Shown here: positions 1-64,000 of the stretch, piece by piece
How positions within the stretch are numbered: position 1 is the stretch's first letter
Layout: every line of letters begins with the position of its first letter
Assembly (NCBI RefSeq): GCF_000732605.1
Contig: NZ_JPME01000025.1
Location: 1-64,000 of the forward strand
Direction of reading: 5' to 3'
Origin: Lacrimispora celerecrescens
GTDB taxonomy: Bacteria > Bacillota > Clostridia > Lachnospirales > Lachnospiraceae
Length of the DNA stretch: 64,000 nucleotides
Notes under the pieces: generated by a model
What the model was told of the DNA's origin: nothing
The model's input: only the letters and a program-made list of their open reading frames with translations
The model's database searches: none
Position numbers and translations under genes: made by a program

Positions 1-15
1 AAAGGAGAACGCTCT

Positions 16-909
16 ATGCAAAGCACGAAAATACTCACTGACGAATCCATGATGGAGCTTGTCTCTCACGGTTCCTCCACCTTTCCATTTCAATATTATT
101 ACGAAGATGTAGGAAAGTTCGATAACAAGTGCATTGACTGGCACTGGCACAGGGAATTTGAACTGGTGTCTGTAACAGAAGGAATCCTGCAGTGTTCCAT
201 CGGCAACATCAATTACATACTGGAAGCAGGGGATGGGATTTTCATCAATTCCGGAGTCATTCACCGTTTTCTCTCAGCCGGTACCGCAGTTATCCCTAAC
301 GTATTGTTTGCATCCGATTTCATTGCCCCTGAAAATAGTTCTATTTATGACAAATACATGCTTCCCTTTCTCACTTCGGGTATTTCCCATTTTGTCCTAA
401 GAAGCAGTACTTACTGGCAGAAGGACGTTCTTTCCTCTCTTTCAAGGCTGTATGGCGTATGCGAAAATCCCGGTCCGTCCTGGGAGCTGGAAGCCCATAT
501 CATCGTTTGTCAGGTTTGGACCAGTTTGTTTGAACACCGGTTGGAATTTGCAACCATGGAAAATACGGGGGTAAGCAGGATTTCTCAGGCCCGGTTTAAA
601 GGCATGACCTGTTTTATTGAAGAAAACTACTGGAAAAAGATCACGTTGAAGGATATCGCCTCATCCGTGGGCGTAAGCAAGCGGGAGGCTCTGCGCTGTT
701 TTCAATGCTCCGTTCCGTTATCGCCCATAGAATATTTAAATAAATACCGGCTCCAGCAGGCATGGAAGCTACTCCTTCAAACGGACCGCTCCATAACAGA
801 CATTGCGGAGCATACCGGATTTGAGAGCACCAGCTATTTTGACCGTTTGTTTAAAAGAGAATTTCATATAACCCCCAGAAGGCATCGGAACAGTGGAAAG
901 AACTTATAA
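16..909 (+). CDS. AraC family transcriptional regulator
   Basis: This 297-residue protein is a DNA-binding regulator with an effector-sensing cupin and a C-terminal AraC reader. The cupin is seen at residues 41-90 (DWHWHREFEL, then GDGIFINSGVIH), the metal/ligand barrel typical of AraC proteins that answer to sugars or other small carbon compounds. Two helix-turn-helix motifs lie at about 209-230 (ITLKDIASSVGVSKREALR) and 260-283 (SITDIAEHTGFESTSYFDRL), followed by the usual FHITPRR ending. The start follows AAAGGAGAAC directly. Its target is unknown because the gene sits at the window edge; the small TfoX-like gene follows 33 bp downstream on the same strand. Confidence 0.9.
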   Translation: MQSTKILTDESMMELVSHGSSTFPFQYYYEDVGKFDNKCIDWHWHREFELVSVTEGILQCSIGNINYILEAGDGIFINSGVIHRFLSAGTAVIPNVLFASDFIAPENSSIYDKYMLPFLTSGISHFVLRSSTYWQKDVLSSLSRLYGVCENPGPSWELEAHIIVCQVWTSLFEHRLEFATMENTGVSRISQARFKGMTCFIEENYWKKITLKDIASSVGVSKREALRCFQCSVPLSPIEYLNKYRLQQAWKLLLQTDRSITDIAEHTGFESTSYFDRLFKREFHITPRRHRNSGKNL

Positions 910-942
910 ACATCGCCATGGAATATCAAAAGGAGGAACACA

Positions 943-1200
943 ATGGGAGAATTATCTAACCTTCCTAATATTGGAAAGGAAGTAGAACGTCAGCTGAATG
1001 AAACCGGAATCTTTACTTACGAAGATTTAAAGACAGCAGGTGCCAAAGAAGCCTGGCTAAAGATCCAGGCCATGGACTCCTCCGCCTGCATCCACCGTCT
1101 TTATGCTCTGGAAGGAGCAATTCGGGGAATAAAAAAAGGCCTCCTTCCTCAGGAGAGGAAAGAGGAATTGAAGGCATTTTATAATTTTCATAAATTATAA
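943..1200 (+). CDS. TfoX C-terminal domain protein
   Basis: An 85-residue protein that matches the stand-alone TfoX/Sxy C-terminal domain: LSNLPNIGKEVERQLNETGI at the start, then a helical segment ending in a Leu/Glu-rich stretch. The first part is a helix-hairpin-helix-like fold found in TfoX competence activators and in many small clostridial proteins of unknown role. The start is preceded by AAAGGAGGAACACA. It may be co-transcribed with the AraC gene upstream. A competence role is not supported, since the N-terminal TfoX domain is absent. Confidence 0.8.
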   Translation: MGELSNLPNIGKEVERQLNETGIFTYEDLKTAGAKEAWLKIQAMDSSACIHRLYALEGAIRGIKKGLLPQERKEELKAFYNFHKL

Positions 1201-1410
1201 AAGAAAGGGGCCTCCCAGCCAAATAAACCAAAAAAGAAAGAAAATCAAAAAGTATACGAGAACCACCAAAAGGCAGACTTCACCTGCCAATCGGTATTTT
1301 ATTAACCGAAAGCCTCTCATCCATTGATAGAAATAATAAAAAATAAACGCAATACCCAAAGCACCAATCAATATTGGCAGCCAGGCCATTAAAAGAAAGA
1401 TAAGATTCAT
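1195..1410 (-). CDS. small membrane protein, hypothetical
   Basis: A 71-residue, very hydrophobic protein with two likely membrane helices (about residues 2-28 and 42-66) separated by a basic loop (QWMRGFRLIKYR), which suggests that the loop is cytoplasmic. I do not recognise a family. The start has GGGAG about 8 bp upstream. The gene is convergent with the TfoX-like gene and their stop codons overlap by a few bases. It could be an unnamed clostridial small membrane protein; a chance ORF is less likely given its clean helix-loop-helix pattern. Confidence 0.55.
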   Translation of the reverse strand: MNLIFLLMAWLPILIGALGIAFIFYYFYQWMRGFRLIKYRLAGEVCLLVVLVYFLIFFLFWFIWLGGPFLL

Positions 1411-1485
1411 CGCATTACTCCCAAAAACCGTCCTATCCTTATCATCCCCTCTTTCTTCCCGCTTATAAGCAAAGGTCTGTAATAA

Positions 1486-1514
1486 AAACCCACCCTATGC
1501 AAAAGGGCGGGTTT
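1486..1514 (-). terminator. intrinsic terminator after gapN
   Basis: On the minus strand AAACCCGCCCT pairs with AGGGTGGGTTT (one A.C mismatch) and the stem runs into TTTTTATT. It lies 40 bp past the gapN stop codon. Confidence 0.75.
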
Positions 1515-1553
1515 CACACTGTTTCAGCTGCCTGACGGACAGCCCGGAACCAG

Positions 1554-3008
1554 TTATTCTGTTAAATTAATGGTGATTGCTTTTGGCCTTGTCATTGCTT
1601 CTATGGAATACTTCACTCCCTGGGTTCCCATACCGGAGGCCTTTACTCCTAAAAATGGGAAGTGATCCGGGCCTCTTTCTGTTTTATTGTTAATCTGTAC
1701 GGTTCCCACTTCTAACTTTTCAGCTATACGGAAGGCTTTATTGATATCTTTGGTAAATACAGAAGTCTGTAAGCCATATTCTGAGCGGTTGGCTATCTCT
1801 ACCGCTTCATCCATATCTTTTACCCGGATAATAGGAAGAATGGGGGAGAACGGTTCTTTCCATGCAATCTCCATATCCACAGTTACCTTATCCAGCAAAG
1901 TTGGATAGACTAAATTTCCTTCTCTTTTATTTCCAACAATGAGCTCTGCACCTTTTGCAATGGCATCCTGAATTAAGAATTCTGCAAAATCAGCCGCTTT
2001 CTGATCGATCAGAGGGGTGACTACCACGTTATCTCTTGGATCTCCCACAGCTAATTTTTCAATTCCCGTTTTCAGCATATCTACCAGCTGATCCGCTATC
2101 TTGTCAGTGGTAATAATACGCTTAACTGCCGTACAACGCTGTCCGGAATAAGAGAATGCACCTTCTACAATATTACTTGCCGCATATTTTAAATCGGCAT
2201 CTTCCAGTACAAGGGCTGCATCTTTCCCCCCAAGTTCCAGTAACAGAGGGGTCATACAGGATATCTTGGATAAATGCCTGCCTACCTCCGTACTGCCTGT
2301 AAAATTAATGAAATTAATATTTTCATGAGTTACGATATAGTCACCGATCTCACTCCCCTTACCGGTAACTGTCTGCAATACTCCCTCCGGCAGTCCGGCA
2401 TCCTGTAATGCTTTTACAAGATGTAGGGCACTGATGGCCCCCTGGGTCGCCGGTTTTAATATTACCGTATTGCCCCCCATAAGCGCCGGTCCTATCTTGG
2501 AGGCTGATAAATTAATGGGGTAATTAAACGGTGATATGGCCAGTACGGTACCTAGCGGAACCCTTCTTACATATGAAATTTTATTGCGGGAACCACCCGG
2601 GAAATTCTCCCCGCTTACTGCAATTCCTTCCAGGCTTTTTCCTGCGTCTGCAGTAAACCGGAGAAAATCTGCGGTTCGCTTCACTTCTGATACAGAAGAT
2701 TTCCTATCTTTTGCAATCTCCATCATCAAAATATCCGCGATCTCTTCTGCCCTTTCCTCCAATATCTCTGCAGCCTTATAAAGGATCCGTGCCTTTTCAA
2801 ATATTGGAACACCGGCCCAGGAAGAAAGACCTTCTTTGGAATACCGGATGACCTCATCAACCTCTTCTTTACTGACTGCCTGTATCTCACCGATAAAAGA
2901 ACCGTCTACAGGGGATGTTACGGTAATGACATTCCCCGATGCGGATTCCATCCACCTGCCATTGACTAAGTTACCATAAACCAGCTTTTCATTACATAAC
3001 TCTGACAT
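1554..3008 (-). CDS. gapN: non-phosphorylating NADP-dependent glyceraldehyde-3-phosphate dehydrogenase
   Basis: GapN oxidises glyceraldehyde-3-phosphate straight to 3-phosphoglycerate with NADP+, bypassing ATP formation and supplying NADPH. The 484-residue chain is an aldehyde dehydrogenase: SPFNYP around 159-164 (oxyanion Asn162), LELGGKDAAL with general base Glu258, and SGQRCTAVKR with nucleophile Cys292. The C-terminal part (INNKTERGPDHFPFLGVK, then GTQGVKYSIEAMT) is the signature that separates GapN from other ALDHs. An upstream in-frame Met at 3077 is rejected because the Met at 3008 has AAAGGAGAGGATAAT in front of it. Monocistronic, with its own terminator. Confidence 0.88.
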   Translation of the reverse strand: MSELCNEKLVYGNLVNGRWMESASGNVITVTSPVDGSFIGEIQAVSKEEVDEVIRYSKEGLSSWAGVPIFEKARILYKAAEILEERAEEIADILMMEIAKDRKSSVSEVKRTADFLRFTADAGKSLEGIAVSGENFPGGSRNKISYVRRVPLGTVLAISPFNYPINLSASKIGPALMGGNTVILKPATQGAISALHLVKALQDAGLPEGVLQTVTGKGSEIGDYIVTHENINFINFTGSTEVGRHLSKISCMTPLLLELGGKDAALVLEDADLKYAASNIVEGAFSYSGQRCTAVKRIITTDKIADQLVDMLKTGIEKLAVGDPRDNVVVTPLIDQKAADFAEFLIQDAIAKGAELIVGNKREGNLVYPTLLDKVTVDMEIAWKEPFSPILPIIRVKDMDEAVEIANRSEYGLQTSVFTKDINKAFRIAEKLEVGTVQINNKTERGPDHFPFLGVKASGMGTQGVKYSIEAMTRPKAITINLTE

Positions 3009-3097
3009 ATTATCCTCTCCTTTCAATACAATTATAATTTCTATTTGTATGTAATATATCCTGGAGACAAGAATCACATGTCAATAACATTGTTTGC

Positions 3098-4003
3098 TTA
3101 TCTGTTAACCAAAAACTTCATATAGCGGATGAATACATAAACCACCAGGCATACTGCAATAACAGTTTCAGCAAGCACGATGACAGGTAAAAATCCTACG
3201 GCATATCCCATCTTTGCCAGGAACGCTGTTGACATCTTCATTGCAATGGCACTGATCACAACCGGGAATGTAAAGGCTGCATAGCTTGGGTAAAATGGCA
3301 AGGCAAGGAACCTTGGCAGATAAACCAGTACAGTAATATATAAGATTCCCGCTAATACCATGAGAAAGAGAACCATTGTCACAGATTTTGTTTCCACGGA
3401 CTGTAAGTATCCGGCCAGGCAAAGGCTCACCGGAGCCGTATAGATGCAAAACAGCGGCCTTGCCGGTTCTGCAATTTCCCTGTATTTCACATACCGCATC
3501 GTTACAAGAACCAGTAGAATCAGGCAACAGACCAGACCGAACCAGAAAATGCCGGTTCCAACCCCTGTGAGTCCAAATGCAGGAGCCGTCACACTGGCCG
3601 TCACAATTCCCACATACACGATGTAATAGCTGGCAAATACGGTTTTCATATTCAGCTTGTAAAGAAAACGTGCGGTAAAATACAACATAAGAAGAACGTG
3701 CAGGGCAATGCCAATATACCAGATATAAACTGCACTGCCTCCAATAAAGGGCTTGGCATAAGCAGATAACAGAATGACCGCCATGGAGAAAGTCCCAGAT
3801 ATACTTGCCATCACCGGATTTTTCATATCCTCTTTTACCATATCAAAATGAAAGATACACTTACACAAAAATAAAATCGCCAGTACAGCGGATATGATAC
3901 CGCAAACCAGGCGGATGGACTCTGAGTAGCTTTGAAGGAGATTTCCCAAGGCCGCAAAACCAAGGGAAAGCCCTGCCATGGGAATGGGAACTTTTTTAAT
4001 CAT
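3098..4003 (-). CDS. TDT family transporter
   Basis: A 301-residue polytopic membrane protein with about ten helices, matching the tellurite-resistance/dicarboxylate transporter (TDT) family, whose members move C4-dicarboxylates, sulfite or chloride-like anions. Seen features are IPMAGLSLGFAALGNL at the N-terminus and repeated hydrophobic spans without soluble domains. I chose the Met at 4003, which follows GGAGGAATGTC; the upstream Met at 4030 lies inside the preceding gene without a ribosome site. The start overlaps the 3' end of the C_GCAxxG_C_C gene by 8 bp, so the two are translationally coupled. The substrate is unknown; the shared operator described at 4586 makes a selenium or sulfur oxyanion worth testing. 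Confidence 0.8.
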   Translation of the reverse strand: MIKKVPIPMAGLSLGFAALGNLLQSYSESIRLVCGIISAVLAILFLCKCIFHFDMVKEDMKNPVMASISGTFSMAVILLSAYAKPFIGGSAVYIWYIGIALHVLLMLYFTARFLYKLNMKTVFASYYIVYVGIVTASVTAPAFGLTGVGTGIFWFGLVCCLILLVLVTMRYVKYREIAEPARPLFCIYTAPVSLCLAGYLQSVETKSVTMVLFLMVLAGILYITVLVYLPRFLALPFYPSYAAFTFPVVISAIAMKMSTAFLAKMGYAVGFLPVIVLAETVIAVCLVVYVFIRYMKFLVNR

Positions 4004-4496
4004 GACATTCCTCCGCAGACTCATGCTCATCGGTATTCGTAAGACCGTATTCCCGCACTACGATCTCAGCCACCTTTCTAGCTACCATTCCTGTAAAGCG
4101 GATGCACTGTTCCTTGTGCTCTCCCCTTCCCATATCAAACTCTTTGGTCAGGATCCGGCAGCATAGGGCATTCTTCCCGTTGCTTTCCTTAAACCAGTCG
4201 TGAAGCTCCTTTGACACTTCTAAGTTCTTTTCTACCTTTGGGTCTCCCTGTCTTGTCCGTCCAAAGAATATACCAAGAGCCATCACTCCGCCGGAAACCG
4301 CCCCGCACAGGCACTTGGACCGTCCGATCCCAACGGGGAAGCCGGATGCCATGGCTATGATTTCTTCCGGTAAATCCAATTCAAAGTTTGACCGCATGGA
4401 ACTAACAACTGCCTCCGAGCAAAAAAATCCTCCCCGAAACAGAGCTTCCGCATCATCTCCGATCTTCTTTACACTAACCGCCTGTTTCACATTCAT
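3996..4496 (-). CDS. C_GCAxxG_C_C family redox protein
   Basis: A 166-residue protein with the spaced cysteines of the C_GCAxxG_C_C family: GGFFCSEAV near residue 26, CLCGAVSGGVMALG near 62-75, ALCC near 111-112 and KEQCIRF near 130. These families are thought to bind a metal or take part in electron transfer, and they occur widely in anaerobes, often next to transporters; the precise reaction is not known. AGGAGGATACTAGAG precedes the start. It is first in a two-gene unit with the TDT transporter. A 22-bp operator-like sequence (4586-4607), nearly identical to one before selD, lies 90 bp upstream. Confidence 0.82.
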   Translation of the reverse strand: MNVKQAVSVKKIGDDAEALFRGGFFCSEAVVSSMRSNFELDLPEEIIAMASGFPVGIGRSKCLCGAVSGGVMALGIFFGRTRQGDPKVEKNLEVSKELHDWFKESNGKNALCCRILTKEFDMGRGEHKEQCIRFTGMVARKVAEIVVREYGLTNTDEHESAEECHD

Positions 4497-4585
4497 CTCT
4501 AGTATCCTCCTGCATGTTTATTGATACCTATATTCTATTAAGATTTAAGGCTTACGTCCAATTCATAAATACTATAAATAAGCCC

Positions 4586-4607
4586 TACTTATAGATATTA
4601 TCTATCA
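4586..4607 (-). promoter_or_regulatory. operator-like 22-bp sequence, copy 1
   Basis: The core ATAGATATTATCTAT is a perfect 15-bp palindrome of the ATAG-N7-CTAT form typical of LysR-type regulator sites. The whole 22-bp stretch matches 42392-42413, before selD, at 21 positions in the same orientation to its downstream gene. It lies 90 bp before the C_GCAxxG_C_C start and overlaps the last codons of the tocopherol-cyclase-like gene. TATAAG inside its right end could be a -10 element. Confidence 0.55.
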
Positions 4608-5488
4608 ACATACTCGAAGCTTACATGGTCACTTGTCAAGTCAAATATCAGTTCCTCCTCTTTATACAGTAAAAATCTTGCTAACAATAAATGCTCCTCT
4701 TTTATAGAGCGCACCATCCTTCCCAGATCCGGAGCCAGAAGCGGATGGGAAAACCCTGTTTTTTTTATCCTGTTCCGATTTGTTAAAAATATTTTAAATG
4801 TATAGTTACCCTGCTTTAATATAACTGCAGTTTCTCTTTTGCATACCACCTTGACTCCCAGATAGGTGGCAAAGCGGTATTCCCGGCCTTTATACTGAAT
4901 GACACAGATGCAGCCCTGAAAACTGTGTCCGATAAAAGGAATGTGGGCAATGGAAACCATGACCGATGCCTCTTGCGGAAAGCGGTTGCATTGAAGCCAT
5001 AAATAATCCCTGGGAAAGGATCTGCCCCTGTCTCCCTCTATATATCCCTTTTCCCCTTGAAAATCCAGGACCTTTCCATTAACCGTAAGGCTTCCCCTAA
5101 GAGCGTGGGACATGCTGATAATCTCATGCCTGCATTCCATAAAGGGAACCCATTGAAAGGGGCCCATGATGGTATAATTAATGGGATTTAAGGAGCCGTA
5201 GCGGATCATTCCCTGAATCGTAATATCCTCTGACTGAATATCCACCATAACGCCGGTCAGGGAAAAAATATTACTTCCAAGAACAATCCTTTTTCTCTTT
5301 CTGTCAACCAGATAATTCTCCTCTTCAAAGTCCAGGGAATAAGAATTTTCATTCCATATAATCTGCAAAAACGGGTGCTTTACTCCCTTTTCATCCACGC
5401 TATGACCGGGAATAAAGGCTAAGACCGTATCTGCATTCTGATGTTTAAAATACCAGCCCTCAAAAAACGCATTTCCAAACTTGGCCAT
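4598..5488 (-). CDS. tocopherol cyclase family protein
   Basis: This 296-residue protein resembles the tocopherol cyclase family (two lipocalin-like beta-barrel halves), with the opening FFEGWYFKHQ and later GPFQWVPFMECRHEIISM and GYIEGDRGRSFP, all recognisable in bacterial members. Plants use the family to close the chromanol ring of vitamin E, but an anaerobic Firmicute has no known tocopherol, so the bacterial function is unknown; lipid or quinone-like ligand binding is only a guess. The Met at 5488 is preferred over 5536 because the conserved region begins immediately after it and AAGAAGGGACG lies upstream. It is a single gene with a terminator region upstream at 5592-5627. Confidence 0.8.
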   Translation of the reverse strand: MAKFGNAFFEGWYFKHQNADTVLAFIPGHSVDEKGVKHPFLQIIWNENSYSLDFEEENYLVDRKRKRIVLGSNIFSLTGVMVDIQSEDITIQGMIRYGSLNPINYTIMGPFQWVPFMECRHEIISMSHALRGSLTVNGKVLDFQGEKGYIEGDRGRSFPRDYLWLQCNRFPQEASVMVSIAHIPFIGHSFQGCICVIQYKGREYRFATYLGVKVVCKRETAVILKQGNYTFKIFLTNRNRIKKTGFSHPLLAPDLGRMVRSIKEEHLLLARFLLYKEEELIFDLTSDHVSFEYVDR

Positions 5489-5591
5489 ACTACTCGTCCC
5501 TTCTTTTTCATCATTTTCTAACCATAGGGTTACCAAATATCAGGGAACATAGTCAGAAAAAGCATGTTTAATATTTTATGGAAATGATCCG

Positions 5592-5627
5592 AAAAAGGCC
5601 CGTCCCTTTCTGGGACGAGCCTTTTTT
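5592..5627. terminator. bidirectional terminator after the GGDEF/HD-GYP gene
   Basis: AAAAAGGC-C-CGTCCC pairs with GGGACG-A-GCCTTTTT around a five-base loop. T-runs appear on both strands. It lies 14 bp past the stop of the minus-strand GGDEF/HD-GYP gene. Confidence 0.8.
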
Positions 5628-5640
5628 AATCTTTCTTAAT

Positions 5641-7320
5641 TTAAACGCTGACTTTTACATCATAAACAACCTTGTCAATAAATACATTGACGTACTCCCC
5701 GCAAAACTGCGTACCGGCTCCCTTAACCAGCTCACTGATCGCATATTCCCTGGGCAGCGCCTGGCGATAGCTTCTTTCACTGATCATCGCATCGTATGCA
5801 TCTGCAATGGCAATGATCCTGGACTGGACCGGTATTTCATTTCCTTTAAGTCCCTTCGGGTAGCCATTTCCATCCCACCGTTCATGATGGGCCAGAACGT
5901 AATCCGCCATCTCTGACAGCTCATTGACCGAGCTTAAGATGCGATATCCGATTTCCGGGTGCTTTTTAATTTCAACCCATTCCTCTTCTACCAGTTTTCC
6001 GTTTTTATTCAATATCCCTTCTTCAATTGCAACCTTGCCGATATCATGGAGCAATCCAACGGTCTTTAGCTCTTTTACTTCATCTTCCTGCAGTCCAAGG
6101 GCTGTCCCCATTTTTTCACACAGCTCTGAAACGCGGAGGGAATGCTGTTCTTCTCTTGGATTTTTTTCATGAAGGGCCGCCATAACCGTATATATGGTCT
6201 TTCCCCTTATCCCCGCACTCTCCAGCAGTTTTTTCTTATACATATAGTCCTCAGCTTTTTTAAGCACTTCTAATATGGATTCTTCCTCCCTGTCCTTTAT
6301 GCTGTATCCAAAAGAAACGGAAAGAGTAATCTTATTTACGGCTTCAAGCTTTGTCCTTTCATTGATCCTGCCGATCAATTCTTTAATTTCCTTTTCATCG
6401 GTATTAGGAGAAAGTATAATGAATTCATCGCCTCCCAGACGGCATATGATGTCCTTTTCCCTGAAGCCCTCTCTCAATACTTCGGTCACTTTTTGAATAT
6501 ATTTATCTCCCACTGTGTGTCCGAAGGAATCGTTTACAAGCTTTAACCCATTGATGTCAGCCATGGTAATAATTAACGGAAAATAGTTCTTGGAATTCAG
6601 CCTCTGCAGCTGTTCCTCAAACAGCCTTCTATTGTATAATCCGGTTAGCTGGTCATGATAGCTTAAATAATGCAGCCGCTCCTCCGCCTGCTTGCTTCCG
6701 GTAATGTCATTTAAAATAACGACCAGCTGGTTTTCCTTTGGACGGGACGCCAGTACTTCATAGTAATAATTTGTATTCTTCTGAAACTTCTCGTAGCAGG
6801 TTGATTCTCCTGTTTTAATGGTCCAGATCAGCCTGTCCAAGTTTTGCGGTTCTATATTTTTATGTATTTCGGAAAAATATTTTCCTGATATCTCTTCTTT
6901 TTTTAATCCGGTCAGGATTTCATGGCTGTGATTAGAATCTATAAGCCTATATTTGAAAATATCTTCTCCGGAGGCACCCTCATACAATGCCATGCCTAGC
7001 TGCATCTGGTTTATAATAGCCTTATATTTCTCCTCACTTACGCTTAATTTGTGGTCAGCCAGCCTCACCTTCCTTAAAAGATTGGAAATTAAATAATAGA
7101 GAAGCAAGGCAGTAAACAAAACATAGACCATTCCCTTATAAGTATGAATCACCAGCCTTGCAGAAGGATTGGAAACGAGCCGGTTCACAATTCTGTCGGA
7201 AAAATCAATCCAGACAAAACCAAAAATCAAATACATGAAGCAGATTTTAATTCCTTCCTTTTTTAAAGGATCTCTTTTACCCTTAAAATCACCCATTTTA
7301 CCCTTTAACCATTTAATCAT
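5641..7320 (-). CDS. membrane PAS-GGDEF-HD-GYP cyclic-di-GMP protein
   Basis: A 559-residue signalling protein that can in principle both make and break cyclic di-GMP. Two membrane helices lie at about 25-40 and 62-80, a PAS-like sensor at about 95-210, a GGDEF cyclase domain at about 220-370 and an HD-GYP phosphodiesterase at about 375-555. The cyclase motif is intact (RLGGDEF, 294-300) and an inhibitory I-site RxxD sits at 287-290, exactly five residues before it. The phosphodiesterase motifs are also intact: HDIGK from 425, HHE at 478-480 and GYP at 486-488. With both sites intact, its net activity cannot be read from sequence. It is monocistronic. Confidence 0.92.
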   Translation of the reverse strand: MIKWLKGKMGDFKGKRDPLKKEGIKICFMYLIFGFVWIDFSDRIVNRLVSNPSARLVIHTYKGMVYVLFTALLLYYLISNLLRKVRLADHKLSVSEEKYKAIINQMQLGMALYEGASGEDIFKYRLIDSNHSHEILTGLKKEEISGKYFSEIHKNIEPQNLDRLIWTIKTGESTCYEKFQKNTNYYYEVLASRPKENQLVVILNDITGSKQAEERLHYLSYHDQLTGLYNRRLFEEQLQRLNSKNYFPLIITMADINGLKLVNDSFGHTVGDKYIQKVTEVLREGFREKDIICRLGGDEFIILSPNTDEKEIKELIGRINERTKLEAVNKITLSVSFGYSIKDREEESILEVLKKAEDYMYKKKLLESAGIRGKTIYTVMAALHEKNPREEQHSLRVSELCEKMGTALGLQEDEVKELKTVGLLHDIGKVAIEEGILNKNGKLVEEEWVEIKKHPEIGYRILSSVNELSEMADYVLAHHERWDGNGYPKGLKGNEIPVQSRIIAIADAYDAMISERSYRQALPREYAISELVKGAGTQFCGEYVNVFIDKVVYDVKVSV

Positions 7321-7413
7321 GCTACTCCCCCTTTAAATGGTATTATACACTATTTTCATTTTATAAGAAACATTTTACCAATTTTTTCATTTCAATTATG
7401 ACCGGACATAACA

Positions 7414-7446
7414 AAAAAAGAAGGGCTGGCGGTACCCTTCTTTTTT
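7414..7446 (-). terminator. intrinsic terminator after flavin reductase gene
   Basis: AAAAAAGAAGGG pairs perfectly with CCCTTCTTTTTT (7435-7446) around a nine-base loop, ending in a T-run on either strand. It is 36 bp after the flavin reductase stop and also close to the promoter side of the GGDEF gene. Confidence 0.8.
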
Positions 7447-7482
7447 AACTTTACTAGTATTTTATTTACCTAAGCGGCGTGA

Positions 7483-7989
7483 TCATTCGTCGTCCTTTAA
7501 TACTTTAACGATTTCTCCTATGATAGTATCATGGTAATCTTTGTTCGGATAGTTTTGCTTATCAATAGCCGGATCAAAAAAGCAAACGGGTTCCAGCCTC
7601 TGCTTATAAAGCTTGCGGCAGATAAGCACCAGCCTTGCTTCAGAAAAGTAAGGAGCCTCTGCGTCAAAAACAGGGGTAAGTCCGCTCTCTTTCTCTTTAT
7701 CCACGTCACGTCCGGAATGGGCGCCGCAGAAGTTTAAAGCGGATCTGCAATTATCACCGAAAAAGCTAAGGGCGTAATATTCGCTCTTGTCAATGAATTC
7801 CAAGGTATATCTCTGGGGACGAAGCACAATGGTAGATACGCTCTTATTCCACATGATTCCAAGCCCGCCCCAGCTGGCTGTCATCATATTATACTTTATC
7901 TCACTGCCGGCAGAAACCAGCATCCACTCTTTTCCTATCATTTTAAATGGATCCATGGTCACTTCTTTTAAATCAACTGGTCTTAACAT
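7483..7989 (-). CDS. flavin reductase family protein (FMN-binding split barrel)
   Basis: A 168-residue flavin-binding protein of the DIM6/NTAB split-barrel group. It shows the family pattern: a short N-terminal strand, MLVSAGSEIKYNMMTASWGGLGIMWNK with the FMN-phosphate contacts, and YALSFFGDNCRSALNFCGAHSGRDVDK. Members reduce FMN with NAD(P)H or carry electrons. It starts after GGAGGTATTAAC and lies 69 bp beyond mocA, so it could be the last gene of the Moco/purine gene train or separate. What it reduces is unknown; a link to the flavoprotein YgfK or to XdhB is only positional. Confidence 0.85.
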   Translation of the reverse strand: MLRPVDLKEVTMDPFKMIGKEWMLVSAGSEIKYNMMTASWGGLGIMWNKSVSTIVLRPQRYTLEFIDKSEYYALSFFGDNCRSALNFCGAHSGRDVDKEKESGLTPVFDAEAPYFSEARLVLICRKLYKQRLEPVCFFDPAIDKQNYPNKDYHDTIIGEIVKVLKDDE

Positions 7990-8058
7990 GTTAATACCTC
8001 CATACTTTTAATGTCTTTTATTATATATTCCCATATTATATAACAAATTAATCGAAGA

Positions 8059-8634
8059 TCAGGATTCGGAATCTTTCCGCACATCAATATCCACCAGCTC
8101 CAGGCCATCCACCACCTCGTGAAGGTACAAATCTTCAATATGTCTCCGGATGACACGCTTACCTCCCACATCTCCTTCTAATTTCAGAAGCTCCTTAAGG
8201 TAGTTCTTAGAGAAGATGGCCGGGTTTCCCAAAGCGCCCATGTTGCATAAACAGCCGATTCCCTTTCCGCTGTTTCGCCAGCCCCTTACCAGATCTCTTA
8301 TGGTAGCTGCCTTTAAATATGGCTGGTCACAGACCGCAAAACAATAATCCGTTTCTTCATTTTCAAGCACTTCCAGAGCCAGATGTATGGAATGAGAGAT
8401 GCCAAGGCTGCTTTCCTCGTTTACCACTACCTCATACCCATAATCGCTCATGCAACTCATGATCTCCTGGTACTGGGTAACAACCACCTTCCTGTCAAAG
8501 ATGTCGTCCGGAAGCTTTTCCACTTCCTCTAAAATGTATTGGTACATGGGTTTCCCATTGAATTCATGAAGCAGCTTATTGCCGTTAAATCTTCGGCTGT
8601 CACCCGCTGCCAGAAGGATAAGTGCCAGTTTCAT
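8059..8634 (-). CDS. mocA: MocA-like molybdenum cofactor nucleotidyltransferase
   Basis: A 191-residue nucleotidyltransferase of the MobA/MocA fold. LILLAAGDSRRFNGNKLLHEFNGKPM (about residues 5-30) is the nucleotide-binding signature with the catalytic Arg and Lys, and CDQPYL (about 97-102) is the metal-binding motif. MocA attaches CMP to molybdopterin for the xanthine dehydrogenase class of enzymes, which fits the xdhABC operon in this window. The start has GGAGGTTTGATGGC. It follows yqeB by 22 bp and closes the cofactor block. The alternative, MobA making the guanine dinucleotide, is less likely because no DMSO-reductase-type enzyme is seen here. Confidence 0.85.
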   Translation of the reverse strand: MKLALILLAAGDSRRFNGNKLLHEFNGKPMYQYILEEVEKLPDDIFDRKVVVTQYQEIMSCMSDYGYEVVVNEESSLGISHSIHLALEVLENEETDYCFAVCDQPYLKAATIRDLVRGWRNSGKGIGCLCNMGALGNPAIFSKNYLKELLKLEGDVGGKRVIRRHIEDLYLHEVVDGLELVDIDVRKDSES

Positions 8635-8656
8635 GCCATCAAACCTCCTCTTTTCA

Positions 8657-9469
8657 TTACTTTTCTCTTTTTTCCGCCGCCCCTTTTTTCTTCTTCATGC
8701 TTAAAATCCCTTCCAGCACGCCTCCTCCTATGGAAGTTGCCTTGTCCGAGATCGTGTAGCAGTTTTGGGCGTTTCCTCTGGGATCTATATCTCCTGACTT
8801 CATTCCCTTTGTCACTGTTACACCGTCCTGCAGCAGGCCTCTTACAACGCCTCCCACCAGGGCATATATAGGAGCATCGCCTGAATAGCCAACCAGATCC
8901 CCTTTTTCTACCAGATCGCCGATCATGACCTGGCCTTTAAATGTTCCGTCAGCTGTTGCACGGATAATCCGTTCTTTATCATAACCGCCAATCATGCCTG
9001 GAACTCCTGTGTTGGGAAATGCACTTCCCTCCCAGATGCAGCGGCCTAAGTTATGGCCTCTTTTTGTTTCTACCACCACATGACAGTCAAGCCCTGCCGT
9101 AAAGCCGGGACCAACACCTACTACCACATCGGCGTCGGTTATTCTGGTTCCCAGATTCGTCTTTGCAATAATGGCATCCACCACCACATCCGGCTTCCAG
9201 ACTTCCCGGATTTTGCATTCCTCGTCTACCACCACAGCAACCTGATCTCTTGCTATGGCTTCATTGATTTCCTCCAGGTTATGGCATAAAACTCCGGTGA
9301 TATCTTCCACCTTTGCCTGCCCCTCATAGACTGCCCTGGAAAAAGCTACCGTCCGCCGCACCGTGGTGGGAACGGCGATATCCGTCATCACCAGGTCAAA
9401 ACCGCAGCGCTTCAGCCGGCATCCAATGCCTGTTGCCAGATCACCGGCTCCTTTTATCAATACCTTCAT
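8657..9469 (-). CDS. yqeB: selenium-dependent molybdenum hydroxylase accessory protein YqeB
   Basis: YqeB (EF2563 family) is one of the marker proteins of selenium-dependent molybdenum hydroxylases, enzymes that carry a labile selenium on the Mo centre rather than selenocysteine. The 270-residue chain begins with MKVLIKGAGDLATGIGCRL, a Rossmann-like GxGxxxxG entry, and has GVGPGFTAGLDCHVVVETKRGHNLGR in the middle. The Met at 9469 is chosen over 9541 because it is preceded by GGAGATTATA and begins the conserved fold. It lies between mogA and mocA in the gene train. Its precise chemistry is not settled; handling of selenium or of the Mo cofactor is inferred from phylogenetic co-occurrence. Confidence 0.9.
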   Translation of the reverse strand: MKVLIKGAGDLATGIGCRLKRCGFDLVMTDIAVPTTVRRTVAFSRAVYEGQAKVEDITGVLCHNLEEINEAIARDQVAVVVDEECKIREVWKPDVVVDAIIAKTNLGTRITDADVVVGVGPGFTAGLDCHVVVETKRGHNLGRCIWEGSAFPNTGVPGMIGGYDKERIIRATADGTFKGQVMIGDLVEKGDLVGYSGDAPIYALVGGVVRGLLQDGVTVTKGMKSGDIDPRGNAQNCYTISDKATSIGGGVLEGILSMKKKKGAAEKREK

Positions 9470-9491
9470 TATAATCTCCTGATCTTTTAGT

Positions 9492-9983
9492 TTATTTTCT
9501 GGCGCAATCTCCGCCCCTGCCTGACAGGATTTCCAGGCCATGGGAAAGAGTATCCAGAATGTATTCCAGACTTTCTCTCACCGCTTTGGGACTACCCGGA
9601 AGATTGATGATAAGGGTTGATCCCCGGATGACACTGGCTCCCCTGCTTAACATGGCCCGCTTGGTCACAGTCATGCTGTAAGCCCTTATGGCCTCGGCAA
9701 TCCCCGGCGCATTGCGGTCCGCAACAGCCAGAGTTGCCTCCGGGGTTACATCTCTGGGCGAAAAGCCGGTCCCGCCGGTCGTCAGAACCAGATCGCATTC
9801 CACTTCATCGCTTAAGCGCATGAGTTCTTCTTTTAAGTCTTCTCCTTCATCGGCAAGGAGCCGGTAGCTGACCACTTCATAGCCTGCCTTCTCCAATATC
9901 TCTCTTATGACTGCGCCGCTTACATCTTCCCGTTCTCCGGCAGCTCCTTTGTCACTTAGGGTTACGATTCCAGCTCGGTACAT
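9492..9983 (-). CDS. mogA: molybdopterin adenylyltransferase (MogA/MoaB family)
   Basis: MogA activates molybdopterin by adenylylation before molybdenum is inserted. The 163-residue protein shows GIVTLSDKGAAGEREDVSG at the N-terminus, LTTGGTGFSPRDVTPEAT (about 87-104), the MPT-binding signature of the family, and LIINLPGSPKAVRE near the end. Its start lies inside the 3' end of the MOSC gene (22-bp overlap), so translation is coupled. MoaB proteins have the same fold and in some bacteria do the same reaction, so the two names cannot be told apart here. Confidence 0.88.
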   Translation of the reverse strand: MYRAGIVTLSDKGAAGEREDVSGAVIREILEKAGYEVVSYRLLADEGEDLKEELMRLSDEVECDLVLTTGGTGFSPRDVTPEATLAVADRNAPGIAEAIRAYSMTVTKRAMLSRGASVIRGSTLIINLPGSPKAVRESLEYILDTLSHGLEILSGRGGDCARK

Positions 9984-10405
9984 ACCGTAATTTCATCCCC
10001 TTCCTTCATGAGTCCTCCATGGAGAACTCTTGTAAAGATTCCATTGGTGGGCATAATGCATTCTCCCATTTTCTTGTATATCTCACAGTGGCTGTGACAT
10101 TCCTTCCCGATCTGGGTCACTTCCAAAAGGATATCTCCGCATAATAATCTGGTGCCGATGGGAAGATGAATTAAGTCGATTCCCTGAACAATAACGTTTT
10201 CACCAAAGGCTCCGTTACCAATCTCCGCTCCTCTGGCCTTAAAGTCCTCTATGGTATCAAAGGATAAAAGGCTTACCTGCCGATGCCATTTGCCTGCATG
10301 GGCATCCCCTTCTATCCCGAATTCTTCTATAAAATGCCCTTCTTCCACTCTGGTTTTCTGGGTTCCTTTTTTTTCGCTGATACAGACAGCCATTACCTTT
10401 CCCAT
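9962..10405 (-). CDS. MOSC domain protein
   Basis: A 147-residue stand-alone MOSC (molybdenum cofactor sulfurase C-terminal) domain: FGIEGDAHAGKWHRQVSLLS, then GAFGENVIVQGID and a single family cysteine in IGKECHSHCEIY. MOSC domains bind molybdopterin and often carry sulfur; in this setting, among selenium-hydroxylase genes, transfer of sulfur or selenium to the Mo cofactor is an attractive but unproven role. It starts 4 bp after the moaA stop and overlaps mogA. In other bacteria MOSC-MogA fusions occur, which supports a joint role. Confidence 0.85.
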   Translation of the reverse strand: MGKVMAVCISEKKGTQKTRVEEGHFIEEFGIEGDAHAGKWHRQVSLLSFDTIEDFKARGAEIGNGAFGENVIVQGIDLIHLPIGTRLLCGDILLEVTQIGKECHSHCEIYKKMGECIMPTNGIFTRVLHGGLMKEGDEITVCTELES

Positions 10406-10409
10406 CTGC

Positions 10410-11378
10410 TTATCCTCCTATCTGGTTCATGTTGGGGCCTGTTTCTCCCTGGTCTTCTTCAAAATGATGGCTCTCCGGCTTGTTCCGGATGGTCTGATTC
10501 ATCAGATCAAAAAGACCGTCATCAGAAATGCCTTCACGCAAAGGCCCTTTTATATCTACTCCTGCTGGACTGTCCAGGCAAAGCTTCAAAAATCCGTCAG
10601 ATGTCAGCCTCACCCGGTTGCAGGTACGGCAGAATTTATGGCTGACAGCGCTGATAAAGCCGATAAAGCCCGTTTCATCGCCCCATGTATAATAAACGGC
10701 AGGCCCGTTGCCTTTCACCTTGCGGCTTTCTTTAAGCGCTCCAAATGCCTCCGACAGGATCCCTGCCAGATCATCATTTTCCATTGCTTTGTAATTTTTC
10801 CCCTGGCCAATGGGCATCATTTCGATAAAACGGACCGGGATCTTTCGTTCCATGGAAAAACGGGCAAAAGCCAGTACCTCTTCCTTTGTTAAGTCTTCCA
10901 TGACAGCACAGTTTATTTTTACCTTAAGCCCTGCTGCCTGCGCACTCTTGATTCCTTCCATGACGGAGTCAAAGGAGTCTCTTCTTGTGATCCTGGCAAA
11001 ACGCTGAGGATCTAAAGTATCCAGGCTTACATTGACGCTCGATAAACCTGCAGCCTTTAGCTCCGCTGCTTTTTCCTTTAACAGACAGCCATTGGTGGTC
11101 ATGGTTACATCTTCAATTCCAGGGATCTGCGCCAATTCTTTAATCAGGACTTCTATGTCTTTTCTCACCAAAGGCTCCCCGCCGGTTACTTTTACCTTGC
11201 GGATTCCCAGGCGTGCACTTGCCTCACAGATTCTAACGATTTCCTGATAGGTGAGAATATCCTCGTGGCGAAGAGGGGCAATCCCCTCCTCAGGCATACA
11301 ATAAAGACACCTTAAATTACACCGGTCTGTTACGGATATCCGGATATAATCAATGGTTCTGTTACAGCTATCTTTCAT
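10410..11378 (-). CDS. moaA: GTP 3',8-cyclase
   Basis: MoaA is the radical SAM enzyme that, with MoaC, turns GTP into cyclic pyranopterin monophosphate, the first step of molybdopterin synthesis. The 322-residue chain has the radical-SAM cluster CNLRCLYC at about residues 18-25 and the second 4Fe-4S site in [23 protein letters not shown] (about 250-275). KVTGGEPL is the SAM-binding GGEP motif. The C-terminal GG, needed to activate MoaA, is present (NQIGG at the end). The start lies 11 bp inside moaC. Confidence 0.96.
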
Positions 11379-11886
11379 AGTCCGTCCCCCTGCTGCCTAA
11401 GTCCTTTTCATAAAGTCCGCTTTTCCCGCCATCCTTTTTCAAAAGGCAGATATCACTGAGGATCATCCCTCGGTCCATGGCCTTACACATGTCATAAATA
11501 GTCAGCAGTGCTATATTCACTCCTGTTAAGGCTTCCATCTCCACGCCAGTCTTACCCTGGGTTTTGACCGTACAAACTGCCTCTACCGAAAGCCTTTCCT
11601 CATGAAGCACAAAATCCACTGCGCATTTTGTAAGCATTAGACCATGGCACAATGGGATCAGCTCAGAAGTCCTTTTGGCTCCCATGATACCGGCCACCCT
11701 GGCCACTCCCAGAACATCGCCTTTTTTTGCGGTACCAAGGGAAATAGCTTCAAAAACCTCCTGATTAACCGTAATAAACCCATGTGCAACGGCGATCCTG
11801 TCTGTCTCCGCCTTTTCTCCTACATCTACCATGCGGGCATTTCCCTGTTCATCAAAATGTGTCAGTCCATTCATATTGTTGTTCAA
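11368..11886 (-). CDS. moaC: cyclic pyranopterin monophosphate synthase
   Basis: MoaC completes formation of cyclic pyranopterin monophosphate from the MoaA product. The 172-residue protein has the family segments [31 protein letters not shown] with the catalytic His and Lys surroundings, and [25 protein letters not shown]. The start is probably the TTG at 11886, which has AGGAGAAAGG immediately before it; the in-frame ATG at 11874 is 17 bp from that site and less likely. The C-terminus carries a short extension that overlaps the moaA start. Confidence 0.95.
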
Positions 11887-11904
11887 CCTTTCTCCTGTAG
11901 TGCC

Positions 11905-12939
11905 TTACCAGCCCTTTCCGAAGCCGCAGTTTGGATAAGTGCATACGTCGCAGGAGAGGCAAAGCCCTCCCTTGCCCAGCTTATCAAGATCTTCCTTTGT
12001 TACCGGATCATCCGCCATAAGTCTTGGAAGCACCAGATCAAATACGGTTCTCTTGGAATACATCACGCAACCAGGAAGTCCAGCTATGGGAATGTTTTTC
12101 CCATCCTCTCTGTAATAGGAAAGTAAGAACATGGCTCCTGGCAGCACTGGAGCTCCGTAGGAGATCACCTCCGCACCTGTATTCCGAATTGCCAGAGGAG
12201 TCTTGTCATCCGGGTCAACGCTCATGCCTCCGCTGACAAGCACCATGTCAGCTCCATTACGGATAAGGTCAAGGATCGCCTCCGTAGTATGCTCCGGATT
12301 ATCATCGGTGACTGTCTGCCCAAGTATCTGGCCGCCCAGATCTTCCACCTTGGCCTTTAATACAGGTCCAAAAGAATCCTTTATTCTGCCATGGAATACT
12401 TCGCTTCCTGTGGTTACGATTCCCACCTTTTTATCCAGATAAGGCAGCACGGCAAAGATCTTCTTACCGGCGCAAACCTCTCTTGCTTCTTCCATCTTTT
12501 CCTTTTCAATGACAAGAGGAATGATCCTTGTCCCGCAAAGCTTGTCCCCAGGCTCAACAGGAGTATTAGGGTGTCTGGAAGCGATCATCATGTTCCCTAA
12601 GCTGTTTATTTTATCTAAAAGTCCGGTATCTATTTTTAACAAGCCCCGAACAGTTGATTTCAATTCAATTTTACCTTCCTTTACCTCGCTGCGATCCATA
12701 TGATCACCAATACAAAGGCTGCAAAGGATTTCAGCAGCTTCATTTTCATGGTAAAGGGAATCATCCTTTTCCCAAACATATATGTGTTCTTTTCCCATGG
12801 ACAGCAGCACCGGAATATCCTCCTCTGTCACCACATGTCCTTTTCTGAATCTTGCATCCTTCATGACTCCCGGTATAATCTGAGTCATATCATGGCAGAG
12901 AACCTGTCCTACCGCATCGACTGTCTTGATTTCTTTCAT
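11905..12939 (-). CDS. MoeA-like molybdopterin-binding protein with Cys-rich tail
   Basis: A 344-residue protein with a MoeA/MogA-like molybdopterin-binding domain: GIVTTGSEVFHGRIKDSFGPVL and LVSGGMSVDPDDKTP (about 175-265) are the MPT site, followed by PVLPGAMFLLSYY and IAGLPGCVMYSKR. MoeA normally inserts molybdate into adenylylated molybdopterin. The protein is shorter than E. coli MoeA (about 410) and ends in an unusual cysteine cluster, CLSCDVCTYPNCGFGKG, which could bind a metal or hold selenium or sulfur. Comparable proteins occur in clostridia beside selenium-dependent hydroxylases. Start after AAAGGAGAGGGAAC. Confident as an MPT-binding protein, less so as the molybdate insertase. 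Confidence 0.85.
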   Translation of the reverse strand: MKEIKTVDAVGQVLCHDMTQIIPGVMKDARFRKGHVVTEEDIPVLLSMGKEHIYVWEKDDSLYHENEAAEILCSLCIGDHMDRSEVKEGKIELKSTVRGLLKIDTGLLDKINSLGNMMIASRHPNTPVEPGDKLCGTRIIPLVIEKEKMEEAREVCAGKKIFAVLPYLDKKVGIVTTGSEVFHGRIKDSFGPVLKAKVEDLGGQILGQTVTDDNPEHTTEAILDLIRNGADMVLVSGGMSVDPDDKTPLAIRNTGAEVISYGAPVLPGAMFLLSYYREDGKNIPIAGLPGCVMYSKRTVFDLVLPRLMADDPVTKEDLDKLGKGGLCLSCDVCTYPNCGFGKGW

Positions 12940-13030
12940 GTTCCCTCTCCTTTCGTTCTTGGCATAATTATGTTATTCTCAAGTAAGAATATCCACCTTT
13001 GCAGAAAAATCTTCATATCCTTTCATTATA

Positions 13031-13390
13031 TCATTTGGGAAAATATTTGTAAAATAATTCTTCCACTGCTGCTTCTGCTTCCTCTGCAAAAGCCAGATAT
13101 TGGTTCAAGAATTTTTCACCTTCCTCAGTTAAAACGGTGGTTCCCCCATTTTCCCCACCTCTTCTTCCTTCCATCAGGGAAAATCCAAGATCCTCTTCTG
13201 CTCTGTTAATAATCTTCCACGCTTTCGAATATGCCATATTCAGTTCCTGGCAGGCAGCCGAAAGGGACCCCCTCTCCCTGACAAGCTTCATTAAAGATGC
13301 CATTCCAGGACCGAAGTTGCGCTCATCATAGTAAACGCGGAGTTTTAAATGATACTTAAGCGTTCGTTCCTCTTTTTTTATTTCTTCCAT
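13031..13390 (-). CDS. ModE N-terminal-type winged-helix regulator
   Basis: A 119-residue winged helix-turn-helix protein like the DNA-binding half of ModE: GPGMASLMKLVRERGSLSAACQELNMAYSKAWKIINRAEEDLGF, then RRGGENGGTTVLTEEG as the wing. The molybdate-binding (TOBE) half of ModE is absent, so it may sense nothing by itself or have another ligand. In many anaerobes such short ModE-like proteins sit among Moco and selenium-hydroxylase genes, as here between yqeC and the MoeA-like gene. Start after AAAAGGATCAGA. Its binding site in this window is not identified. Confidence 0.85.
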   Translation of the reverse strand: MEEIKKEERTLKYHLKLRVYYDERNFGPGMASLMKLVRERGSLSAACQELNMAYSKAWKIINRAEEDLGFSLMEGRRGGENGGTTVLTEEGEKFLNQYLAFAEEAEAAVEELFYKYFPK

Positions 13391-13402
13391 TCTGATCCTT
13401 TT

Positions 13403-14200
13403 CTATGATGTAAAGAAACTGGTCATCACGCAGCGCCTGGCCCAATCTTCTCCCAGGCATTCCATAACACGGATTCCATCGGACAGCCTGTTTTCATGAT
13501 CGGCCTTATTTAATAAAATCCGGTATTCCATGGATTCCGCTCCCTTTCTGGTTCCATTGCTGCTTACAAGAATCCTGGCTGCCTGGTCCGGTGTAATAAG
13601 ACTTTTTCCTGTCTGCCAGCCAAATGCGGATTCTGCCAGCTCCCACCGGAAGCACTTTTCTTCCCAGGGACTTCCGATGGCATCAAGGCCGGCACAACCG
13701 ATCACTCCATAGGTACCTTTTAAAAGTACAGGCTCCCCTTCCTTCGGGATCTTTAAAGGCAGACGTTTTGCTCCGTCCGCCTCTACAAGAAGCACATCGG
13801 TAAGACTTGAAAGCTGCTCCAATTCCTGGAGAGCCATCCCCTTTAACTTACCCTCAGCTGCAGGCTGCCCTGTCACCAGAACCTGGCCTGCATGGCCAGA
13901 ATGCCATTCTTCCCTGTCTTTTAAGAAATCTTTTACAGTATCGGCCCGGTCTGCCAGCACTACCTTTCGGTCTTCAGGGTAGAATGTGTGGGTGCTGGTG
14001 GTAACAATCACACGTTTTCCCATGGCCGCCAGTTCATCGGCCAGGGAAAACATGGTGGTGGTCTTACCGCCGCCGCCGGTTAAGCAAATGACCATATGAT
14101 CCTTAAGAGGAAATCCCAAGGCTTCCCACAGAGAATCCCGCCTTGTCACAGCCGGTTTTTCTCCATAGCCATGAAAGGTATAGACATTCTTCAATCCCAT
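13403..14200 (-). CDS. yqeC: selenium cofactor biosynthesis protein YqeC
   Basis: YqeC is the second marker protein of labile-selenium molybdenum hydroxylases. The 265-residue chain is a P-loop ATPase: VICLTGGGGKTTTMFSLADELAAMGKRVIVTTSTHTF (about residues 33-70) gives the Walker A and the strand after it, and VLLVEADGAKRLPLKIPKEGEPV (about 130-155) is the family Walker B-like region. It begins 2 bp after the hydA stop, so hydA and yqeC are one coupled unit; selenium-cofactor assembly and purine catabolism are thus translated from one message. Its biochemical step is unproven. Confidence 0.9.
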   Translation of the reverse strand: MGLKNVYTFHGYGEKPAVTRRDSLWEALGFPLKDHMVICLTGGGGKTTTMFSLADELAAMGKRVIVTTSTHTFYPEDRKVVLADRADTVKDFLKDREEWHSGHAGQVLVTGQPAAEGKLKGMALQELEQLSSLTDVLLVEADGAKRLPLKIPKEGEPVLLKGTYGVIGCAGLDAIGSPWEEKCFRWELAESAFGWQTGKSLITPDQAARILVSSNGTRKGAESMEYRILLNKADHENRLSDGIRVMECLGEDWARRCVMTSFFTS

Positions 14201-14202
14201 GA

Positions 14203-15576
14203 TTACAGCTCCATACGGCTCTTTCTAGGAACATAAGAACCGGTTTTCTCCAATACGACCTTACCGTCTTTAGCAGCCAGACAGCCCTTTAAGAATACAA
14301 GTTCTGCTTTTCCCTTGACAGAGGTTCCTTCAAAAGGACAATAATCCACATTTGCCACCTGGTTTTCTACAGACATCGTCCACTGAACCTCCGGATCCCA
14401 CACAACGATATCCCCATCGCTTCCTGGAGCAATGGCCCCTTTCTGTGGATAAACGCCGTAAAGCTTTGCCGGATTCTCTGACAGCACACGGCACATCTGC
14501 TCCAGCTTTAAGTTATGCTCCAGAACACCGAAGCTGTATATGAGAACAGGACGGGATTCCACGCCCGGCATTCCATTTGGGATCTTTGTAAAATCTTCTT
14601 TTCCCGCCGCCTTCTGGTTGGTAGTAAAGCTGCAGTGATCCGTTGCGATAGTCTGGATATGATTCTTAAGAAGAGCATTCCACAGCCTGGTGCTGTCCTT
14701 TTCTTTCTTAATAGTGGGAGAAATCACATACTTGCTGCCCTCAAAGCCGGGGAGGTCATATACGCTCTCATTAAGAAGCAGATACTGGGGACAAGTTTCC
14801 AGATAAATCTCCTGCCCGCGCTCCCTGGCATATTTCACTTCCTGATAACCCTCGCCTGAGCTTAAATGGACGATGATCACCGGAGCATCTGCAAGGCCTG
14901 CGATTTTTAACAGCCTGCCAATGGCTTCCGCCTCTACGGCTGCCGGTCTGGTCTTTTTATGGGTGCTGACGGACAAATTACCTTTTGCCTTCTCTTCTTC
15001 CACCAGTGCTTCGATGAGTCCCATATTTTCACAATGGATACCGGCAATTCCGCCGACTTCCTTTAACCGCTTCAGCACCTGATAGATTTTCTTATCATTT
15101 AAGTACATCTCATCATAAGTCATGTATAGTTTGAAAGAGGTTACGCCGCCAGCAACAATTTCTTCCAATTCCTTGCTGATAGAAGGGTTCCAGTCGGAGA
15201 TCGCCAGGTGGAAACCATAGTCACAGGATGCGTTTCCATCTGCTTTTTTATGCCAGTTTTCCAGGGCTTTCTCCAGGGTCTCTCCCTGATACTGAGTAGC
15301 AAAATCAATGATCATGGTAGTACCGCCTGATAAAGCGGCCTTTGTTCCTGTTTCAAAATTATCTGCCGTCACCGTACCTGCCACATGAAGATCAAAATGC
15401 GTATGCGCATCAATGAAACCTGGGAACAATAGCTTTCCCGTTACATCAATCACCTCTGCTTCTTCATCCCGGATCCCTGCTTCCACTGCCTGGATCTTTC
15501 CCTCATCCATGAGCACATCCGCCTGGACCAGGCCGCTTCCAGATACTACTGTTCCACCTTTTAATAGTGTTTTCAT
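14203..15576 (-). CDS. hydA: D-hydantoinase/dihydropyrimidinase family amidohydrolase
   Basis: A 457-residue zinc amidohydrolase that opens cyclic ureides such as hydantoins or dihydropyrimidines. The metal site is seen as GFIDAHTHFD (about 54-63), the carbamylated-lysine region GVTSFKLYMTYDEMY (Lys about 150), and IVHLSS and ATDHCSF further on. In the anaerobic urate cluster this gene (often called hyuA or ygeZ) is expected to hydrolyse a ring-opened or reduced purine intermediate. It follows ygfK after a hairpin (15627-15659) and overlaps closely with yqeC. Substrate is inferred from context; a true dihydropyrimidinase cannot be excluded. Confidence 0.88.
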   Translation of the reverse strand: MKTLLKGGTVVSGSGLVQADVLMDEGKIQAVEAGIRDEEAEVIDVTGKLLFPGFIDAHTHFDLHVAGTVTADNFETGTKAALSGGTTMIIDFATQYQGETLEKALENWHKKADGNASCDYGFHLAISDWNPSISKELEEIVAGGVTSFKLYMTYDEMYLNDKKIYQVLKRLKEVGGIAGIHCENMGLIEALVEEEKAKGNLSVSTHKKTRPAAVEAEAIGRLLKIAGLADAPVIIVHLSSGEGYQEVKYARERGQEIYLETCPQYLLLNESVYDLPGFEGSKYVISPTIKKEKDSTRLWNALLKNHIQTIATDHCSFTTNQKAAGKEDFTKIPNGMPGVESRPVLIYSFGVLEHNLKLEQMCRVLSENPAKLYGVYPQKGAIAPGSDGDIVVWDPEVQWTMSVENQVANVDYCPFEGTSVKGKAELVFLKGCLAAKDGKVVLEKTGSYVPRKSRMEL

Positions 15577-15626
15577 AAAATATCTACTTCCTTTCTTTCA
15601 GCTGCCAACATGTTCAAAGCTTGAAA

Positions 15627-15659
15627 GGCGCAGGGAGAAACTCATTCTCCAACTGCGCC
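15627..15659 (-). terminator. hairpin between ygfK and hydA (attenuator-like)
   Basis: GGCGCAG and GGAGAA pair with TTCTCC and CTGCGCC around a short loop. On the minus strand the stem is followed only by TTTC, so it is a weak terminator or a processing/stability hairpin that may lower hydA and cofactor-gene output relative to ygfK. Confidence 0.55.
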
Positions 15660-15706
15660 GATTCATTGCCAATACAATTACTTATTCTTTTATTTCCGGG
15701 TTTTTA

Positions 15707-18697
15707 TTATCCTAAGATATAGTCGTAGTCACTGCAGACAGTTTCCATAACTTTTCTAAGTCCTTCCGGAATTACGCTGTCCTTTTCGCCGGCTTTCCAA
15801 TTGAGAATATTTCCAAGGTAACGCACCTTGCAAGCTGCTGTTTCCTTATCTAATACAACAAAGCCTTCATTTTTGCTGTTTTCCATATCAGCCTCGTTGG
15901 CGAATAAGGTAAACTTATCCAGGTAAGGAGCGCTGTCATATGGGCAGAAGCTCTTACAGTTTCCGCACTCATTGCACATATAATCCACATGGACGATCTG
16001 GTGCATGGACAGGCCAGGAATATTCAGTGCCAGGTTTGCACGGTTTGGACAGACCTCAGCACAGTTCTCGCAGACATTGGAGCAGCCAAGACATCTGGCA
16101 TCTTCCACCTTATAGTCCCTGGTTCCTTCAAGAATACCACGCTTGTCATAGATCTTGTCTAAGTTATCTACGGTATCATCAAAGTCCACAGCAGCTTTCT
16201 TGCCTAAAATTGCTTCGGCAGCTACGCGGGCATCTCTCATAGCCTCTACTACAGTAGCCGGTCCATAGAGTCCGTCACCTACCACATAAACTCCTGCAGC
16301 GCTTGTTTCTAAAGTTTCCTCATTTACAAGGACTTTGCCGCGGTTGCTTACGTTAATGCCGTTTGCTTCATAGAATTCTGTAGGAACCTGCTCGCCTACT
16401 GCAGCGATTACTGTATCTGCAGGAATCTCCACGGTTTCTTCTGTTTCTACAATGCCTCTTCTGCCGGTAGCATCGGTATCACCAAGCTTCATTACTTTGC
16501 AAAGGAGCTTTCCGTTTTTAAGCTCTACTGGGGACAGCAGTTCCTTGAATTCCACGCCGTCTTCCAATGCCATCTCTAATTCTTCCTCATCTGCAGGCAT
16601 ATAACGTTTGGTTCTGCGGTAAACCAGGTAGGAGTGCTCCACGCCTTCTGTTCTCTTTACTGCTCTGGCTGTATCCATAGCAGTGTTGCCGCCGCCGATG
16701 ACTACTACATTTTTACCAACGTTTAATTTTCCGTCGGTCTCCTTAAACTGAGCCAGGAAATCTAAAGCATTTATGGTTTCTCCTGCCTCAAGCTTTAACA
16801 CGCCTGGTTTGGACGCGCCTGTAGCAAGGATGATATAATCAAATCCTTCATTCTTTAAGGCTTCTAAATCTGTCACTTCAGCATTTAATCTTAACTCAGC
16901 ACCATATGCCAGAGACAGAGCTGCATCTTTGTCAATTGCATCATCTGGAATACGGAATCCAGGAATCACATGTTTTACCACGCCTCCCAGGCTGCCGCTC
17001 TTTTCAAAAATAGTTGCTGGCATTCCGTTCTTTGTCAGGAAATAAGCTGCTGCAAGACCAGCCGGGCCGCCGCCTACTACTGCTGTCTTTTTGCCCTTCA
17101 GTTCGCCTGCTTTAATCTCCTTCATAAACGCATCGTATCCGCCTTCTGCACATACCAGTTTGACTCCGCGGATATTTACCGGATCTTCATAATAGTTCCG
17201 GTTACACTTGCTCATACAGTTATGGGCACAGATGGTTCCGGTTATGAATGGAAGTGGATTCTTCTCTGCGATTACCTTCATCGCATCCTCGTATTTGCCT
17301 GCGCCGGAAAGCTGTAAATAGGTGGTGATATCCTGATGAATGGGACATCCTTCCTTACATGGAGCCACATAGCAGTCAATAAGGGGAACGCTTTTAGGCA
17401 TCTTCCTGATAGGAAGTGGTTTTACTGCCTTTTTATGATGAGGATCATGAACTGCATCTGCTGCCAGTTTTGCAGTCTTTTCCGGATCAACTCCAGTAAA
17501 CTCTACATTGCCGCCTTCCAGCTTCTCTGCGATCTGGAACAGTCTCTGATAACCGCCTGGCTTTAAAAGAGTGGTTGCCACGGTTACAGGCCAGATTCCT
17601 GCATCTACAATATCCTTGATGTTGTGGTAATCTGCACCGCCTGAGAAGGAAATTCTTAACTTTCCGCCAAATTCCTTTGCAAGTCTTGCAGCCAGAGTAA
17701 TGGAAAGAGGATATAAGGACTTTCCGGACATATACATCTCTTCGCTGGGAAGTTCATTATTTTTTACATCAACCGGGAAGGTGTTGGTAATCTTTACACC
17801 GAATTCCAGATTCTTTTTCTCTGCCAAAGCCATAAGGGTCTTTAACATAGGAATTGCATCCTCGTACTGTAAGTCATCAAGGAAGTGGAAATCGCCGAAT
17901 GATACGTAATCATATCCCATATCATCCATGGTCTTTCTTGCGAATTCATATCCAAGAAGAGTTGGGTTGCATTTAATGAAAGTATTCAGTCCCTTTTCCT
18001 CGATCAGATAGGTAGCAATTCTCTGAATCTCCTGTGGAGGACATCCGTGAAGTGTGGAAAGGGTTACGGAATTGCAGATTTCGGAAGGAATGCTCTCGAT
18101 ATCTTCTTTGGTCACGTTCTTAAACTGATCTAAATGATCGTAAAGATATGTTATGCAGTCCTTAAACATCTCTGTATCTTTTGCATCCTTCATGTTATCG
18201 ATAAAGGAGTTTACCTTCGGAGATTTAATTCCTTCCAGATCATATCCAACGCTCATGTTGAACTGGAAGCCATCCATTGCTCCAAGGCCGTATTCTTTAG
18301 CAATAACGTGAAGCAGGATCCATGCCTTGATGTATTCGTCCTGTGCCTGTGGAACATAAAGTTCTGTAGACCACTCACAGTTATAGCACTCGTCATCTGC
18401 CTTAATACATGGTTTGCTTACAGGCAGATCTTCTCCGTCTAATAACTGAACAGTCTTTAACTCAAAGAAACGGCTTCCGGCATAGTAGGAAGCTACAATG
18501 TTCTGTGTGAGCTGGGTATGAGGGCCGGCTGCCGGTCCCATAGGTGATTCCAAAGTACGGCCGAATATTTTGCGGTTGTTTTTCTCGTCTGCCTTGTAAG
18601 GTCTGTAGACGCCAAAAACAGTATCATTCTTTCCTTGTTCTTTTACGATCCAGTCCACTAACTGCCCAAAGGGCATTGGGGTCATTCTATCTCCCAT
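15707..18697 (-). CDS. ygfK: YgfK, FMN/FAD/Fe-S oxidoreductase of anaerobic urate cluster
   Basis: Annotated in databases as putative selenate reductase YgfK, this 996-residue protein has three parts. Residues about 1-420 form a TIM-barrel like dihydroorotate/dihydropyrimidine dehydrogenase (CNPTLLGYEFAR, FGVKITNTFPV, RISFSGGAD). About 430-860 is a GltD-like half with an N-terminal cysteine region (CYVAPCKEGCPIHQDI, CAHNCMSKCNR), an FAD site (AVVGGGPAGLAAAYFL) and an NAD(P)H site (VVIGGGNTAMDTA). About 880-940 carries ferredoxin-type cysteines (CLGCSNVCENCAEVCP and CNECGNCKSFCP). This layout is that of dihydropyrimidine dehydrogenase. It starts after GGAGGTAAAAC, downstream of ssnA. A reductive step on a purine-derived ring is inferred. 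Confidence 0.93.
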   Translation of the reverse strand: MGDRMTPMPFGQLVDWIVKEQGKNDTVFGVYRPYKADEKNNRKIFGRTLESPMGPAAGPHTQLTQNIVASYYAGSRFFELKTVQLLDGEDLPVSKPCIKADDECYNCEWSTELYVPQAQDEYIKAWILLHVIAKEYGLGAMDGFQFNMSVGYDLEGIKSPKVNSFIDNMKDAKDTEMFKDCITYLYDHLDQFKNVTKEDIESIPSEICNSVTLSTLHGCPPQEIQRIATYLIEEKGLNTFIKCNPTLLGYEFARKTMDDMGYDYVSFGDFHFLDDLQYEDAIPMLKTLMALAEKKNLEFGVKITNTFPVDVKNNELPSEEMYMSGKSLYPLSITLAARLAKEFGGKLRISFSGGADYHNIKDIVDAGIWPVTVATTLLKPGGYQRLFQIAEKLEGGNVEFTGVDPEKTAKLAADAVHDPHHKKAVKPLPIRKMPKSVPLIDCYVAPCKEGCPIHQDITTYLQLSGAGKYEDAMKVIAEKNPLPFITGTICAHNCMSKCNRNYYEDPVNIRGVKLVCAEGGYDAFMKEIKAGELKGKKTAVVGGGPAGLAAAYFLTKNGMPATIFEKSGSLGGVVKHVIPGFRIPDDAIDKDAALSLAYGAELRLNAEVTDLEALKNEGFDYIILATGASKPGVLKLEAGETINALDFLAQFKETDGKLNVGKNVVVIGGGNTAMDTARAVKRTEGVEHSYLVYRRTKRYMPADEEELEMALEDGVEFKELLSPVELKNGKLLCKVMKLGDTDATGRRGIVETEETVEIPADTVIAAVGEQVPTEFYEANGINVSNRGKVLVNEETLETSAAGVYVVGDGLYGPATVVEAMRDARVAAEAILGKKAAVDFDDTVDNLDKIYDKRGILEGTRDYKVEDARCLGCSNVCENCAEVCPNRANLALNIPGLSMHQIVHVDYMCNECGNCKSFCPYDSAPYLDKFTLFANEADMENSKNEGFVVLDKETAACKVRYLGNILNWKAGEKDSVIPEGLRKVMETVCSDYDYILG

Positions 18698-18715
18698 GTT
18701 TTACCTCCTATAACG

Positions 18716-18746
18716 GGGTTGTCCACTATCATTCAGCAGACAACCC
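18716..18746 (-). promoter_or_regulatory. hairpin just upstream of ygfK ribosome site
   Basis: GGGTTGTC and GACAACCC form a perfect 8-bp stem with a 15-base loop. On the minus strand it ends 8 bp before the AGGAGG of ygfK and has no T-run, so it is more likely an RNA stabiliser, processing site or translation element than a terminator. Confidence 0.5.
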
Positions 18747-18750
18747 GCCG

Positions 18751-18790
18751 TGTATATTCTATATTTGTATATTCTATATTGTATATATTA
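18751..18790. repeat. 15-bp tandem duplication, AT-rich, between ssnA and ygfK
   Basis: TGTATATTCTATATT occurs twice in a row (18751-18765 and 18766-18780), followed by a partial third copy (GTATATATTA). The repeat lies in the ssnA-ygfK gap, beside the hairpin at 18716. It could be simple slippage or create overlapping -10-like sequences. Confidence 0.7.
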
Positions 18791-18819
18791 CTCTTTTTAT
18801 TGTTTTTTTGAAAGTAGTA

Positions 18820-20154
18820 TTACCTGGAATTAATCCGGTTTGCCAGTTCTGCTGCTGCTTGTCTGCAGTCTGCCATTACCTTCTCTTCATCAATGGCTGT
18901 CAGGATACGATCCTTCATCAACACTTTTCCGTTACCTACTGTGGTTACCACGCTGCGTCCTGTCATTCCGAAAAGGATATGGCTGTTGCAGTTATCCCCA
19001 TTCATTGGTGTTAACGGAATATAGTCAGTAACGATCACGTCTGCTGCTGCACCTTCTTTTAAAACGCCCAAAGGTTTCTTAAAGTAACGGCCTGCGATCT
19101 TTGCATTTCCTTCAAACAGCATCTTTGGAACTTCGCCCCATGCCGCATTCGGATCGCATAAGTGATGTTTGTGCAGTACATTGGCCACTTTATAGGATTC
19201 TGTCATGTCGTGAGTATAACCATCAGTTCCAAGACCTGTTAAGATTCCTCTGTGAACCAGTTCCATGGTTGGCGGGCAGCCGCAAGCATTGCCCATATTG
19301 GATTCTGGATTGTGAACTACCATGGTATCCGTATCCTTAATCAGCTGCATCTCATGAGGATTGATATAGATGCAGTGTCCAAGAAGAGTCTTTTCTCCCA
19401 GGATATTGCAGTCCATAAGACGGTCTACGATTCGTTTACCATATTTCTTTAAGCAGTCATGAAGATCTTCGATTCCCTCTGCCACATGAATGTGATAACC
19501 AACACCTTCAGGCTTGTGAGAAGCTGCAAGCTCCATGGTCTCATCAGAAATGGTGAACTGGGCATGCATACCCATCATTCCTGCGATCATATCGCTGTCA
19601 TCTGCTAACGCATGCTTAATAAATGCTTCATTTTCCAGAACTGCTTCTTTTGCTTTATCTTTGCCATCTCGGTCAGAAACCTCATAGCACAGACAGGAAC
19701 GGACACCGGTCTCTCTTGCTGCCTCTTCAATCTTAAACAGAGAATCTGTAATATGACCGAAGCTTGCATGATGGTCGAAGGTTGTCGTTACACCGTTCTT
19801 AATGGAATCGATGTAAGTCGCCATAGCGCTTAACCGTGTTTCTTCTAATGTGAGGTTGCGGTCAATAGTCCACCACATTCCGTCCAGGATCTCTAAGAAT
19901 CCGTGAGGATCATATCCATTGATACTTAAGCCTCTGGCAAAAGAGCTGTAAATATGTTCGTGGGCATTAATAAAGGCTGGCATGATAACTCCGCCCTTTG
20001 CATCAATATACTCCGCATCCGGGTATTCTTTCTTCATGTCATCCGTGGTTCCAACTTTGCGGATCACGTTCCCTTCCATAGCAACTGCACCGTTCTCAAA
20101 AAACGGATTTTGGGGGTCTCTTGTAATCATTCTTCCATTACCGATAATTAGCAT
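18820..20154 (-). CDS. ssnA: putative aminohydrolase SsnA
   Basis: SsnA is an amidohydrolase-superfamily protein of the ATZ/TRZ deaminase type. In this 444-residue chain the metal site is seen as GGVIMPAFINAHEHIYSSFARG (about 55-76), HIHVAEG (about 220), LLGHCIYI and VHNPESNMGN, and GLGTDGYTHDM with the metal-binding Asp. It is a constant member of the anaerobic urate gene set with ygfK and hydA and is believed to deaminate or hydrolyse an intermediate. The Met at 20154 is chosen (AAAGGAGATGGAAAC before it) rather than 20187. It is first in the minus-strand train and diverges from the YheO-type regulator. Confidence 0.92.
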   Translation of the reverse strand: MLIIGNGRMITRDPQNPFFENGAVAMEGNVIRKVGTTDDMKKEYPDAEYIDAKGGVIMPAFINAHEHIYSSFARGLSINGYDPHGFLEILDGMWWTIDRNLTLEETRLSAMATYIDSIKNGVTTTFDHHASFGHITDSLFKIEEAARETGVRSCLCYEVSDRDGKDKAKEAVLENEAFIKHALADDSDMIAGMMGMHAQFTISDETMELAASHKPEGVGYHIHVAEGIEDLHDCLKKYGKRIVDRLMDCNILGEKTLLGHCIYINPHEMQLIKDTDTMVVHNPESNMGNACGCPPTMELVHRGILTGLGTDGYTHDMTESYKVANVLHKHHLCDPNAAWGEVPKMLFEGNAKIAGRYFKKPLGVLKEGAAADVIVTDYIPLTPMNGDNCNSHILFGMTGRSVVTTVGNGKVLMKDRILTAIDEEKVMADCRQAAAELANRINSR

Positions 20155-20173
20155 GTTTCCATCTCCTTTTTTT

Positions 20174-20222
20174 CCATTTTCTAACATAATTTAGATTAAA
20201 CCATAAAATATTCAACTGTACA
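20174..20222 (-). promoter_or_regulatory. promoter/operator module, copy 1 (ssnA proximal)
   Basis: On the minus strand TGTAC, 11 bases, TTATGGTTTAATCT, 9 bases and TAGAAAATGG follow in order; the same blocks recur at 20296-20339. TTGTAC and TTTAAT are 17 bp apart and can act as -35 and -10. The module ends 20 bp before ssnA. Confidence 0.5.
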
Positions 20223-20295
20223 AACCTCACATAGGGACCTGCTCTATGCCTGTACTCAAATTCTGCAATCTGCTTATACTCACTCCTATAATTCG

Positions 20296-20339
20296 CCATT
20301 TTCTATACAGATTACACCATAAATCCCTCACTAGGTACA
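20296..20339 (-). promoter_or_regulatory. promoter/operator module, copy 2 (ssnA distal)
   Basis: TGTAC, 12 bases, TTATGGTGTAATCT, 3 bases and TAGAAAATGG on the minus strand, repeating the order of the module at 20174-20222. The duplication in the divergent region between ssnA and the YheO-type regulator suggests binding sites for that regulator or tandem promoters. Confidence 0.5.
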
Positions 20340-20420
20340 GTGTATCATTTCATATAAAGAAATGCAAGTGAAAAATACAAAAAAAATTTTAGCGAACCTA
20401 AAAAATTTTTAGAAAACCAC

Positions 20421-20448
20421 TTGTAATTTTAATTTTTTATGCTATGAT
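20421..20448 (+). promoter_or_regulatory. sigma-A-type promoter of the regulator-ygeX operon
   Basis: TTGTAA (20421-20426) and TATGAT (20443-20448) are 16 bp apart and lie 38 bp before the regulator start. The divergent 331-bp region to ssnA (20155-20485) holds this promoter and the two repeated modules; the remainder is AT-rich with nothing else recognised. Confidence 0.65.
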
Positions 20449-20485
20449 GAGTGTATAAGATGTTCCGATGAGGGGAGGGCAAACG

Positions 20486-21130
20486 ATGGATTCAAAGCTT
20501 GAACTGTTAACGCAGATCGCACGTGGAATTGCTACTCATTTTGGTAACAACTGTGAGGTAGTTATCCACGATATAAGGAAAGAAGATATAGAGAGTTCTA
20601 TTGTCTATATTGAAAACGGCCAGGTAAGCAACAGAAAGCTGGGGGATGGTCCCTCTGAAATCGTTCTGGAAACGTTAAAAAAGAACCCGGATCTTTTAAA
20701 AGACCGCTTATCCTATTTAACTAGAACCGATGATGGCAGGATCTTAAAATCCAGCACCATGTATATAAGAGGGAAGAACAACACCATTGATTATATTCTG
20801 GCTTTAAATTATGATATCACAGGCCTGCTTACCATAGACAATTCCCTAAAATCTCTTCTCTCCACCTCGGAAACAGAAGACGATGAGAAGCAGCCAAAAA
20901 GAATTACTCATAATGTAAATGATCTTCTTGACGCACTGATCGAACAGTCTGTTGCTTTGGTTGGCAAACCAGTCGCTCTTATGAGCAAGGATGACAAAGT
21001 TGCAGCGATCCAGTATTTAAATGATGCCGGAGCTTTCCTTATTACTAGGTCAGGCGACAAGGTTTCCAATTATTTTGGCATATCCAAATTCACTTTATAC
21101 AGTTATATGGATACTAATAAAGAAAAGTAA
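20486..21130 (+). CDS. YheO/DauR-type PAS and helix-turn-helix regulator
   Basis: A 214-residue regulator with a YheO-like PAS domain at the N-terminus (LTQIARGIATHFGNNCEVVIHDIRKEDIESSIVYIENGQVSNRKLGDGPSE) and a C-terminal helix-turn-helix (VAAIQYLNDAGAFLITRSGDKVSNYFGISKFTLYSYM). DauR, in the same family, controls D-arginine catabolism in Pseudomonas. Its place between ssnA-ygfK and ygeX makes it the likely controller of both purine arms, with a pathway intermediate as ligand (inferred). The Met at 20486 is chosen over 20468 because GGGGAGGG lies directly upstream of it. Confidence 0.88.
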   Translation: MDSKLELLTQIARGIATHFGNNCEVVIHDIRKEDIESSIVYIENGQVSNRKLGDGPSEIVLETLKKNPDLLKDRLSYLTRTDDGRILKSSTMYIRGKNNTIDYILALNYDITGLLTIDNSLKSLLSTSETEDDEKQPKRITHNVNDLLDALIEQSVALVGKPVALMSKDDKVAAIQYLNDAGAFLITRSGDKVSNYFGISKFTLYSYMDTNKEK

Positions 21131-21163
21131 TATATTAATGAAGAAAAAGGAGAATGAAAAATC

Positions 21164-22369
21164 ATGAAACCAATCCAATGGGTTGTAAACACCATGCCAA
21201 AGACCGATGATAAAAATTTACCGGTTATGGCCACTGATGAAATCAAGAAGGCAAGAGTATTCCACGAAAGCTTTCCTCAGTACAGCAAGACTCCTCTTGC
21301 AAAGCTGGATCACATGGCTGATTATTTAGGCCTTGGCCAGGTTTACATGAAAGACGAATCTTACCGGTTCGGCTTAAATGCATTCAAAGTATTAGGCGGA
21401 TCCTTTGCTATTGCAAAGTACATTGCAAAGCAGACTGGAAAAGATGTTTCTGATCTTCCTTACAGCGTACTCACATCTGACGCATTAAGAGAAGAGTTTG
21501 GCCAGGCAACCTTCTTCACCGCTACCGACGGAAATCACGGACGTGGTGTTGCATGGGCAGCAAATCGATTAGGCCAGAAATCTGTAGTCTATATGCCAAA
21601 GGGCTCTACAATTACCCGTTTCAACAATATTAAAGCAGAAGGCGCTACTGTTACCATTGAAGAAGTCAACTATGACGAATGCGTCCGTATGGCTGCAGAT
21701 GCCGCTTCCAAAACAAAGAACGGCGTTGTGGTACAGGATACTGCCTGGGATGGTTACGAAGAGATTCCTGCCTGGATCATGCAGGGCTACGGAACCATGG
21801 CACTGGAAGCGAATGAGCAGCTTGAGGAATACGGCTGCGACAGACCGACCCATGTATTTGTTCAGGCTGGTGTAGGTTCTCTTGCAGGTGCTGTTCAGGG
21901 ATATTTTGCAAACCGCTATCCTGAGAATCCTCCTAAGGTTGTTGTTGTGGAAGCTGATGTGGCTGACTGTCTCTATAAGGGTGCAAAAGCCGGCGACGGA
22001 GAGATCCGCATTGTAGACGGCGATATGCAGACCATTATGGCCGGCCTTGCCTGCGGAGAGCCAAACACAATTTCCTGGGATATCTTAAAGAATCACGTAG
22101 ATACCTTTGTATCTGCTCCTGACTGGGTAGCTGCCCAGGGCATGAGAATGCTTGCCGCTCCTATCAAAGGCGATGTACCGGTAACTTCCGGTGAATCAGG
22201 CGCTGCTCCTTTCGGAGTTCTTGCCTGCATCATGCTTCTTGATGAATACAAGGAGTTAAAAGAGCATTTAGGACTTAATAAGGATTCAAAAGTTCTCCTC
22301 TTCTCTACTGAGGGTGACACCGATCCAGAACGTTACAAAGCAATTGTCTGGGACGGAAAAGAACGATAA
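21164..22369 (+). CDS. ygeX: 2,3-diaminopropionate ammonia-lyase
   Basis: YgeX (DpaL) is a fold-type II PLP enzyme that splits 2,3-diaminopropionate into pyruvate and two ammonia. The 401-residue chain contains [16 protein letters not shown] with the PLP-binding Lys75, a [11 protein letters not shown] loop holding the substrate carboxylate, [15 protein letters not shown] for the phosphate, and a C-terminal [11 protein letters not shown]. It has AAAGGAGAATGAAAAATC before the start and follows the regulator by 33 bp. In the urate route this is the step that delivers pyruvate to central metabolism. Confidence 0.95.
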
Positions 22370-22401
22370 TAACTTATATAAAAAATATGGAGGACAACAA
22401 A

Positions 22402-23712
22402 ATGGATTACAACAAAATCAAAGAAGCAGCACAGAATTATCAAGCCGACATGACAAAATTCTTACGGGAAATCGTTAAATTCCCTGGCGAAAGCTGTGAT
22501 GAAAAGGCTCATATCGACCGTATCGCAGAAGAAATGCGTAAGTTAGGTTTCGACAAAGTTGAAATCGACGGCATGGGTAACGTATTAGGTTATATGGGAA
22601 CCGGCAAAACTTTAATCGGCTTTGACGCTCACATCGATACTGTTGGTATCGGCAACAAGAACAACTGGAACTTTGATCCATACGAAGGCTATGAGAACGA
22701 AACAGAAATCGGCGGCCGCGGCGTATCCGATCAGTGCGGCGGTATCGTATCTGCAGTTTACGGCGCAAAGATCATGAAAGATTTAGGTCTTTTAAACGAC
22801 AAGTTTACCGCTTTAGTTGTTGGTACTGTTCAGGAAGAGGACTGTGATGGTCTTTGCTGGCAGTACATCATCAACGAAGATAAGGTTCGTCCTGAATTCG
22901 TTGTTTCCACAGAGCCTACTGACGGCGGCATCTACCGCGGACAGAGAGGACGTATGGAAATCCGTGTTGACGTGAAAGGTGTTTCCTGCCACGGTTCCGC
23001 ACCAGAGCGCGGTGACAACGCAATCTACAAGATGGCTGACATCCTTCAGAACGTTCGCTCTCTGAACGAGAATGATGCTGCTGATGACAAGGAAATCAAA
23101 GGCCTTGTAAAAATGCTTGATGAGAAATACAACAAAGAGTGGAAAGAAGCTAACTTCTTAGGACGCGGTACTGTTACTGCTTCCGAGATCTTCTTTACTT
23201 CTCCAAGCCGCTGTGCAGTTGCTGACTCCTGTTCCGTATCCTTAGACCGTCGTATGACCGCAGGCGAGACATGGGAAAGCTGCTTAGAAGAAATCCGTAA
23301 CCTTCCTAATGTAAAGAAATACGGCGAAGACGTTACTGTTTCCATGTATGAATATTCCCGTCCTTCCTACACAGGACTTGTTTATCCGATCGAGTGCTAC
23401 TTCCCAACATGGGTTATTCCGGAGGATCACGATGTTACCAAGGCTCTGGAAGAATCTTACAAGGCTCTTTACGGTGATGTAAGAATCGGTGCTGAAGAAA
23501 CTGTTGCTATGAGAACCGCTCGTCCTCTTACCGACAAGTGGACCTTCTCCACAAACGGCGTTTCCATCATGGGCCGTAACGGAATCCCATGCATCGGCTT
23601 CGGACCTGGCGCAGAAGCTCAGGCTCATGCTCCTAACGAGAAGACCTGGAAGCAGGATCTGGTAACATGTGCAGCAGTATATGCAGCACTTCCAGGCGCT
23701 TACTGCAAATAA
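22402..23712 (+). CDS. ygeY: YgeY family M20-type selenium-metabolism-linked hydrolase
   Basis: A 436-residue M20-family metallohydrolase. Metal ligands are visible in [14 protein letters not shown] (about 70-85), RGVSDQCGG (about 108), VQEEDCDGL with the catalytic Glu pair, VSTEPTD and, near the end, [16 protein letters not shown]. Databases call it selenium metabolism hydrolase, from co-occurrence only; in the urate cluster it is expected to hydrolyse an acyl-urea or amide bond. The Met at 22402 is preferred because GGAGGACAACAAA precedes it. The codons are strongly biased (many CGT, GGT, AAC, TTC), like highly expressed genes. Confidence 0.92.
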
Positions 23713-23753
23713 TTCAGACAAGCTTTTGACAACCATTTTATTACCATAATTCT

Positions 23754-23780
23754 GGCAGCAGGCTTTTTAAGCCTGCCGCC
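23754..23780 (+). promoter_or_regulatory. stem-loop after ygeY
   Basis: GGC-A-GCAGGCTT pairs with AAGCCTGC-C-GCC around a three-base loop (one A.C mismatch). No T-run follows, so it probably protects the ygeY 3' end or marks a processing point rather than ending transcription. Confidence 0.5.
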
Positions 23781-23798
23781 ACTCCTAACAATCATTTT

Positions 23799-23846
23799 TG
23801 CAGTCTGCCGAACATTCCTTCCCCAATCAATGCCTGGCAAACTGCA
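23799..23846 (+). promoter_or_regulatory. second stem-loop in the ygeY-ygeW gap
   Basis: TGCAGT-C-TGCC (23799-23809) pairs with GGCA-A-ACTGCA (23836-23846), a stem of ten pairs with one mismatch, in the ygeW leader. Together with the hairpin at 23754 it makes this 186-bp gap a structured RNA spacer inside the operon. Confidence 0.45.
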
Positions 23847-23898
23847 TGAAGGATAGATAACAATAAAACAAGATAATATTCAGGAGGCTAACTACAAT

Positions 23899-25092
23899 AT
23901 GAAAACCTTACAGGATTACATTGACAAACTGAATTCCTTAAACTTTAAGGAAATGTATGAGAATGATTTCTTCTTAACATGGGAGAAGTCCGACGACGAG
24001 TTAGAAGCTGTATGGACCGTTGCTGATGCTCTTCGTTTCATGAGAGAAAACAACATTTCCACAAAAGTATTCGAGAGCGGTCTTGGAATTTCCTTATTCC
24101 GTGACAACTCTACACGTACCCGTTTCTCCTTCGCTTCCGCATGTAACTTACTTGGTCTGGAAGTTCAGGATTTAGACGAGGGCAAATCTCAGGTAGCTCA
24201 CGGCGAGACCGTTCGTGAAACAGCTAACATGGTTTCCTTCATGGCAGATGTTATCGGTATCCGCGATGATATGTATATTGGCAAAGGAAATACCTACATG
24301 CATGAATTTATGGACGCTGTTACCCAGGGAAATAAAGACGGCATCTTAGAGCAGAGACCAACCTTAGTAAACTTACAGTGCGACATTGACCATCCAACTC
24401 AGAGTATGGCTGATATGCTTCACATTATCCATGAGATGGGCGGCATCGAGAACTTAAAGGGCAAAAAGCTGGCTATGACATGGGCTTACTCTCCTTCCTA
24501 CGGAAAGCCATTATCCGTTCCTCAGGGAATCATCGGCTTAATGACTCGTATGGGTATGGAAGTTGTTTTAGCTCATCCAGAAGGCTACGAAGTTATGCCT
24601 GAAGTTGTTGAAGTTGCTAAGAAGAACGCTGAGAAATCCGGCGGTTCCTTCCGTGTATCCAACGATATGGCTGACGCATTCAAGGATGCTGACGTTGTAT
24701 ATCCAAAGAGCTGGGCTCCATTTGCAGCTATGGAAAAGAGAACCAACCTTTACGGTGAAGGCGATTCAGAAGGCATCAAGGCTCTTGAGAAAGAATTACT
24801 GTCTCAGAACGCAAGCCACAAAGACTGGTGCTGTACAGAAGAGCTTATGAAGACCACAAAAGATGGCAAGGCTCTTTACATGCACTGCTTACCAGCTGAC
24901 ATCAATGATGTAAGCTGCAAAGACGGCGAAGTTGTTGCTTCCGTTTTTGATCGTTACCGCGATCCATTATACAAAGAAGCTAGCTACAAGCCATATGTAA
25001 TCGCTGCTATGATCTTCTTAAGCAAATTTGAGAATCCACAGGAAATTTTAAAGAAGCTGGAATCTGGCAAAACACCAAGAATTTTTGAATAA
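23899..25092 (+). CDS. ygeW: knotted carbamoyltransferase YgeW
   Basis: YgeW belongs to the aspartate/ornithine carbamoyltransferase superfamily, in the subgroup with a knotted chain. The 397-residue protein has the carbamoyl-phosphate site STRTR at 71-75, LQCDIDHPTQSMADML (about 154-170) and MHCLPAD (about 330), but an acceptor-binding region unlike OTC or ATC. In the urate set it is proposed to work backwards, phosphorolysing a ureido group to carbamoyl phosphate, which ArcC then uses. Start after AGGAGGCTAACTACAAT. Codons are strongly biased toward CGT, TCC and AAC, indicating high expression. Confidence 0.93.
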   Translation: MKTLQDYIDKLNSLNFKEMYENDFFLTWEKSDDELEAVWTVADALRFMRENNISTKVFESGLGISLFRDNSTRTRFSFASACNLLGLEVQDLDEGKSQVAHGETVRETANMVSFMADVIGIRDDMYIGKGNTYMHEFMDAVTQGNKDGILEQRPTLVNLQCDIDHPTQSMADMLHIIHEMGGIENLKGKKLAMTWAYSPSYGKPLSVPQGIIGLMTRMGMEVVLAHPEGYEVMPEVVEVAKKNAEKSGGSFRVSNDMADAFKDADVVYPKSWAPFAAMEKRTNLYGEGDSEGIKALEKELLSQNASHKDWCCTEELMKTTKDGKALYMHCLPADINDVSCKDGEVVASVFDRYRDPLYKEASYKPYVIAAMIFLSKFENPQEILKKLESGKTPRIFE

Positions 25093-25130
25093 ATTCACAT
25101 CGGGGCAACTGCTCCATATTTAAGAATATC

Positions 25131-25172
25131 AGGCGCACCTGCAGCCTACCAATGGATACAGGTGCGCCTTTT
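25131..25172 (+). terminator. terminator-like hairpin between ygeW and arcC
   Basis: AGGCGCACCTG (25131-25141) pairs perfectly with CAGGTGCGCCT (25159-25169) and is followed by TTTAAATAATT. It would end or attenuate the ygeX-ygeY-ygeW message, leaving arcC and the permease at lower or separately controlled levels. Confidence 0.7.
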
Positions 25173-25204
25173 AAATAATTCTTAATCACTAAGAGGATAG
25201 CAAA

Positions 25205-26149
25205 ATGGAAAAGAAGAAAAGAATTGTTATTGCGTTAGGCGGCAATGCTTTAGGTAACACTTTATCAGAGCAGATGGCTGCAGTAAAGATCACGTCAAAA
25301 GCAATCGTTGATTTGATCGAAGAAGGCTGTGAAGTAGTAGTAGTTCACGGCAACGGCCCACAGGTGGGTATGATTAACAACGCAATGAGCGCTTTAACAC
25401 GGGAAGATCCCAAACAGCCAAACACTCCTCTTTCCGTCTGTGTAGCCATGAGCCAGGCTTATATCGGCTATGACTTACAGAATGCTTTAAGAGAAGAGCT
25501 GGTTAACAGGAACATGAACAACATTCCTGTAACCACCATGATCACACAGGTTCGTGTGGATGAAAACGATCCTGCTTTTAACTCCCCCAGCAAGCCAATC
25601 GGTCATTTTATGACAGCAGAGGAAGCAAAACTGGCTGAAGAAAAGTACGGATACATCACAAAGGAAGATGCAGGACGGGGATACCGCCGTGTGGTAGCTT
25701 CTCCAAGCCCTGCAGAAATCATTGAAATCGGCGCAATCCGCTCCCTTGTGGAAGCAGGACAGCTGGTTATTGCCTGCGGCGGCGGCGGTATACCCGTTAC
25801 CCTTCAGGGAAATCATTTAAAAGGCGCAAGCGCAGTTATTGACAAAGATTTTGCAAGTGAATTGCTGGCAGAGGAACTGGATGCAGACTTCTTAATCATC
25901 CTCACAGCAGTTGAGAAAGTAGCAATAAACTTCGGTAAACCGGAAGAGAAATGGTTGGACGATATCACAACAGACGATGCCCGCAAGTATATTGGAGAAG
26001 GACACTTCGCTCCTGGCTCCATGCTGCCAAAGGTTCAGGCTGCCGTGAAATTTGCAGATTCCAAGGAAGGGCGTAAAGCGCTCATCACCTTGCTTGAGAA
26101 AGCCAAAGATGGAATCTTAGAGAAGACCGGAACTCACATTCATAAGTAA
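25205..26149 (+). CDS. arcC: carbamate kinase
   Basis: Carbamate kinase converts carbamoyl phosphate and ADP to ATP, ammonia and CO2. The 314-residue chain shows IVIALGGNALGN at the start, VVHGNGPQVG (about 48-57), GRGYRRVVASPSP (about 155-168), ACGGGGIPV (about 190) and IDKDFASELLA with the nucleotide site. No arginine deiminase or ornithine carbamoyltransferase is nearby, so here its carbamoyl phosphate most likely comes from YgeW. This is the substrate-level phosphorylation step of the pathway. Start after GAGGATAGCAAA. Confidence 0.95.
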   Translation: MEKKKRIVIALGGNALGNTLSEQMAAVKITSKAIVDLIEEGCEVVVVHGNGPQVGMINNAMSALTREDPKQPNTPLSVCVAMSQAYIGYDLQNALREELVNRNMNNIPVTTMITQVRVDENDPAFNSPSKPIGHFMTAEEAKLAEEKYGYITKEDAGRGYRRVVASPSPAEIIEIGAIRSLVEAGQLVIACGGGGIPVTLQGNHLKGASAVIDKDFASELLAEELDADFLIILTAVEKVAINFGKPEEKWLDDITTDDARKYIGEGHFAPGSMLPKVQAAVKFADSKEGRKALITLLEKAKDGILEKTGTHIHK

Positions 26150-26164
26150 AATTATGAATTTTTC

Positions 26165-26193
26165 TTTTATTTTTATGCAAAATATAGTATAAT
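26165..26193 (+). promoter_or_regulatory. candidate promoter for the NCS2 permease leader
   Basis: A consensus -10 TATAAT lies at 26188-26193 with a poor -35 (TTTTAT) 17 bp upstream. It sits just before the structured leader and would make the permease a separate transcript from arcC. Confidence 0.45.
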
Positions 26194-26220
26194 ATTACCG
26201 TTACTATTAGGCAAAATACC

Positions 26221-26364
26221 AAGATTCAAAGTCGTTGACCATCATAGAATTTATGATACGTCATTACAATAGGGGTATTGTAATCCATTGGGGGACTGGG
26301 GACTGTCAAATTATTTCTGAACAGTCCCTACAAGACTTTGAAAATCTTAGAAAAGAGAGGGACT
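26221..26364 (+). ncRNA. riboswitch-like structured leader of the purine permease
   Basis: A closing stem AAGATTCAAAGTC (26221-26233) with GACTTTG-AA-AATCTT (26334-26348) encloses three hairpins: ATCATA/TATGAT (26241-26257), ATTACAATA-GGGG-TATTGTAAT (26263-26284) and GGGACTG/CAGTCCC (26299-26328). AGTCCCT of the last hairpin is also complementary to AGGGACT (26358-26364), which contains the permease Shine-Dalgarno, so two exclusive folds could switch translation. It lacks the UCUACC core of purine riboswitches and matches no class I know. A palindromic mobile element (REP/MITE) is the main alternative. Confidence 0.55.
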
Positions 26365-26368
26365 ATCT

Positions 26369-27829
26369 TTGAATAAGCAAAACGACAAAGAACTGATCTA
26401 TCAACTGGAAGGCAGACCAAGTTTTAAAACTGCATTCCCACTAGGTTTACAGCACATACTGGCCATGTTTACGGGCAATTTAGCACCAATACTTATCATT
26501 GCCGGTATCTGTGGGTTAGAGCCAGCTGATAAGACCGTTATGTTATCTTCCGCAATGGTTGTATCCGGTGTAACCACCTTGTTTCAGTTGTATCCGCTCA
26601 AGCTCGGGAAGAGCTACCGCATTGGAGCGAATCTACCCATAGTCATGGGTACGTCCTTTGCATTTGTTTCCGTGGCTGCCATTGTTGCCACTCAAGTTGC
26701 ACCTTCCATGGGACTGACCGATCCGCGTGATATCTATGCGCTGGTTCTTGGCTGTTCACTTGTAGGTGGTCTTGTTGAAGTATTTATGGGATTCTTCTAT
26801 AAGAAACTTGCCAATCTGTTTTCACCAATCGTAGTGGGAACAACGCTCATTGCCATTGGATTAAACTTATTAAGCGCAGGCGCACGTTATTTTAACGGCG
26901 GTTCAGCTGCAGCGGCTAATCTGGCGGCATACAACGAGGATCCGGCTAAATATCAATTTTCAGGCGTATTTGGTTCAATGAAAAACGTAGGCATGGCGTT
27001 ATTTGTATTTGTCCTTGTATTATTGCTCCAAAAGTATGGCAAAGGCATTGTAAAGAATTCCGCTTTACTTTTTGGACTGGCTATCGGATATGTGGTGTCT
27101 ATTGCCTTAGGTATGGTAAATTTTGCACCGATTACAGCTGCTAAAGTTGTCTCCGTACCATTGCCATTTTATTTCGGCCTCAAATTCTCCATAGCTGGTA
27201 TCTTAAACTTCGCCCTGTTTTATGTCATTTCCGGACTGGAAACCATCGGTAACACCGGCGGTATCACCATTGCAGCATTTGACAGAGAACCTACCTCCGA
27301 AGAAACAGCCGGTGCCATCCTTGCAGATGCAGGCGGATCAATGTTAGCAGCTGTATTTAACGCACTGCCAAACACCGCGTTTGGACAGAATGCGGGCATT
27401 ATCTCCATGACAAGAATCGTGAACAAATGGTGCGTTGCCGTAGGAGCTATCTTCTTGGCTTTGTGCGGACTCGTTCCGAAATTAGCAGCTCTTTTCCAAA
27501 CCATCCCGGATGCAGTTTTGGGCGGCGCTATTATTTCTGTATTTGCCATGATTACATTAAATGGTATTAAGATGATTGCCAAAGCAGGTTTCTCCGAGAG
27601 AAACGTAACCATTATCGGTATTACACTGTCATTTGGTATTGGACTTACCTCCATGAGTCTGGCCGTGGAAACCTTCCCAGCGTTCATTCAGCCTTTATTA
27701 GAAGCCATTGCGCCATTAACAAGTGCACCGGCTGCTGTATGCTGTATCGTATCAATCTGCGCAAGCCTTTGCTTCCCTATGAGTAAAGAAGATAAAGAGA
27801 TGGCAAAAGCTGCTATGCAGGATGCGTAA
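26369..27829 (+). CDS. NCS2 family purine (xanthine/urate-type) permease
   Basis: A 486-residue membrane transporter of the nucleobase-cation symporter-2 family with about 14 helices. The family QH motif is in LGLQHILAMFTGN (about residues 26-38) and the NAT signature QNAGIISMTR (about 339-348) fits Q-N-x-G-x4-T-R, which is typical of xanthine/urate carriers rather than uracil carriers. It starts with TTG at 26369, with AGAGAGG about 9 bp upstream. It closes the plus-strand purine operon and ends at a strong bidirectional terminator. The exact substrate (xanthine, urate or both) cannot be fixed from sequence. Confidence 0.9.
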   Translation: MNKQNDKELIYQLEGRPSFKTAFPLGLQHILAMFTGNLAPILIIAGICGLEPADKTVMLSSAMVVSGVTTLFQLYPLKLGKSYRIGANLPIVMGTSFAFVSVAAIVATQVAPSMGLTDPRDIYALVLGCSLVGGLVEVFMGFFYKKLANLFSPIVVGTTLIAIGLNLLSAGARYFNGGSAAAANLAAYNEDPAKYQFSGVFGSMKNVGMALFVFVLVLLLQKYGKGIVKNSALLFGLAIGYVVSIALGMVNFAPITAAKVVSVPLPFYFGLKFSIAGILNFALFYVISGLETIGNTGGITIAAFDREPTSEETAGAILADAGGSMLAAVFNALPNTAFGQNAGIISMTRIVNKWCVAVGAIFLALCGLVPKLAALFQTIPDAVLGGAIISVFAMITLNGIKMIAKAGFSERNVTIIGITLSFGIGLTSMSLAVETFPAFIQPLLEAIAPLTSAPAAVCCIVSICASLCFPMSKEDKEMAKAAMQDA

Positions 27830-27847
27830 TTAAACATAATTATAACA

Positions 27848-27893
27848 AAATGCCCTTCCGCTTTAAGCCAAAGCTTTCAGCGGAAGGGCATTT
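27848..27893. terminator. bidirectional terminator between permease and glgP
   Basis: AAATGCCCTTCCGCT (27848-27862) pairs perfectly with AGCGGAAGGGCATTT (27879-27893), with an inner AAGC/GCTT stem. It serves the converging permease and glgP genes. Confidence 0.9.
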
Positions 27894-27899
27894 ATTATT

Positions 27900-30149
27900 T
27901 TACAGCTTCCAAATATCCCGGTTATATTCAAGAATGGTCCTGTCCGAAGAGAAATACCCTGCCTTACTAATATTAATTAACATCTTTTTCGCCCATACAA
28001 AAGAATCCTCATAATCCTTATAAATTCTTTCCCTGGCGGCCGAATAAGCTTTGTAATCTAACAGGGTCATGAACCAGTCTTTCTTTAATATCTCATCATA
28101 GAGCCTTTTTAAGTTCTCCTTATGGCCGATAGCAGTCATCTCCGCTCCCACCATAAAGTCCAGAGCTTCCCGGATCTCCTCATCCGTTTCGTAATATTCC
28201 TTAGACACATAATCCGCTTTTTCATAATGCTGAATCACCGTTTCACTGGATTCTCCGAATATATAAATATTGTCCTCTCCCACCAGCTCTGCGATCTCCA
28301 CATTGGCACCATCCATCGTTCCAAGAGTCACTGCACCGTTTAACATGAACTTCATGTTTCCGGTCCCGCTGGCCTCCTTGGATGCCAGGGAAATCTGCTG
28401 GGAGATATCACAGGCAGGAATCAGCTTTTCTGCTTTGGATACGTTATAGTTTTCCACCATCACCACCTTCAAGTAAGGGCTAACCTGTGGATCATTGCCC
28501 ACCAGCTCCTGTAGACACAGGATCAGGTGAATGATATCCTTTGCAATCACATAGGCAGGGGCTGCCTTGGCACCGAAAATCACGGTAACCGGGGTGGACG
28601 GTAAGTTTCCTTTTTTTATCTCCAGATACTTGTGAATCACATAAAGGGCATTCATCTGCTGTCTCTTATATTCATGAAGGCGCTTAACCTGAATATCATA
28701 AATGGAGTTTTCATTGATATCCACCCCCTGGGTTGACATAAGATATTCCTTTAATGCTGTCTTATTCTGCCTCTTAATATCCAGGATTGCTTTTAAGGTT
28801 GCTTCATCATCAAACGCAGCCAGCTTTTCCAGCTCCATGGCGTCTTTCTTATACCCTTCTCCGATTCTGGAGGTAATCAGCTGTGTAAGCAAAGGATTGC
28901 ATTGGAGAAGCCACCTGCGGAAGGTAATCCCGTTTGTTTTATTGGAAAATTTCTCTGGATAAATATCATAAAATTTCTTCAATTCACTTTTTTTCAAGAT
29001 TTCTGTATGAAGGTACGCCACTCCATTGACGCTGAAGCCATAATGGATATCCATATGGGCCATGTGTACCAGATCCTTTTCATCAATGATCGCTACAGAA
29101 GGATCCTGATGAACGTTGCGGGCAAGCTTATCCAGCTTCTTTATGACAGGCACCAGTTGGGGCACAGCCTCCTCTAAATATTCCATAGGCCATTTTTCAA
29201 GGGCTTCCGCAAGAATGGTATGATTGGTGTAAGCACAGGTCTTGCTGACGATCTCCGCTGCCTCTTCAAAGGAAATCCCTCGCAGGGTTAAAAGACGTAC
29301 CAGTTCCGGGATCACCATGGAAGGGTGGGTATCATTGATCTGGATCACCGCATAATCTGGTAAATCATAAAGTTTGCAGCCCTTTTTAACGCACTCTTCA
29401 AGAATATACTGGGCAGCGCTGCTGACCATAAAATACTGCTGGTAAATACGAAGCTTCCTTCCGGCCTCGTCACTGTCATCCGGGTAGAGGAATAGGGTCA
29501 GATTCTTTTTAATGTTCTCTTTATCAAAAGAAATTCCATCTTGTATGATCTCCTCATCAATGGATTCTAAGTCAAACAGATGAAGCTGATTAGTCCGTCC
29601 TTGATAGCCAGTCACCCCTATATGATACATTCTGGAACGAACGGTCAGCCCTCCAAAGGTCACTGGATAACTGACTTCTGTCCGGGTAAGCCAGCTATTC
29701 TGTTCGATCCAGGGATTGGGATCCTCCATCTGAAGATGGTCCTCAAAGCTTTGCTTAAATAAACCAAAATGATAATTAAGACCAATGCCGTCTCCATTTA
29801 GGCCAAGGGTTGCCATAGAATCCAGAAAACAGGCAGCAAGACGTCCCAGTCCGCCGTTTCCAAGAGAAGGCTCCGGCTCCATTTCCTCGATCTCGCAAAT
29901 ATTTTTTCCGTTTTCCATAAGGAGTTTACGGACCTCCTCATACATTCCAAGGTTGATCAGATTATTGGAAAGAAGTTTACCGATTAAGAATTCCGCAGAT
30001 ATATAATATACCTTTTTCTTTCCATCCTCTTGCTGTCTTTTTTCTGCTTCCTCCTGGACAATTTTCAGCAATGCAGAATATATTTCCTTATTAGAACACT
30101 GATTTACCACTTTATCGTTTATTTCAATAATCCGTTGCTCAAGATTCAT
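27900..30149 (-). CDS. glgP: glycogen/maltodextrin phosphorylase
   Basis: This enzyme phosphorolyses alpha-1,4-glucans to glucose-1-phosphate with PLP. In the 749-residue chain, [22 protein letters not shown] is the N-terminal catalytic signature, [20 protein letters not shown] and [14 protein letters not shown] follow, and [28 protein letters not shown] carries the PLP lysine. It is shorter than E. coli GlgP (about 815), as usual for clostridial forms. The ATG at 30149 is preferred over the GTG at 30158, which touches the ribosome site AAAGGAG. No other glycogen genes are adjacent; the divergent AraC regulator may control it. Confidence 0.93.
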
Positions 30150-30289
30150 AAAATCCACTCCTTTTTTGCATTCTATACCGCTACTCTTGTATTATAGTAT
30201 CCCATGCGGTGTTTATCTTGCAGCATTCTGGCATATTATGATACAATACTATCATCAACCACTTAATCATTTCGAAAAACAGGTGTTTT

Positions 30290-31186
30290 ATGAATATCAT
30301 ACAGTACGAAAACTATCAAGAAAAGCGGGAACAGGACCCTTCCGGTTTTCCTTACTTAACTTACCCCTGCACCATTCCCCTGGATTTTAGCAAAGTTCCA
30401 CTACACTGGCACGATGAGATGGAATTCATCTATATAAAGAAAGGGACAGGACTGGTATCGGTGGATTTTGTTCCCTATGAGGTCCATGGGGGTGACATTA
30501 TTGTCGTCAGCCCTGGTAAGCTTCATACCATCGAAAAGTGGAAGCAGGAATCCATGGAGTATGAGAATATCATCTTTGACTTAAATCTGCTGCGCTCCAG
30601 GCATCCAGATATCTGTTGGGAATCCTATTTCTCCCCCATCAGCCGTGGACAGAAAAATCTTCCGGTGCATATGACAAAAGATATTCCCTTTTACAGTGGA
30701 ATCGCTTCCTGCTTAGACCAGATTGATCAGGTCCGTGAGACATTTCCTGAGGGCTATGAGCTTTTAATCAAAGGAAAATTAATGGAACTGTTTTTTCTTT
30801 TCTGGAGCAATGAGGCATCATCTTCCTCTCCTCCTCCCCGCCCCAAAAAAGAGTTGGAGCGGACCAGGCAGATCCTTAAATATGTGGAACAGCATTACAA
30901 CAGGCCGCTTTCCATAGAAGATGTATCCGACGCCTGCGGCATGAGCCAGTCTCATTTTATGAGATTTTTTAAGAACACCATAGGTATGCCTTTTACCGCT
31001 TACTTGAATGATTACCGCTTAACCATGGCCTCCAGGCTGCTCCTATCCTCTGAGGATTCGGTACTAACTATAGCAGGGGATACGGGGTTTAACAATCTGT
31101 CCTATTTTAACCGGATCTTTAAGGAAAAATTCGGAATAACCCCCAGGGAATTCAGACGGCATATGGATATTCCACCCTCCAGCTGA
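30290..31186 (+). CDS. AraC family transcriptional regulator
   Basis: A 298-residue AraC regulator: an N-terminal cupin (LDFSKVPLHWHDEMEFIYIKKGTG, then VHGGDIIVVSPGKLH, about residues 33-83) and two helix-turn-helix motifs near the C-terminus (LSIEDVSDACGMSQSHFMRFFKNTIGMPFTAYL and VLTIAGDTGFNNLSYFNRIFKEKFGITPREFR). It diverges from glgP, whose start lies 140 bp away, and precedes the TspO gene by 36 bp. A role in alpha-glucan use is therefore plausible but unproven. AGGTG lies before the start. Confidence 0.9.
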   Translation: MNIIQYENYQEKREQDPSGFPYLTYPCTIPLDFSKVPLHWHDEMEFIYIKKGTGLVSVDFVPYEVHGGDIIVVSPGKLHTIEKWKQESMEYENIIFDLNLLRSRHPDICWESYFSPISRGQKNLPVHMTKDIPFYSGIASCLDQIDQVRETFPEGYELLIKGKLMELFFLFWSNEASSSSPPPRPKKELERTRQILKYVEQHYNRPLSIEDVSDACGMSQSHFMRFFKNTIGMPFTAYLNDYRLTMASRLLLSSEDSVLTIAGDTGFNNLSYFNRIFKEKFGITPREFRRHMDIPPSS

Positions 31187-31222
31187 ATAAGATAGTATCA
31201 AATCATAGACAGGTGAAGCCAT

Positions 31223-31687
31223 ATGGATAAAAACCAGATAAAATTATCTGCTTTTACCGCTATTCCCTTAGGAGTTGGGGCTTTGACAGCATTTTTGACG
31301 AGAAACGGCTTGTCCATATATAAAACCTTAAATCACCCTGCTCTTTCTCCCCCTATATGGCTCCTTCCGATCATCTGGACCGCATTATATATCCTCATGG
31401 GGTTCGGTTCCTATCTTGCCGTCTCCTCGCCGTCTCACAGAAAAGGAGAGGCTCTCCGGCTATATGGAACTCAGCTGCTGCTTAACTTCCTCCGGAGCCT
31501 GGTGTTTTTTAACTTAAAAAACTATCTGCTGGCATTTTTGATTCTTGTTTTCCTTTGGTACTCTGTTGTAAAAATGATATCTGCCTTCTGGACTGTCAAT
31601 CCGGATGCAGCAGTTTTACAAGTTCCTTATTTACTTTGGATCACATTTACCGGGTACTTAAACCTGGGTATCATATTTCTTAATTGA
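31223..31687 (+). CDS. tspO: TspO/MBR family protein
   Basis: A 154-residue membrane protein with five helices, matching the TspO/peripheral benzodiazepine receptor family, which binds porphyrins and related tetrapyrroles. Family residues are seen in LNHPALSPPIWLLPIIWTALYILMGFGSYL and in the later LLNFLRSLVFFNLKNYLLAF. Many Firmicutes carry it without a clear function. The usual W-N-x-x-F-F segment is altered to LNFLRSLVFFNLKN here. Start after AGGTGAAGCCAT; ends at a bidirectional terminator. Confidence 0.88.
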   Translation: MDKNQIKLSAFTAIPLGVGALTAFLTRNGLSIYKTLNHPALSPPIWLLPIIWTALYILMGFGSYLAVSSPSHRKGEALRLYGTQLLLNFLRSLVFFNLKNYLLAFLILVFLWYSVVKMISAFWTVNPDAAVLQVPYLLWITFTGYLNLGIIFLN

Positions 31688-31690
31688 ATA

Positions 31691-31744
31691 AAAAAGGAGC
31701 AAGGCTACGGCAACGTTTCTGTTGCTTTGGCCTTGCTCCTTTTT
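31691..31744. terminator. bidirectional terminator between tspO and xdhC
   Basis: AAAAAGGAGCAAGGC (31691-31705) pairs perfectly with GCCTTGCTCCTTTTT (31730-31744), with an inner CAAC/GTTG stem. It ends the plus-strand tspO and the minus-strand guaD-xdhC operon. Confidence 0.9.
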
Positions 31745-31766
31745 ACCTGTTCCTTTTTAGCTGCAT

Positions 31767-32261
31767 TTAGGATGGCAGCTTTCCTAATCTGCGGAGCATG
31801 GTTTTCTCTACCGCATTTAAGATATTCTCATAGCCCGTGCACCGGCATAAATGGCCGGACATCAGCTTTCTAAGCTCATCTCTGGTATACTCTTTTCCGC
31901 TTTCTAAAATTTCTACCGCTGACATGATAAATCCCGGCGTACAGAATCCGCACTGGACCGCTGCCTCATCGATAAATGCCTGCTGGATGTCGGAAAGCTC
32001 TCCATTTGGACCCATAAGGCTTTCTAAGGTTGTGATACTCTTTCCATCTGCCCAAACAGCCAGATAGATGCAGGAATTGAAGCATTCATGATCTATGATC
32101 ACGTTACAGGCTCCGCATTCCCCTACCTCACAGCCTTTTTTTACGGAAGTCAGGCGGTAATCATCCCGCAGCAAATCGGTAAGAGAAGCCCGGACATCAA
32201 CCATTGTTTCTGTGTATTTTCCATTGATGGTACATTTTACTAACTTATATTGTGCTGGCAT
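31767..32261 (-). CDS. xdhC: xanthine dehydrogenase, 2Fe-2S subunit
   Basis: The small electron-transfer subunit of a three-subunit molybdenum hydroxylase. The 164-residue protein has the plant-type cluster ligands CEVGECGACNVIID plus C in NSCIYL (about 44-68), and the second 2Fe-2S cluster CGFCTPGFIMSA and CRCTGYENI (about 105-145) that faces the Mo site. Its ATG overlaps the xdhB stop (TAATG), so it is translated from the same message. It is the last gene of the riboswitch-led operon. Confidence 0.94.
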   Translation of the reverse strand: MPAQYKLVKCTINGKYTETMVDVRASLTDLLRDDYRLTSVKKGCEVGECGACNVIIDHECFNSCIYLAVWADGKSITTLESLMGPNGELSDIQQAFIDEAAVQCGFCTPGFIMSAVEILESGKEYTRDELRKLMSGHLCRCTGYENILNAVEKTMLRRLGKLPS

Positions 32262-33142
32262 TAGATCTCACCTCCTGAAAGTTTCACTGACTCTATGAAA
32301 CAACGGGTTGCCATTTCCACAGCGATGTGCTTACGGAAATCCTTTGAGGCCCGCCAGCTATCACGAGGATTGATATCTTCAAGGATTTCTTTACCGAAGG
32401 CTTCTGCCAGCTCTTTCGATACCGGCTGTCCCTTTGCCAGTAGTTCTGCGCTTTTCGTGCGCATGGGAATCGGGCCTGCTACTCCAAAAGCGATCCTGAT
32501 GTCTTCGATTGTCTTTTTATCCTCTGACAGCTTGACATTTACGGAACAGCCTGTGGTTGCGATATCCATAGCGTTTCTGTTGGCGTATTTGATATAATGG
32601 CCCTTATATCCTTCATAACTATTCTTTGGAATGATTACCGCTGTCTGGAGTTCTCCCTCTTTAATATCCACGGTTCCTGCTTTTATATAGAAATCGCTGA
32701 TAGGGATCCGACGGATGCCTTCCGGACCGGTCAGTTCGATTACTGCATCCCATGCAAAAAGCGTAGATGCCGAATCCGCTGATGTAACACCGTTGCAGGT
32801 GTTTCCACCGATCGTTGCAATGTTTCTTATCTGAGGACCGCCAACCATATCTACTGCTTCTCCAAGAACATTAATGTATTCCTGGATGATCGGATCCTTT
32901 GTAATATGGGAAAAACTGGTGAGAGAACCTATGCGTATGGCCTCTTCCTCGTCAAGTTTCACGCCTCTCATTTCATCAATCATATAAATACTGATCAATT
33001 CCTTACCGGCACGTTTTCCTTCTCGCATCTGTATTAAAACATCGCTGCCGCCAGCTATGATCTGTGCTTCCGGATGTTCCATACGCAGCTTTACCGCCTC
33101 TTCTACGGTATTTGCTTCATATAATGCTTTCATATCATACAT
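32261..33142 (-). CDS. xdhB: xanthine dehydrogenase, FAD-binding subunit
   Basis: The FAD subunit of the xanthine dehydrogenase complex, 293 residues. The flavin site is seen as AQIIAGGSDVLIQMREGKR (about 25-43), and IRNIATIGGNTCNGVTSADSASTLFAWDAVIEL (about 105-137), which is the CO-dehydrogenase flavoprotein pattern; the C-terminal domain contains RNAMDIATTGCSVNVKL. It takes electrons from XdhC and passes them to NAD or another carrier. GGAGGAATGCTCT precedes the start, 34 bp after xdhA. Confidence 0.93.
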   Translation of the reverse strand: MYDMKALYEANTVEEAVKLRMEHPEAQIIAGGSDVLIQMREGKRAGKELISIYMIDEMRGVKLDEEEAIRIGSLTSFSHITKDPIIQEYINVLGEAVDMVGGPQIRNIATIGGNTCNGVTSADSASTLFAWDAVIELTGPEGIRRIPISDFYIKAGTVDIKEGELQTAVIIPKNSYEGYKGHYIKYANRNAMDIATTGCSVNVKLSEDKKTIEDIRIAFGVAGPIPMRTKSAELLAKGQPVSKELAEAFGKEILEDINPRDSWRASKDFRKHIAVEMATRCFIESVKLSGGEI

Positions 33143-33176
33143 AGAGCATTCCTCCTTACTATTCAGTTGTTACAGT

Positions 33177-35459
33177 TCAGAATAGTTCCTCTTCCTTGAA
33201 CCGTTTAAATAAAGCCTGGGATGTCATTGGTATCTGGTACATGCTCACGCCTGTTGCATTTAAGATGGCATTACGGATTGCCGGAGCCACCGGACAGGCC
33301 GGAGGTTCACCCAAAGACTTAGTTCCAAATGCACTGGTTGGTTCATAATTTTCCACGAATTGGGCCTCCAGATGAGGATGGTCCATGGTAGTAGACAATT
33401 TATAATCCAGCAGATTGTCGTTTAAAGTTTTTCCAGTTTTTGCGTCAATGAGAAGCTGTTCTGAAAGAGCATAGCCGATTCCCATACTCATTCCTCCATG
33501 TACCTGAGCCTCGGCAAGAGCCGGGTTGATCAACTGTCCGCAGTCATGGACATTGATGATATTAACCAATTTCACTTTACACATCGGAATATCCACTTCT
33601 ACCTCGGCAAAGCAGCATCCAAAGGAATAGGCATTGGATTTTATCTGATAAGTACTCTCAGAGGTCAAATGCTCACTGTGAGACAGGCTGTAAAGAGCCT
33701 CCGTGGATAGTTCACCTAAGGTCATAAGCTCTCTTCCATCTGTGGTCCGCACAATCTTTCCATCTTTGATATCCAGGTTAAAGGACGGCATCCGGGTCAG
33801 CTCATAAGCATATTTTAAGATCCTCTCTTTTAATAAGAGTGCCGTCTGCTTTATGGCAAAGCCTCCTACATAGGTCTGTCTTGAGGCATAGGAACCAGTA
33901 CCAAAAGGAGTGATGTCCGTATCCTGGCAGGAAATTACGTGAACCATTTCAAAAGGAATTCCCAGAGTAGCTGCTGTCATCTGGGCAAATGCCGTATCAG
34001 CACCCTGACCGATCTCTGTCTCCGCCAGCTGCACCTGTACCGAACCATCCTGATTGAGAACCATCCGGCAGGACGCGGATTCCAGACTGATGGGCCATAC
34101 CGCTGTGTTATACCAGAATACCGAGCAGCCAACGCCCTTGCGTACAGGGCCGGTCTGGTTTTCGTATTCCTTCCTTTTCCGGTCAAAATCTATATAAGCC
34201 TTTCCCTTTTCCAAACATTGGTTAAAGGTGTCATAATAGTTTTCGTTTTTAGAAAAGCCATCCACATAGCCTACGGGCATCAGATTTTTACGACGGAATT
34301 CCACCGGATCCATGCCGATAGCCAATGCAATGTCATCGGTCTGGCTTTCCACTGGGAACATAGCCTGAGGGATTCCGTAGCCACGCATGGCACCTGCCAC
34401 AGGCATATTGGTGAATACTGTATAAGCATCGCATTCTATATTTTCGCATGGATATAACTGCGGGAAGGCATTCATGCCCTTAGCTGCAATTCCATGTCCG
34501 TGAGAAGCATAGGCTCCCTGATTGGAAAAGCACTCCAGTTTACGTGCGGCAAATGTACCGTCAGGGCGCACCCAGCTGATGATATGGCTGCGGATTGCGT
34601 GTCTTGTACGATTGCTTACAAATGTTTCCTCCCGGGTCACATCAAGCTTGACCAGACGTCCTCCCACGACCTTTGAAAGATAAGCACAAAGAGGCTCATA
34701 CAAAGCATCCTGCTTGTTTCCAAAGCCGCCTCCTATATAAGGTTTGATGATGCGGACGCTTCCCCACGGAATTCCAAGGGCCTGCCCAACGACTCTCCGG
34801 ACGATATGAGGAATCTGGGTAGAAGATACTACAGATATTTTTCCATTTTCCATGCTGGCAAAACAAATATGGTTTTCAATATGGCAGTGCTGAACAACGG
34901 GAGTGTCATACCACTGGTCAACTTTGATCAGCCCTGGTTCTTTAATGGCTTCTTCCAGATTCCCTTTTCTGATGCTGGAATGTCCCAATACGTTACCCGG
35001 GTATTTCTCATGAAGACAGGGAGCTCCATCTGCCATGGCCTCTTGGACGTCAAGAACAAAGGGATATTCCTCGTATTCCACCTTTAAAGCCGCGATTGCC
35101 TGCTTTGCAGCTATTTCATTTTCTGCGATTACCGCTGCCACGTCATCTCCGCAAAAACGAACCCGGTCCGTTAAAAGAAGCCGGTCCGCCACATCCTGAT
35201 GACTAGGATCTGTTGACCATGGATGTCCTGCTGTTGGGAAATAGATCTTAGGTACATCGAAGCAGGTCACTATCTTGACCACTCCCGGAATTTTCTCTGC
35301 TTCTGAGGTATCAATGGAGGTTACAACCCCATTGGCTTTGGTTGAGTGATAAATTTTAGCTACCAAAGCATTTTTCTCACAAAGATCATCGGTGTACTTA
35401 GATCTTCCCGTGACCTTATCAAGTGCGTCGACACGGGTAACACTTTTTCCGATTATCAT
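33177..35459 (-). CDS. xdhA: xanthine dehydrogenase, molybdenum-binding subunit
   Basis: The catalytic subunit, 760 residues, hydroxylates hypoxanthine and xanthine (or runs the reverse reduction). Moco-binding loops are GGGFGNKQD, AMRGYGIPQAM, ETEIGQGADTAFAQM and GTGSYASRQTYVGG; KSLGEPPACPVAPAI near residue 718 holds the catalytic Glu. The Met at 35459 has GGAGGCTTAAAT; an upstream Met at 35567 falls in the structured leader and is rejected. With yqeB, yqeC and selD in the same window, this is likely a labile-selenium hydroxylase, but the sequence alone cannot show selenium on the Mo centre. Confidence 0.94.
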   Translation of the reverse strand: MIIGKSVTRVDALDKVTGRSKYTDDLCEKNALVAKIYHSTKANGVVTSIDTSEAEKIPGVVKIVTCFDVPKIYFPTAGHPWSTDPSHQDVADRLLLTDRVRFCGDDVAAVIAENEIAAKQAIAALKVEYEEYPFVLDVQEAMADGAPCLHEKYPGNVLGHSSIRKGNLEEAIKEPGLIKVDQWYDTPVVQHCHIENHICFASMENGKISVVSSTQIPHIVRRVVGQALGIPWGSVRIIKPYIGGGFGNKQDALYEPLCAYLSKVVGGRLVKLDVTREETFVSNRTRHAIRSHIISWVRPDGTFAARKLECFSNQGAYASHGHGIAAKGMNAFPQLYPCENIECDAYTVFTNMPVAGAMRGYGIPQAMFPVESQTDDIALAIGMDPVEFRRKNLMPVGYVDGFSKNENYYDTFNQCLEKGKAYIDFDRKRKEYENQTGPVRKGVGCSVFWYNTAVWPISLESASCRMVLNQDGSVQVQLAETEIGQGADTAFAQMTAATLGIPFEMVHVISCQDTDITPFGTGSYASRQTYVGGFAIKQTALLLKERILKYAYELTRMPSFNLDIKDGKIVRTTDGRELMTLGELSTEALYSLSHSEHLTSESTYQIKSNAYSFGCCFAEVEVDIPMCKVKLVNIINVHDCGQLINPALAEAQVHGGMSMGIGYALSEQLLIDAKTGKTLNDNLLDYKLSTTMDHPHLEAQFVENYEPTSAFGTKSLGEPPACPVAPAIRNAILNATGVSMYQIPMTSQALFKRFKEEELF

Positions 35460-35482
35460 ATTTAAGCCTCCTATTTTTGATT

Positions 35483-35635
35483 CTGATGAGTAAACAGTTT
35501 TTCGGTCTTCCCTTATGATAAAGACTGACGGGGACGAGACTTTTTCAAAGCGCAAAACGCTTATCAAAGTGATGTCGCCGCCAGTCCCTGTATATTTTGA
35601 CCGGTTATTAAGATTTTATTAAACTGTTTTATCAG
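35483..35635 (-). ncRNA. long nested stem-loop leader before xdhA
   Basis: Five nested helices can form on the minus-strand RNA: CTGAT/ATCAG (35631-35635 with 35483-35487), AAACAGTTT/AAACTGTTT (35621-35629 with 35492-35500), CGGTC/GACCG (35599-35603 with 35503-35507), GACTGGCGGCGAC/GTCCCCGTCAGTC (35574-35586 with 35523-35535; one mismatch, one G.U) and AAGCG/CGCTT (35548-35562). It fills almost the whole gap between the permease stop and the xdhA ribosome site. It may be a regulatory RNA, a processing site or a palindromic mobile element. Confidence 0.55.
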
Positions 35636-35647
35636 TTGTTTTTTTAT

Positions 35648-37042
35648 TTATATTAATATATATTTTAGGACAAATAATACTGCTAAAACATACATAAGGG
35701 TACTGATTTTCTTTTCTTTTGCTCTGCCTGTTAATACATTAATAACGACATAAGAGATAACTCCCATGGAGATTCCCTCGGAAATGCTGTACATAAAAGG
35801 CATAGCAATAATTGCGATATAGCATGGAATTGCCTCTGTGAAATCTGCAAAATCAACCTTGGTAACGGAAGTCAGCATTAAGAACCCTACCACTACCAAA
35901 GCCGGAGCCGTAGCAAAGGACGGAATGGCTAAGAAAATCGGGGATAAGAACAGGGATAAGCCAAACAAGATGGCTGCAACCACTGCTGTTAATCCGGTTC
36001 TGCCGCCTTCTGCAACACCGGCAGCACTTTCTACAAAGGTGGTGGTGGTGGAGGTACCGAATATCGCACCTGCAGTCGTACCAACGGCATCTGCCATTAA
36101 TGCGCCTTTAATTCGGGGAAGTTTTCCTTCCTTATCCAGCATATCCGCCTTGGAAGCTACACCGATTAAGGTTCCCAGTGTATCAAATACGTCAACAAAC
36201 AGGAATGCAAACATTACTACCAGGAAATCAAGGGATAGGATTTTGGAGAAATCCAGCTTGAAAAATGTCGGGGACATATCCGGAATCCCAAAACCTGCTG
36301 AAAAGTTAGGGAACACACTGAACATTCCCAGCTCAGGATTCGGTGTATATAAACCGACGGCCTGGCAGATCATACCCAGAACCCATGTAATAATAATTCC
36401 CCACAAAATGTTGCCCTTTACATTTTTTACTACCAGCACGGCCGTAATCAGAATACCGATAATCGCTAGTAACACTGTAATACCAACGGTATGGAAAGAA
36501 CCATCCGACAGAGACCCTTTGAAGGAATACATTGTTACGAGAGTTGCTCCATCCACAACGATCTTTGCATTCTGCAGTCCGATGAATGCGATAAACAAAC
36601 CAATACCAACGGATACAGCGTGTTTTAAATTCATTGGAATCGCGTTAAAAATCGCCTCTCGTACATTCGTCAGTGAAAGAATGATGAAAATAATACCTTC
36701 AACGAATACGGCAGTCAAAGCAATCTCCCATGTATAGCCCATGTTAAGGACTACGGTATATGCGAAATACGCATTAAGTCCCATACCTGGCGCCAGTACG
36801 AAGGGATAGTTTGCAAGCCCTGCCATTAAAAGGGTGGCAAACAGAGATGCAAGTGCAGTAGCCGTAAATACAGCTCCGCTGTCCATTCCCGCGGCACTTA
36901 AGATGCTTGGGTTAACTGCCAGAATATAAGCCATGGTCATAAATGTGGTGATACCGGCTACGATCTCGGTCCTTGCATCTGTGTGATTCTCAGATAAGTG
37001 AAATACCCGTTCTAAGAGTCCTCCGCTTTTTTGTGTTTCCAT
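35648..37042 (-). CDS. AzgA/PbuG-type guanine/hypoxanthine permease
   Basis: A 464-residue polytopic transporter of the AzgA branch of NCS2 permeases. Typical segments are TTFMTMAYILAVNPSILSAAGMD near the start, NYPFVLAPGMGLNAYFAYTVV, LKHAVSVGIGLFIAFIGLQNAKIVV, and GTSTTTTFVESAAGVAEGGRTGLTAV around residue 330. Family members carry adenine, guanine or hypoxanthine by proton symport. Its position between guaD and xdhA, under a guanine riboswitch, points to guanine/hypoxanthine. Start after AAGGAGGTAAAGT, 80 bp past guaD. Confidence 0.92.
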   Translation of the reverse strand: METQKSGGLLERVFHLSENHTDARTEIVAGITTFMTMAYILAVNPSILSAAGMDSGAVFTATALASLFATLLMAGLANYPFVLAPGMGLNAYFAYTVVLNMGYTWEIALTAVFVEGIIFIILSLTNVREAIFNAIPMNLKHAVSVGIGLFIAFIGLQNAKIVVDGATLVTMYSFKGSLSDGSFHTVGITVLLAIIGILITAVLVVKNVKGNILWGIIITWVLGMICQAVGLYTPNPELGMFSVFPNFSAGFGIPDMSPTFFKLDFSKILSLDFLVVMFAFLFVDVFDTLGTLIGVASKADMLDKEGKLPRIKGALMADAVGTTAGAIFGTSTTTTFVESAAGVAEGGRTGLTAVVAAILFGLSLFLSPIFLAIPSFATAPALVVVGFLMLTSVTKVDFADFTEAIPCYIAIIAMPFMYSISEGISMGVISYVVINVLTGRAKEKKISTLMYVLAVLFVLKYILI

Positions 37043-37122
37043 ACTTTACCTCCTTGTTAGTTAGAATATTTTCTTTGCTGTATTAAGATCTGCCCCATGC
37101 AGTTCTTTTTTAATAAATAAAG

Positions 37123-38403
37123 CTAAAAAATTCTACTTCCCCCCGTATATTTCCCCTTTAAATGCCTGTCATCGGACAGATAGATGAATCGTTCCAGTCT
37201 CTCCCTTAAGTTAAGGACCTGAGGATGAGGCAAACCACTGTCATCCAGAATCAATGCGTCAAATTCATAGCCTTCCAGGAAGCTTCCCACCTTTCCAAAG
37301 AAAGAGCCTCCGCCTAAGGTACCTAAATAAAATGCCTCTTCTACAGTTAATGGCTTTAAGCTTTCATCTTTTAGCCTCCATCTAAGCTTTGACACCTGAA
37401 TGGCATCTGCCATAGCGCGGAAAATGGATTCTCCGCTTCCTCCTGCCACGTCAGTTCCAAGCCCTACATTCAACTCATGGTCCAGATAAGTTCTGACCGG
37501 AGCGATCCCGGAAGATAAGTTGGTATTAGACTGTGGACAATGAGCGATATAAACCCCTCGCTCTTTTATTAATTCAATTTCCTCTTCGGAAGAAGAAACA
37601 CAATGAGCCATAACGGTCTTCCCGTTTCCTCCGAATAAGCCGAATTGATCATAAGCATCTCCGTAAAATTCAGAAGTCGGGCAAAGTTCTTTTACCCATG
37701 CGACCTCCCCCTGGTTCTCCGACAAATGGGACTGAACCGGGAGTCCGTGCTCCTTCTGCAGCCTTCCCAACCGTTCCATCAGATCATCGGTACAAGACGG
37801 AATAAACCGTGGTGTAAGGATAGGCTTTACGTTTTCATATTTGGATCCTATTTCTTCAAGCCAGCGGAGAGTTTCCTGCTCCGACTCTTCTGCTCCCTGT
37901 TCCCGTAAGTAATCCGGTGAATTCCGATCCATATTGACTTTACCAATCATGGTCTTTAAACCGGTTTCCTCCATCAGGTCCATTAAAAGCTCTGTGGCCG
38001 GCCTGTGGATCGTTCCAAAGATACAGGCCCTTGTAGTCGCGCTTTTTTTCATGGATTCTGCAAAAATTCCATAAGCTTTTTTTGCATATTCCAGATCGGC
38101 ATACTTGGCCTCCTCCGGAAATGTATTGGTGTTCAGCCAGTCCAAAAGCTCTAAATCCATTCCAAGACCCCGAAAAGCAAACTGGGGCGCATGAATATGA
38201 AGATCCACAAGTCCGGGTACAATGAGCATATCTCCCCAGTCCTCCAAAGGATAATCTGTAAACTGCACAGGAAGTTCTTTATAAACTCCTGCCGACTTCC
38301 CATCCTGACAGACCAAGTACCCCTGCTCCACCGTCTTTAACGAGCGGACATCTTCACTGTAACAAATGTTTCCCTTCAAAACAAAATTTTTACCACCAGT
38401 CAT
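37123..38403 (-). CDS. guaD: guanine deaminase
   Basis: GuaD hydrolyses guanine to xanthine and ammonia. The 426-residue amidohydrolase shows the guanine-deaminase signature PGLVDLHIHAPQFAFRG (about 63-79), then QSHLSENQGEV, MAHCVSSS, AHCPQSNTNLSSGIAPVR and GLGTDVAGGSG, which supply the zinc ligands and catalytic residues. It starts after GGAGGTTCT and is first in the operon guaD-permease-xdhABC. A guanine-class riboswitch lies about 170 bp upstream of its start, a direct link between substrate and gene. Confidence 0.94.
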   Translation of the reverse strand: MTGGKNFVLKGNICYSEDVRSLKTVEQGYLVCQDGKSAGVYKELPVQFTDYPLEDWGDMLIVPGLVDLHIHAPQFAFRGLGMDLELLDWLNTNTFPEEAKYADLEYAKKAYGIFAESMKKSATTRACIFGTIHRPATELLMDLMEETGLKTMIGKVNMDRNSPDYLREQGAEESEQETLRWLEEIGSKYENVKPILTPRFIPSCTDDLMERLGRLQKEHGLPVQSHLSENQGEVAWVKELCPTSEFYGDAYDQFGLFGGNGKTVMAHCVSSSEEEIELIKERGVYIAHCPQSNTNLSSGIAPVRTYLDHELNVGLGTDVAGGSGESIFRAMADAIQVSKLRWRLKDESLKPLTVEEAFYLGTLGGGSFFGKVGSFLEGYEFDALILDDSGLPHPQVLNLRERLERFIYLSDDRHLKGKYTGGSRIF

Positions 38404-38488
38404 AGAACCTCCTATTCCGTACCAGAAAAATCAAAAATGAGGCAGCCAAAATTGCGGCGTTCCATACATTCTGAAATTTTTACGCAAT

Positions 38489-38500
38489 AAAAAACTACCG
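38489..38500 (-). promoter_or_regulatory. candidate expression platform of the guanine riboswitch
   Basis: On the minus strand CGGTAGTTTTTT is exactly complementary over eight bases to AACTACCG of the aptamer P3 stem (38588-38595) and runs into Ts. Pairing would destroy the aptamer and form a terminator, so ligand binding would keep transcription on. CACGC/GCGTG (38562-38566 with 38518-38522) shortens the loop. A small AAGC/GCTT hairpin with six Ts (about 38541-38555) is an alternative stop. Confidence 0.4.
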
Positions 38501-38569
38501 CTATTTCCATTTGTTCACACGCGCATAATAAAAACACAACAAAAAAGCCGGGCTTATTGTGGCGTGGAA

Positions 38570-38632
38570 ACTTATAGGCAACTATTACGGTAGTTGGTAG
38601 AGACGCTCAACCAATTATGAGCATATATAAGT
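38570..38632 (-). ncRNA. purine riboswitch, guanine class
   Basis: Read on the minus strand, P1 is ACTTATA/TATAAGT (38626-38632 with 38570-38576), P2 GCTCA/TGAGC, the J2/3 core is TCTCTACC (UNUCUACC consensus), and P3 AACTA/TAGTT carries loop CCGTAA; the L2 loop TAATTGG supplies the two G bases that dock with CC of L3. The specificity base before TAT in J3/1 is C, as in guanine/hypoxanthine aptamers, not U as in adenine ones. It lies between the promoter at 38680-38709 and guaD. Confidence 0.9.
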
Positions 38633-38679
38633 TCCTTTGAATACTGATACTAAAAAATCCTGTAATTTGTGACAGGTAG

Positions 38680-38709
38680 ACTATATCATATTGTACAACT
38701 ATTTGTCAA
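38680..38709 (-). promoter_or_regulatory. sigma-A-type promoter of the guaD operon
   Basis: TTGACA (38704-38709) and TATAGT (38680-38685) on the minus strand are 18 bp apart, about 50 bp before the riboswitch aptamer. The 521-bp gap 38404-38924 holds this promoter, the riboswitch, an ATAG-N7-CTAT sequence at 38790-38804 and the terminator region of the DUF3343 gene. Confidence 0.75.
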
Positions 38710-38789
38710 TACTCATTTTATTTTTGTACATTATTTATAATTTAGTAGTATTCTTTCCAACCAAACCAATAATTGTCGGTAAATAATTC

Positions 38790-38804
38790 ATAGATTTTTT
38801 CTAT
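38790..38804. promoter_or_regulatory. weak third copy of the ATAG-N7-CTAT operator core
   Basis: ATAGATTTTTTCTAT differs by one base from the core at 42397-42411 before selD. It lies about 80 bp upstream of the guaD -35 box. In AT-rich DNA this could be chance, and the flanks do not match the two longer copies. Confidence 0.3.
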
Positions 38805-38832
38805 AAATAAAGTTTCATGCCGCATATTTAAA

Positions 38833-38885
38833 AAAAGAGAGTCATAAAGAAGCAACCGCAGCCCTTCCCCTCTGACCCTTTTTTC
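38833..38885 (-). terminator. probable terminator of the selenium operon
   Basis: On the minus strand GGGTCA and inner GAAG segments can pair with CTTC and TGACTC (one G.U), and the stem ends in CTTTTTTT. It lies 40 bp after the DUF3343 stop. Confidence 0.5.
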
Positions 38886-38924
38886 TTGAATCCGTTAAAC
38901 TTTTCACATATTCCATGGAAATGT

Positions 38925-39161
38925 TTAGATCAAATATTCTCCAAACTTATCCCAATGGAGTCCCCTCGCCTCCATCCATTGACCGATATTTCCATCCCAG
39001 TCCGTTGGCATAGCCCAGGAAAGACCGCAGCCGGAAGAAATCTGTCTGGGAACCGGAATGAGTCGTCCCGGTATCCCCTCTTTCTGACATTGGGTCTCCA
39101 TGGCAATGGCCTCCGCCGTTGTACGGAAGGTAATCACAATTTTTTGTTCTTTTTTTCTCAT
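38925..39161 (-). CDS. DUF3343 putative Se/S carrier-like protein
   Basis: A 78-residue protein of the DUF3343 family, considered sulfur/selenium carrier-like. It shows KIVITFRTTAEAIAMETQCQ, then VPRQISSGCGLSWAMP, whose SSGCGLSW segment holds the conserved cysteine expected to carry the chalcogen. Members sit next to selD, yedF or cysteine desulfurases in selenium-using anaerobes, as here at the end of selD-desulfurase-LysR. It would pass selenium from the desulfurase to SelD or to the Mo cofactor (inferred). A weak AGGT lies 9 bp before the start. Confidence 0.82.
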   Translation of the reverse strand: MRKKEQKIVITFRTTAEAIAMETQCQKEGIPGRLIPVPRQISSGCGLSWAMPTDWDGNIGQWMEARGLHWDKFGEYLI

Positions 39162-39227
39162 AATCTTTTACCTGCGTTGTATTAATAATACCAATTTCAT
39201 AGGTTATTCCGATCCTATAGGAAGATT

Positions 39228-40133
39228 CTATAAATACGCATACAGTTCCCGGACAAAACGTATGAATAATCTGGCTGCCTTACCGGGCTTGTGATTTTTA
39301 CTCCATACCATATACAATTTTCGGTAAACTTCCTGGTCTCCCAGTGAAAAACGAAGGAGGGAGCCCTGCTCTACATAATCATTCACAGCTGCTCCTGATA
39401 TGATGGAAATACCCATTGCCGCTTCCACAGACTTTTTAATGGTTTCCTGATTGCTGATGGTTGCCACAATTTCCAGACGGTTTAAATCGACTCCCATATC
39501 CTGCAAATAGCGTTCCGCTTCTTTTCTCGTGCCGGAGCCTTCTTCCCTGACGATCCACCTCTCCTCATAAAGCTGCTCTATGGGAAACCCAGTTTTATCA
39601 TATTGGCGGTATTGGTCATTATTGGGGGTAATAATCACCAGACGGTCATGATAAAAAGGTTCAAATACGCAGGTAGGATCGGAGCCTGTGGTTCCTGTAA
39701 AACCAATTTCTACCAGCCCATCCTGAACCATCCGAACCACTTCCATGCTGTCCGCTTCCCTTAACTCCAATTGATTTCCGGGATAGGTTCTGGAAAACAG
39801 GGAAAGAATCTGAGGCAGAATATACTGACCGGGCACTGTGGAAGCACCCACGATGATTTTATTGGCTGTTTTAGAATCCTTCTGAGTGAAATCCCTGAGA
39901 ATATTTTTTTCCAGCTGCAGCATCCGCCTTGCATTGTCATAAAGCAGCTCTCCCTCACGGGACAGCTCCACATCCTTAGTCGTGCGGACAAACAGCCGGA
40001 CTCCCAATTCCTTTTCCAATGAGCTGATATGGGCGCTTACCGTAGGCTGAGTCAAATACAGTTTCTTGGCAGCCGCAGAAAAGCTTTTTCCTTCCGCTAC
40101 ACATACAAACGCTTCCAATTGTTTTAAATTCAT
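39228..40133 (-). CDS. selenium-metabolism-associated LysR regulator
   Basis: A 301-residue LysR-type regulator: N-terminal helix-turn-helix MNLKQLEAFVCVAEGKSFSAAAKKLYLTQPTVSAHISSLEKELGVRLF, then a periplasmic-binding-protein-like effector domain (KIIVGASTVPGQYILPQIL and VQDGLVEIGFTGT). Regulators of this subgroup are linked with selenium genes in clostridia. Its ATG overlaps the repaired stop of the cysteine desulfurase gene as ATGA, showing operon coupling. It is the obvious candidate to bind the ATAG-N7-CTAT sequence before selD and its twin at 4586. The effector is unknown. Confidence 0.87.
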   Translation of the reverse strand: MNLKQLEAFVCVAEGKSFSAAAKKLYLTQPTVSAHISSLEKELGVRLFVRTTKDVELSREGELLYDNARRMLQLEKNILRDFTQKDSKTANKIIVGASTVPGQYILPQILSLFSRTYPGNQLELREADSMEVVRMVQDGLVEIGFTGTTGSDPTCVFEPFYHDRLVIITPNNDQYRQYDKTGFPIEQLYEERWIVREEGSGTRKEAERYLQDMGVDLNRLEIVATISNQETIKKSVEAAMGISIISGAAVNDYVEQGSLLRFSLGDQEVYRKLYMVWSKNHKPGKAARLFIRFVRELYAYL

Positions 40134-41271
40134 AGGCTCAGTTCCCTCACAGCACGAATGGCTTCGTCAATCTCTTCTTCCTTATTATAATGGGACATGG
40201 AAAAACGCACGGCCCCCTGCTCCACTGTCCCAAGAGCCTGATGCATAAGAGGAGCACAGTGGCTCCCGCCCTGGTATAGATTCCATAGGAACAGGCAAGC
40301 TCGTCAGCCACTTCTCCGGAATCGTAATCCCCAATGTTAAGAGCCACCACCGGGGCACGGAAAAGAAGGGCTTTTTCTGAAAAGTCCCCATATACTTTAA
40401 CGCCAGGGATATCCGTTACCCCTTCATAGAACCGTCTCATAAGAAGAAGCTCCCTCTCCCGAATGGTTTCAATTCCGGTTTCTTTAAGATACAAAAGGGC
40501 TGCATGAAGACCTGCAATCCCGTGTCCGTTTAAGGTTCCCGCTTCCAAGACCTCCGGCATCTCCTCCGGCTGGGTCTTTAAATAGCTTTTCACTCCGCTG
40601 CCTCCTACCATATAAGGACGTATGGAAACACCCTCACGGACACAGATTCCTCCTGTCCCCTGAGGTCCCAAAAGTCCTTTATGCCCGGTAAAGCACAGCA
40701 CGTGGATTCCCGTTTTCTCCATATCGATGTCAAACACTCCGGCTGTCTGGGAAGCATCCACCACCAGGAGAAGTCCATTTCTTTTACAGATGTTCCCAAT
40801 GAGCTCTAAGTCGTTTATATTTCCAGTTAAGTTGGAAGCATGGGTACAGACCACTGCCTTTGTATTTTGTTTTACTGACTTCTCGATGTCCTCACACCGG
40901 ATCCTCCCCTTTAGATCTGCGGGAAGGATGGTAAGCTCTGCCCCCTGCTCTTCCATGCGGTACAAAGGACGAAGCACGGAATTGTGCTCCATCATGGTGG
41001 TGATCACATGATCACCCGGTTTAAAAAGGCCCTGGATGGCCATGTTTAAGCTGGCTGTGGAATTGGCTGTAAAGGCCACCCGGGAAGGATCTCCTGCATG
41101 AAAAAGCTCTGCAATGAGCCTTCGGGTATCGAAAATCAAGCGGGAGGCATCGAGAGACGCCCCATGAGCTCCCCGGCCGGAATTTCCAAAGGAACGCATG
41201 GCGTCAGTCACCGCCTGTATCACTTCCTCCGGCTTCCGGCAGGAGGTTGCCGCATTATCCAGATAGATCAT
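40130..41271 (-). CDS. cysteine desulfurase (class V aminotransferase), frameshifted near 40262
   Basis: A PLP enzyme that takes sulfur or selenium from cysteine or selenocysteine. MIYLDNAATSCRKPEEV opens the fold, THASNLTGN and VVDASQTAGVFDI follow, and CFTGHKGLLGPQGTGG holds the PLP lysine. In the frame as read, the end is abnormal (GATVLLLCIRLLG) and stops at 40147. Moving by one base at 40260-40263 restores HCAPLMHQALGTVEQGAVRFSMSHYNKEEEIDEAI, the family's catalytic-cysteine region, ending at 40130 with an ATGA overlap to the LysR start. One base is therefore missing, by true mutation or sequence error. Intact length would be 380 residues. Confidence 0.85.
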
Positions 41272-41275
41272 GGCC

Positions 41276-42322
41276 TTACCTCAACTTTACTGATTTTCCT
41301 TCTTGCTCCACAACCCGCCCGATGATGCCATAGGCTGTCTCCATTTGCGCCTCTTTTAAATCCTTCATAATGTTTTTTGCATCCTCAGGGGAAACACTGA
41401 TCAAAAGTCCGCCCGAAGTCTGGGGATCACAGAAAATATCACGGAGATATTCCTCTGTCTCTCCAAAATCCAGTTTTTCCTCTGTGTAGGAACGGTTCCG
41501 GTAAGCCCCTTCCGGAATAAGTCCCATTTGGGCAAGGCTTATTGCTTCTTTCTGAATGGGCAAATCCTTAACAGAGATTTCAATTGTAACCCCGCTGCCC
41601 TCCGCCATTTCAACCGCATGGCCTGCCAGGCCAAAGCCTGTGACATCAGTGCAGCTATGAACATCATAATGCTCAATGACCTGCTTTGCCTTTTTGTTCA
41701 AAGAGGTCATGACGCGGATCACTTCCTGCTTTGCCTCTTCTGATGCCATATCCGCCTTAACTGCCGTGTTAACGATCCCGGTCCCCAAAGGCTTTGTCAG
41801 AATGAGTACATCTCCCGGTCTTGCCTCGCAGTTTTTAAATACCTTGTCCGGATGGACAAAGCCGGTAACACTTAAGCCATATTTCGGTTCGTCATCCTGA
41901 ATGGAATGTCCGCCGGCAAGTACGGCCCCTGCCTCAACAACCTTAGAAGCCCCACCCTCTAAAATTTTCCCCAAAAGAGCCGGATTGACGCAGTTCGGCC
42001 ATGCCACAATATTAAGAGCCACTTTTGGTTCTCCGCCCATGGCGTAAATATCGCTCAGTGCATTGGCAGCCGCAACCTGGCCAAAGGTATAAGGATCATC
42101 CACCACCGGGGTAAAAAAATCAAGGGTCTGGATCAATGCGGTCTCCTCGTTCACCTTGTAAATGGCACCGTCATCAGAGGTTTCAATCCCCACCAGCAGA
42201 TTAGGATCCTCAAATTTTGGCAGGTTTTCTAAAATCCCGGCAAGAGTTCCAGGACCGATTTTAGCGGCGCAGCCGGCAGTTTTCGTCATTTGTGTAAGTC
42301 TCACTTCTTGATCTGGTATCAT
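41276..42322 (-). CDS. selD: selenophosphate synthetase
   Basis: SelD makes selenophosphate from selenide and ATP, the selenium donor for Sec-tRNA, selenouridine and probably the Mo-Se cofactor. The 348-residue protein shows LTQMTKTAGCAAKIGPGTL (about 9-27), with Cys18 at the catalytic position that is often selenocysteine in clostridia, and the lysine two residues later. GIETSDDGAIYKV, AANALSDIYAMGG and LAGGHSIQDDEPKYGL are the metal and ATP loops. It is first in the selenium operon and has the 22-bp operator-like sequence 70 bp before its start. Confidence 0.95.
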   Translation of the reverse strand: MIPDQEVRLTQMTKTAGCAAKIGPGTLAGILENLPKFEDPNLLVGIETSDDGAIYKVNEETALIQTLDFFTPVVDDPYTFGQVAAANALSDIYAMGGEPKVALNIVAWPNCVNPALLGKILEGGASKVVEAGAVLAGGHSIQDDEPKYGLSVTGFVHPDKVFKNCEARPGDVLILTKPLGTGIVNTAVKADMASEEAKQEVIRVMTSLNKKAKQVIEHYDVHSCTDVTGFGLAGHAVEMAEGSGVTIEISVKDLPIQKEAISLAQMGLIPEGAYRNRSYTEEKLDFGETEEYLRDIFCDPQTSGGLLISVSPEDAKNIMKDLKEAQMETAYGIIGRVVEQEGKSVKLR

Positions 42323-42391
42323 ACCTGTTCTTCTCCTTATTCTCGCCCATGCTTTCTGGATATAGAGGTATCCCTGAAAGGGGGCTCCTCG

Positions 42392-42413
42392 TACTTATAG
42401 ATATTTTCTATCA
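42392..42413 (-). promoter_or_regulatory. operator-like 22-bp sequence, copy 2 (selD)
   Basis: Core ATAGATATTTTCTAT, matching the copy at 4586-4607 at 21 of 22 positions and oriented the same way to its downstream gene. On the minus strand TTAAAA and TATAAG, 17 bp apart, could be a promoter overlapped by this site. It is probably bound by the LysR regulator encoded in this operon. Confidence 0.6.
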
Positions 42414-42436
42414 CTATTTTAACATATAGTCGTTAT

Positions 42437-45400
42437 TCAGGCCAGGGGTATTTCCTTTTCCAGAGCCATAGAATAAATAATTTTTTCTTTTACCTTTTTC
42501 CCCGTCATCTGTTCCAGCGCCCGCTGATAATAATTCATCTGCATCTGATACCGCTCAATGAGTATCTTTTCTTCTCCGGGCCTGATATGATCCGTCTTAT
42601 AATCCACCAGAACCAGGCCTCCCTCTTCTTCCATATAGGCATCCATAATTCCCTGAATGAGGATCCGTTCATCAGAATCCCCTGCATCCATATCCCGGGC
42701 AGGAATTCCCACGACAAACTGCTGTTCCTTTTTTAAACGACCTGACAACTGAGCCGCAGCCAGCCGTTTTCCCAGGGAAGAGTTTAAAAAGCCCATAAGC
42801 ATATCCTCTGATAAAAGGGAAAGACTTTCTTCATCCATCCGCTGATCCCTTCGAAATCCATCCAGGGCATTTTGTAGGTCTTCTCTGGTTCTTACCTTTC
42901 CAAAATTCAAAAGCTCCAGAGCCCTGTGATAGGCAGTTCCCCGGAAAGCACCTTTCGGGCCTTCCTCTTTCCCTTCTTCTCTCAGGAATAAAGGAATCGT
43001 AGGCAGAAACTCGCTTTCCTCTTCATCTGTAAACTGACCCTGCTTTTTTAACTCGGATACGGTCAGCTTGGTATGAAGCTTAATATCAGCCTCATAGGGA
43101 TAACGGTATTCAAAAGCAGCCTTTAAGTCTGCTGCAAACACCTCATCGTAAACCTTTCCCGTATCTAGGGAAAGGAGCGCATCCTTTGTCAGCTTTTTTT
43201 CAGCCTGGCGTTCTATCTCTCCCCCTACCAGACCGGAGACCGACAATTCCTTTAAAATCAGATTCCCGGTGTCTGCTCCTTCCTCCCCAAGGATCTGGGA
43301 AGGGGAATATTTTCCAGACAAACTCATGAGCATCCAGTCTAAGTAGGAATCCGCAGAACCGAGAATGGTGAAAGGGATCTGGCCCTCCACTCTTATAACG
43401 TCGGCAAAGCGTTCCAGCTTTTTGTCCAGATACCGGTCGAGTCCGGTCATCACAAGCTTTTCTTTTGCCCTTGTCATAGCCACGTAGAGCACACGAAGCT
43501 CCTCCCCCATGGCTCCAAGGTCCGTTTTTCTCCGAAGGACATGTTTCTTTAAGGTAGGTGCTTTGATCCGCCGATCAAGGTCCAGATGGTCGGTCCCTAT
43601 GCCTAAGTCCGGGTCAATAAGGATCTTTCCAGAGGAGTCCTGTTTATTAAACTTTTTCCCCATGCCTGCCAGAAATACCACCGGAAATTCCAGTCCCTTG
43701 CTCTTATGGATGCTCATGACACGGACCGTGTTCTCCTCCCCTGCCAGGGAAGCTTCCCCAAAATCCGTATCGTATTTTTTTAGGTTTTCGATATAGCGGA
43801 TAAAATGGAACAACCCGGTGTAGCTGGTCCTCTCATAGGCAGACGCCTTTTCCACCAGCATGGCAAGGTTGGCTCTCCGGACTTCTCCTGCCGGCATGGC
43901 GGAAATATAATCATAATACCCGGTTCCTTCATATAGATCATAAAGCAGTTCATGGATGGAAAGATAGGAGGATTTTTCTCTGTAAAGGGAAAGCAGTTCA
44001 AAGAAAGTCTTAAGCTTCTGAGACAGTTCCGGGTATTCCGGATCAGCCGCCTCTTCATATTCCTTCCTGTAATGCTGCCATGCTCCATATAATCCCCTGT
44101 CCTGGCCTTTTTTAGCCGTCTTTTTCCAGACAGCCATCAAATGAGCCATTTCCTCATCCGTTATCCTGCCAATGGGGGACTTTAATACTGCAGCCAGAGG
44201 AATGTCCTGCATGGGGTTATCAATGATATTCAGCATGGAAAGTATTGTTTCCACTTCAGGAGCGGTGAAATATCCTGTTTTCCGTTCCGCATAGGCCGGG
44301 ATTCCTTCATTCATCAGGACGTTCACAAAGTCTTCCGCCCAGCCGCTTAAAGATCTTAGCAGGATTACCACATCTCCATATCCTGCGGTGCGGTAGCCTC
44401 CCTTTCCTCCCAGCCGTTTATCCCAGATCTGAAGGCCGTTTACCGGATCCGTCAGTTCTCCTATCTTCCCTGCAATTACCTTTGCCTCCATCTCCCGGCT
44501 GGTGTAATCGATAGCATCTTCATCAAGCTGCTTTAATAAGTTCCCTGACCCATGGATCATGAGAAATTCTGTTTTCTCCCCCACACGACCCTCAGCCTTA
44601 GGAAAATCCGCCCCCGGATGGAGTGCTGCATCCTTTGTATACTGTATATTCCCCAAGTTTTTTGTCATGATCTGGTAGAATACCTCGTTAATACTCTGAA
44701 GAACTTCATCCCTGCTTCGGAAATTCTGGTGCAGCTCAATTTTCTGGTATTTTCCTTCCTCTTTCGAGTAGGAATCGTATTTTTCTAAAAACAACTGAGG
44801 CCTGGCCAGACGGAACTGGTAAATACTCTGCTTCACATCACCAACCATAAATACATTAGGAGTTCCAAACCGCTCTCTGGAAATACTGCCGATCAGGGCT
44901 TCCTGGACATCATTGCTGTCCTGGTATTCGTCCACAAGGATCTCCTCAAACTGCCTGCTGAGCTCATCTGCCACCTCGGTGGTCACCGTCCTGCCATCTT
45001 CCTTCGTCAACAGGATTTCCAGAGCATAATGCTCTAAGTCATTAAAATCCACCAGGTTCTTTTCCCGTTTCTTTTCCTGATACCTTCGGGCATATTCTCC
45101 TGCCAGATGAAGCAGGGTCGTCACCGCGTCCTTTGTTCCACTGATATCGGATAGAACCTCATCCGGCGATTCAAAGCAGTATAAATCAAGGAGCTTTCCA
45201 ACCGCCTTTTTCACCCGGTCCCGAATGCCCGTTACAAATGCCTTCTTATCTGCATCAATATCCTTGCTCCGAATGGAAGCCAGGCGGTCGAAAGAAGCCT
45301 TTTTTAACTGCTCATTAAACGCCTCATAATCCTCGGCAAGACTTAAACGGTCTAACAACTGCAAGTCGTTAGCCAGCATGGGCAGATAAGCCTCCGGCCC

Positions 45401-46126
45401 GTTTTCTTCCTCACAGACCTCCATGGCCTTCTTCACCTGGAATTTTAATTCCGAAAGCTGAAGCCCGGCATCCCTCATTAAAAATTTCATCCAGCCGGTA
45501 TCCATGATCTGATCCATGTCAGAAGTCTCAAGCTCTTTTCTGCACTGGTCAAGCCACTCCATCGGCCAGGGATTGCTCTGGGAAAAGGTAAACACCTGCA
45601 TGATATAATCTTCAATTCCCTTATCGGACTTTCCCGTGGCATAAGTTTCTACAAACTTTTCAAACAATGGATCTGCCTTCTCGTAATATTCTTCCAGCAT
45701 ATCCTTCATCACATCGGCCCGTAAAAGGATGAGCTCTCCCTCATCCCCCACCCGGAAGGCAGGGTCAATATCCAGCTTATTATAGTGATCCTTGATAAGC
45801 CCCAGGCAGAAACTGTCAATGGTGGTGATCTGAGCATAGGGAATCATGGCTGCCTGCATCTGTAAATGAGAGCTGTCCGGATTCTCCATAAGCTTTTCAT
45901 CTACTGCCTTTAACACCCGCTCCCGCATTTCATCGGCAGCCGCCTTTGTAAAGGTCATGACCAGGAGCTGATCGATCCTAAAGGGAGCATCTCCTTCCGT
46001 GATCATGCGGATAATTCTTTCTACTAATACGGCCGTCTTACCGCTTCCTGCTGCTGCCGATACCAAGAGATTTCTGTTTCTGCTTTCAATGACGGCCTTT
46101 TGTTCCTCTGTCCAGCTAATCGCCAT
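42437..46126 (-). CDS. addA: helicase-exonuclease AddAB, subunit AddA
   Basis: AddA is the UvrD-like helicase and nuclease of the AddAB recombination complex, which resects double-strand breaks (the RecBCD equivalent of Firmicutes). The 1229-residue chain begins MAISWTEEQKAVI and has Walker A SAAAGSGKTAVLVERI at about 23-38, VDEYQDSNDVQ as Walker B, and RVMSIHKSKGLEFPVVF. The C-terminal nuclease shows GIMDAYMEEEGGLVLVDYKTD with the metal-binding Asp and Lys. The start at 46126 overlaps the addB stop by 11 bp; the Met at 46156 is inside addB and less likely. Confidence 0.95.
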   Translation of the reverse strand: MAISWTEEQKAVIESRNRNLLVSAAAGSGKTAVLVERIIRMITEGDAPFRIDQLLVMTFTKAAADEMRERVLKAVDEKLMENPDSSHLQMQAAMIPYAQITTIDSFCLGLIKDHYNKLDIDPAFRVGDEGELILLRADVMKDMLEEYYEKADPLFEKFVETYATGKSDKGIEDYIMQVFTFSQSNPWPMEWLDQCRKELETSDMDQIMDTGWMKFLMRDAGLQLSELKFQVKKAMEVCEEENGPEAYLPMLANDLQLLDRLSLAEDYEAFNEQLKKASFDRLASIRSKDIDADKKAFVTGIRDRVKKAVGKLLDLYCFESPDEVLSDISGTKDAVTTLLHLAGEYARRYQEKKREKNLVDFNDLEHYALEILLTKEDGRTVTTEVADELSRQFEEILVDEYQDSNDVQEALIGSISRERFGTPNVFMVGDVKQSIYQFRLARPQLFLEKYDSYSKEEGKYQKIELHQNFRSRDEVLQSINEVFYQIMTKNLGNIQYTKDAALHPGADFPKAEGRVGEKTEFLMIHGSGNLLKQLDEDAIDYTSREMEAKVIAGKIGELTDPVNGLQIWDKRLGGKGGYRTAGYGDVVILLRSLSGWAEDFVNVLMNEGIPAYAERKTGYFTAPEVETILSMLNIIDNPMQDIPLAAVLKSPIGRITDEEMAHLMAVWKKTAKKGQDRGLYGAWQHYRKEYEEAADPEYPELSQKLKTFFELLSLYREKSSYLSIHELLYDLYEGTGYYDYISAMPAGEVRRANLAMLVEKASAYERTSYTGLFHFIRYIENLKKYDTDFGEASLAGEENTVRVMSIHKSKGLEFPVVFLAGMGKKFNKQDSSGKILIDPDLGIGTDHLDLDRRIKAPTLKKHVLRRKTDLGAMGEELRVLYVAMTRAKEKLVMTGLDRYLDKKLERFADVIRVEGQIPFTILGSADSYLDWMLMSLSGKYSPSQILGEEGADTGNLILKELSVSGLVGGEIERQAEKKLTKDALLSLDTGKVYDEVFAADLKAAFEYRYPYEADIKLHTKLTVSELKKQGQFTDEEESEFLPTIPLFLREEGKEEGPKGAFRGTAYHRALELLNFGKVRTREDLQNALDGFRRDQRMDEESLSLLSEDMLMGFLNSSLGKRLAAAQLSGRLKKEQQFVVGIPARDMDAGDSDERILIQGIMDAYMEEEGGLVLVDYKTDHIRPGEEKILIERYQMQMNYYQRALEQMTGKKVKEKIIYSMALEKEIPLA

Positions 46127-49100
46127 TTGATTCACCTTCCTCCTCTTCTCCCTCAATGACCGGCCATATTTCTTCGGATTTCAAGGCTTTAAATTTCCGG
46201 AAGCCATATCCGGTTGTCTTTAAATCAAATCCGCAGACCGCATGGTATGGACAGTAATCGCAGGCGCTGCGGTTTCCCTGCTTATAGGGATTTACATCGA
46301 TCACGCCGTCAAGGATCTCTCTTCCTTCTGACGTTAACTTTTCCCGAACAAACTGTCTTAATGCGGAAAAACGATTGCCGCCTGCAACCGATGACCTTGC
46401 TTCCTGAATGATCCCATTTTTCATGGCAACAGGAATTACATCAGATTCCGTTTCAATCTCATGATCCAGGTGCGTGATGGCATCTAAATCACTGTTGACC
46501 AGGCCATTCATGCGAAGCTGTTTCAATATCTTCCCGTTTATCTCCTCATCAGTCATGTCACCTTCCCTGTCGATGACCGGGTCGTTGATGTTATAATAAA
46601 AGATCCCGGCAGGAACCACAGACTTGTCCGGCTTTTTCCGCTCCTCCATCTCCAAAGCTGCATCCATGTAGACCACCAACTGAAGCTGAAGGCCGTAATA
46701 CAGGGCCGTTAAGTCAAATGCCGTACTTCCTGATTTGTAATCAATGATCTTTACATAGACTTTATCTTCATCCTCGCATAAGTCCATGCGGTCAATCCTA
46801 CCCCTTAAATGAATGGCTTCTTCCTTTGAGAGAGGAATCCTCATGGCATTTAACTGGTCGGCAGCGGAAAAGGAAACTTCAAATCCCACCGGGACAAAAT
46901 CTCCTTTTTTCAGCTGCTCGGAAAGAGCCCACACCGTCCGGTCCGTAATCCGTTCCACCTTGCCGGCCAGATAGGCATTCCTGGCAGAGCTTTTTAAAAT
47001 GGTATTGCCGTATTCTTCGGTTACCTTTGTCACGCATTCATGAACCAGGATTTTCCTTTCTTCCTCGGTCAGGGTCTTAAAATCCCTTCCTTCTTCTTTC
47101 ATGCGCTGAAACCATAGGTCAATGGAATCATGAAACAGGTTTCCAATATCCATGGCAGCCAGTTCATATTCCTGCCTCTCCATTAACTCCAGCCCGTAAT
47201 TTAAGAAATGGGCATAGGCACAGGAGGCGTACTGCTCCATTCTCGTAACGCTTCCGCTTATGACGGAACCGTAGAGAGCCTTTGCCGCCGCTTTTCCGAT
47301 TCCTCTCTGATCATAGGCATAGAAAGCAGCTTCTGCCAGCCTCTTTCCTTCCTCCCTATGGTCCTCAGATAAAAGAAATGCCTTAAAAAGCTCCAAAAGC
47401 TTCCTGTCTTCCACAGTATTTCCAAACTCCCTAAGTCCCGTCGCCAGTCTGTCCTTTGCCTCCCTCATGGAAAGAGGAACTGCCGTCCTTAAAGGGGAAA
47501 CTTCTAAAAGACCAGGAAACAATCGTTTCAGTTCGCCTACCAGAGTGGATGGGCGCAGACTTTTTCCGCTGCCATCCATGGCTGCATAGGATAAAACCAA
47601 TCGTTTCTCCGGTTTTGTTAAAGCCAGGTAAAGATAAAATCTTTGCCGGAGTCCCTCTTCCCTGGCAGTCGGAGCCAGCTCCATATCATGACTTCCCAGA
47701 AATTCTCTTTCCCGGTCCGTAAATAAGCTGCTTTTTTCCTTTTTTACAGGCACGATCCCGTCATTGACTCCGACAAAGAACAATACCTTAATGTGATCCA
47801 GCCTGGTTCTGGTGATATCTCCCACCACCACCCGGTCTAAAGTGGCCGGAATCAACCCAACCTGGATCTCCGAAAATCCGGCATCCAGAATCTCTCCATA
47901 CTCTCTGCGGCTTACATGTTCTTCTCCTAAAAGCCCGGCAAGTCGGTCAAATAAGTCTATAACCAGTCCGTAAACCTGGCTGTATTCCATGGCAAGGGTG
48001 AATTCGCCCATATCCCGGAATTGTTCCTCGTAGGCCAGCATCTTTTCTTCGATTCCAGTCTCCATGAGAAGAGCTGCCACTGCCCCGGTCATGGATGCTA
48101 CCGTGGAATCCGGATCTTTAAAGGCCTCTCTTAAACGGCTTAAGGGGGCCATAAGCTCTTCCCGGAATCCGTTTAGTTCTTCCAGATTAAGCTCCTTGCC
48201 TCCCCGGTACCAGCCTTCCCACTGGGCATCCCATCTTTTAAATCCCCGGATTCCCATGGCTATGACATAATTCTCCAGGCGGTCTATTTTCTCCTCATCC
48301 TCTTTCGCCGCAATGAGACCGGTTCTCAAATAGCGGAAAACAGATTCATAGGAAAAGTCTTTTTGAATGATCTCCATGGCAGCACGAATCAGCTCCACCA
48401 TGGGATTTTTTAAAATGCTCTTTTTATTGTCCAGGAAAAAAGGAATTCCATTTAACTGAAACTGATGAATGATTTCATTGGAATAGCCCCCGATATCTCC
48501 GGTAATGACTGCCATATCCCGGTAGCGGAGCCCCTGATCCCGGATTTCTTCTTCCATGGAGCGGATCACAAAGGCGATTTCCTCATTTGGATTTAAAGCC
48601 TTAATCAGACGTATGGAATCGGAACCTTCCTGGCAGGATCTCCCCTTATAGCGGTATAAGTTTTGTTCCAGAAAATCCAGGGAATTTTCTCCGCAGCCTT
48701 TTTCTTCCCGGTTCTCTCCATTGGCCTCACCAAGGAAACGGACAGCCGGATGGTTCTTAAGAAGGATATCCTTTTCTTTTCCGGCCTCTGTTTCTTTTGC
48801 CAGCTCATTTAATTTCCAGATCATCTGACGGCTCATGTAAAACAGCTCCTGAACTCCGGATCTTCTGCTCATGTTTTCGGCAGGGTCTATGGTCACTGTA
48901 ACGATGACCCGTTTGCTGTAACGGAGAAAAAGCTCCAGGATCCGGTACTGGACCGGAGTAAAACCGGTATAGCCGTCAAGGGTGATCACGCTGTTCTTAA
49001 TCAGTTCCGACCGTGGCAGAACCCGGCACAGCACATCTAAGATTTCCTCTGTGGTGATATATTTATCCTTTATGTAGTCCTTAAAACCCTGATAAATGAC

Positions 49101-49577
49101 AGAAATATCGGAAAGCTTTTGTCGAAGCATAGGACTTATGGTATCCGGTATCTCCTCGTTCAGCATCTCCGGTGTTACGCCGTACTGATATAGCTCTGAC
49201 AGCATGGATTTTAGCTGGGAGATAAATCCGGACTTTGATAAATGTTCTTTATAAAGGACTAAGTCCTTTTTCTTATTGGCAGCTACCTTCCGCAGCACCA
49301 TGGATTTTCCCATATCATCAAGAACCTGAGGACTTGAAATAGCAAGCTCCTCAAATACCCGGTAAGCAAGACGTTTAAAGCTTACGATATCAATATTCAT
49401 GACCCCGTGGTTTGGATGAAGGGAAACGATCTCCTTCTGGGTCTGCATAGTAAACTGTTCCGGTACAATGGCGAAGTACCGGGTATCCGGTTCTTCTATG
49501 GATTGACGGATCAAATCCGTATAAAGGCGGAAGGTCTTACCGGAACCGGATCCGCCTAATATTAGTTGAAGGGACAT
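46116..49577 (-). CDS. addB: helicase-exonuclease AddAB, subunit AddB
   Basis: AddB is the second subunit of AddAB, with an inactivated helicase core that recognises Chi and an active nuclease. The 1153-residue protein has Walker A GGSGSGKTFRLYTD near residues 7-20. The nuclease domain shows LRGRIDRMDLCEDEDKVYVKIIDYKSG. The iron-sulfur cluster that staples this domain is intact: a cysteine in YASCAYAHFLNYG (about 790) plus CDYCPYHAVC near the C-terminus. It is upstream of and coupled to addA. Confidence 0.95.
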   Translation of the reverse strand: MSLQLILGGSGSGKTFRLYTDLIRQSIEEPDTRYFAIVPEQFTMQTQKEIVSLHPNHGVMNIDIVSFKRLAYRVFEELAISSPQVLDDMGKSMVLRKVAANKKKDLVLYKEHLSKSGFISQLKSMLSELYQYGVTPEMLNEEIPDTISPMLRQKLSDISVIYQGFKDYIKDKYITTEEILDVLCRVLPRSELIKNSVITLDGYTGFTPVQYRILELFLRYSKRVIVTVTIDPAENMSRRSGVQELFYMSRQMIWKLNELAKETEAGKEKDILLKNHPAVRFLGEANGENREEKGCGENSLDFLEQNLYRYKGRSCQEGSDSIRLIKALNPNEEIAFVIRSMEEEIRDQGLRYRDMAVITGDIGGYSNEIIHQFQLNGIPFFLDNKKSILKNPMVELIRAAMEIIQKDFSYESVFRYLRTGLIAAKEDEEKIDRLENYVIAMGIRGFKRWDAQWEGWYRGGKELNLEELNGFREELMAPLSRLREAFKDPDSTVASMTGAVAALLMETGIEEKMLAYEEQFRDMGEFTLAMEYSQVYGLVIDLFDRLAGLLGEEHVSRREYGEILDAGFSEIQVGLIPATLDRVVVGDITRTRLDHIKVLFFVGVNDGIVPVKKEKSSLFTDREREFLGSHDMELAPTAREEGLRQRFYLYLALTKPEKRLVLSYAAMDGSGKSLRPSTLVGELKRLFPGLLEVSPLRTAVPLSMREAKDRLATGLREFGNTVEDRKLLELFKAFLLSEDHREEGKRLAEAAFYAYDQRGIGKAAAKALYGSVISGSVTRMEQYASCAYAHFLNYGLELMERQEYELAAMDIGNLFHDSIDLWFQRMKEEGRDFKTLTEEERKILVHECVTKVTEEYGNTILKSSARNAYLAGKVERITDRTVWALSEQLKKGDFVPVGFEVSFSAADQLNAMRIPLSKEEAIHLRGRIDRMDLCEDEDKVYVKIIDYKSGSTAFDLTALYYGLQLQLVVYMDAALEMEERKKPDKSVVPAGIFYYNINDPVIDREGDMTDEEINGKILKQLRMNGLVNSDLDAITHLDHEIETESDVIPVAMKNGIIQEARSSVAGGNRFSALRQFVREKLTSEGREILDGVIDVNPYKQGNRSACDYCPYHAVCGFDLKTTGYGFRKFKALKSEEIWPVIEGEEEEGESNGD

Positions 49578-49749
49578 AGCCTTTTTCGTCTCCTTTCCTA
49601 CTTTTTACCCATGCATCCTGGGCAGAAACCAAAACTCGTGTTCGTTTACCATCTTAACACAGATTTCCTCCTCCAACAATGAAATCTTAGGTATGAAACC
49701 CCCGAACCCATTCATACATTATAACAAAACTGTACGGAGGGCTTATTTT

Positions 49750-50190
49750 ATGAGCTCAAAAACAAAAATTGTTGTTTTACGAATGAAAGAAATTATCTAT
49801 ACCGCAATCTTCGTCGGCCTTGGAATCCTACTCATCACTTTGTTTTTAGTCATGTTCCGTCCGAAGAAGGATGCTGTTCCGACTTCCGGCGATCCTGTGT
49901 GCTATGTTCCGGGAGTGTATTCCTCTGTCATCACGTTGAACAGCCAGGATATTAATGTGGAGGTCACGGTTGACTCCAAAAAAATCACATCCGTTACCCT
50001 GGTACCTTTAAGCGAAGCCATCACCACCATGTATCCCCTGATGCAGCCGGCCATGGATAACCTTTCCCAGCAGATTGTTAAAAACCAGTCCACTAAGAAC
50101 GTCTCCTATCCAACCGAATCCCGTTATACTTCGGGCGTGCTTCTAAAAGCCGTGGATCAGGCCATTACAAAAGCCCAGATTACAGAATAA
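49750..50190 (+). CDS. membrane-anchored protein of unknown function, FMN-binding-like
   Basis: A 146-residue protein with one N-terminal membrane helix (about residues 18-38, TAIFVGLGILLITLFLVMF) and an extracellular domain. The domain reads CYVPGVYSSVITLNSQDINVEVTVDSKKITSVTLVPLSEAITTMYPLM, which resembles small FMN-binding/NosR-type domains that hold covalent flavin, but I do not see a clear S(T)GAT attachment motif, so the function stays open. The Met at 49750 is chosen (GGAGGGCTTATTTT upstream) instead of 49693. It stands between addB and the MATE gene, with its own upstream region of 172 bp in which I see nothing certain. Confidence 0.7.
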   Translation: MSSKTKIVVLRMKEIIYTAIFVGLGILLITLFLVMFRPKKDAVPTSGDPVCYVPGVYSSVITLNSQDINVEVTVDSKKITSVTLVPLSEAITTMYPLMQPAMDNLSQQIVKNQSTKNVSYPTESRYTSGVLLKAVDQAITKAQITE

Positions 50191-50316
50191 GTCCGGGGAT
50201 TGTATTTTTCCATTTTTGACAGTATAATGGAAAAAAAGATTACATAATTACTTACATGAGGAAACACCCGGCGGGTATACCTCCATGTCCAGAAAGTAAG
50301 GGCAGGAAAGAGGAAA

Positions 50317-51720
50317 ATGGAGATGAACCAGAATGCGGTCAAAACAGATGCACTTAAGCAGAATCAGATTACAGAGGGAGTGATTTGGAAACAACTTCTT
50401 CTGTTTTTCTTTCCCATTTTATTCGGGACTTTTTTTCAACAGCTTTATAATACCGCCGATGCAGTTATTGTTGGGCGGTTTGTAGGAAAGGAAGCACTGG
50501 CAGCCGTGGGAGGCCCTACAGGACCCCTTATCAATCTTTTGATCGGGTTCTTCATAGGGCTTTCTTCCGGTGCCGGGGTCATTATTTCCCAGTTTTACGG
50601 AGCCAGGCAGGAGGAACGAGTGAACAAGGCGGTCCATACCGCGATTGCCTTCTCCATCCTATGCGGCGTGATCGTGATGGTGGTCGGCATCGTGACAGCA
50701 CCTTATGCCTTAAAGGCCATGGGAACGCCTGATGAGATCTTATACTACGCAGTCCTTTACATACGGATCTATTTTGTGGGAGTGATCCCAAATCTTGTTT
50801 ATAATATGGGAGCGGGAATCTTACGGGCCATCGGGGATTCCAAACGCCCTCTTTATTTTTTGATTGCAAGCTGCTTCACCAATATCATCCTGGATATCAT
50901 ATTTGTGGTTTACTGGCACATGGGCGTGGCGGGAGCGGCGATTGCTACCATCATTTCCCAGTTAGTCAGTGCCGTTCTTGTGATCCTGGTTTTAATAAGG
51001 TCAAAGGAGGCTTATCGGCTGGTGCCAAAAGCCATTGGAATTGATCAGGACATGCTGCAGCGGATTATAAGAATCGGTTTTCCTGCGGGTCTGCAATCCG
51101 TTATGTACTCTTCTTCCAACATCATTATCCAGTCCAGCGTCAATAGTCTGGGAACCGATACCATTGCTGCATGGACAGCCTATGGAAAGATAGACAGTGT
51201 GTTCTGGATGATTATCAGCGCCTTCGGTATTTCCATCACGACTTTTGTGGGGCAGAACTACGGAGCCGGAAAAAAAGACCGGGTCTACAAAGGGATCCGG
51301 GTCTGCATGGTCATGAGCTTTGCTTCAGCCATTGTGCTCAGCGCGCTTCTTTTTACCTTTGGAAATTACGTATACTTACTGTTTACCACCGATGCGGCTG
51401 TAATTGAAAAAGGAACGGAAATACTCCGTTACCTCGCTCCAACATTTTTCACTTATGTCTGCATTGAGATTTATTCCGGTGCCCTCCGGGGAGCCGGTGA
51501 CTGCTGGATTCCTATGATAATCACCAGCCTTGGTGTCTGTGCGCTTCGTGTTATGTGGATCTGCGTGGCAGTTCCCCTGCGCCCAACCATTGAAACCGTT
51601 ATTTTCAGTTACCCATTGACCTGGGCTGTCACTTCTATCCTATTCATTATATATTTTAACTGGTTCGGCAAACTACGGCGGAAACGGTTTCCCGCTCTTT
51701 TTAAGAAAAAACTGTCATAA
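50317..51720 (+). CDS. MATE family efflux transporter
   Basis: A 467-residue membrane protein with twelve helices of the MATE family, which exports cationic drugs or metabolites using sodium or protons. Visible family segments are LFFFPILFGTFFQQLYNTADAVIVGRFVGKEALAAVGG and, in the second half, IGFPAGLQSVMYSSSNIIIQSSVNSLGTDTIAAWTAYGKID and FVGQNYGAGKKDRVYKG. The start may be 50317 or the second ATG at 50323; both have AAAGAGGA nearby. Substrate unknown. Single gene. Confidence 0.92.
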   Translation: MEMNQNAVKTDALKQNQITEGVIWKQLLLFFFPILFGTFFQQLYNTADAVIVGRFVGKEALAAVGGPTGPLINLLIGFFIGLSSGAGVIISQFYGARQEERVNKAVHTAIAFSILCGVIVMVVGIVTAPYALKAMGTPDEILYYAVLYIRIYFVGVIPNLVYNMGAGILRAIGDSKRPLYFLIASCFTNIILDIIFVVYWHMGVAGAAIATIISQLVSAVLVILVLIRSKEAYRLVPKAIGIDQDMLQRIIRIGFPAGLQSVMYSSSNIIIQSSVNSLGTDTIAAWTAYGKIDSVFWMIISAFGISITTFVGQNYGAGKKDRVYKGIRVCMVMSFASAIVLSALLFTFGNYVYLLFTTDAAVIEKGTEILRYLAPTFFTYVCIEIYSGALRGAGDCWIPMIITSLGVCALRVMWICVAVPLRPTIETVIFSYPLTWAVTSILFIIYFNWFGKLRRKRFPALFKKKLS

Positions 51721-51793
51721 AACCTCTTGCGAGACTTTTCCTGCATTTTCTAAGCAGGAAATGTCTCGCTTTCGATTTAATAGACCACCGGAA

Positions 51794-52666
51794 TTATTCC
51801 ATGGGAGCTCTGTAAAAATTCCCGTAAAACTGCTGGGTTTTAAACATGTTTACAATCACATGCTCATCCACCTCATGTAGCAGCTCTACAATGTCGGCTA
51901 CCTCATAGGAAGACACCACAGTATGAAGAAGGTACATCTTCTTCTTGCTGTAGCCTCCTACTGCATCCACGCAGGAAATTCCATGATGGAAGGCCTCTAC
52001 ATATTTATTAGCAAGCATTGGGCCCTGGGCCGTAGTGATCTGAAGAGTTACTCGTTCATATCTGTGGTGAAAGGTGGAAATAACCTTTGTCCCTACAAAC
52101 TGGAACAAAATGGAATACCCTGCGTAATCCCACCCAAAAATCTTTCCGAAAATACAAAGCAGCAGCACATTTCCTACGAAAACCTGGGACCAGATGGAAT
52201 TGCCCGTCTTATTGGAAACATACAAGGCGATGAAATCCGTTCCCCCGCTGGAAGCATTGCCCCGAAGAGCAAGTACAATGCCAAAGCCATAGAGAACTCC
52301 GCCGTAAATAACATTTAAAATCCTGTCATCAAATATGGGTGAAAAATTAAATATCCTTAGAAACGCACTGGTTAAAAATACCTGCATTAAGGAAAAAAAA
52401 GTAAACCGTTTGCTGATATTTTTGCTGCAGGCCCATGCAACAGGAATGTTTAAAGCGATCATGCCCAGGGAAGTGGATATATTAAACCCATACAGGGACG
52501 TCACCCGATCAACTAAAATCGCAATACCTGTAAATCCTCCTGACAGAAGACCTGCCGGTTTGATAAATGCCTGGATAACATAGGTCTGTAAAAGTGCGGA
52601 GACTACAACCGCTATGGTTGTCATCACATTGCGGGCACGTTTATCATGCCTCAATTTCTTCCACAT
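51794..52666 (-). CDS. YitT family membrane protein
   Basis: A 290-residue protein with about six N-terminal helices and a cytoplasmic DUF2179 domain. Seen are SALLQTYVIQAFIKPAGLLSGGFTGIAIL, GNASSGGTDFIALYVSNKTGNSIWSQVFVGN, and the C-terminal KKKMYLLHTVVSSYEVADIVELLHEVDEHVIVNMFKTQQFYGNFYR. Function unknown in general. The Met at 52666 is chosen because AGGAGGAATTTT is immediately upstream. A promoter (52926-52954) and a hairpin-rich leader of roughly 250 bases lie before it. Confidence 0.88.
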   Translation of the reverse strand: MWKKLRHDKRARNVMTTIAVVVSALLQTYVIQAFIKPAGLLSGGFTGIAILVDRVTSLYGFNISTSLGMIALNIPVAWACSKNISKRFTFFSLMQVFLTSAFLRIFNFSPIFDDRILNVIYGGVLYGFGIVLALRGNASSGGTDFIALYVSNKTGNSIWSQVFVGNVLLLCIFGKIFGWDYAGYSILFQFVGTKVISTFHHRYERVTLQITTAQGPMLANKYVEAFHHGISCVDAVGGYSKKKMYLLHTVVSSYEVADIVELLHEVDEHVIVNMFKTQQFYGNFYRAPME

Positions 52667-52791
52667 AAAATTCCTCCTCATCATCTCCTAATTTTCGTCC
52701 AGCTTCTCAGGGCATAAAGTATCCCTGGATGGTATTTCTTGATATTATATGTAAATCTTGCTCTTGTATCAACATTTTTAAAATTAATAGA

Positions 52792-52918
52792 GGATTGCCC
52801 TTCCCCCACAGAAGGCAATCCCCCGTCACGATCTAAAACCGTCACACTATTCAGTTTTTGCCAACTGGCATCCCCATGCCAAGATCATGCACACAAGGAA
52901 CCCCTTTGTGCTTCTCAC
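52792..52918 (-). ncRNA. structured leader or small RNA upstream of yitT
   Basis: Downstream of a strong minus-strand promoter the RNA can form CACAA/TTGTG, TGGCAT-GGGG-ATGCCA and GGATTGCC/GGCAATCC (52814-52821 with 52792-52799, with inner TTC/GAA). It has no open frame longer than about 13 codons. The last hairpin is followed by TCTATTAATTTT, so it may be a weak terminator, giving a small RNA of about 130 bases, or a 5' leader of yitT. No known family recognised. Confidence 0.45.
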
Positions 52919-52925
52919 ATGGACG

Positions 52926-52954
52926 ATAATACCATCTATTGCCTAAAAAGTCAA
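52926..52954 (-). promoter_or_regulatory. sigma-A-type promoter upstream of yitT
   Basis: TTGACT (52949-52954) and TATTAT (52926-52931) on the minus strand are exactly 17 bp apart. Beside it TTTTAGTA-N5-TACTAAAA (52958-52978) is a perfect inverted repeat that covers the region just upstream of the -35 and could be an operator. The 475-bp gap 52667-53141 holds these, the leader RNA and the spore-gene promoter region. Confidence 0.7.
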
Positions 52955-53063
52955 TGTTTTTAGTACATTTTACTAAAAGTCTTTTTATAAAAAAGGGCCA
53001 TTCTCATATCTTTTCATACAATACCGGGACGAAAGTCTTTCATTTACGTACAGATTTTATAAA

Positions 53064-53092
53064 ACATAATTTCATGGAAAATGCGCATACTT
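53064..53092 (+). promoter_or_regulatory. possible sigma-G-like promoter of the spore germination gene
   Basis: ACATA and CATACTT are 17 bp apart, 50 bp before the GerA/SpoVAF start, close to the forespore sigma-G pattern (GHATR, then CATWHTA) with one mismatch in each box. It is suggestive only. Confidence 0.3.
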
Positions 53093-53141
53093 ATCTTATT
53101 AACGTCTTAAACGATGGACTAACTGCAAGGAGATAATCACC

Positions 53142-54551
53142 ATGGAATTTTCCAACAGCCTTTCCAATAATATGAACTATTTAAACACAAAGATTGATGT
53201 AGCCGGAAACTTTGACATCGTTTACCGGACCTTTTATATCGGGGAACAGGAAGCCTGCCTTTACTTCATCGAAGGATTCACTCAGAGTGATGCGTGGCAG
53301 AAGATCCTTAACAGCTTATTATCCATCAAAGCGGAGGATATGCCGCCGGATGCCCATGAATTTTCCAAAAGATTTCTCCCTTATGGTCAGGTAGGGCTTG
53401 TAAAAGACGATGTAACCATGATCAATCAGCTTTTGACCGGAGTGTCCTGCCTATTCGTTAACGGATACGACAAATGCTTAACCGTGGACTGCCGCAGCTA
53501 TCCTGCCAGAAGCGTTTCAGAGCCGGAAAAAGATAAAGTGCTAAGGGGATCAAGAGATGGATTTGTGGAAACCCTGGTTTTTAATACCGCTCTTATCCGC
53601 CGCAGGATCCGTGATCCAAAGCTTACCATAGAAGTCATGAATGCCGGGGAAAGCTCCCACACGGATATCGCCATCTGCTATTTCAAGGGACGGCATGATG
53701 AAAATCTTCTCACCCTGATCAAGGATCGGATCAACAAGCTGAAGGTCGATGCCCTTACCATGAACCAGGAAAGCCTTGCGGAGTGTATCTATCCACATAA
53801 ATGGTACAACCCTTTCCCAAAATTCAAATATTCCGAACGCCCGGATACTGCCGCCGCTTCCATACTGGAGGGGAACATTGTCGTCCTGGTGGACAACTCT
53901 CCCTCCGCCATGATTTTGCCTTCCTCTGTTTTTGATATTATCGAAGAAGCCGATGACTATTATTTTCCGCCTGTGACCGGGACTTACTTAAGGCTGTCCC
54001 GCCTGGTTATTTCCATTCTGACCTTGTATTTAACACCTTTGTGGCTGCTTTTTATGCAAAATCCGGAAATGATCCCTTCCTGGCTGCAATTTATCCGCTT
54101 ATCGGAACAGCCTCAGGTACCCTTACTTTTCCAGCTCCTGATTCTGGAATTTGCCATTGACGGTTTAAGGCTTGCCGCAGTCAATACTCCCAGCATGCTG
54201 ACCACACCTCTCAGTGTGATCGCCGGTATTGTACTGGGTGAATACTCCGTAAAATCCGGCTGGTTTAACAGTGAAACCATGCTTTATATGGCCTTTGTGA
54301 CCATTGCTAACTATTCCCAGTCAAGCTTTGAGCTTGGCTATGCCTTTAAATTCATGCGTCTGATCATGCTGATCACCACCGCCCTGCTGAACTTCTGGGG
54401 ATTTGTGGCTGGTGTGGCGCTTTCCATAGGCGCAATCGTATTTAACAAAACCATAGCCGGAAAAAGTTATATCTATCCCCTGGTTCCATTCCACATTTCA
54501 GAACTGAAAAAACGGTTCTTCCGGGGAAGGCTTCCTCACAAGGAGAAATAA
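53142..54551 (+). CDS. spore germination protein, GerA/SpoVAF family
   Basis: A 469-residue protein of the GerA A-subunit family: an N-terminal soluble region of about 280 residues with RSVSEPEKDKVLRGSRDGFVETLVFNTALIRRRIRDP, then about five membrane helices (about 285-440) with the FPPVTGTYLRLSRL and TTPLSVIAGIVLGEYSVKSGWF segments. No GerB or GerC partner lies beside it. A lone A subunit fits SpoVAF, which acts with the SpoVA dipicolinic-acid channel or with GerA receptors. It marks the organism as a spore former. AGGAGATAATCACC precedes the start. Its 3' end overlaps the convergent PHP gene by 16 bp. Confidence 0.85.
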   Translation: MEFSNSLSNNMNYLNTKIDVAGNFDIVYRTFYIGEQEACLYFIEGFTQSDAWQKILNSLLSIKAEDMPPDAHEFSKRFLPYGQVGLVKDDVTMINQLLTGVSCLFVNGYDKCLTVDCRSYPARSVSEPEKDKVLRGSRDGFVETLVFNTALIRRRIRDPKLTIEVMNAGESSHTDIAICYFKGRHDENLLTLIKDRINKLKVDALTMNQESLAECIYPHKWYNPFPKFKYSERPDTAAASILEGNIVVLVDNSPSAMILPSSVFDIIEEADDYYFPPVTGTYLRLSRLVISILTLYLTPLWLLFMQNPEMIPSWLQFIRLSEQPQVPLLFQLLILEFAIDGLRLAAVNTPSMLTTPLSVIAGIVLGEYSVKSGWFNSETMLYMAFVTIANYSQSSFELGYAFKFMRLIMLITTALLNFWGFVAGVALSIGAIVFNKTIAGKSYIYPLVPFHISELKKRFFRGRLPHKEK

Positions 54552-55387
54552 CCGGTTAATAAATGCTTTAATCCTACAGCCAGTTCTTCCGGCAGTTTTT
54601 CAGACCCCGGAAGAGCTGGCTGCTTCATGTAAATACCGTGGTAATCACTGCCGCCGGTGACCATGAAACGCCTGCTTTCAGCCACTGCCAATAATTCTGC
54701 CCGGACATCTTCCGGGTTATCATGATGGTAAACCTCCACGCCATCCAGACAATCTTCTCTTAAAAGGGCATCATAAAGCTGGCGGTTCTTTCTCTTTATC
54801 TTACCGGGGTGAGCCAAAACCACATATCCCCCGGCTTCCTTTATCATCCCGCATATTTTATAGAAGCTTTTATAAGAGAAATGATCTTCTTCCTCATAAG
54901 GAGCTCCTTTACCAAAATAAAGGGACAGACTTTTCATAATATCTTCTCTTCTAAGGAGCCCATGGTCAGCCAGAACTCCCAAAAGCTTAGCCCGGTAAAG
55001 CGGTCCGCCTCCAGCCTTTTCAAAAAACTCTTTTTCTTCAATCTCAATTCCAGCCTGCTGCATCTTTAAAATCTGGCGCCCTGACCGTTCATTCATCTGT
55101 TCTAAAAAGCAGTTGGAGTATCGAAGCAATTCCGGATTATTCGGATCAATCCCATATCCCAGTACATGAAATTTCATCCCCTTCACTGCCGCCGTAAACT
55201 CTGCCGCCGGTATAAAAGGAATGCAGTACTTTTTTGATGCCTTTTCTTCTTCTTTAAGGCCTAATATTGTATCGTGATCCGTTATGGCTGCCGCTTTAAG
55301 GCCCTGCTCCTTTGCCAGGGAGTAAATCTGCATAATGGTTTCACTTCCGTCAGAAAAACTAGAATGCATATGAAAGTCCGCTTTCAT
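54536..55387 (-). CDS. PHP domain metal-dependent phosphoesterase
   Basis: A 283-residue polymerase-and-histidinol-phosphatase (PHP) protein. Metal ligands are seen in MKADFHMHSSFSDGS (residues 1-15), ITDHDTI (about 33-39), AAEFTA, a central VLAHPGKI and GGSDYHG near the end. Close relatives act as 3',5'-nucleotide bisphosphate or RNA-end phosphatases (YciV/RNase AM type). The Met at 55387 (AAGGAGGTCATTG upstream) is chosen over 55426. Substrate is unassigned. Confidence 0.88.
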   Translation of the reverse strand: MKADFHMHSSFSDGSETIMQIYSLAKEQGLKAAAITDHDTILGLKEEEKASKKYCIPFIPAAEFTAAVKGMKFHVLGYGIDPNNPELLRYSNCFLEQMNERSGRQILKMQQAGIEIEEKEFFEKAGGGPLYRAKLLGVLADHGLLRREDIMKSLSLYFGKGAPYEEEDHFSYKSFYKICGMIKEAGGYVVLAHPGKIKRKNRQLYDALLREDCLDGVEVYHHDNPEDVRAELLAVAESRRFMVTGGSDYHGIYMKQPALPGSEKLPEELAVGLKHLLTGYFSL

Positions 55388-55596
55388 CAATGACCTCCTT
55401 AAACTTAAGGGTTCTAATAGTCCCATTATAGGCTTATGCTATAGAAAGGTCAACAAATTGCCCAATTTCTGGCATAGGACAAGATAAAAACCGTACATTT
55501 CCTCCAATATATGGTATAAAGTTTCATAAGAAGCTTAATGTCTTGAACTATTAATCCATGCTGCATATACTAATACCACAACAAGGGGAAATAAAA

Positions 55597-56532
55597 ATGA
55601 AAAGTGTACTGGTTCGTTTGCGAGAATATCAAAAAGAAATGAGTGTTGCGGAGACCGGCGTCGTACGGTATCTGTTAGACACACCGGAACAGGCAGTGAA
55701 GCTTTCGGTCCATGCTTTGGCGGAAAAAGGGTTTTCTTCCTCTTCCACCGTTATCCGGTTATGTCACGAACTTGGTTTCTCCGGGTACAAAGAAATGAAG
55801 GCCGCCCTGATCTGTGAACTGGCCATCCGGCAAGAAAATACCAGAGAAAAAATGGAGGAAATCACAGAGAACGATACTCTGGATCAGATTATCAACAAAA
55901 TTACATATAAAAACATCGCCTCCTTAGAAGATACCAGAAATTTAACCGATATATCCGCCCTGAAAAACTGCATCGACCTCTTGTGCCAATGCCGTACCAT
56001 CTGTTTGTTCGGAATCGGTTCTTCCCTTCTGGTTGCCCGGGATGCCTATTTAAAATTCCTCCGGATCAATAAGCCCTGCATCTTAAATGATGACTGGCAT
56101 TCCCAGCTTTTACAGGCCCGTAACATGAGCTGGGATGATTTAGGACTGATGATCTCCTATTCCGGCAGAACCATGGAAATGATCGAGTGCGCCAGGACCA
56201 TGCAGCAGGTAGGGGCAAAATTCATCCTGATCACCCGTTTTGCCGTATCACCGCTTTCGGAAATGGCGGATTACAACCTTTATGTGGCTGCCAATGAATC
56301 CATCTTTCGGAGCGGAGCCATGGGAAGCAGAATCAGCCAGTTAAACATTATTGATATTCTGTATACTGCATACGCCAACCACAACAGCCAATATTCTCTG
56401 ACACAGTGGCGTAAAACACACATCTCCAAGAAAAATCCGTCGTATTTTGAACCTTTCGACGAAGCGTATAATGAGGAGGAAATCAATCATGGTAGATTTA
56501 AGCAAGATGACAACAGAAAGCCGCAATCCTGA
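55597..56532 (+). CDS. murR: MurR/RpiR family transcriptional regulator
   Basis: A 311-residue regulator with an N-terminal RpiR helix-turn-helix (SVHALAEKGFSSSSTVIRLCHELGFSGYKEMKAAL) and a C-terminal SIS sugar-phosphate domain (CRTICLFGIGSSLLVARDAYLKF and DDLGLMISYSGRTMEMIECARTMQQVGAKFILITR). It overlaps murQ by 44 bp and precedes the PTS gene, so N-acetylmuramic acid 6-phosphate is the likely effector. The Met at 55597 follows AAGGGGAAATAAAA; 55558 lacks a ribosome site. Confidence 0.9.
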   Translation: MKSVLVRLREYQKEMSVAETGVVRYLLDTPEQAVKLSVHALAEKGFSSSSTVIRLCHELGFSGYKEMKAALICELAIRQENTREKMEEITENDTLDQIINKITYKNIASLEDTRNLTDISALKNCIDLLCQCRTICLFGIGSSLLVARDAYLKFLRINKPCILNDDWHSQLLQARNMSWDDLGLMISYSGRTMEMIECARTMQQVGAKFILITRFAVSPLSEMADYNLYVAANESIFRSGAMGSRISQLNIIDILYTAYANHNSQYSLTQWRKTHISKKNPSYFEPFDEAYNEEEINHGRFKQDDNRKPQS

Positions 56533-57394
56533 CACCATGGATCTAGACACCATGACACCTTTCGAACTGGTGACGGCCATGAACCAGGAAGACCGGAAGG
56601 TGGCTGAGGCGGTGGAAAAAGTCCTGCCCCAGACTGCCAAAGCAGTGGAATGGGTCTGTGAAGCTTTTGAGGCCGGAGGCCGGCTCATCTATATGGGAGC
56701 CGGAACCAGCGGAAGGCTGGGCATCTTAGACAGCTCCGAATGCCCTCCCACCTTTGGGGTTGATCCGGGCATGGTTATCGGCCTGATTGCCGGCGGGGAT
56801 GATGCCATAAGGCAGGCGGTAGAAGGAGCCGAGGACTCTGAGACTCTTGGCATCGAAGATTTAAAGGCCTTATCCTTATCCCCAAAAGATGTCGTGGTAG
56901 GCATTGCGGCAAGCGGAAGGACGCCCTATGTATCGGCTGCCTTAAGCTATGCTAAAGGCATAGGCTGCCGCACCGTATCCATTGCCTGCAATGAGGGAAG
57001 CCTCATTGGGACCCATGCAGATCTGGCCATCGAACCGGTGGTGGGACCTGAGGTGCTGACCGGCAGCACCCGATTAAAAGCCGGGACCGCTCAGAAGATG
57101 ATCCTTAACATGATCAGCACCGGCGCTATGGTGGGCATCGGAAAAGCATATCAGAACCTGATGGTAGATGTGGTGCAGAGCAATGAGAAACTGCGCTCCC
57201 GGGCTGAAAACATCCTGATGGCTGCTACGGAAATAACACGAGATGAAGCCAGAAGGCTGTTAGACGAAGCTGGCGGAAGCGTAAAGCTTGCCATAACCAT
57301 GAAACGAACGGGCGCAGGGCCGGAAGAAGCAAAAAAGAACTTAATGGAATCCCGCGGACATATCCGCGCATGTATGATAAGGGATTCCATATAA
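56489..57394 (+). CDS. murQ: N-acetylmuramic acid 6-phosphate etherase
   Basis: MurQ removes the lactyl ether from N-acetylmuramic acid 6-phosphate to give GlcNAc-6-phosphate, for recycling or eating of peptidoglycan sugars. The 301-residue protein has TTESRNPDTMDLDTM near the start, AGGRLIYMGAGTSGRLGILDSSECPPTFG (about 60-90) as the SIS sugar site, GIAASGRTPYV and, later, GSTRLKAGTAQKMILNMISTGAM. The start at 56489 follows GGAGGAAATCAATC inside the murR 3' end. Confidence 0.95.
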   Translation: MVDLSKMTTESRNPDTMDLDTMTPFELVTAMNQEDRKVAEAVEKVLPQTAKAVEWVCEAFEAGGRLIYMGAGTSGRLGILDSSECPPTFGVDPGMVIGLIAGGDDAIRQAVEGAEDSETLGIEDLKALSLSPKDVVVGIAASGRTPYVSAALSYAKGIGCRTVSIACNEGSLIGTHADLAIEPVVGPEVLTGSTRLKAGTAQKMILNMISTGAMVGIGKAYQNLMVDVVQSNEKLRSRAENILMAATEITRDEARRLLDEAGGSVKLAITMKRTGAGPEEAKKNLMESRGHIRACMIRDSI

Positions 57395-57432
57395 ATATCA
57401 ATTCATTCATTTCAAATATGGAGGTGTCTATT

Positions 57433-58869
57433 ATGACAAATGAAGTATTGCTTCAAAAGATCCTGGAATTATCGGGAGGGAAAGAAAATGTGGCAGCTGC
57501 AGCCAGCTGCATGACACGCCTTCGCTTAAAGGTAAAGGATCCTGATCTGGTACAGGAGAAGGAACTGAAAGAGACTTCAGGAGTTCTTGGTCTGGTTGCA
57601 AACGGAATCGATGTACAGGTGGTCGTCGGACCTGGAAAGGCCAGAAAGCTCATGGATATCTGCCTCGGCATGGGGATCCCAAGCGAGCTTGGCGGCAAAG
57701 GACTTTCCACCAACGCTTCCTGGCAGGAAAACAAGGAAGCAGTAAAAGCCGGCCAGAAAGGTGGCGGTTTAAAAAGCAGCATACGGGTTATCTCCGATAT
57801 CTTTATTCCTATGATTCCTGCTATCGTTGCAGCCGGTTTATGCAACGGTGTAGCCAATATCATCAGTCAGGGTGTGGACGCACAGATATTGGGAGGCAGC
57901 TTCTGGACCCTTCTCATCACTATACTGAAGCTGTTTGGCGGTGCATTTCTCGGTTATTTTTCTATTTTTACCGGTGTCAATGCAGCAAAAAGCTTTGGAG
58001 CAACGCCAGCCCTTGGCGGTATGATCGGCTCCATGAGCATTATGTCGCAGATCACGGACATATCGAAGTTCTTTGGTCTTTACAATGAACAGATCCCGAA
58101 CAGCTCAACCTTGATTAGCGGAAAGGGCGGGATCATCGGCGTTATCATCGGTGTCTGGGTTCTCTCTAAAGTAGAACGCTGGGTGCGCAAGCATGTTCCC
58201 GATGTCCTTGACATCATGCTGACCGGATTTCTAAGCATACTGATCACCGGAACCTTGTTTGTACTGGTACTGATGCCGGCTGCCGGCTTTTTATCTGACG
58301 GTCTGGTCTGGGTATTATCACTCCTTGTAAATTCCGCAAATCCGGTCGTCAGCGTTTTGTCCGGTTACATCATGTCAGCCGTATTCCTTCCCCTGGTCCT
58401 TTTGGGACTGCATCATGGGCTGGTTCCCATCTATGCGGTTCAGCTGGAACAAATGGGCGGAGTCTCCTTATTCCCGGTCCTGGCCATGGCTGGCGCAGGG
58501 CAGGTGGGTGCGGCCATTGCCATCTATTTAAAAGCAAAACGATGCGGAAACAAACGCTTAAAGAGCGTCATCATCGGTGCACTCCCGTCTGGATTCTTAG
58601 GCATCGGCGAACCGCTTATTTATGGAGTTACTCTCCCCCTTGGTAAACCTTTCATAACTGCAGGATTGGGAGCCGGATTCGGCGGCGCTTATGTGATGCT
58701 CATGCATGTAAGGAGCATTGCCTGGAGCCCGTCTGGCCTGTTAGCCATTCCCATCATGAGCAGCCCTGTTAATATGCTCAATTATTTTCTGGGCCTGGTG
58801 ATCGCTTACATTGCTGGATTTATTATCACCAGCCTGTTTATTAAGGAAGATGAAGTTGCTAAAGCATAA
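57433..58869 (+). CDS. murP: PTS EIIBC transporter, N-acetylmuramic acid type
   Basis: A 478-residue phosphotransferase-system permease. The EIIB domain (about 1-80) has the phosphocysteine Cys26 in AAASCMTRLRLKV; EIIC (about 110-470) is polytopic with the family loop GFLGIGEPLIYGVTLPLGKPF. No EIIA domain is fused, so a shared EIIA must phosphorylate it. The murR-murQ context makes N-acetylmuramic acid the likely sugar, although sucrose- or GlcNAc-like EIIBC proteins look alike. Start after GGAGGTGTCTATT, 39 bp past murQ. Confidence 0.88.
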   Translation: MTNEVLLQKILELSGGKENVAAAASCMTRLRLKVKDPDLVQEKELKETSGVLGLVANGIDVQVVVGPGKARKLMDICLGMGIPSELGGKGLSTNASWQENKEAVKAGQKGGGLKSSIRVISDIFIPMIPAIVAAGLCNGVANIISQGVDAQILGGSFWTLLITILKLFGGAFLGYFSIFTGVNAAKSFGATPALGGMIGSMSIMSQITDISKFFGLYNEQIPNSSTLISGKGGIIGVIIGVWVLSKVERWVRKHVPDVLDIMLTGFLSILITGTLFVLVLMPAAGFLSDGLVWVLSLLVNSANPVVSVLSGYIMSAVFLPLVLLGLHHGLVPIYAVQLEQMGGVSLFPVLAMAGAGQVGAAIAIYLKAKRCGNKRLKSVIIGALPSGFLGIGEPLIYGVTLPLGKPFITAGLGAGFGGAYVMLMHVRSIAWSPSGLLAIPIMSSPVNMLNYFLGLVIAYIAGFIITSLFIKEDEVAKA

Positions 58870-58943
58870 GCAATAAAGCTTAACCGGCCTTTTACTTGAT
58901 TTCTTTCCTGCCCTATAATACAATAGAGGATAAGGAGGATGCC

Positions 58944-59363
58944 ATGAAGAAGGAAGACAAGAAAATCGTTATCATTGACGGGCAGGGCGGTAAAATGGGG
59001 CAGTCCGTGATCGCTCAGTTTAAAAAGTCCTTTCCCAGTCTTTCGGTCATTGCCATCGGTACCAATTCCATTGCTACTTCCGCCATGCTAAAGGCAGGAG
59101 CCGATGCAGGAGCAACCGGTGAGAATCCGGTCCTTGTGGCCAGCCGGGATGCCGATATTATTATCGGCCCTATTGGGATCGTCATTGCTGATTCTCTCCT
59201 GGGAGAGATCACTCCGGCCATGGCTGAGGCCATCGGAAAAAGCCGGGCCTATAAGATCCTTATACCGGTGAATAAATGCAATCATCATGTGGTGGGCTGT
59301 GAAAACCTGACTTTAACGGAATCCATTGCCCTGGTAATCAAAGAGGTGGAGAATCATTTATGA
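58944..59363 (+). CDS. DUF3842 family protein
   Basis: A 139-residue protein of the DUF3842 family, common in clostridia and of unknown function. It has a Rossmann-like entry IVIIDGQGGKMGQSVIAQF (about 8-26), then ADAGATGENPVLVASRDADIIIGPIGIVIADSLLGEITP and a C-terminal PVNKCNHHVVGCENLTL with two conserved cysteines. The Met at 58944 follows AAGGAGGATGCC. It trails murP by 75 bp and may belong to that transcript. The gene's stop codon lies inside the loop of its terminator. Confidence 0.82.
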   Translation: MKKEDKKIVIIDGQGGKMGQSVIAQFKKSFPSLSVIAIGTNSIATSAMLKAGADAGATGENPVLVASRDADIIIGPIGIVIADSLLGEITPAMAEAIGKSRAYKILIPVNKCNHHVVGCENLTLTESIALVIKEVENHL

Positions 59364-59376
59364 TCTCCACCTCTTT
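59340..59376. terminator. terminator overlapping the DUF3842 stop codon
   Basis: AAAGAGGTGGAGA (59340-59352) pairs perfectly with TCTCCACCTCTTT (59364-59376); the loop contains the TGA stop. It is followed by ATTTATG. Translation to the end of the gene would cover the left arm, so termination may be linked to translation. Confidence 0.75.
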
Positions 59377-59421
59377 ATTTATGAGGAAATTGGCTTTGCC
59401 ATCGGCTTATCCAACTTCTAT

Positions 59422-60903
<1,482 letters not shown>

Positions 60904-60945
60904 TTATTATTGAAACTAATAAGCCTTTTCACTTGTTAGTTACAT

Positions 60946-60974
60946 AGTTTAACAAATTTTGCAGGGGTTGTCAA
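60946..60974 (-). promoter_or_regulatory. guaB promoter
   Basis: TTGACA (60969-60974) and TAAACT (60946-60951) on the minus strand are 17 bp apart and lie 70 bp before guaB. No purine riboswitch core is seen in the leader. Confidence 0.7.
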
Positions 60975-61045
60975 CGGACATTTTCCGGTTTCTTTCCGTC
61001 ACTCATGGACAGCTATGGATAGGGTCGTCTGTCTTTTCTGTAAGG

Positions 61046-61091
61046 AAAAAGGAACCGGACGGTTTTTTGTAAAACCGACTGATTCCTTTTT
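61046..61091. terminator. terminator after the DUF6106 gene
   Basis: AAAAAGGAA (61046-61054) pairs with TTCCTTTTT (61083-61091), with an inner CGGTTTT/AAAACCG stem. It ends the minus-strand groES-groEL-DUF6106 region and lies upstream of guaB. Confidence 0.8.
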
Positions 61092-61094
61092 CTT

Positions 61095-61604
61095 TTATAC
61101 CTGCTTTATAACCTTACGGGGCGCTGTCATCCGCATACACTGAAGCAGCTTATCGTTAGGTTCAAATATGATCTTTGTGGTTTCAGCACCGGACTGGCTG
61201 ATTAAAGTATAAGTCTTTGCTCCCGGTACGTGAGATGAAAAATCAAGTAATTTCATGTTTTTTGTTTCATGGTCCCTGGCCTCTGTGGAATCGGTGGGAG
61301 CTACAATCTGGATCCCTTCCATAGAGCCTTCCCAGGCTTTCTTTCTCTTGCTTCTGCCGTAGATCCGGTCAATGGAAAGCGTGTTGGTTACATACAGGTA
61401 TTCAAATTCTACTTCGCTGTTGCGGAATACAAAGTATGTGGCAGCTGCGGCTGCAAGCAGAATAAGCACTCCAAAGATTCCGAAAATCGGAGACATGGAG
61501 AGGAAAAATGCTATTACGCATAGGATTCCCATCGCAATTTTTATCAACATGGTATAGGCTGGTGATTTTCGCTTCACTAGCCATTCTGCATACATTTCAT
61601 TCAT
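61095..61604 (-). CDS. DUF6106 family membrane protein
   Basis: A 169-residue protein with two close membrane helices (about residues 18-36 and 40-58) followed by a cytoplasmic domain beginning FRNSEVEFEYLYVTNTLSIDRIYGRSKRKKAWEGSMEGIQIVAP. This matches DUF6106, a clostridial family without known function. It lies 74 bp after groEL with no strong terminator between, so read-through from the heat-shock operon is possible. Confident as a gene; function open. Confidence 0.8.
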   Translation of the reverse strand: MNEMYAEWLVKRKSPAYTMLIKIAMGILCVIAFFLSMSPIFGIFGVLILLAAAAATYFVFRNSEVEFEYLYVTNTLSIDRIYGRSKRKKAWEGSMEGIQIVAPTDSTEARDHETKNMKLLDFSSHVPGAKTYTLISQSGAETTKIIFEPNDKLLQCMRMTAPRKVIKQV

Positions 61605-61678
61605 AACGATTTGGGTCCTTTCTTGTTACCTGCTTGGCTGCATGCACTGCTCATTGCTTTCGTGAACAGTCTAGAAGC

Positions 61679-63301
<1,623 letters not shown>

Positions 63302-63381
63302 TCATTCCTCCAGTTTTCTGTTAAAATAAAGATACGTACTATCTAAAATCTGACCTTATGACTGCGGTATCGCCTTCTTAA

Positions 63382-63672
63382 TTATCCGATCACTGCCAAT
63401 ATGTCATTCTGTTTTACAATCACATATTTCTCGTCATCTTCTCCGGTCTCTATTTCTGTTCCTGAATACTTGGAGAAGATTACTTTATCGCCCACTTTAA
63501 CCTGCATGGTAACTTCCTTGCCGTCTACCAGACCGCCAGGTCCTACTGCGATAACTTCAGCCTGCTGCGGCTTTTCTTTTGCCTGACCCGGCAGAACAAT
63601 ACCGGACTTTGTTGTCTCCTCTGCAACCAATGGTTTTAATACAACTTTGTCAAATAATGGTACTAATTTCAT
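63382..63672 (-). CDS. groS: co-chaperonin GroES
   Basis: GroES, 96 residues, caps the GroEL ring. It shows MKLVPLFDKVVLKPLVAEETTKSGIVLPGQAKEKPQQAEVIAVGPG with the mobile loop around TKSGIVLP (residues 22-29) and the closing VKVGDKVIFSKYSGTEIETGEDDEKYVIVKQNDILAVIG. Start after AGGAGGAATTGCA. It is first in the groESL operon. Confidence 0.97.
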   Translation of the reverse strand: MKLVPLFDKVVLKPLVAEETTKSGIVLPGQAKEKPQQAEVIAVGPGGLVDGKEVTMQVKVGDKVIFSKYSGTEIETGEDDEKYVIVKQNDILAVIG

Positions 63673-63753
63673 TGCAATTCCTCCTCATAACTTTCTGCTT
63701 ATTATTTCTTTCTTTGGCCTTCCGAAAGAAGATTTATTTTATTCACATACTAA

Positions 63754-63782
63754 GTTATATCACTCATTATTAGCACTGTCAA
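63754..63782 (-). promoter_or_regulatory. groESL promoter
   Basis: TTGACA (63777-63782) and TATAAC (63754-63759) on the minus strand are 17 bp apart. The -35 box lies within the CIRCE spacer and left arm, the usual arrangement for HrcA repression. Confidence 0.85.
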
Positions 63783-63796
63783 TAGTTGAGTGCTAA
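63770..63796. promoter_or_regulatory. CIRCE element (HrcA operator)
   Basis: TTAGCACTG-N9-GAGTGCTAA, which matches the CIRCE consensus TTAGCACTC-N9-GAGTGCTAA except for one base in the left arm. It overlaps the groESL -35 box. Confidence 0.92.
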
Positions 63797-64000
63797 CTTT
63801 ATATTTTTTTTTACATTTTTACCATATTTGTACGATTTTCTCCTTTACTTACATAGTTTATAGAAATTTTCTTATTATATACCTTTATTTTTTCTTATGA
63901 ACGTATTACAATAACAAAGAGAATGAAGCGCCTTATAAGCGCACCATTATGCCCATCAAGCATAAGCCGTGACAAGGAAGCACCTTGCAGGCATACCTCT
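63797..64000. other. AT-rich region upstream of groES, nothing certain
   Basis: The 328-bp gap 63673-64000 holds the groESL promoter and CIRCE. Beyond CIRCE the DNA is AT-rich; a GCGC-N7-GCGC hairpin lies near 63928-63942. A minus-strand frame open from the window edge to a stop at 63895 has no recognisable protein sequence and may be chance. Confidence 0.5.

Follow-up and report, generated by a model that had tools for sequence, protein, structure and literature searches.

A structured, putatively cis-acting RNA leader precedes the permease gene of a uric-acid gene cluster in Lacrimispora celerecrescens

What is the function, if any, of the palindromic leader that lies between the carbamate kinase gene arcC and an NCS2 permease gene in Lacrimispora celerecrescens? 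The initial annotation had read it as a riboswitch-like RNA with a sequestrable Shine-Dalgarno (SD) sequence and had named a mobile palindromic element as the main alternative. The window analysed here comprises 64,000 nucleotides of contig NZ_JPME01000025.1; the features of the locus are given in Table 1, and the folded part of the leader (26221-26348) ends 20 nt upstream of the permease start codon. The neighbouring genes carry the NCBIfam names ygfK, ssnA, ygeX, ygeY, ygeW and carbamate kinase, and all of these are among the genes of the E. coli uricolytic cluster listed in the available part of PMC12507026. Judged by sequence, the neighbours are genes of the reductive uric-acid pathway. 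The permease scored 337 bits against the pbuX cut-off of 414 and was below both the pbuX and the ncs2 cut-offs. Among solved proteins, the chains most similar to it carry the name uric acid-xanthine permease (lowest E 9.3e-48, in comparison to 4.2e-17 for the best uracil permease), which makes uric acid or xanthine its probable substrate. The earlier description of a purine permease in a purine operon is supported, the gene in question being an NCS2 permease among uric-acid pathway genes. Between ssnA and ygeX lies a gene (20468-21130) for a protein with PAS_6 and HTH_22 domains, which may regulate transcription of the uric-acid cluster.

Table 1. Features of the arcC-permease region in the window.
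Feature	Position	Strand	Sequence and remarks
Carbamate kinase gene arcC/yqeA, upstream	25205..26149	+	TIGR00746
5' flank of leader	26207..26220	+	TTAGGYAAAATACC; conserved among five orthologs (alignment)
Closing stem P1, 5' strand	26221..26233	+	AAGATTCAAAGTC; 9 inner pairs 100% paired in five leaders, one pair changed on both sides
Hairpin P2	26236..26263	+	Small internal loop; 88% of cells paired, one pair changed on both sides
Hairpin P3	26264..26283	+	Perfect 8-bp stem, TTACAATA-GGGG-TATTGTAA; 92.1% paired, two pairs changed on both sides
Hairpin P4	26297..26330	+	GGGGACTGT / ACAGTCCC; 96% paired, no pair changed on both sides
Closing stem P1, 3' strand	26334..26348	+	GACTTTGAAAATCTT; pairs with AAGATTCAAAGTC, 13 pairs, 2-base AA bulge
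Shine-Dalgarno region	26355..26364	+	GAGAGGGACT; its AGGGACT is complementary to 26323-26329
Start-codon region	26367..26374	+	CUUUGAAU; 8/8 complementary to P1 5' strand 26224-26231; pairing absent in G008
NCS2 permease gene, probably uric acid/xanthine group	26369..27829	+	PF00860 (Xan_ur_permease); TTG start (ATG in G008)

The closing stem claimed in the initial annotation, with its 2-base bulge, was found exactly where it had been placed. The minimum free energy (MFE) of 26221-26348 was -41.5 kcal/mol, compared with a shuffle mean of -25.7 (z -4.61; 0/200 shuffles were as good), and in the wider stretch 26200-26380 the z value was -2.88, with 1/200 shuffles as good. By this energy model the fold, a closing stem round three hairpins, is real. 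The three hairpins had been described as two perfect ones and one with a GGGG tetraloop; P3 is indeed perfect and carries the GGGG loop and P4 is perfect over its 8-bp core (GGGACTGT/ACAGTCCC), whereas P2 is interrupted by its internal loop. A stretch of P2, AUCAUAGAA (26241-26249), is invariant in the five leaders described below.

When the 171-base leader was used as a query against its own 5.0-Mb genome, it matched itself, the other hits being nine stretches of 15-37 bases with E values no better than 0.2, and no second copy of the leader was found there. In 61 genomes (its own and relatives), DNA similarity gave matches in five at E<=0.01, all of one genus; the four other orthologs were recovered by plain DNA similarity with E values from 7e-81 to 1e-18. 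The orthologous permease (at least 94% identity) is present in the same five of the 25 genomes of the genus, three further matches there being 48% paralogs, and the gene lengths and gene order from ygfK to the permease agree in 5/5 genomes. A covariance model of the leader motif (R1, E<=1) gave one match in each of the same five genus genomes and none in the 20 without the orthologous permease. R1 was built from the five leaders, so that their own matches arise by construction, and DNA similarity had found them independently of it. These counts bear on the mobile-element reading, according to which a MITE or REP element was fixed in the ancestor of the species and survives as a fossil. REP and MITE repeats are palindromic and occur in multiple dispersed copies. 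The leader resembles them in its outer inverted repeat and inner palindromes (the GGGGACTG hairpin among them) and in being found in one genus only; it differs from them in having no dispersed copies and in occupying the orthologous place only. The P4 arms GGGGACTGT...ACAGTCCC occurred once in each of 9/250 family genomes, and their reversed control was found in 9 as well. Partial similarity over 37 bases was seen in G013 (E 0.009), with a counterpart in the own genome (E 0.2); both sites (loci L002 and L016) lie inside a gene, presumably one for phosphofructokinase, and were taken as chance. Copy number thus contradicts the alternative that the initial annotation had put first, and we consider a mobile element very improbable.

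The five leaders, those of the window, G014, G006, G013 and G008, were aligned in five rows (A3), all of one genus. In A3, 94.0% of 183 cells were paired, and the share was 34.6-43.4% when the partners were slid by 1-3 columns, a comparison in which the structure is favoured since it was derived from the same five sequences and in which cells count sequences, not events. Four pairs were changed on both sides (one in P1, one in P2 and two in P3). None of 500 shuffles equalled the alignment in covariation score or in the proportion of cells paired; the two-sided pair count was matched by 8/500 shuffles and the pair-type count by 22/500. This covariation comes from few events in five sequences of one genus, and it supports the view that the leader helices are kept with compensatory changes, within this genus only. 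The most divergent features were seen in G008, where P3 is rearranged or lost and J4/1 is changed; its leader alone had a z value of -1.23, with 25/200 shuffles as good, and its MFE fold differs. The symmetry of P3 is kept in G006 and G013, and J3/4 contains a 6-nt indel, so the junctions vary. Over the whole leader, 116/160 positions are identical in G008, which is about the level of fourfold sites. By blocks, which were chosen after the alignment had been seen, 26207-26249 was more conserved (39/43 identical to G008 versus 72.8% at fourfold sites; P 0.0037), 26250-26297 was below the fourfold level (21/45; P 0.0002) and 26298-26363 was not different from it (51/66; P 0.25). In the three closer genomes one of nine blocks reached P < 0.05 (26298-26363 in G006).

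The switch proposed in the initial annotation relied on the CAGTCCC arm of the third hairpin. The complementarity is present: AGTCCCT (26323-26329) can form 7 pairs with the AGGGACT of the SD region (26358-26364), and at least 6 pairs are available in all five leaders, with one G-U in G008 and C-A at the seventh position in G006 and G013. As a switch this pairing fared less well. In four of the five leaders the anti-SD fold was less stable than the P1 fold, by 5.8-8.1 kcal/mol when six real pairs were counted in G006 and G013 (6.5-8.8 kcal/mol when the seventh pair, there a C-A mismatch, was forced), and in G008 it was favoured by 1.1 kcal/mol. The predicted equilibrium probability that the P4 arm pairs downstream was 0.0 in four leaders and 0.62 in G008. 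Equally long complements arose per 1000 dinucleotide shuffles in 35 cases for the window, 24 for G014, 219 for G006, 258 for G013 and 147 for G008, each leader being tested at its own complement length (6-7 in the four others); with a wider SD region, a complement as long as that of the window appeared in 159/2000 shuffles. With 2-26% of shuffles doing as well, the anti-SD pairing is statistically weak as a modelled switch. A second alternative was also found, in which AUUCAAAG (26224-26231, in the 5' strand of P1) pairs at all eight positions with the region that holds the start codon. It is present in the four leaders other than G008 and is mutually exclusive with P1 in them; its fold lies above P1 by 3.1-5.6 kcal/mol in the ensemble calculation and by 3.6-6.6 kcal/mol by MFE, and it was matched by 63-99/2000 shuffles (3-5%). 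The two alternatives can also form within one nested fold, which is costlier still. Both carry a high energy cost in these models and lie close to chance; the predicted default state is ON in four leaders, and only that of G008 is predicted to be bistable. On such modelling, a switch is possible.

The dominance of the ON fold in 4/5 leaders would also suit a static intercistronic structure, which would mark where the mRNA is processed or decays between arcC and the permease gene and would protect the permease mRNA or set its level, sensing nothing. The variation of the junction strands and the occurrence of the leader in one genus only point in the same direction, as does a second strong hairpin that the gene row contains between ygeW and arcC. 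However, a stabiliser would not need the conservation of the 5' block or the invariance of AUCAUAGAA, and the predicted bistability of G008 does not fit it either. We regard such a static structure as a serious, though not the favoured, possibility. The ygeW-arcC gap itself (25093-25204) showed 93% mean column identity across the five genomes and a fold z value of -5.39. It contains AGGCGCACCTG...CAGGTGCGCC followed by TTTT, within a longer stem, which is perhaps a leaky terminator or attenuator; a terminator scan of the gap with a loop limit of 8 listed none. By eye, at least four of ten rows from other genera (G180, G408, G197 and G301) also show GC-rich hairpins in this gap.

At which level could the leader act? 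The same terminator scan listed no terminator-like site in 26000-26500, no T run was seen by eye 3' of P4, and no conserved reading frame crosses the leader; control, if any, would therefore be exerted on translation or stability. The reading frame deserves a closer look, since a short leader peptide of 45 or 39 codons, with a stop overlapping the permease start, could couple translation. Such a frame is open from 26235 (TTG) or 26253 (ATG) to 26372 in the window and in G014. From the ATG it has only 27 codons in G006 and 20 in G013, G008 lacks such an ATG and has another TTG-led frame that runs past the permease start, and no SD precedes the ATG by eye. With the frame not conserved, we rejected the peptide, which is the least probable of the explanations considered. 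Alternatively, the palindromes, P3 above all, might function not as RNA but as DNA operators that bind the PAS_6/HTH_22 regulator of the cluster or another factor. P3 is a perfect 8-4-8 palindrome whose symmetry is retained in two of the other genomes, as stated above, but it is lost in G008, and the arms of P1 are 100 nt apart while one of its pairs is changed on both sides. Similar palindromes (up to 2 mismatches) numbered 32 in the genome and 27 in the reversed control, so we discarded an operator regulon, and a scan listed no promoter-like site on the + strand in 26000-26500. DNA operators therefore appear decidedly unlikely. A separate promoter for the permease was likewise discarded: TATAAT-like words were seen by eye upstream of the leader in four genomes and are absent from G008.

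Outside the genus the leader was sought in several sets of genomes. Among 397 family genomes, R1 (E<=0.05) matched the own genome only, in a search with stricter filters by which weak matches may be lost. The ygeW gene is present in 64/397 of these genomes, and 50 of the 63 others with ygeW encode an NCS2 permease (E<=1e-40), whose identity to the permease of the window is 59-61% in the best three genomes and at most 47% in the rest. At E<=1e-110 the permease was found in 4/397 family genomes, and at E<=1e-130 in 3/368 order genomes, the own genome included in both cases. In 20 of the 63 other ygeW genomes that were examined, a permease gene lies shortly 3' of arcC in 11, at a gap of about 11-28 nt in six and about 78-226 nt in five, and R1 had no match at E<=5 in the stretches from these 20. 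Two alignments of other-genus stretches joined partly unrelated sequences and were used for gaps and by-eye hairpins only. Thirty further loci (L096 and 29 ygeW loci) gave one R1 match at E 4.9 and L028 gave one at E 0.43, inside a gene; both were taken as chance. Upstream of the four closest permeases outside the genus (L026-L028 and L096; 56-61% identity) R1 found nothing above chance. In L026, L027 and L096, about 12, 15 and 23 nt separate the permease frame from the gene before it, and the gap upstream of the L028 permease contains a purine riboswitch that has the orientation of the divergently transcribed neighbour. This riboswitch (L028 3067-3170) stands ahead of the gene divergent from the 59%-identical permease, in another genus. 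Among the genomes searched, the leader was thus confined to one genus and, within it, to the loci with this permease. The initial annotation had expected either many copies or a lack of covariation and conservation before homologous permeases if its reading was wrong. No repeats were found, and the leader is kept with compensatory changes within the genus; conservation before the closest permeases outside it was not found, and this corresponds to one half of the outcome that the initial annotation had named as refuting.

In L070 (G081, another genus), the ribosome site of the permease in the arcC-permease gap can sit, by eye, in a perfect 15-bp hairpin (TCCTCCTTAGGTTAT / ATAACCTAAGGAGGA). This is a different RNA, which could also hide the SD of a uric-acid-cluster permease.

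The leader had no Rfam match at the gathering threshold, and neither RF00167 nor the NMT1/xanthine riboswitch, which we take to be among the 4227 Rfam families used, was among the five weak hits up to E 10 on 26150-26420. Nor was a known RNA family for the leader found in the four orthologous 20-kb stretches. The leader goes with purine genes, as the purine riboswitch RF00167 does, but the covariance model of that family has no match to it, in agreement with the earlier remark that the purine-riboswitch core is absent. The only RF00167 match in the window is at 38555-38650 (-). This purine riboswitch stands ahead of the frames 37123-38403 and 35648-37042, which presumably encode an amidohydrolase/guanine deaminase-like protein and an AzgA-like permease, respectively. 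The NMT1/xanthine class, as described in the available part of PMC7373994, is an OFF switch formed by a hairpin with an internal bulge; its ligands are xanthine and uric acid, it goes with purine-oxidation genes, and its action is probably on translation. In the leader, by contrast, a closing stem surrounds three hairpins, and the gene that follows is one for uptake. The leader fits the general riboswitch trait of a conserved structured mRNA leader within one genus; no host outside the genus was found among the genomes searched, and the junctions vary. The phrase "uric acid riboswitch" and similar ones found no paper in the collection searched. That gut bacteria break down uric acid by an anaerobic, reductive pathway is a recent finding (PMC12507026); the word riboswitch does not occur in that paper, and its available parts contain no statement on how the pathway genes are switched on.

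Taken together, the structure seen in the initial annotation is confirmed and its interpretation is partly supported. We tentatively favour, as the most likely reading, a cis-acting structured mRNA leader of one genus that controls permease expression. As a part of this reading, a metabolite riboswitch for uric acid or xanthine is conceivable but unlikely; the same holds for its more specific form, in which a new and narrowly distributed riboswitch class senses uric acid or xanthine and turns the permease ON in a bacterium that has the anaerobic uric-acid pathway, the closing stem competing with the start codon. A cis-acting leader would set the output of uric-acid/xanthine permease from the gene with which the uric-acid cluster ends. 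In the presumed ON state, P1 would close the three-hairpin junction and leave the ribosome site free. In the presumed OFF state, P1 would open, its 5' strand would pair with the start-codon region and the P4 arm with the SD region. More permease would then be translated whenever P1 is stabilised, be it by a protein or by a ligand, for which an oxidised purine is the most plausible candidate. With a purely static role, the leader would still be a conserved one in the uric-acid pathway that no Rfam family covers. If the leader does sense uric acid or xanthine, the cluster would have a natural uric-acid sensor of its own, from which the development of urate biosensors could start.
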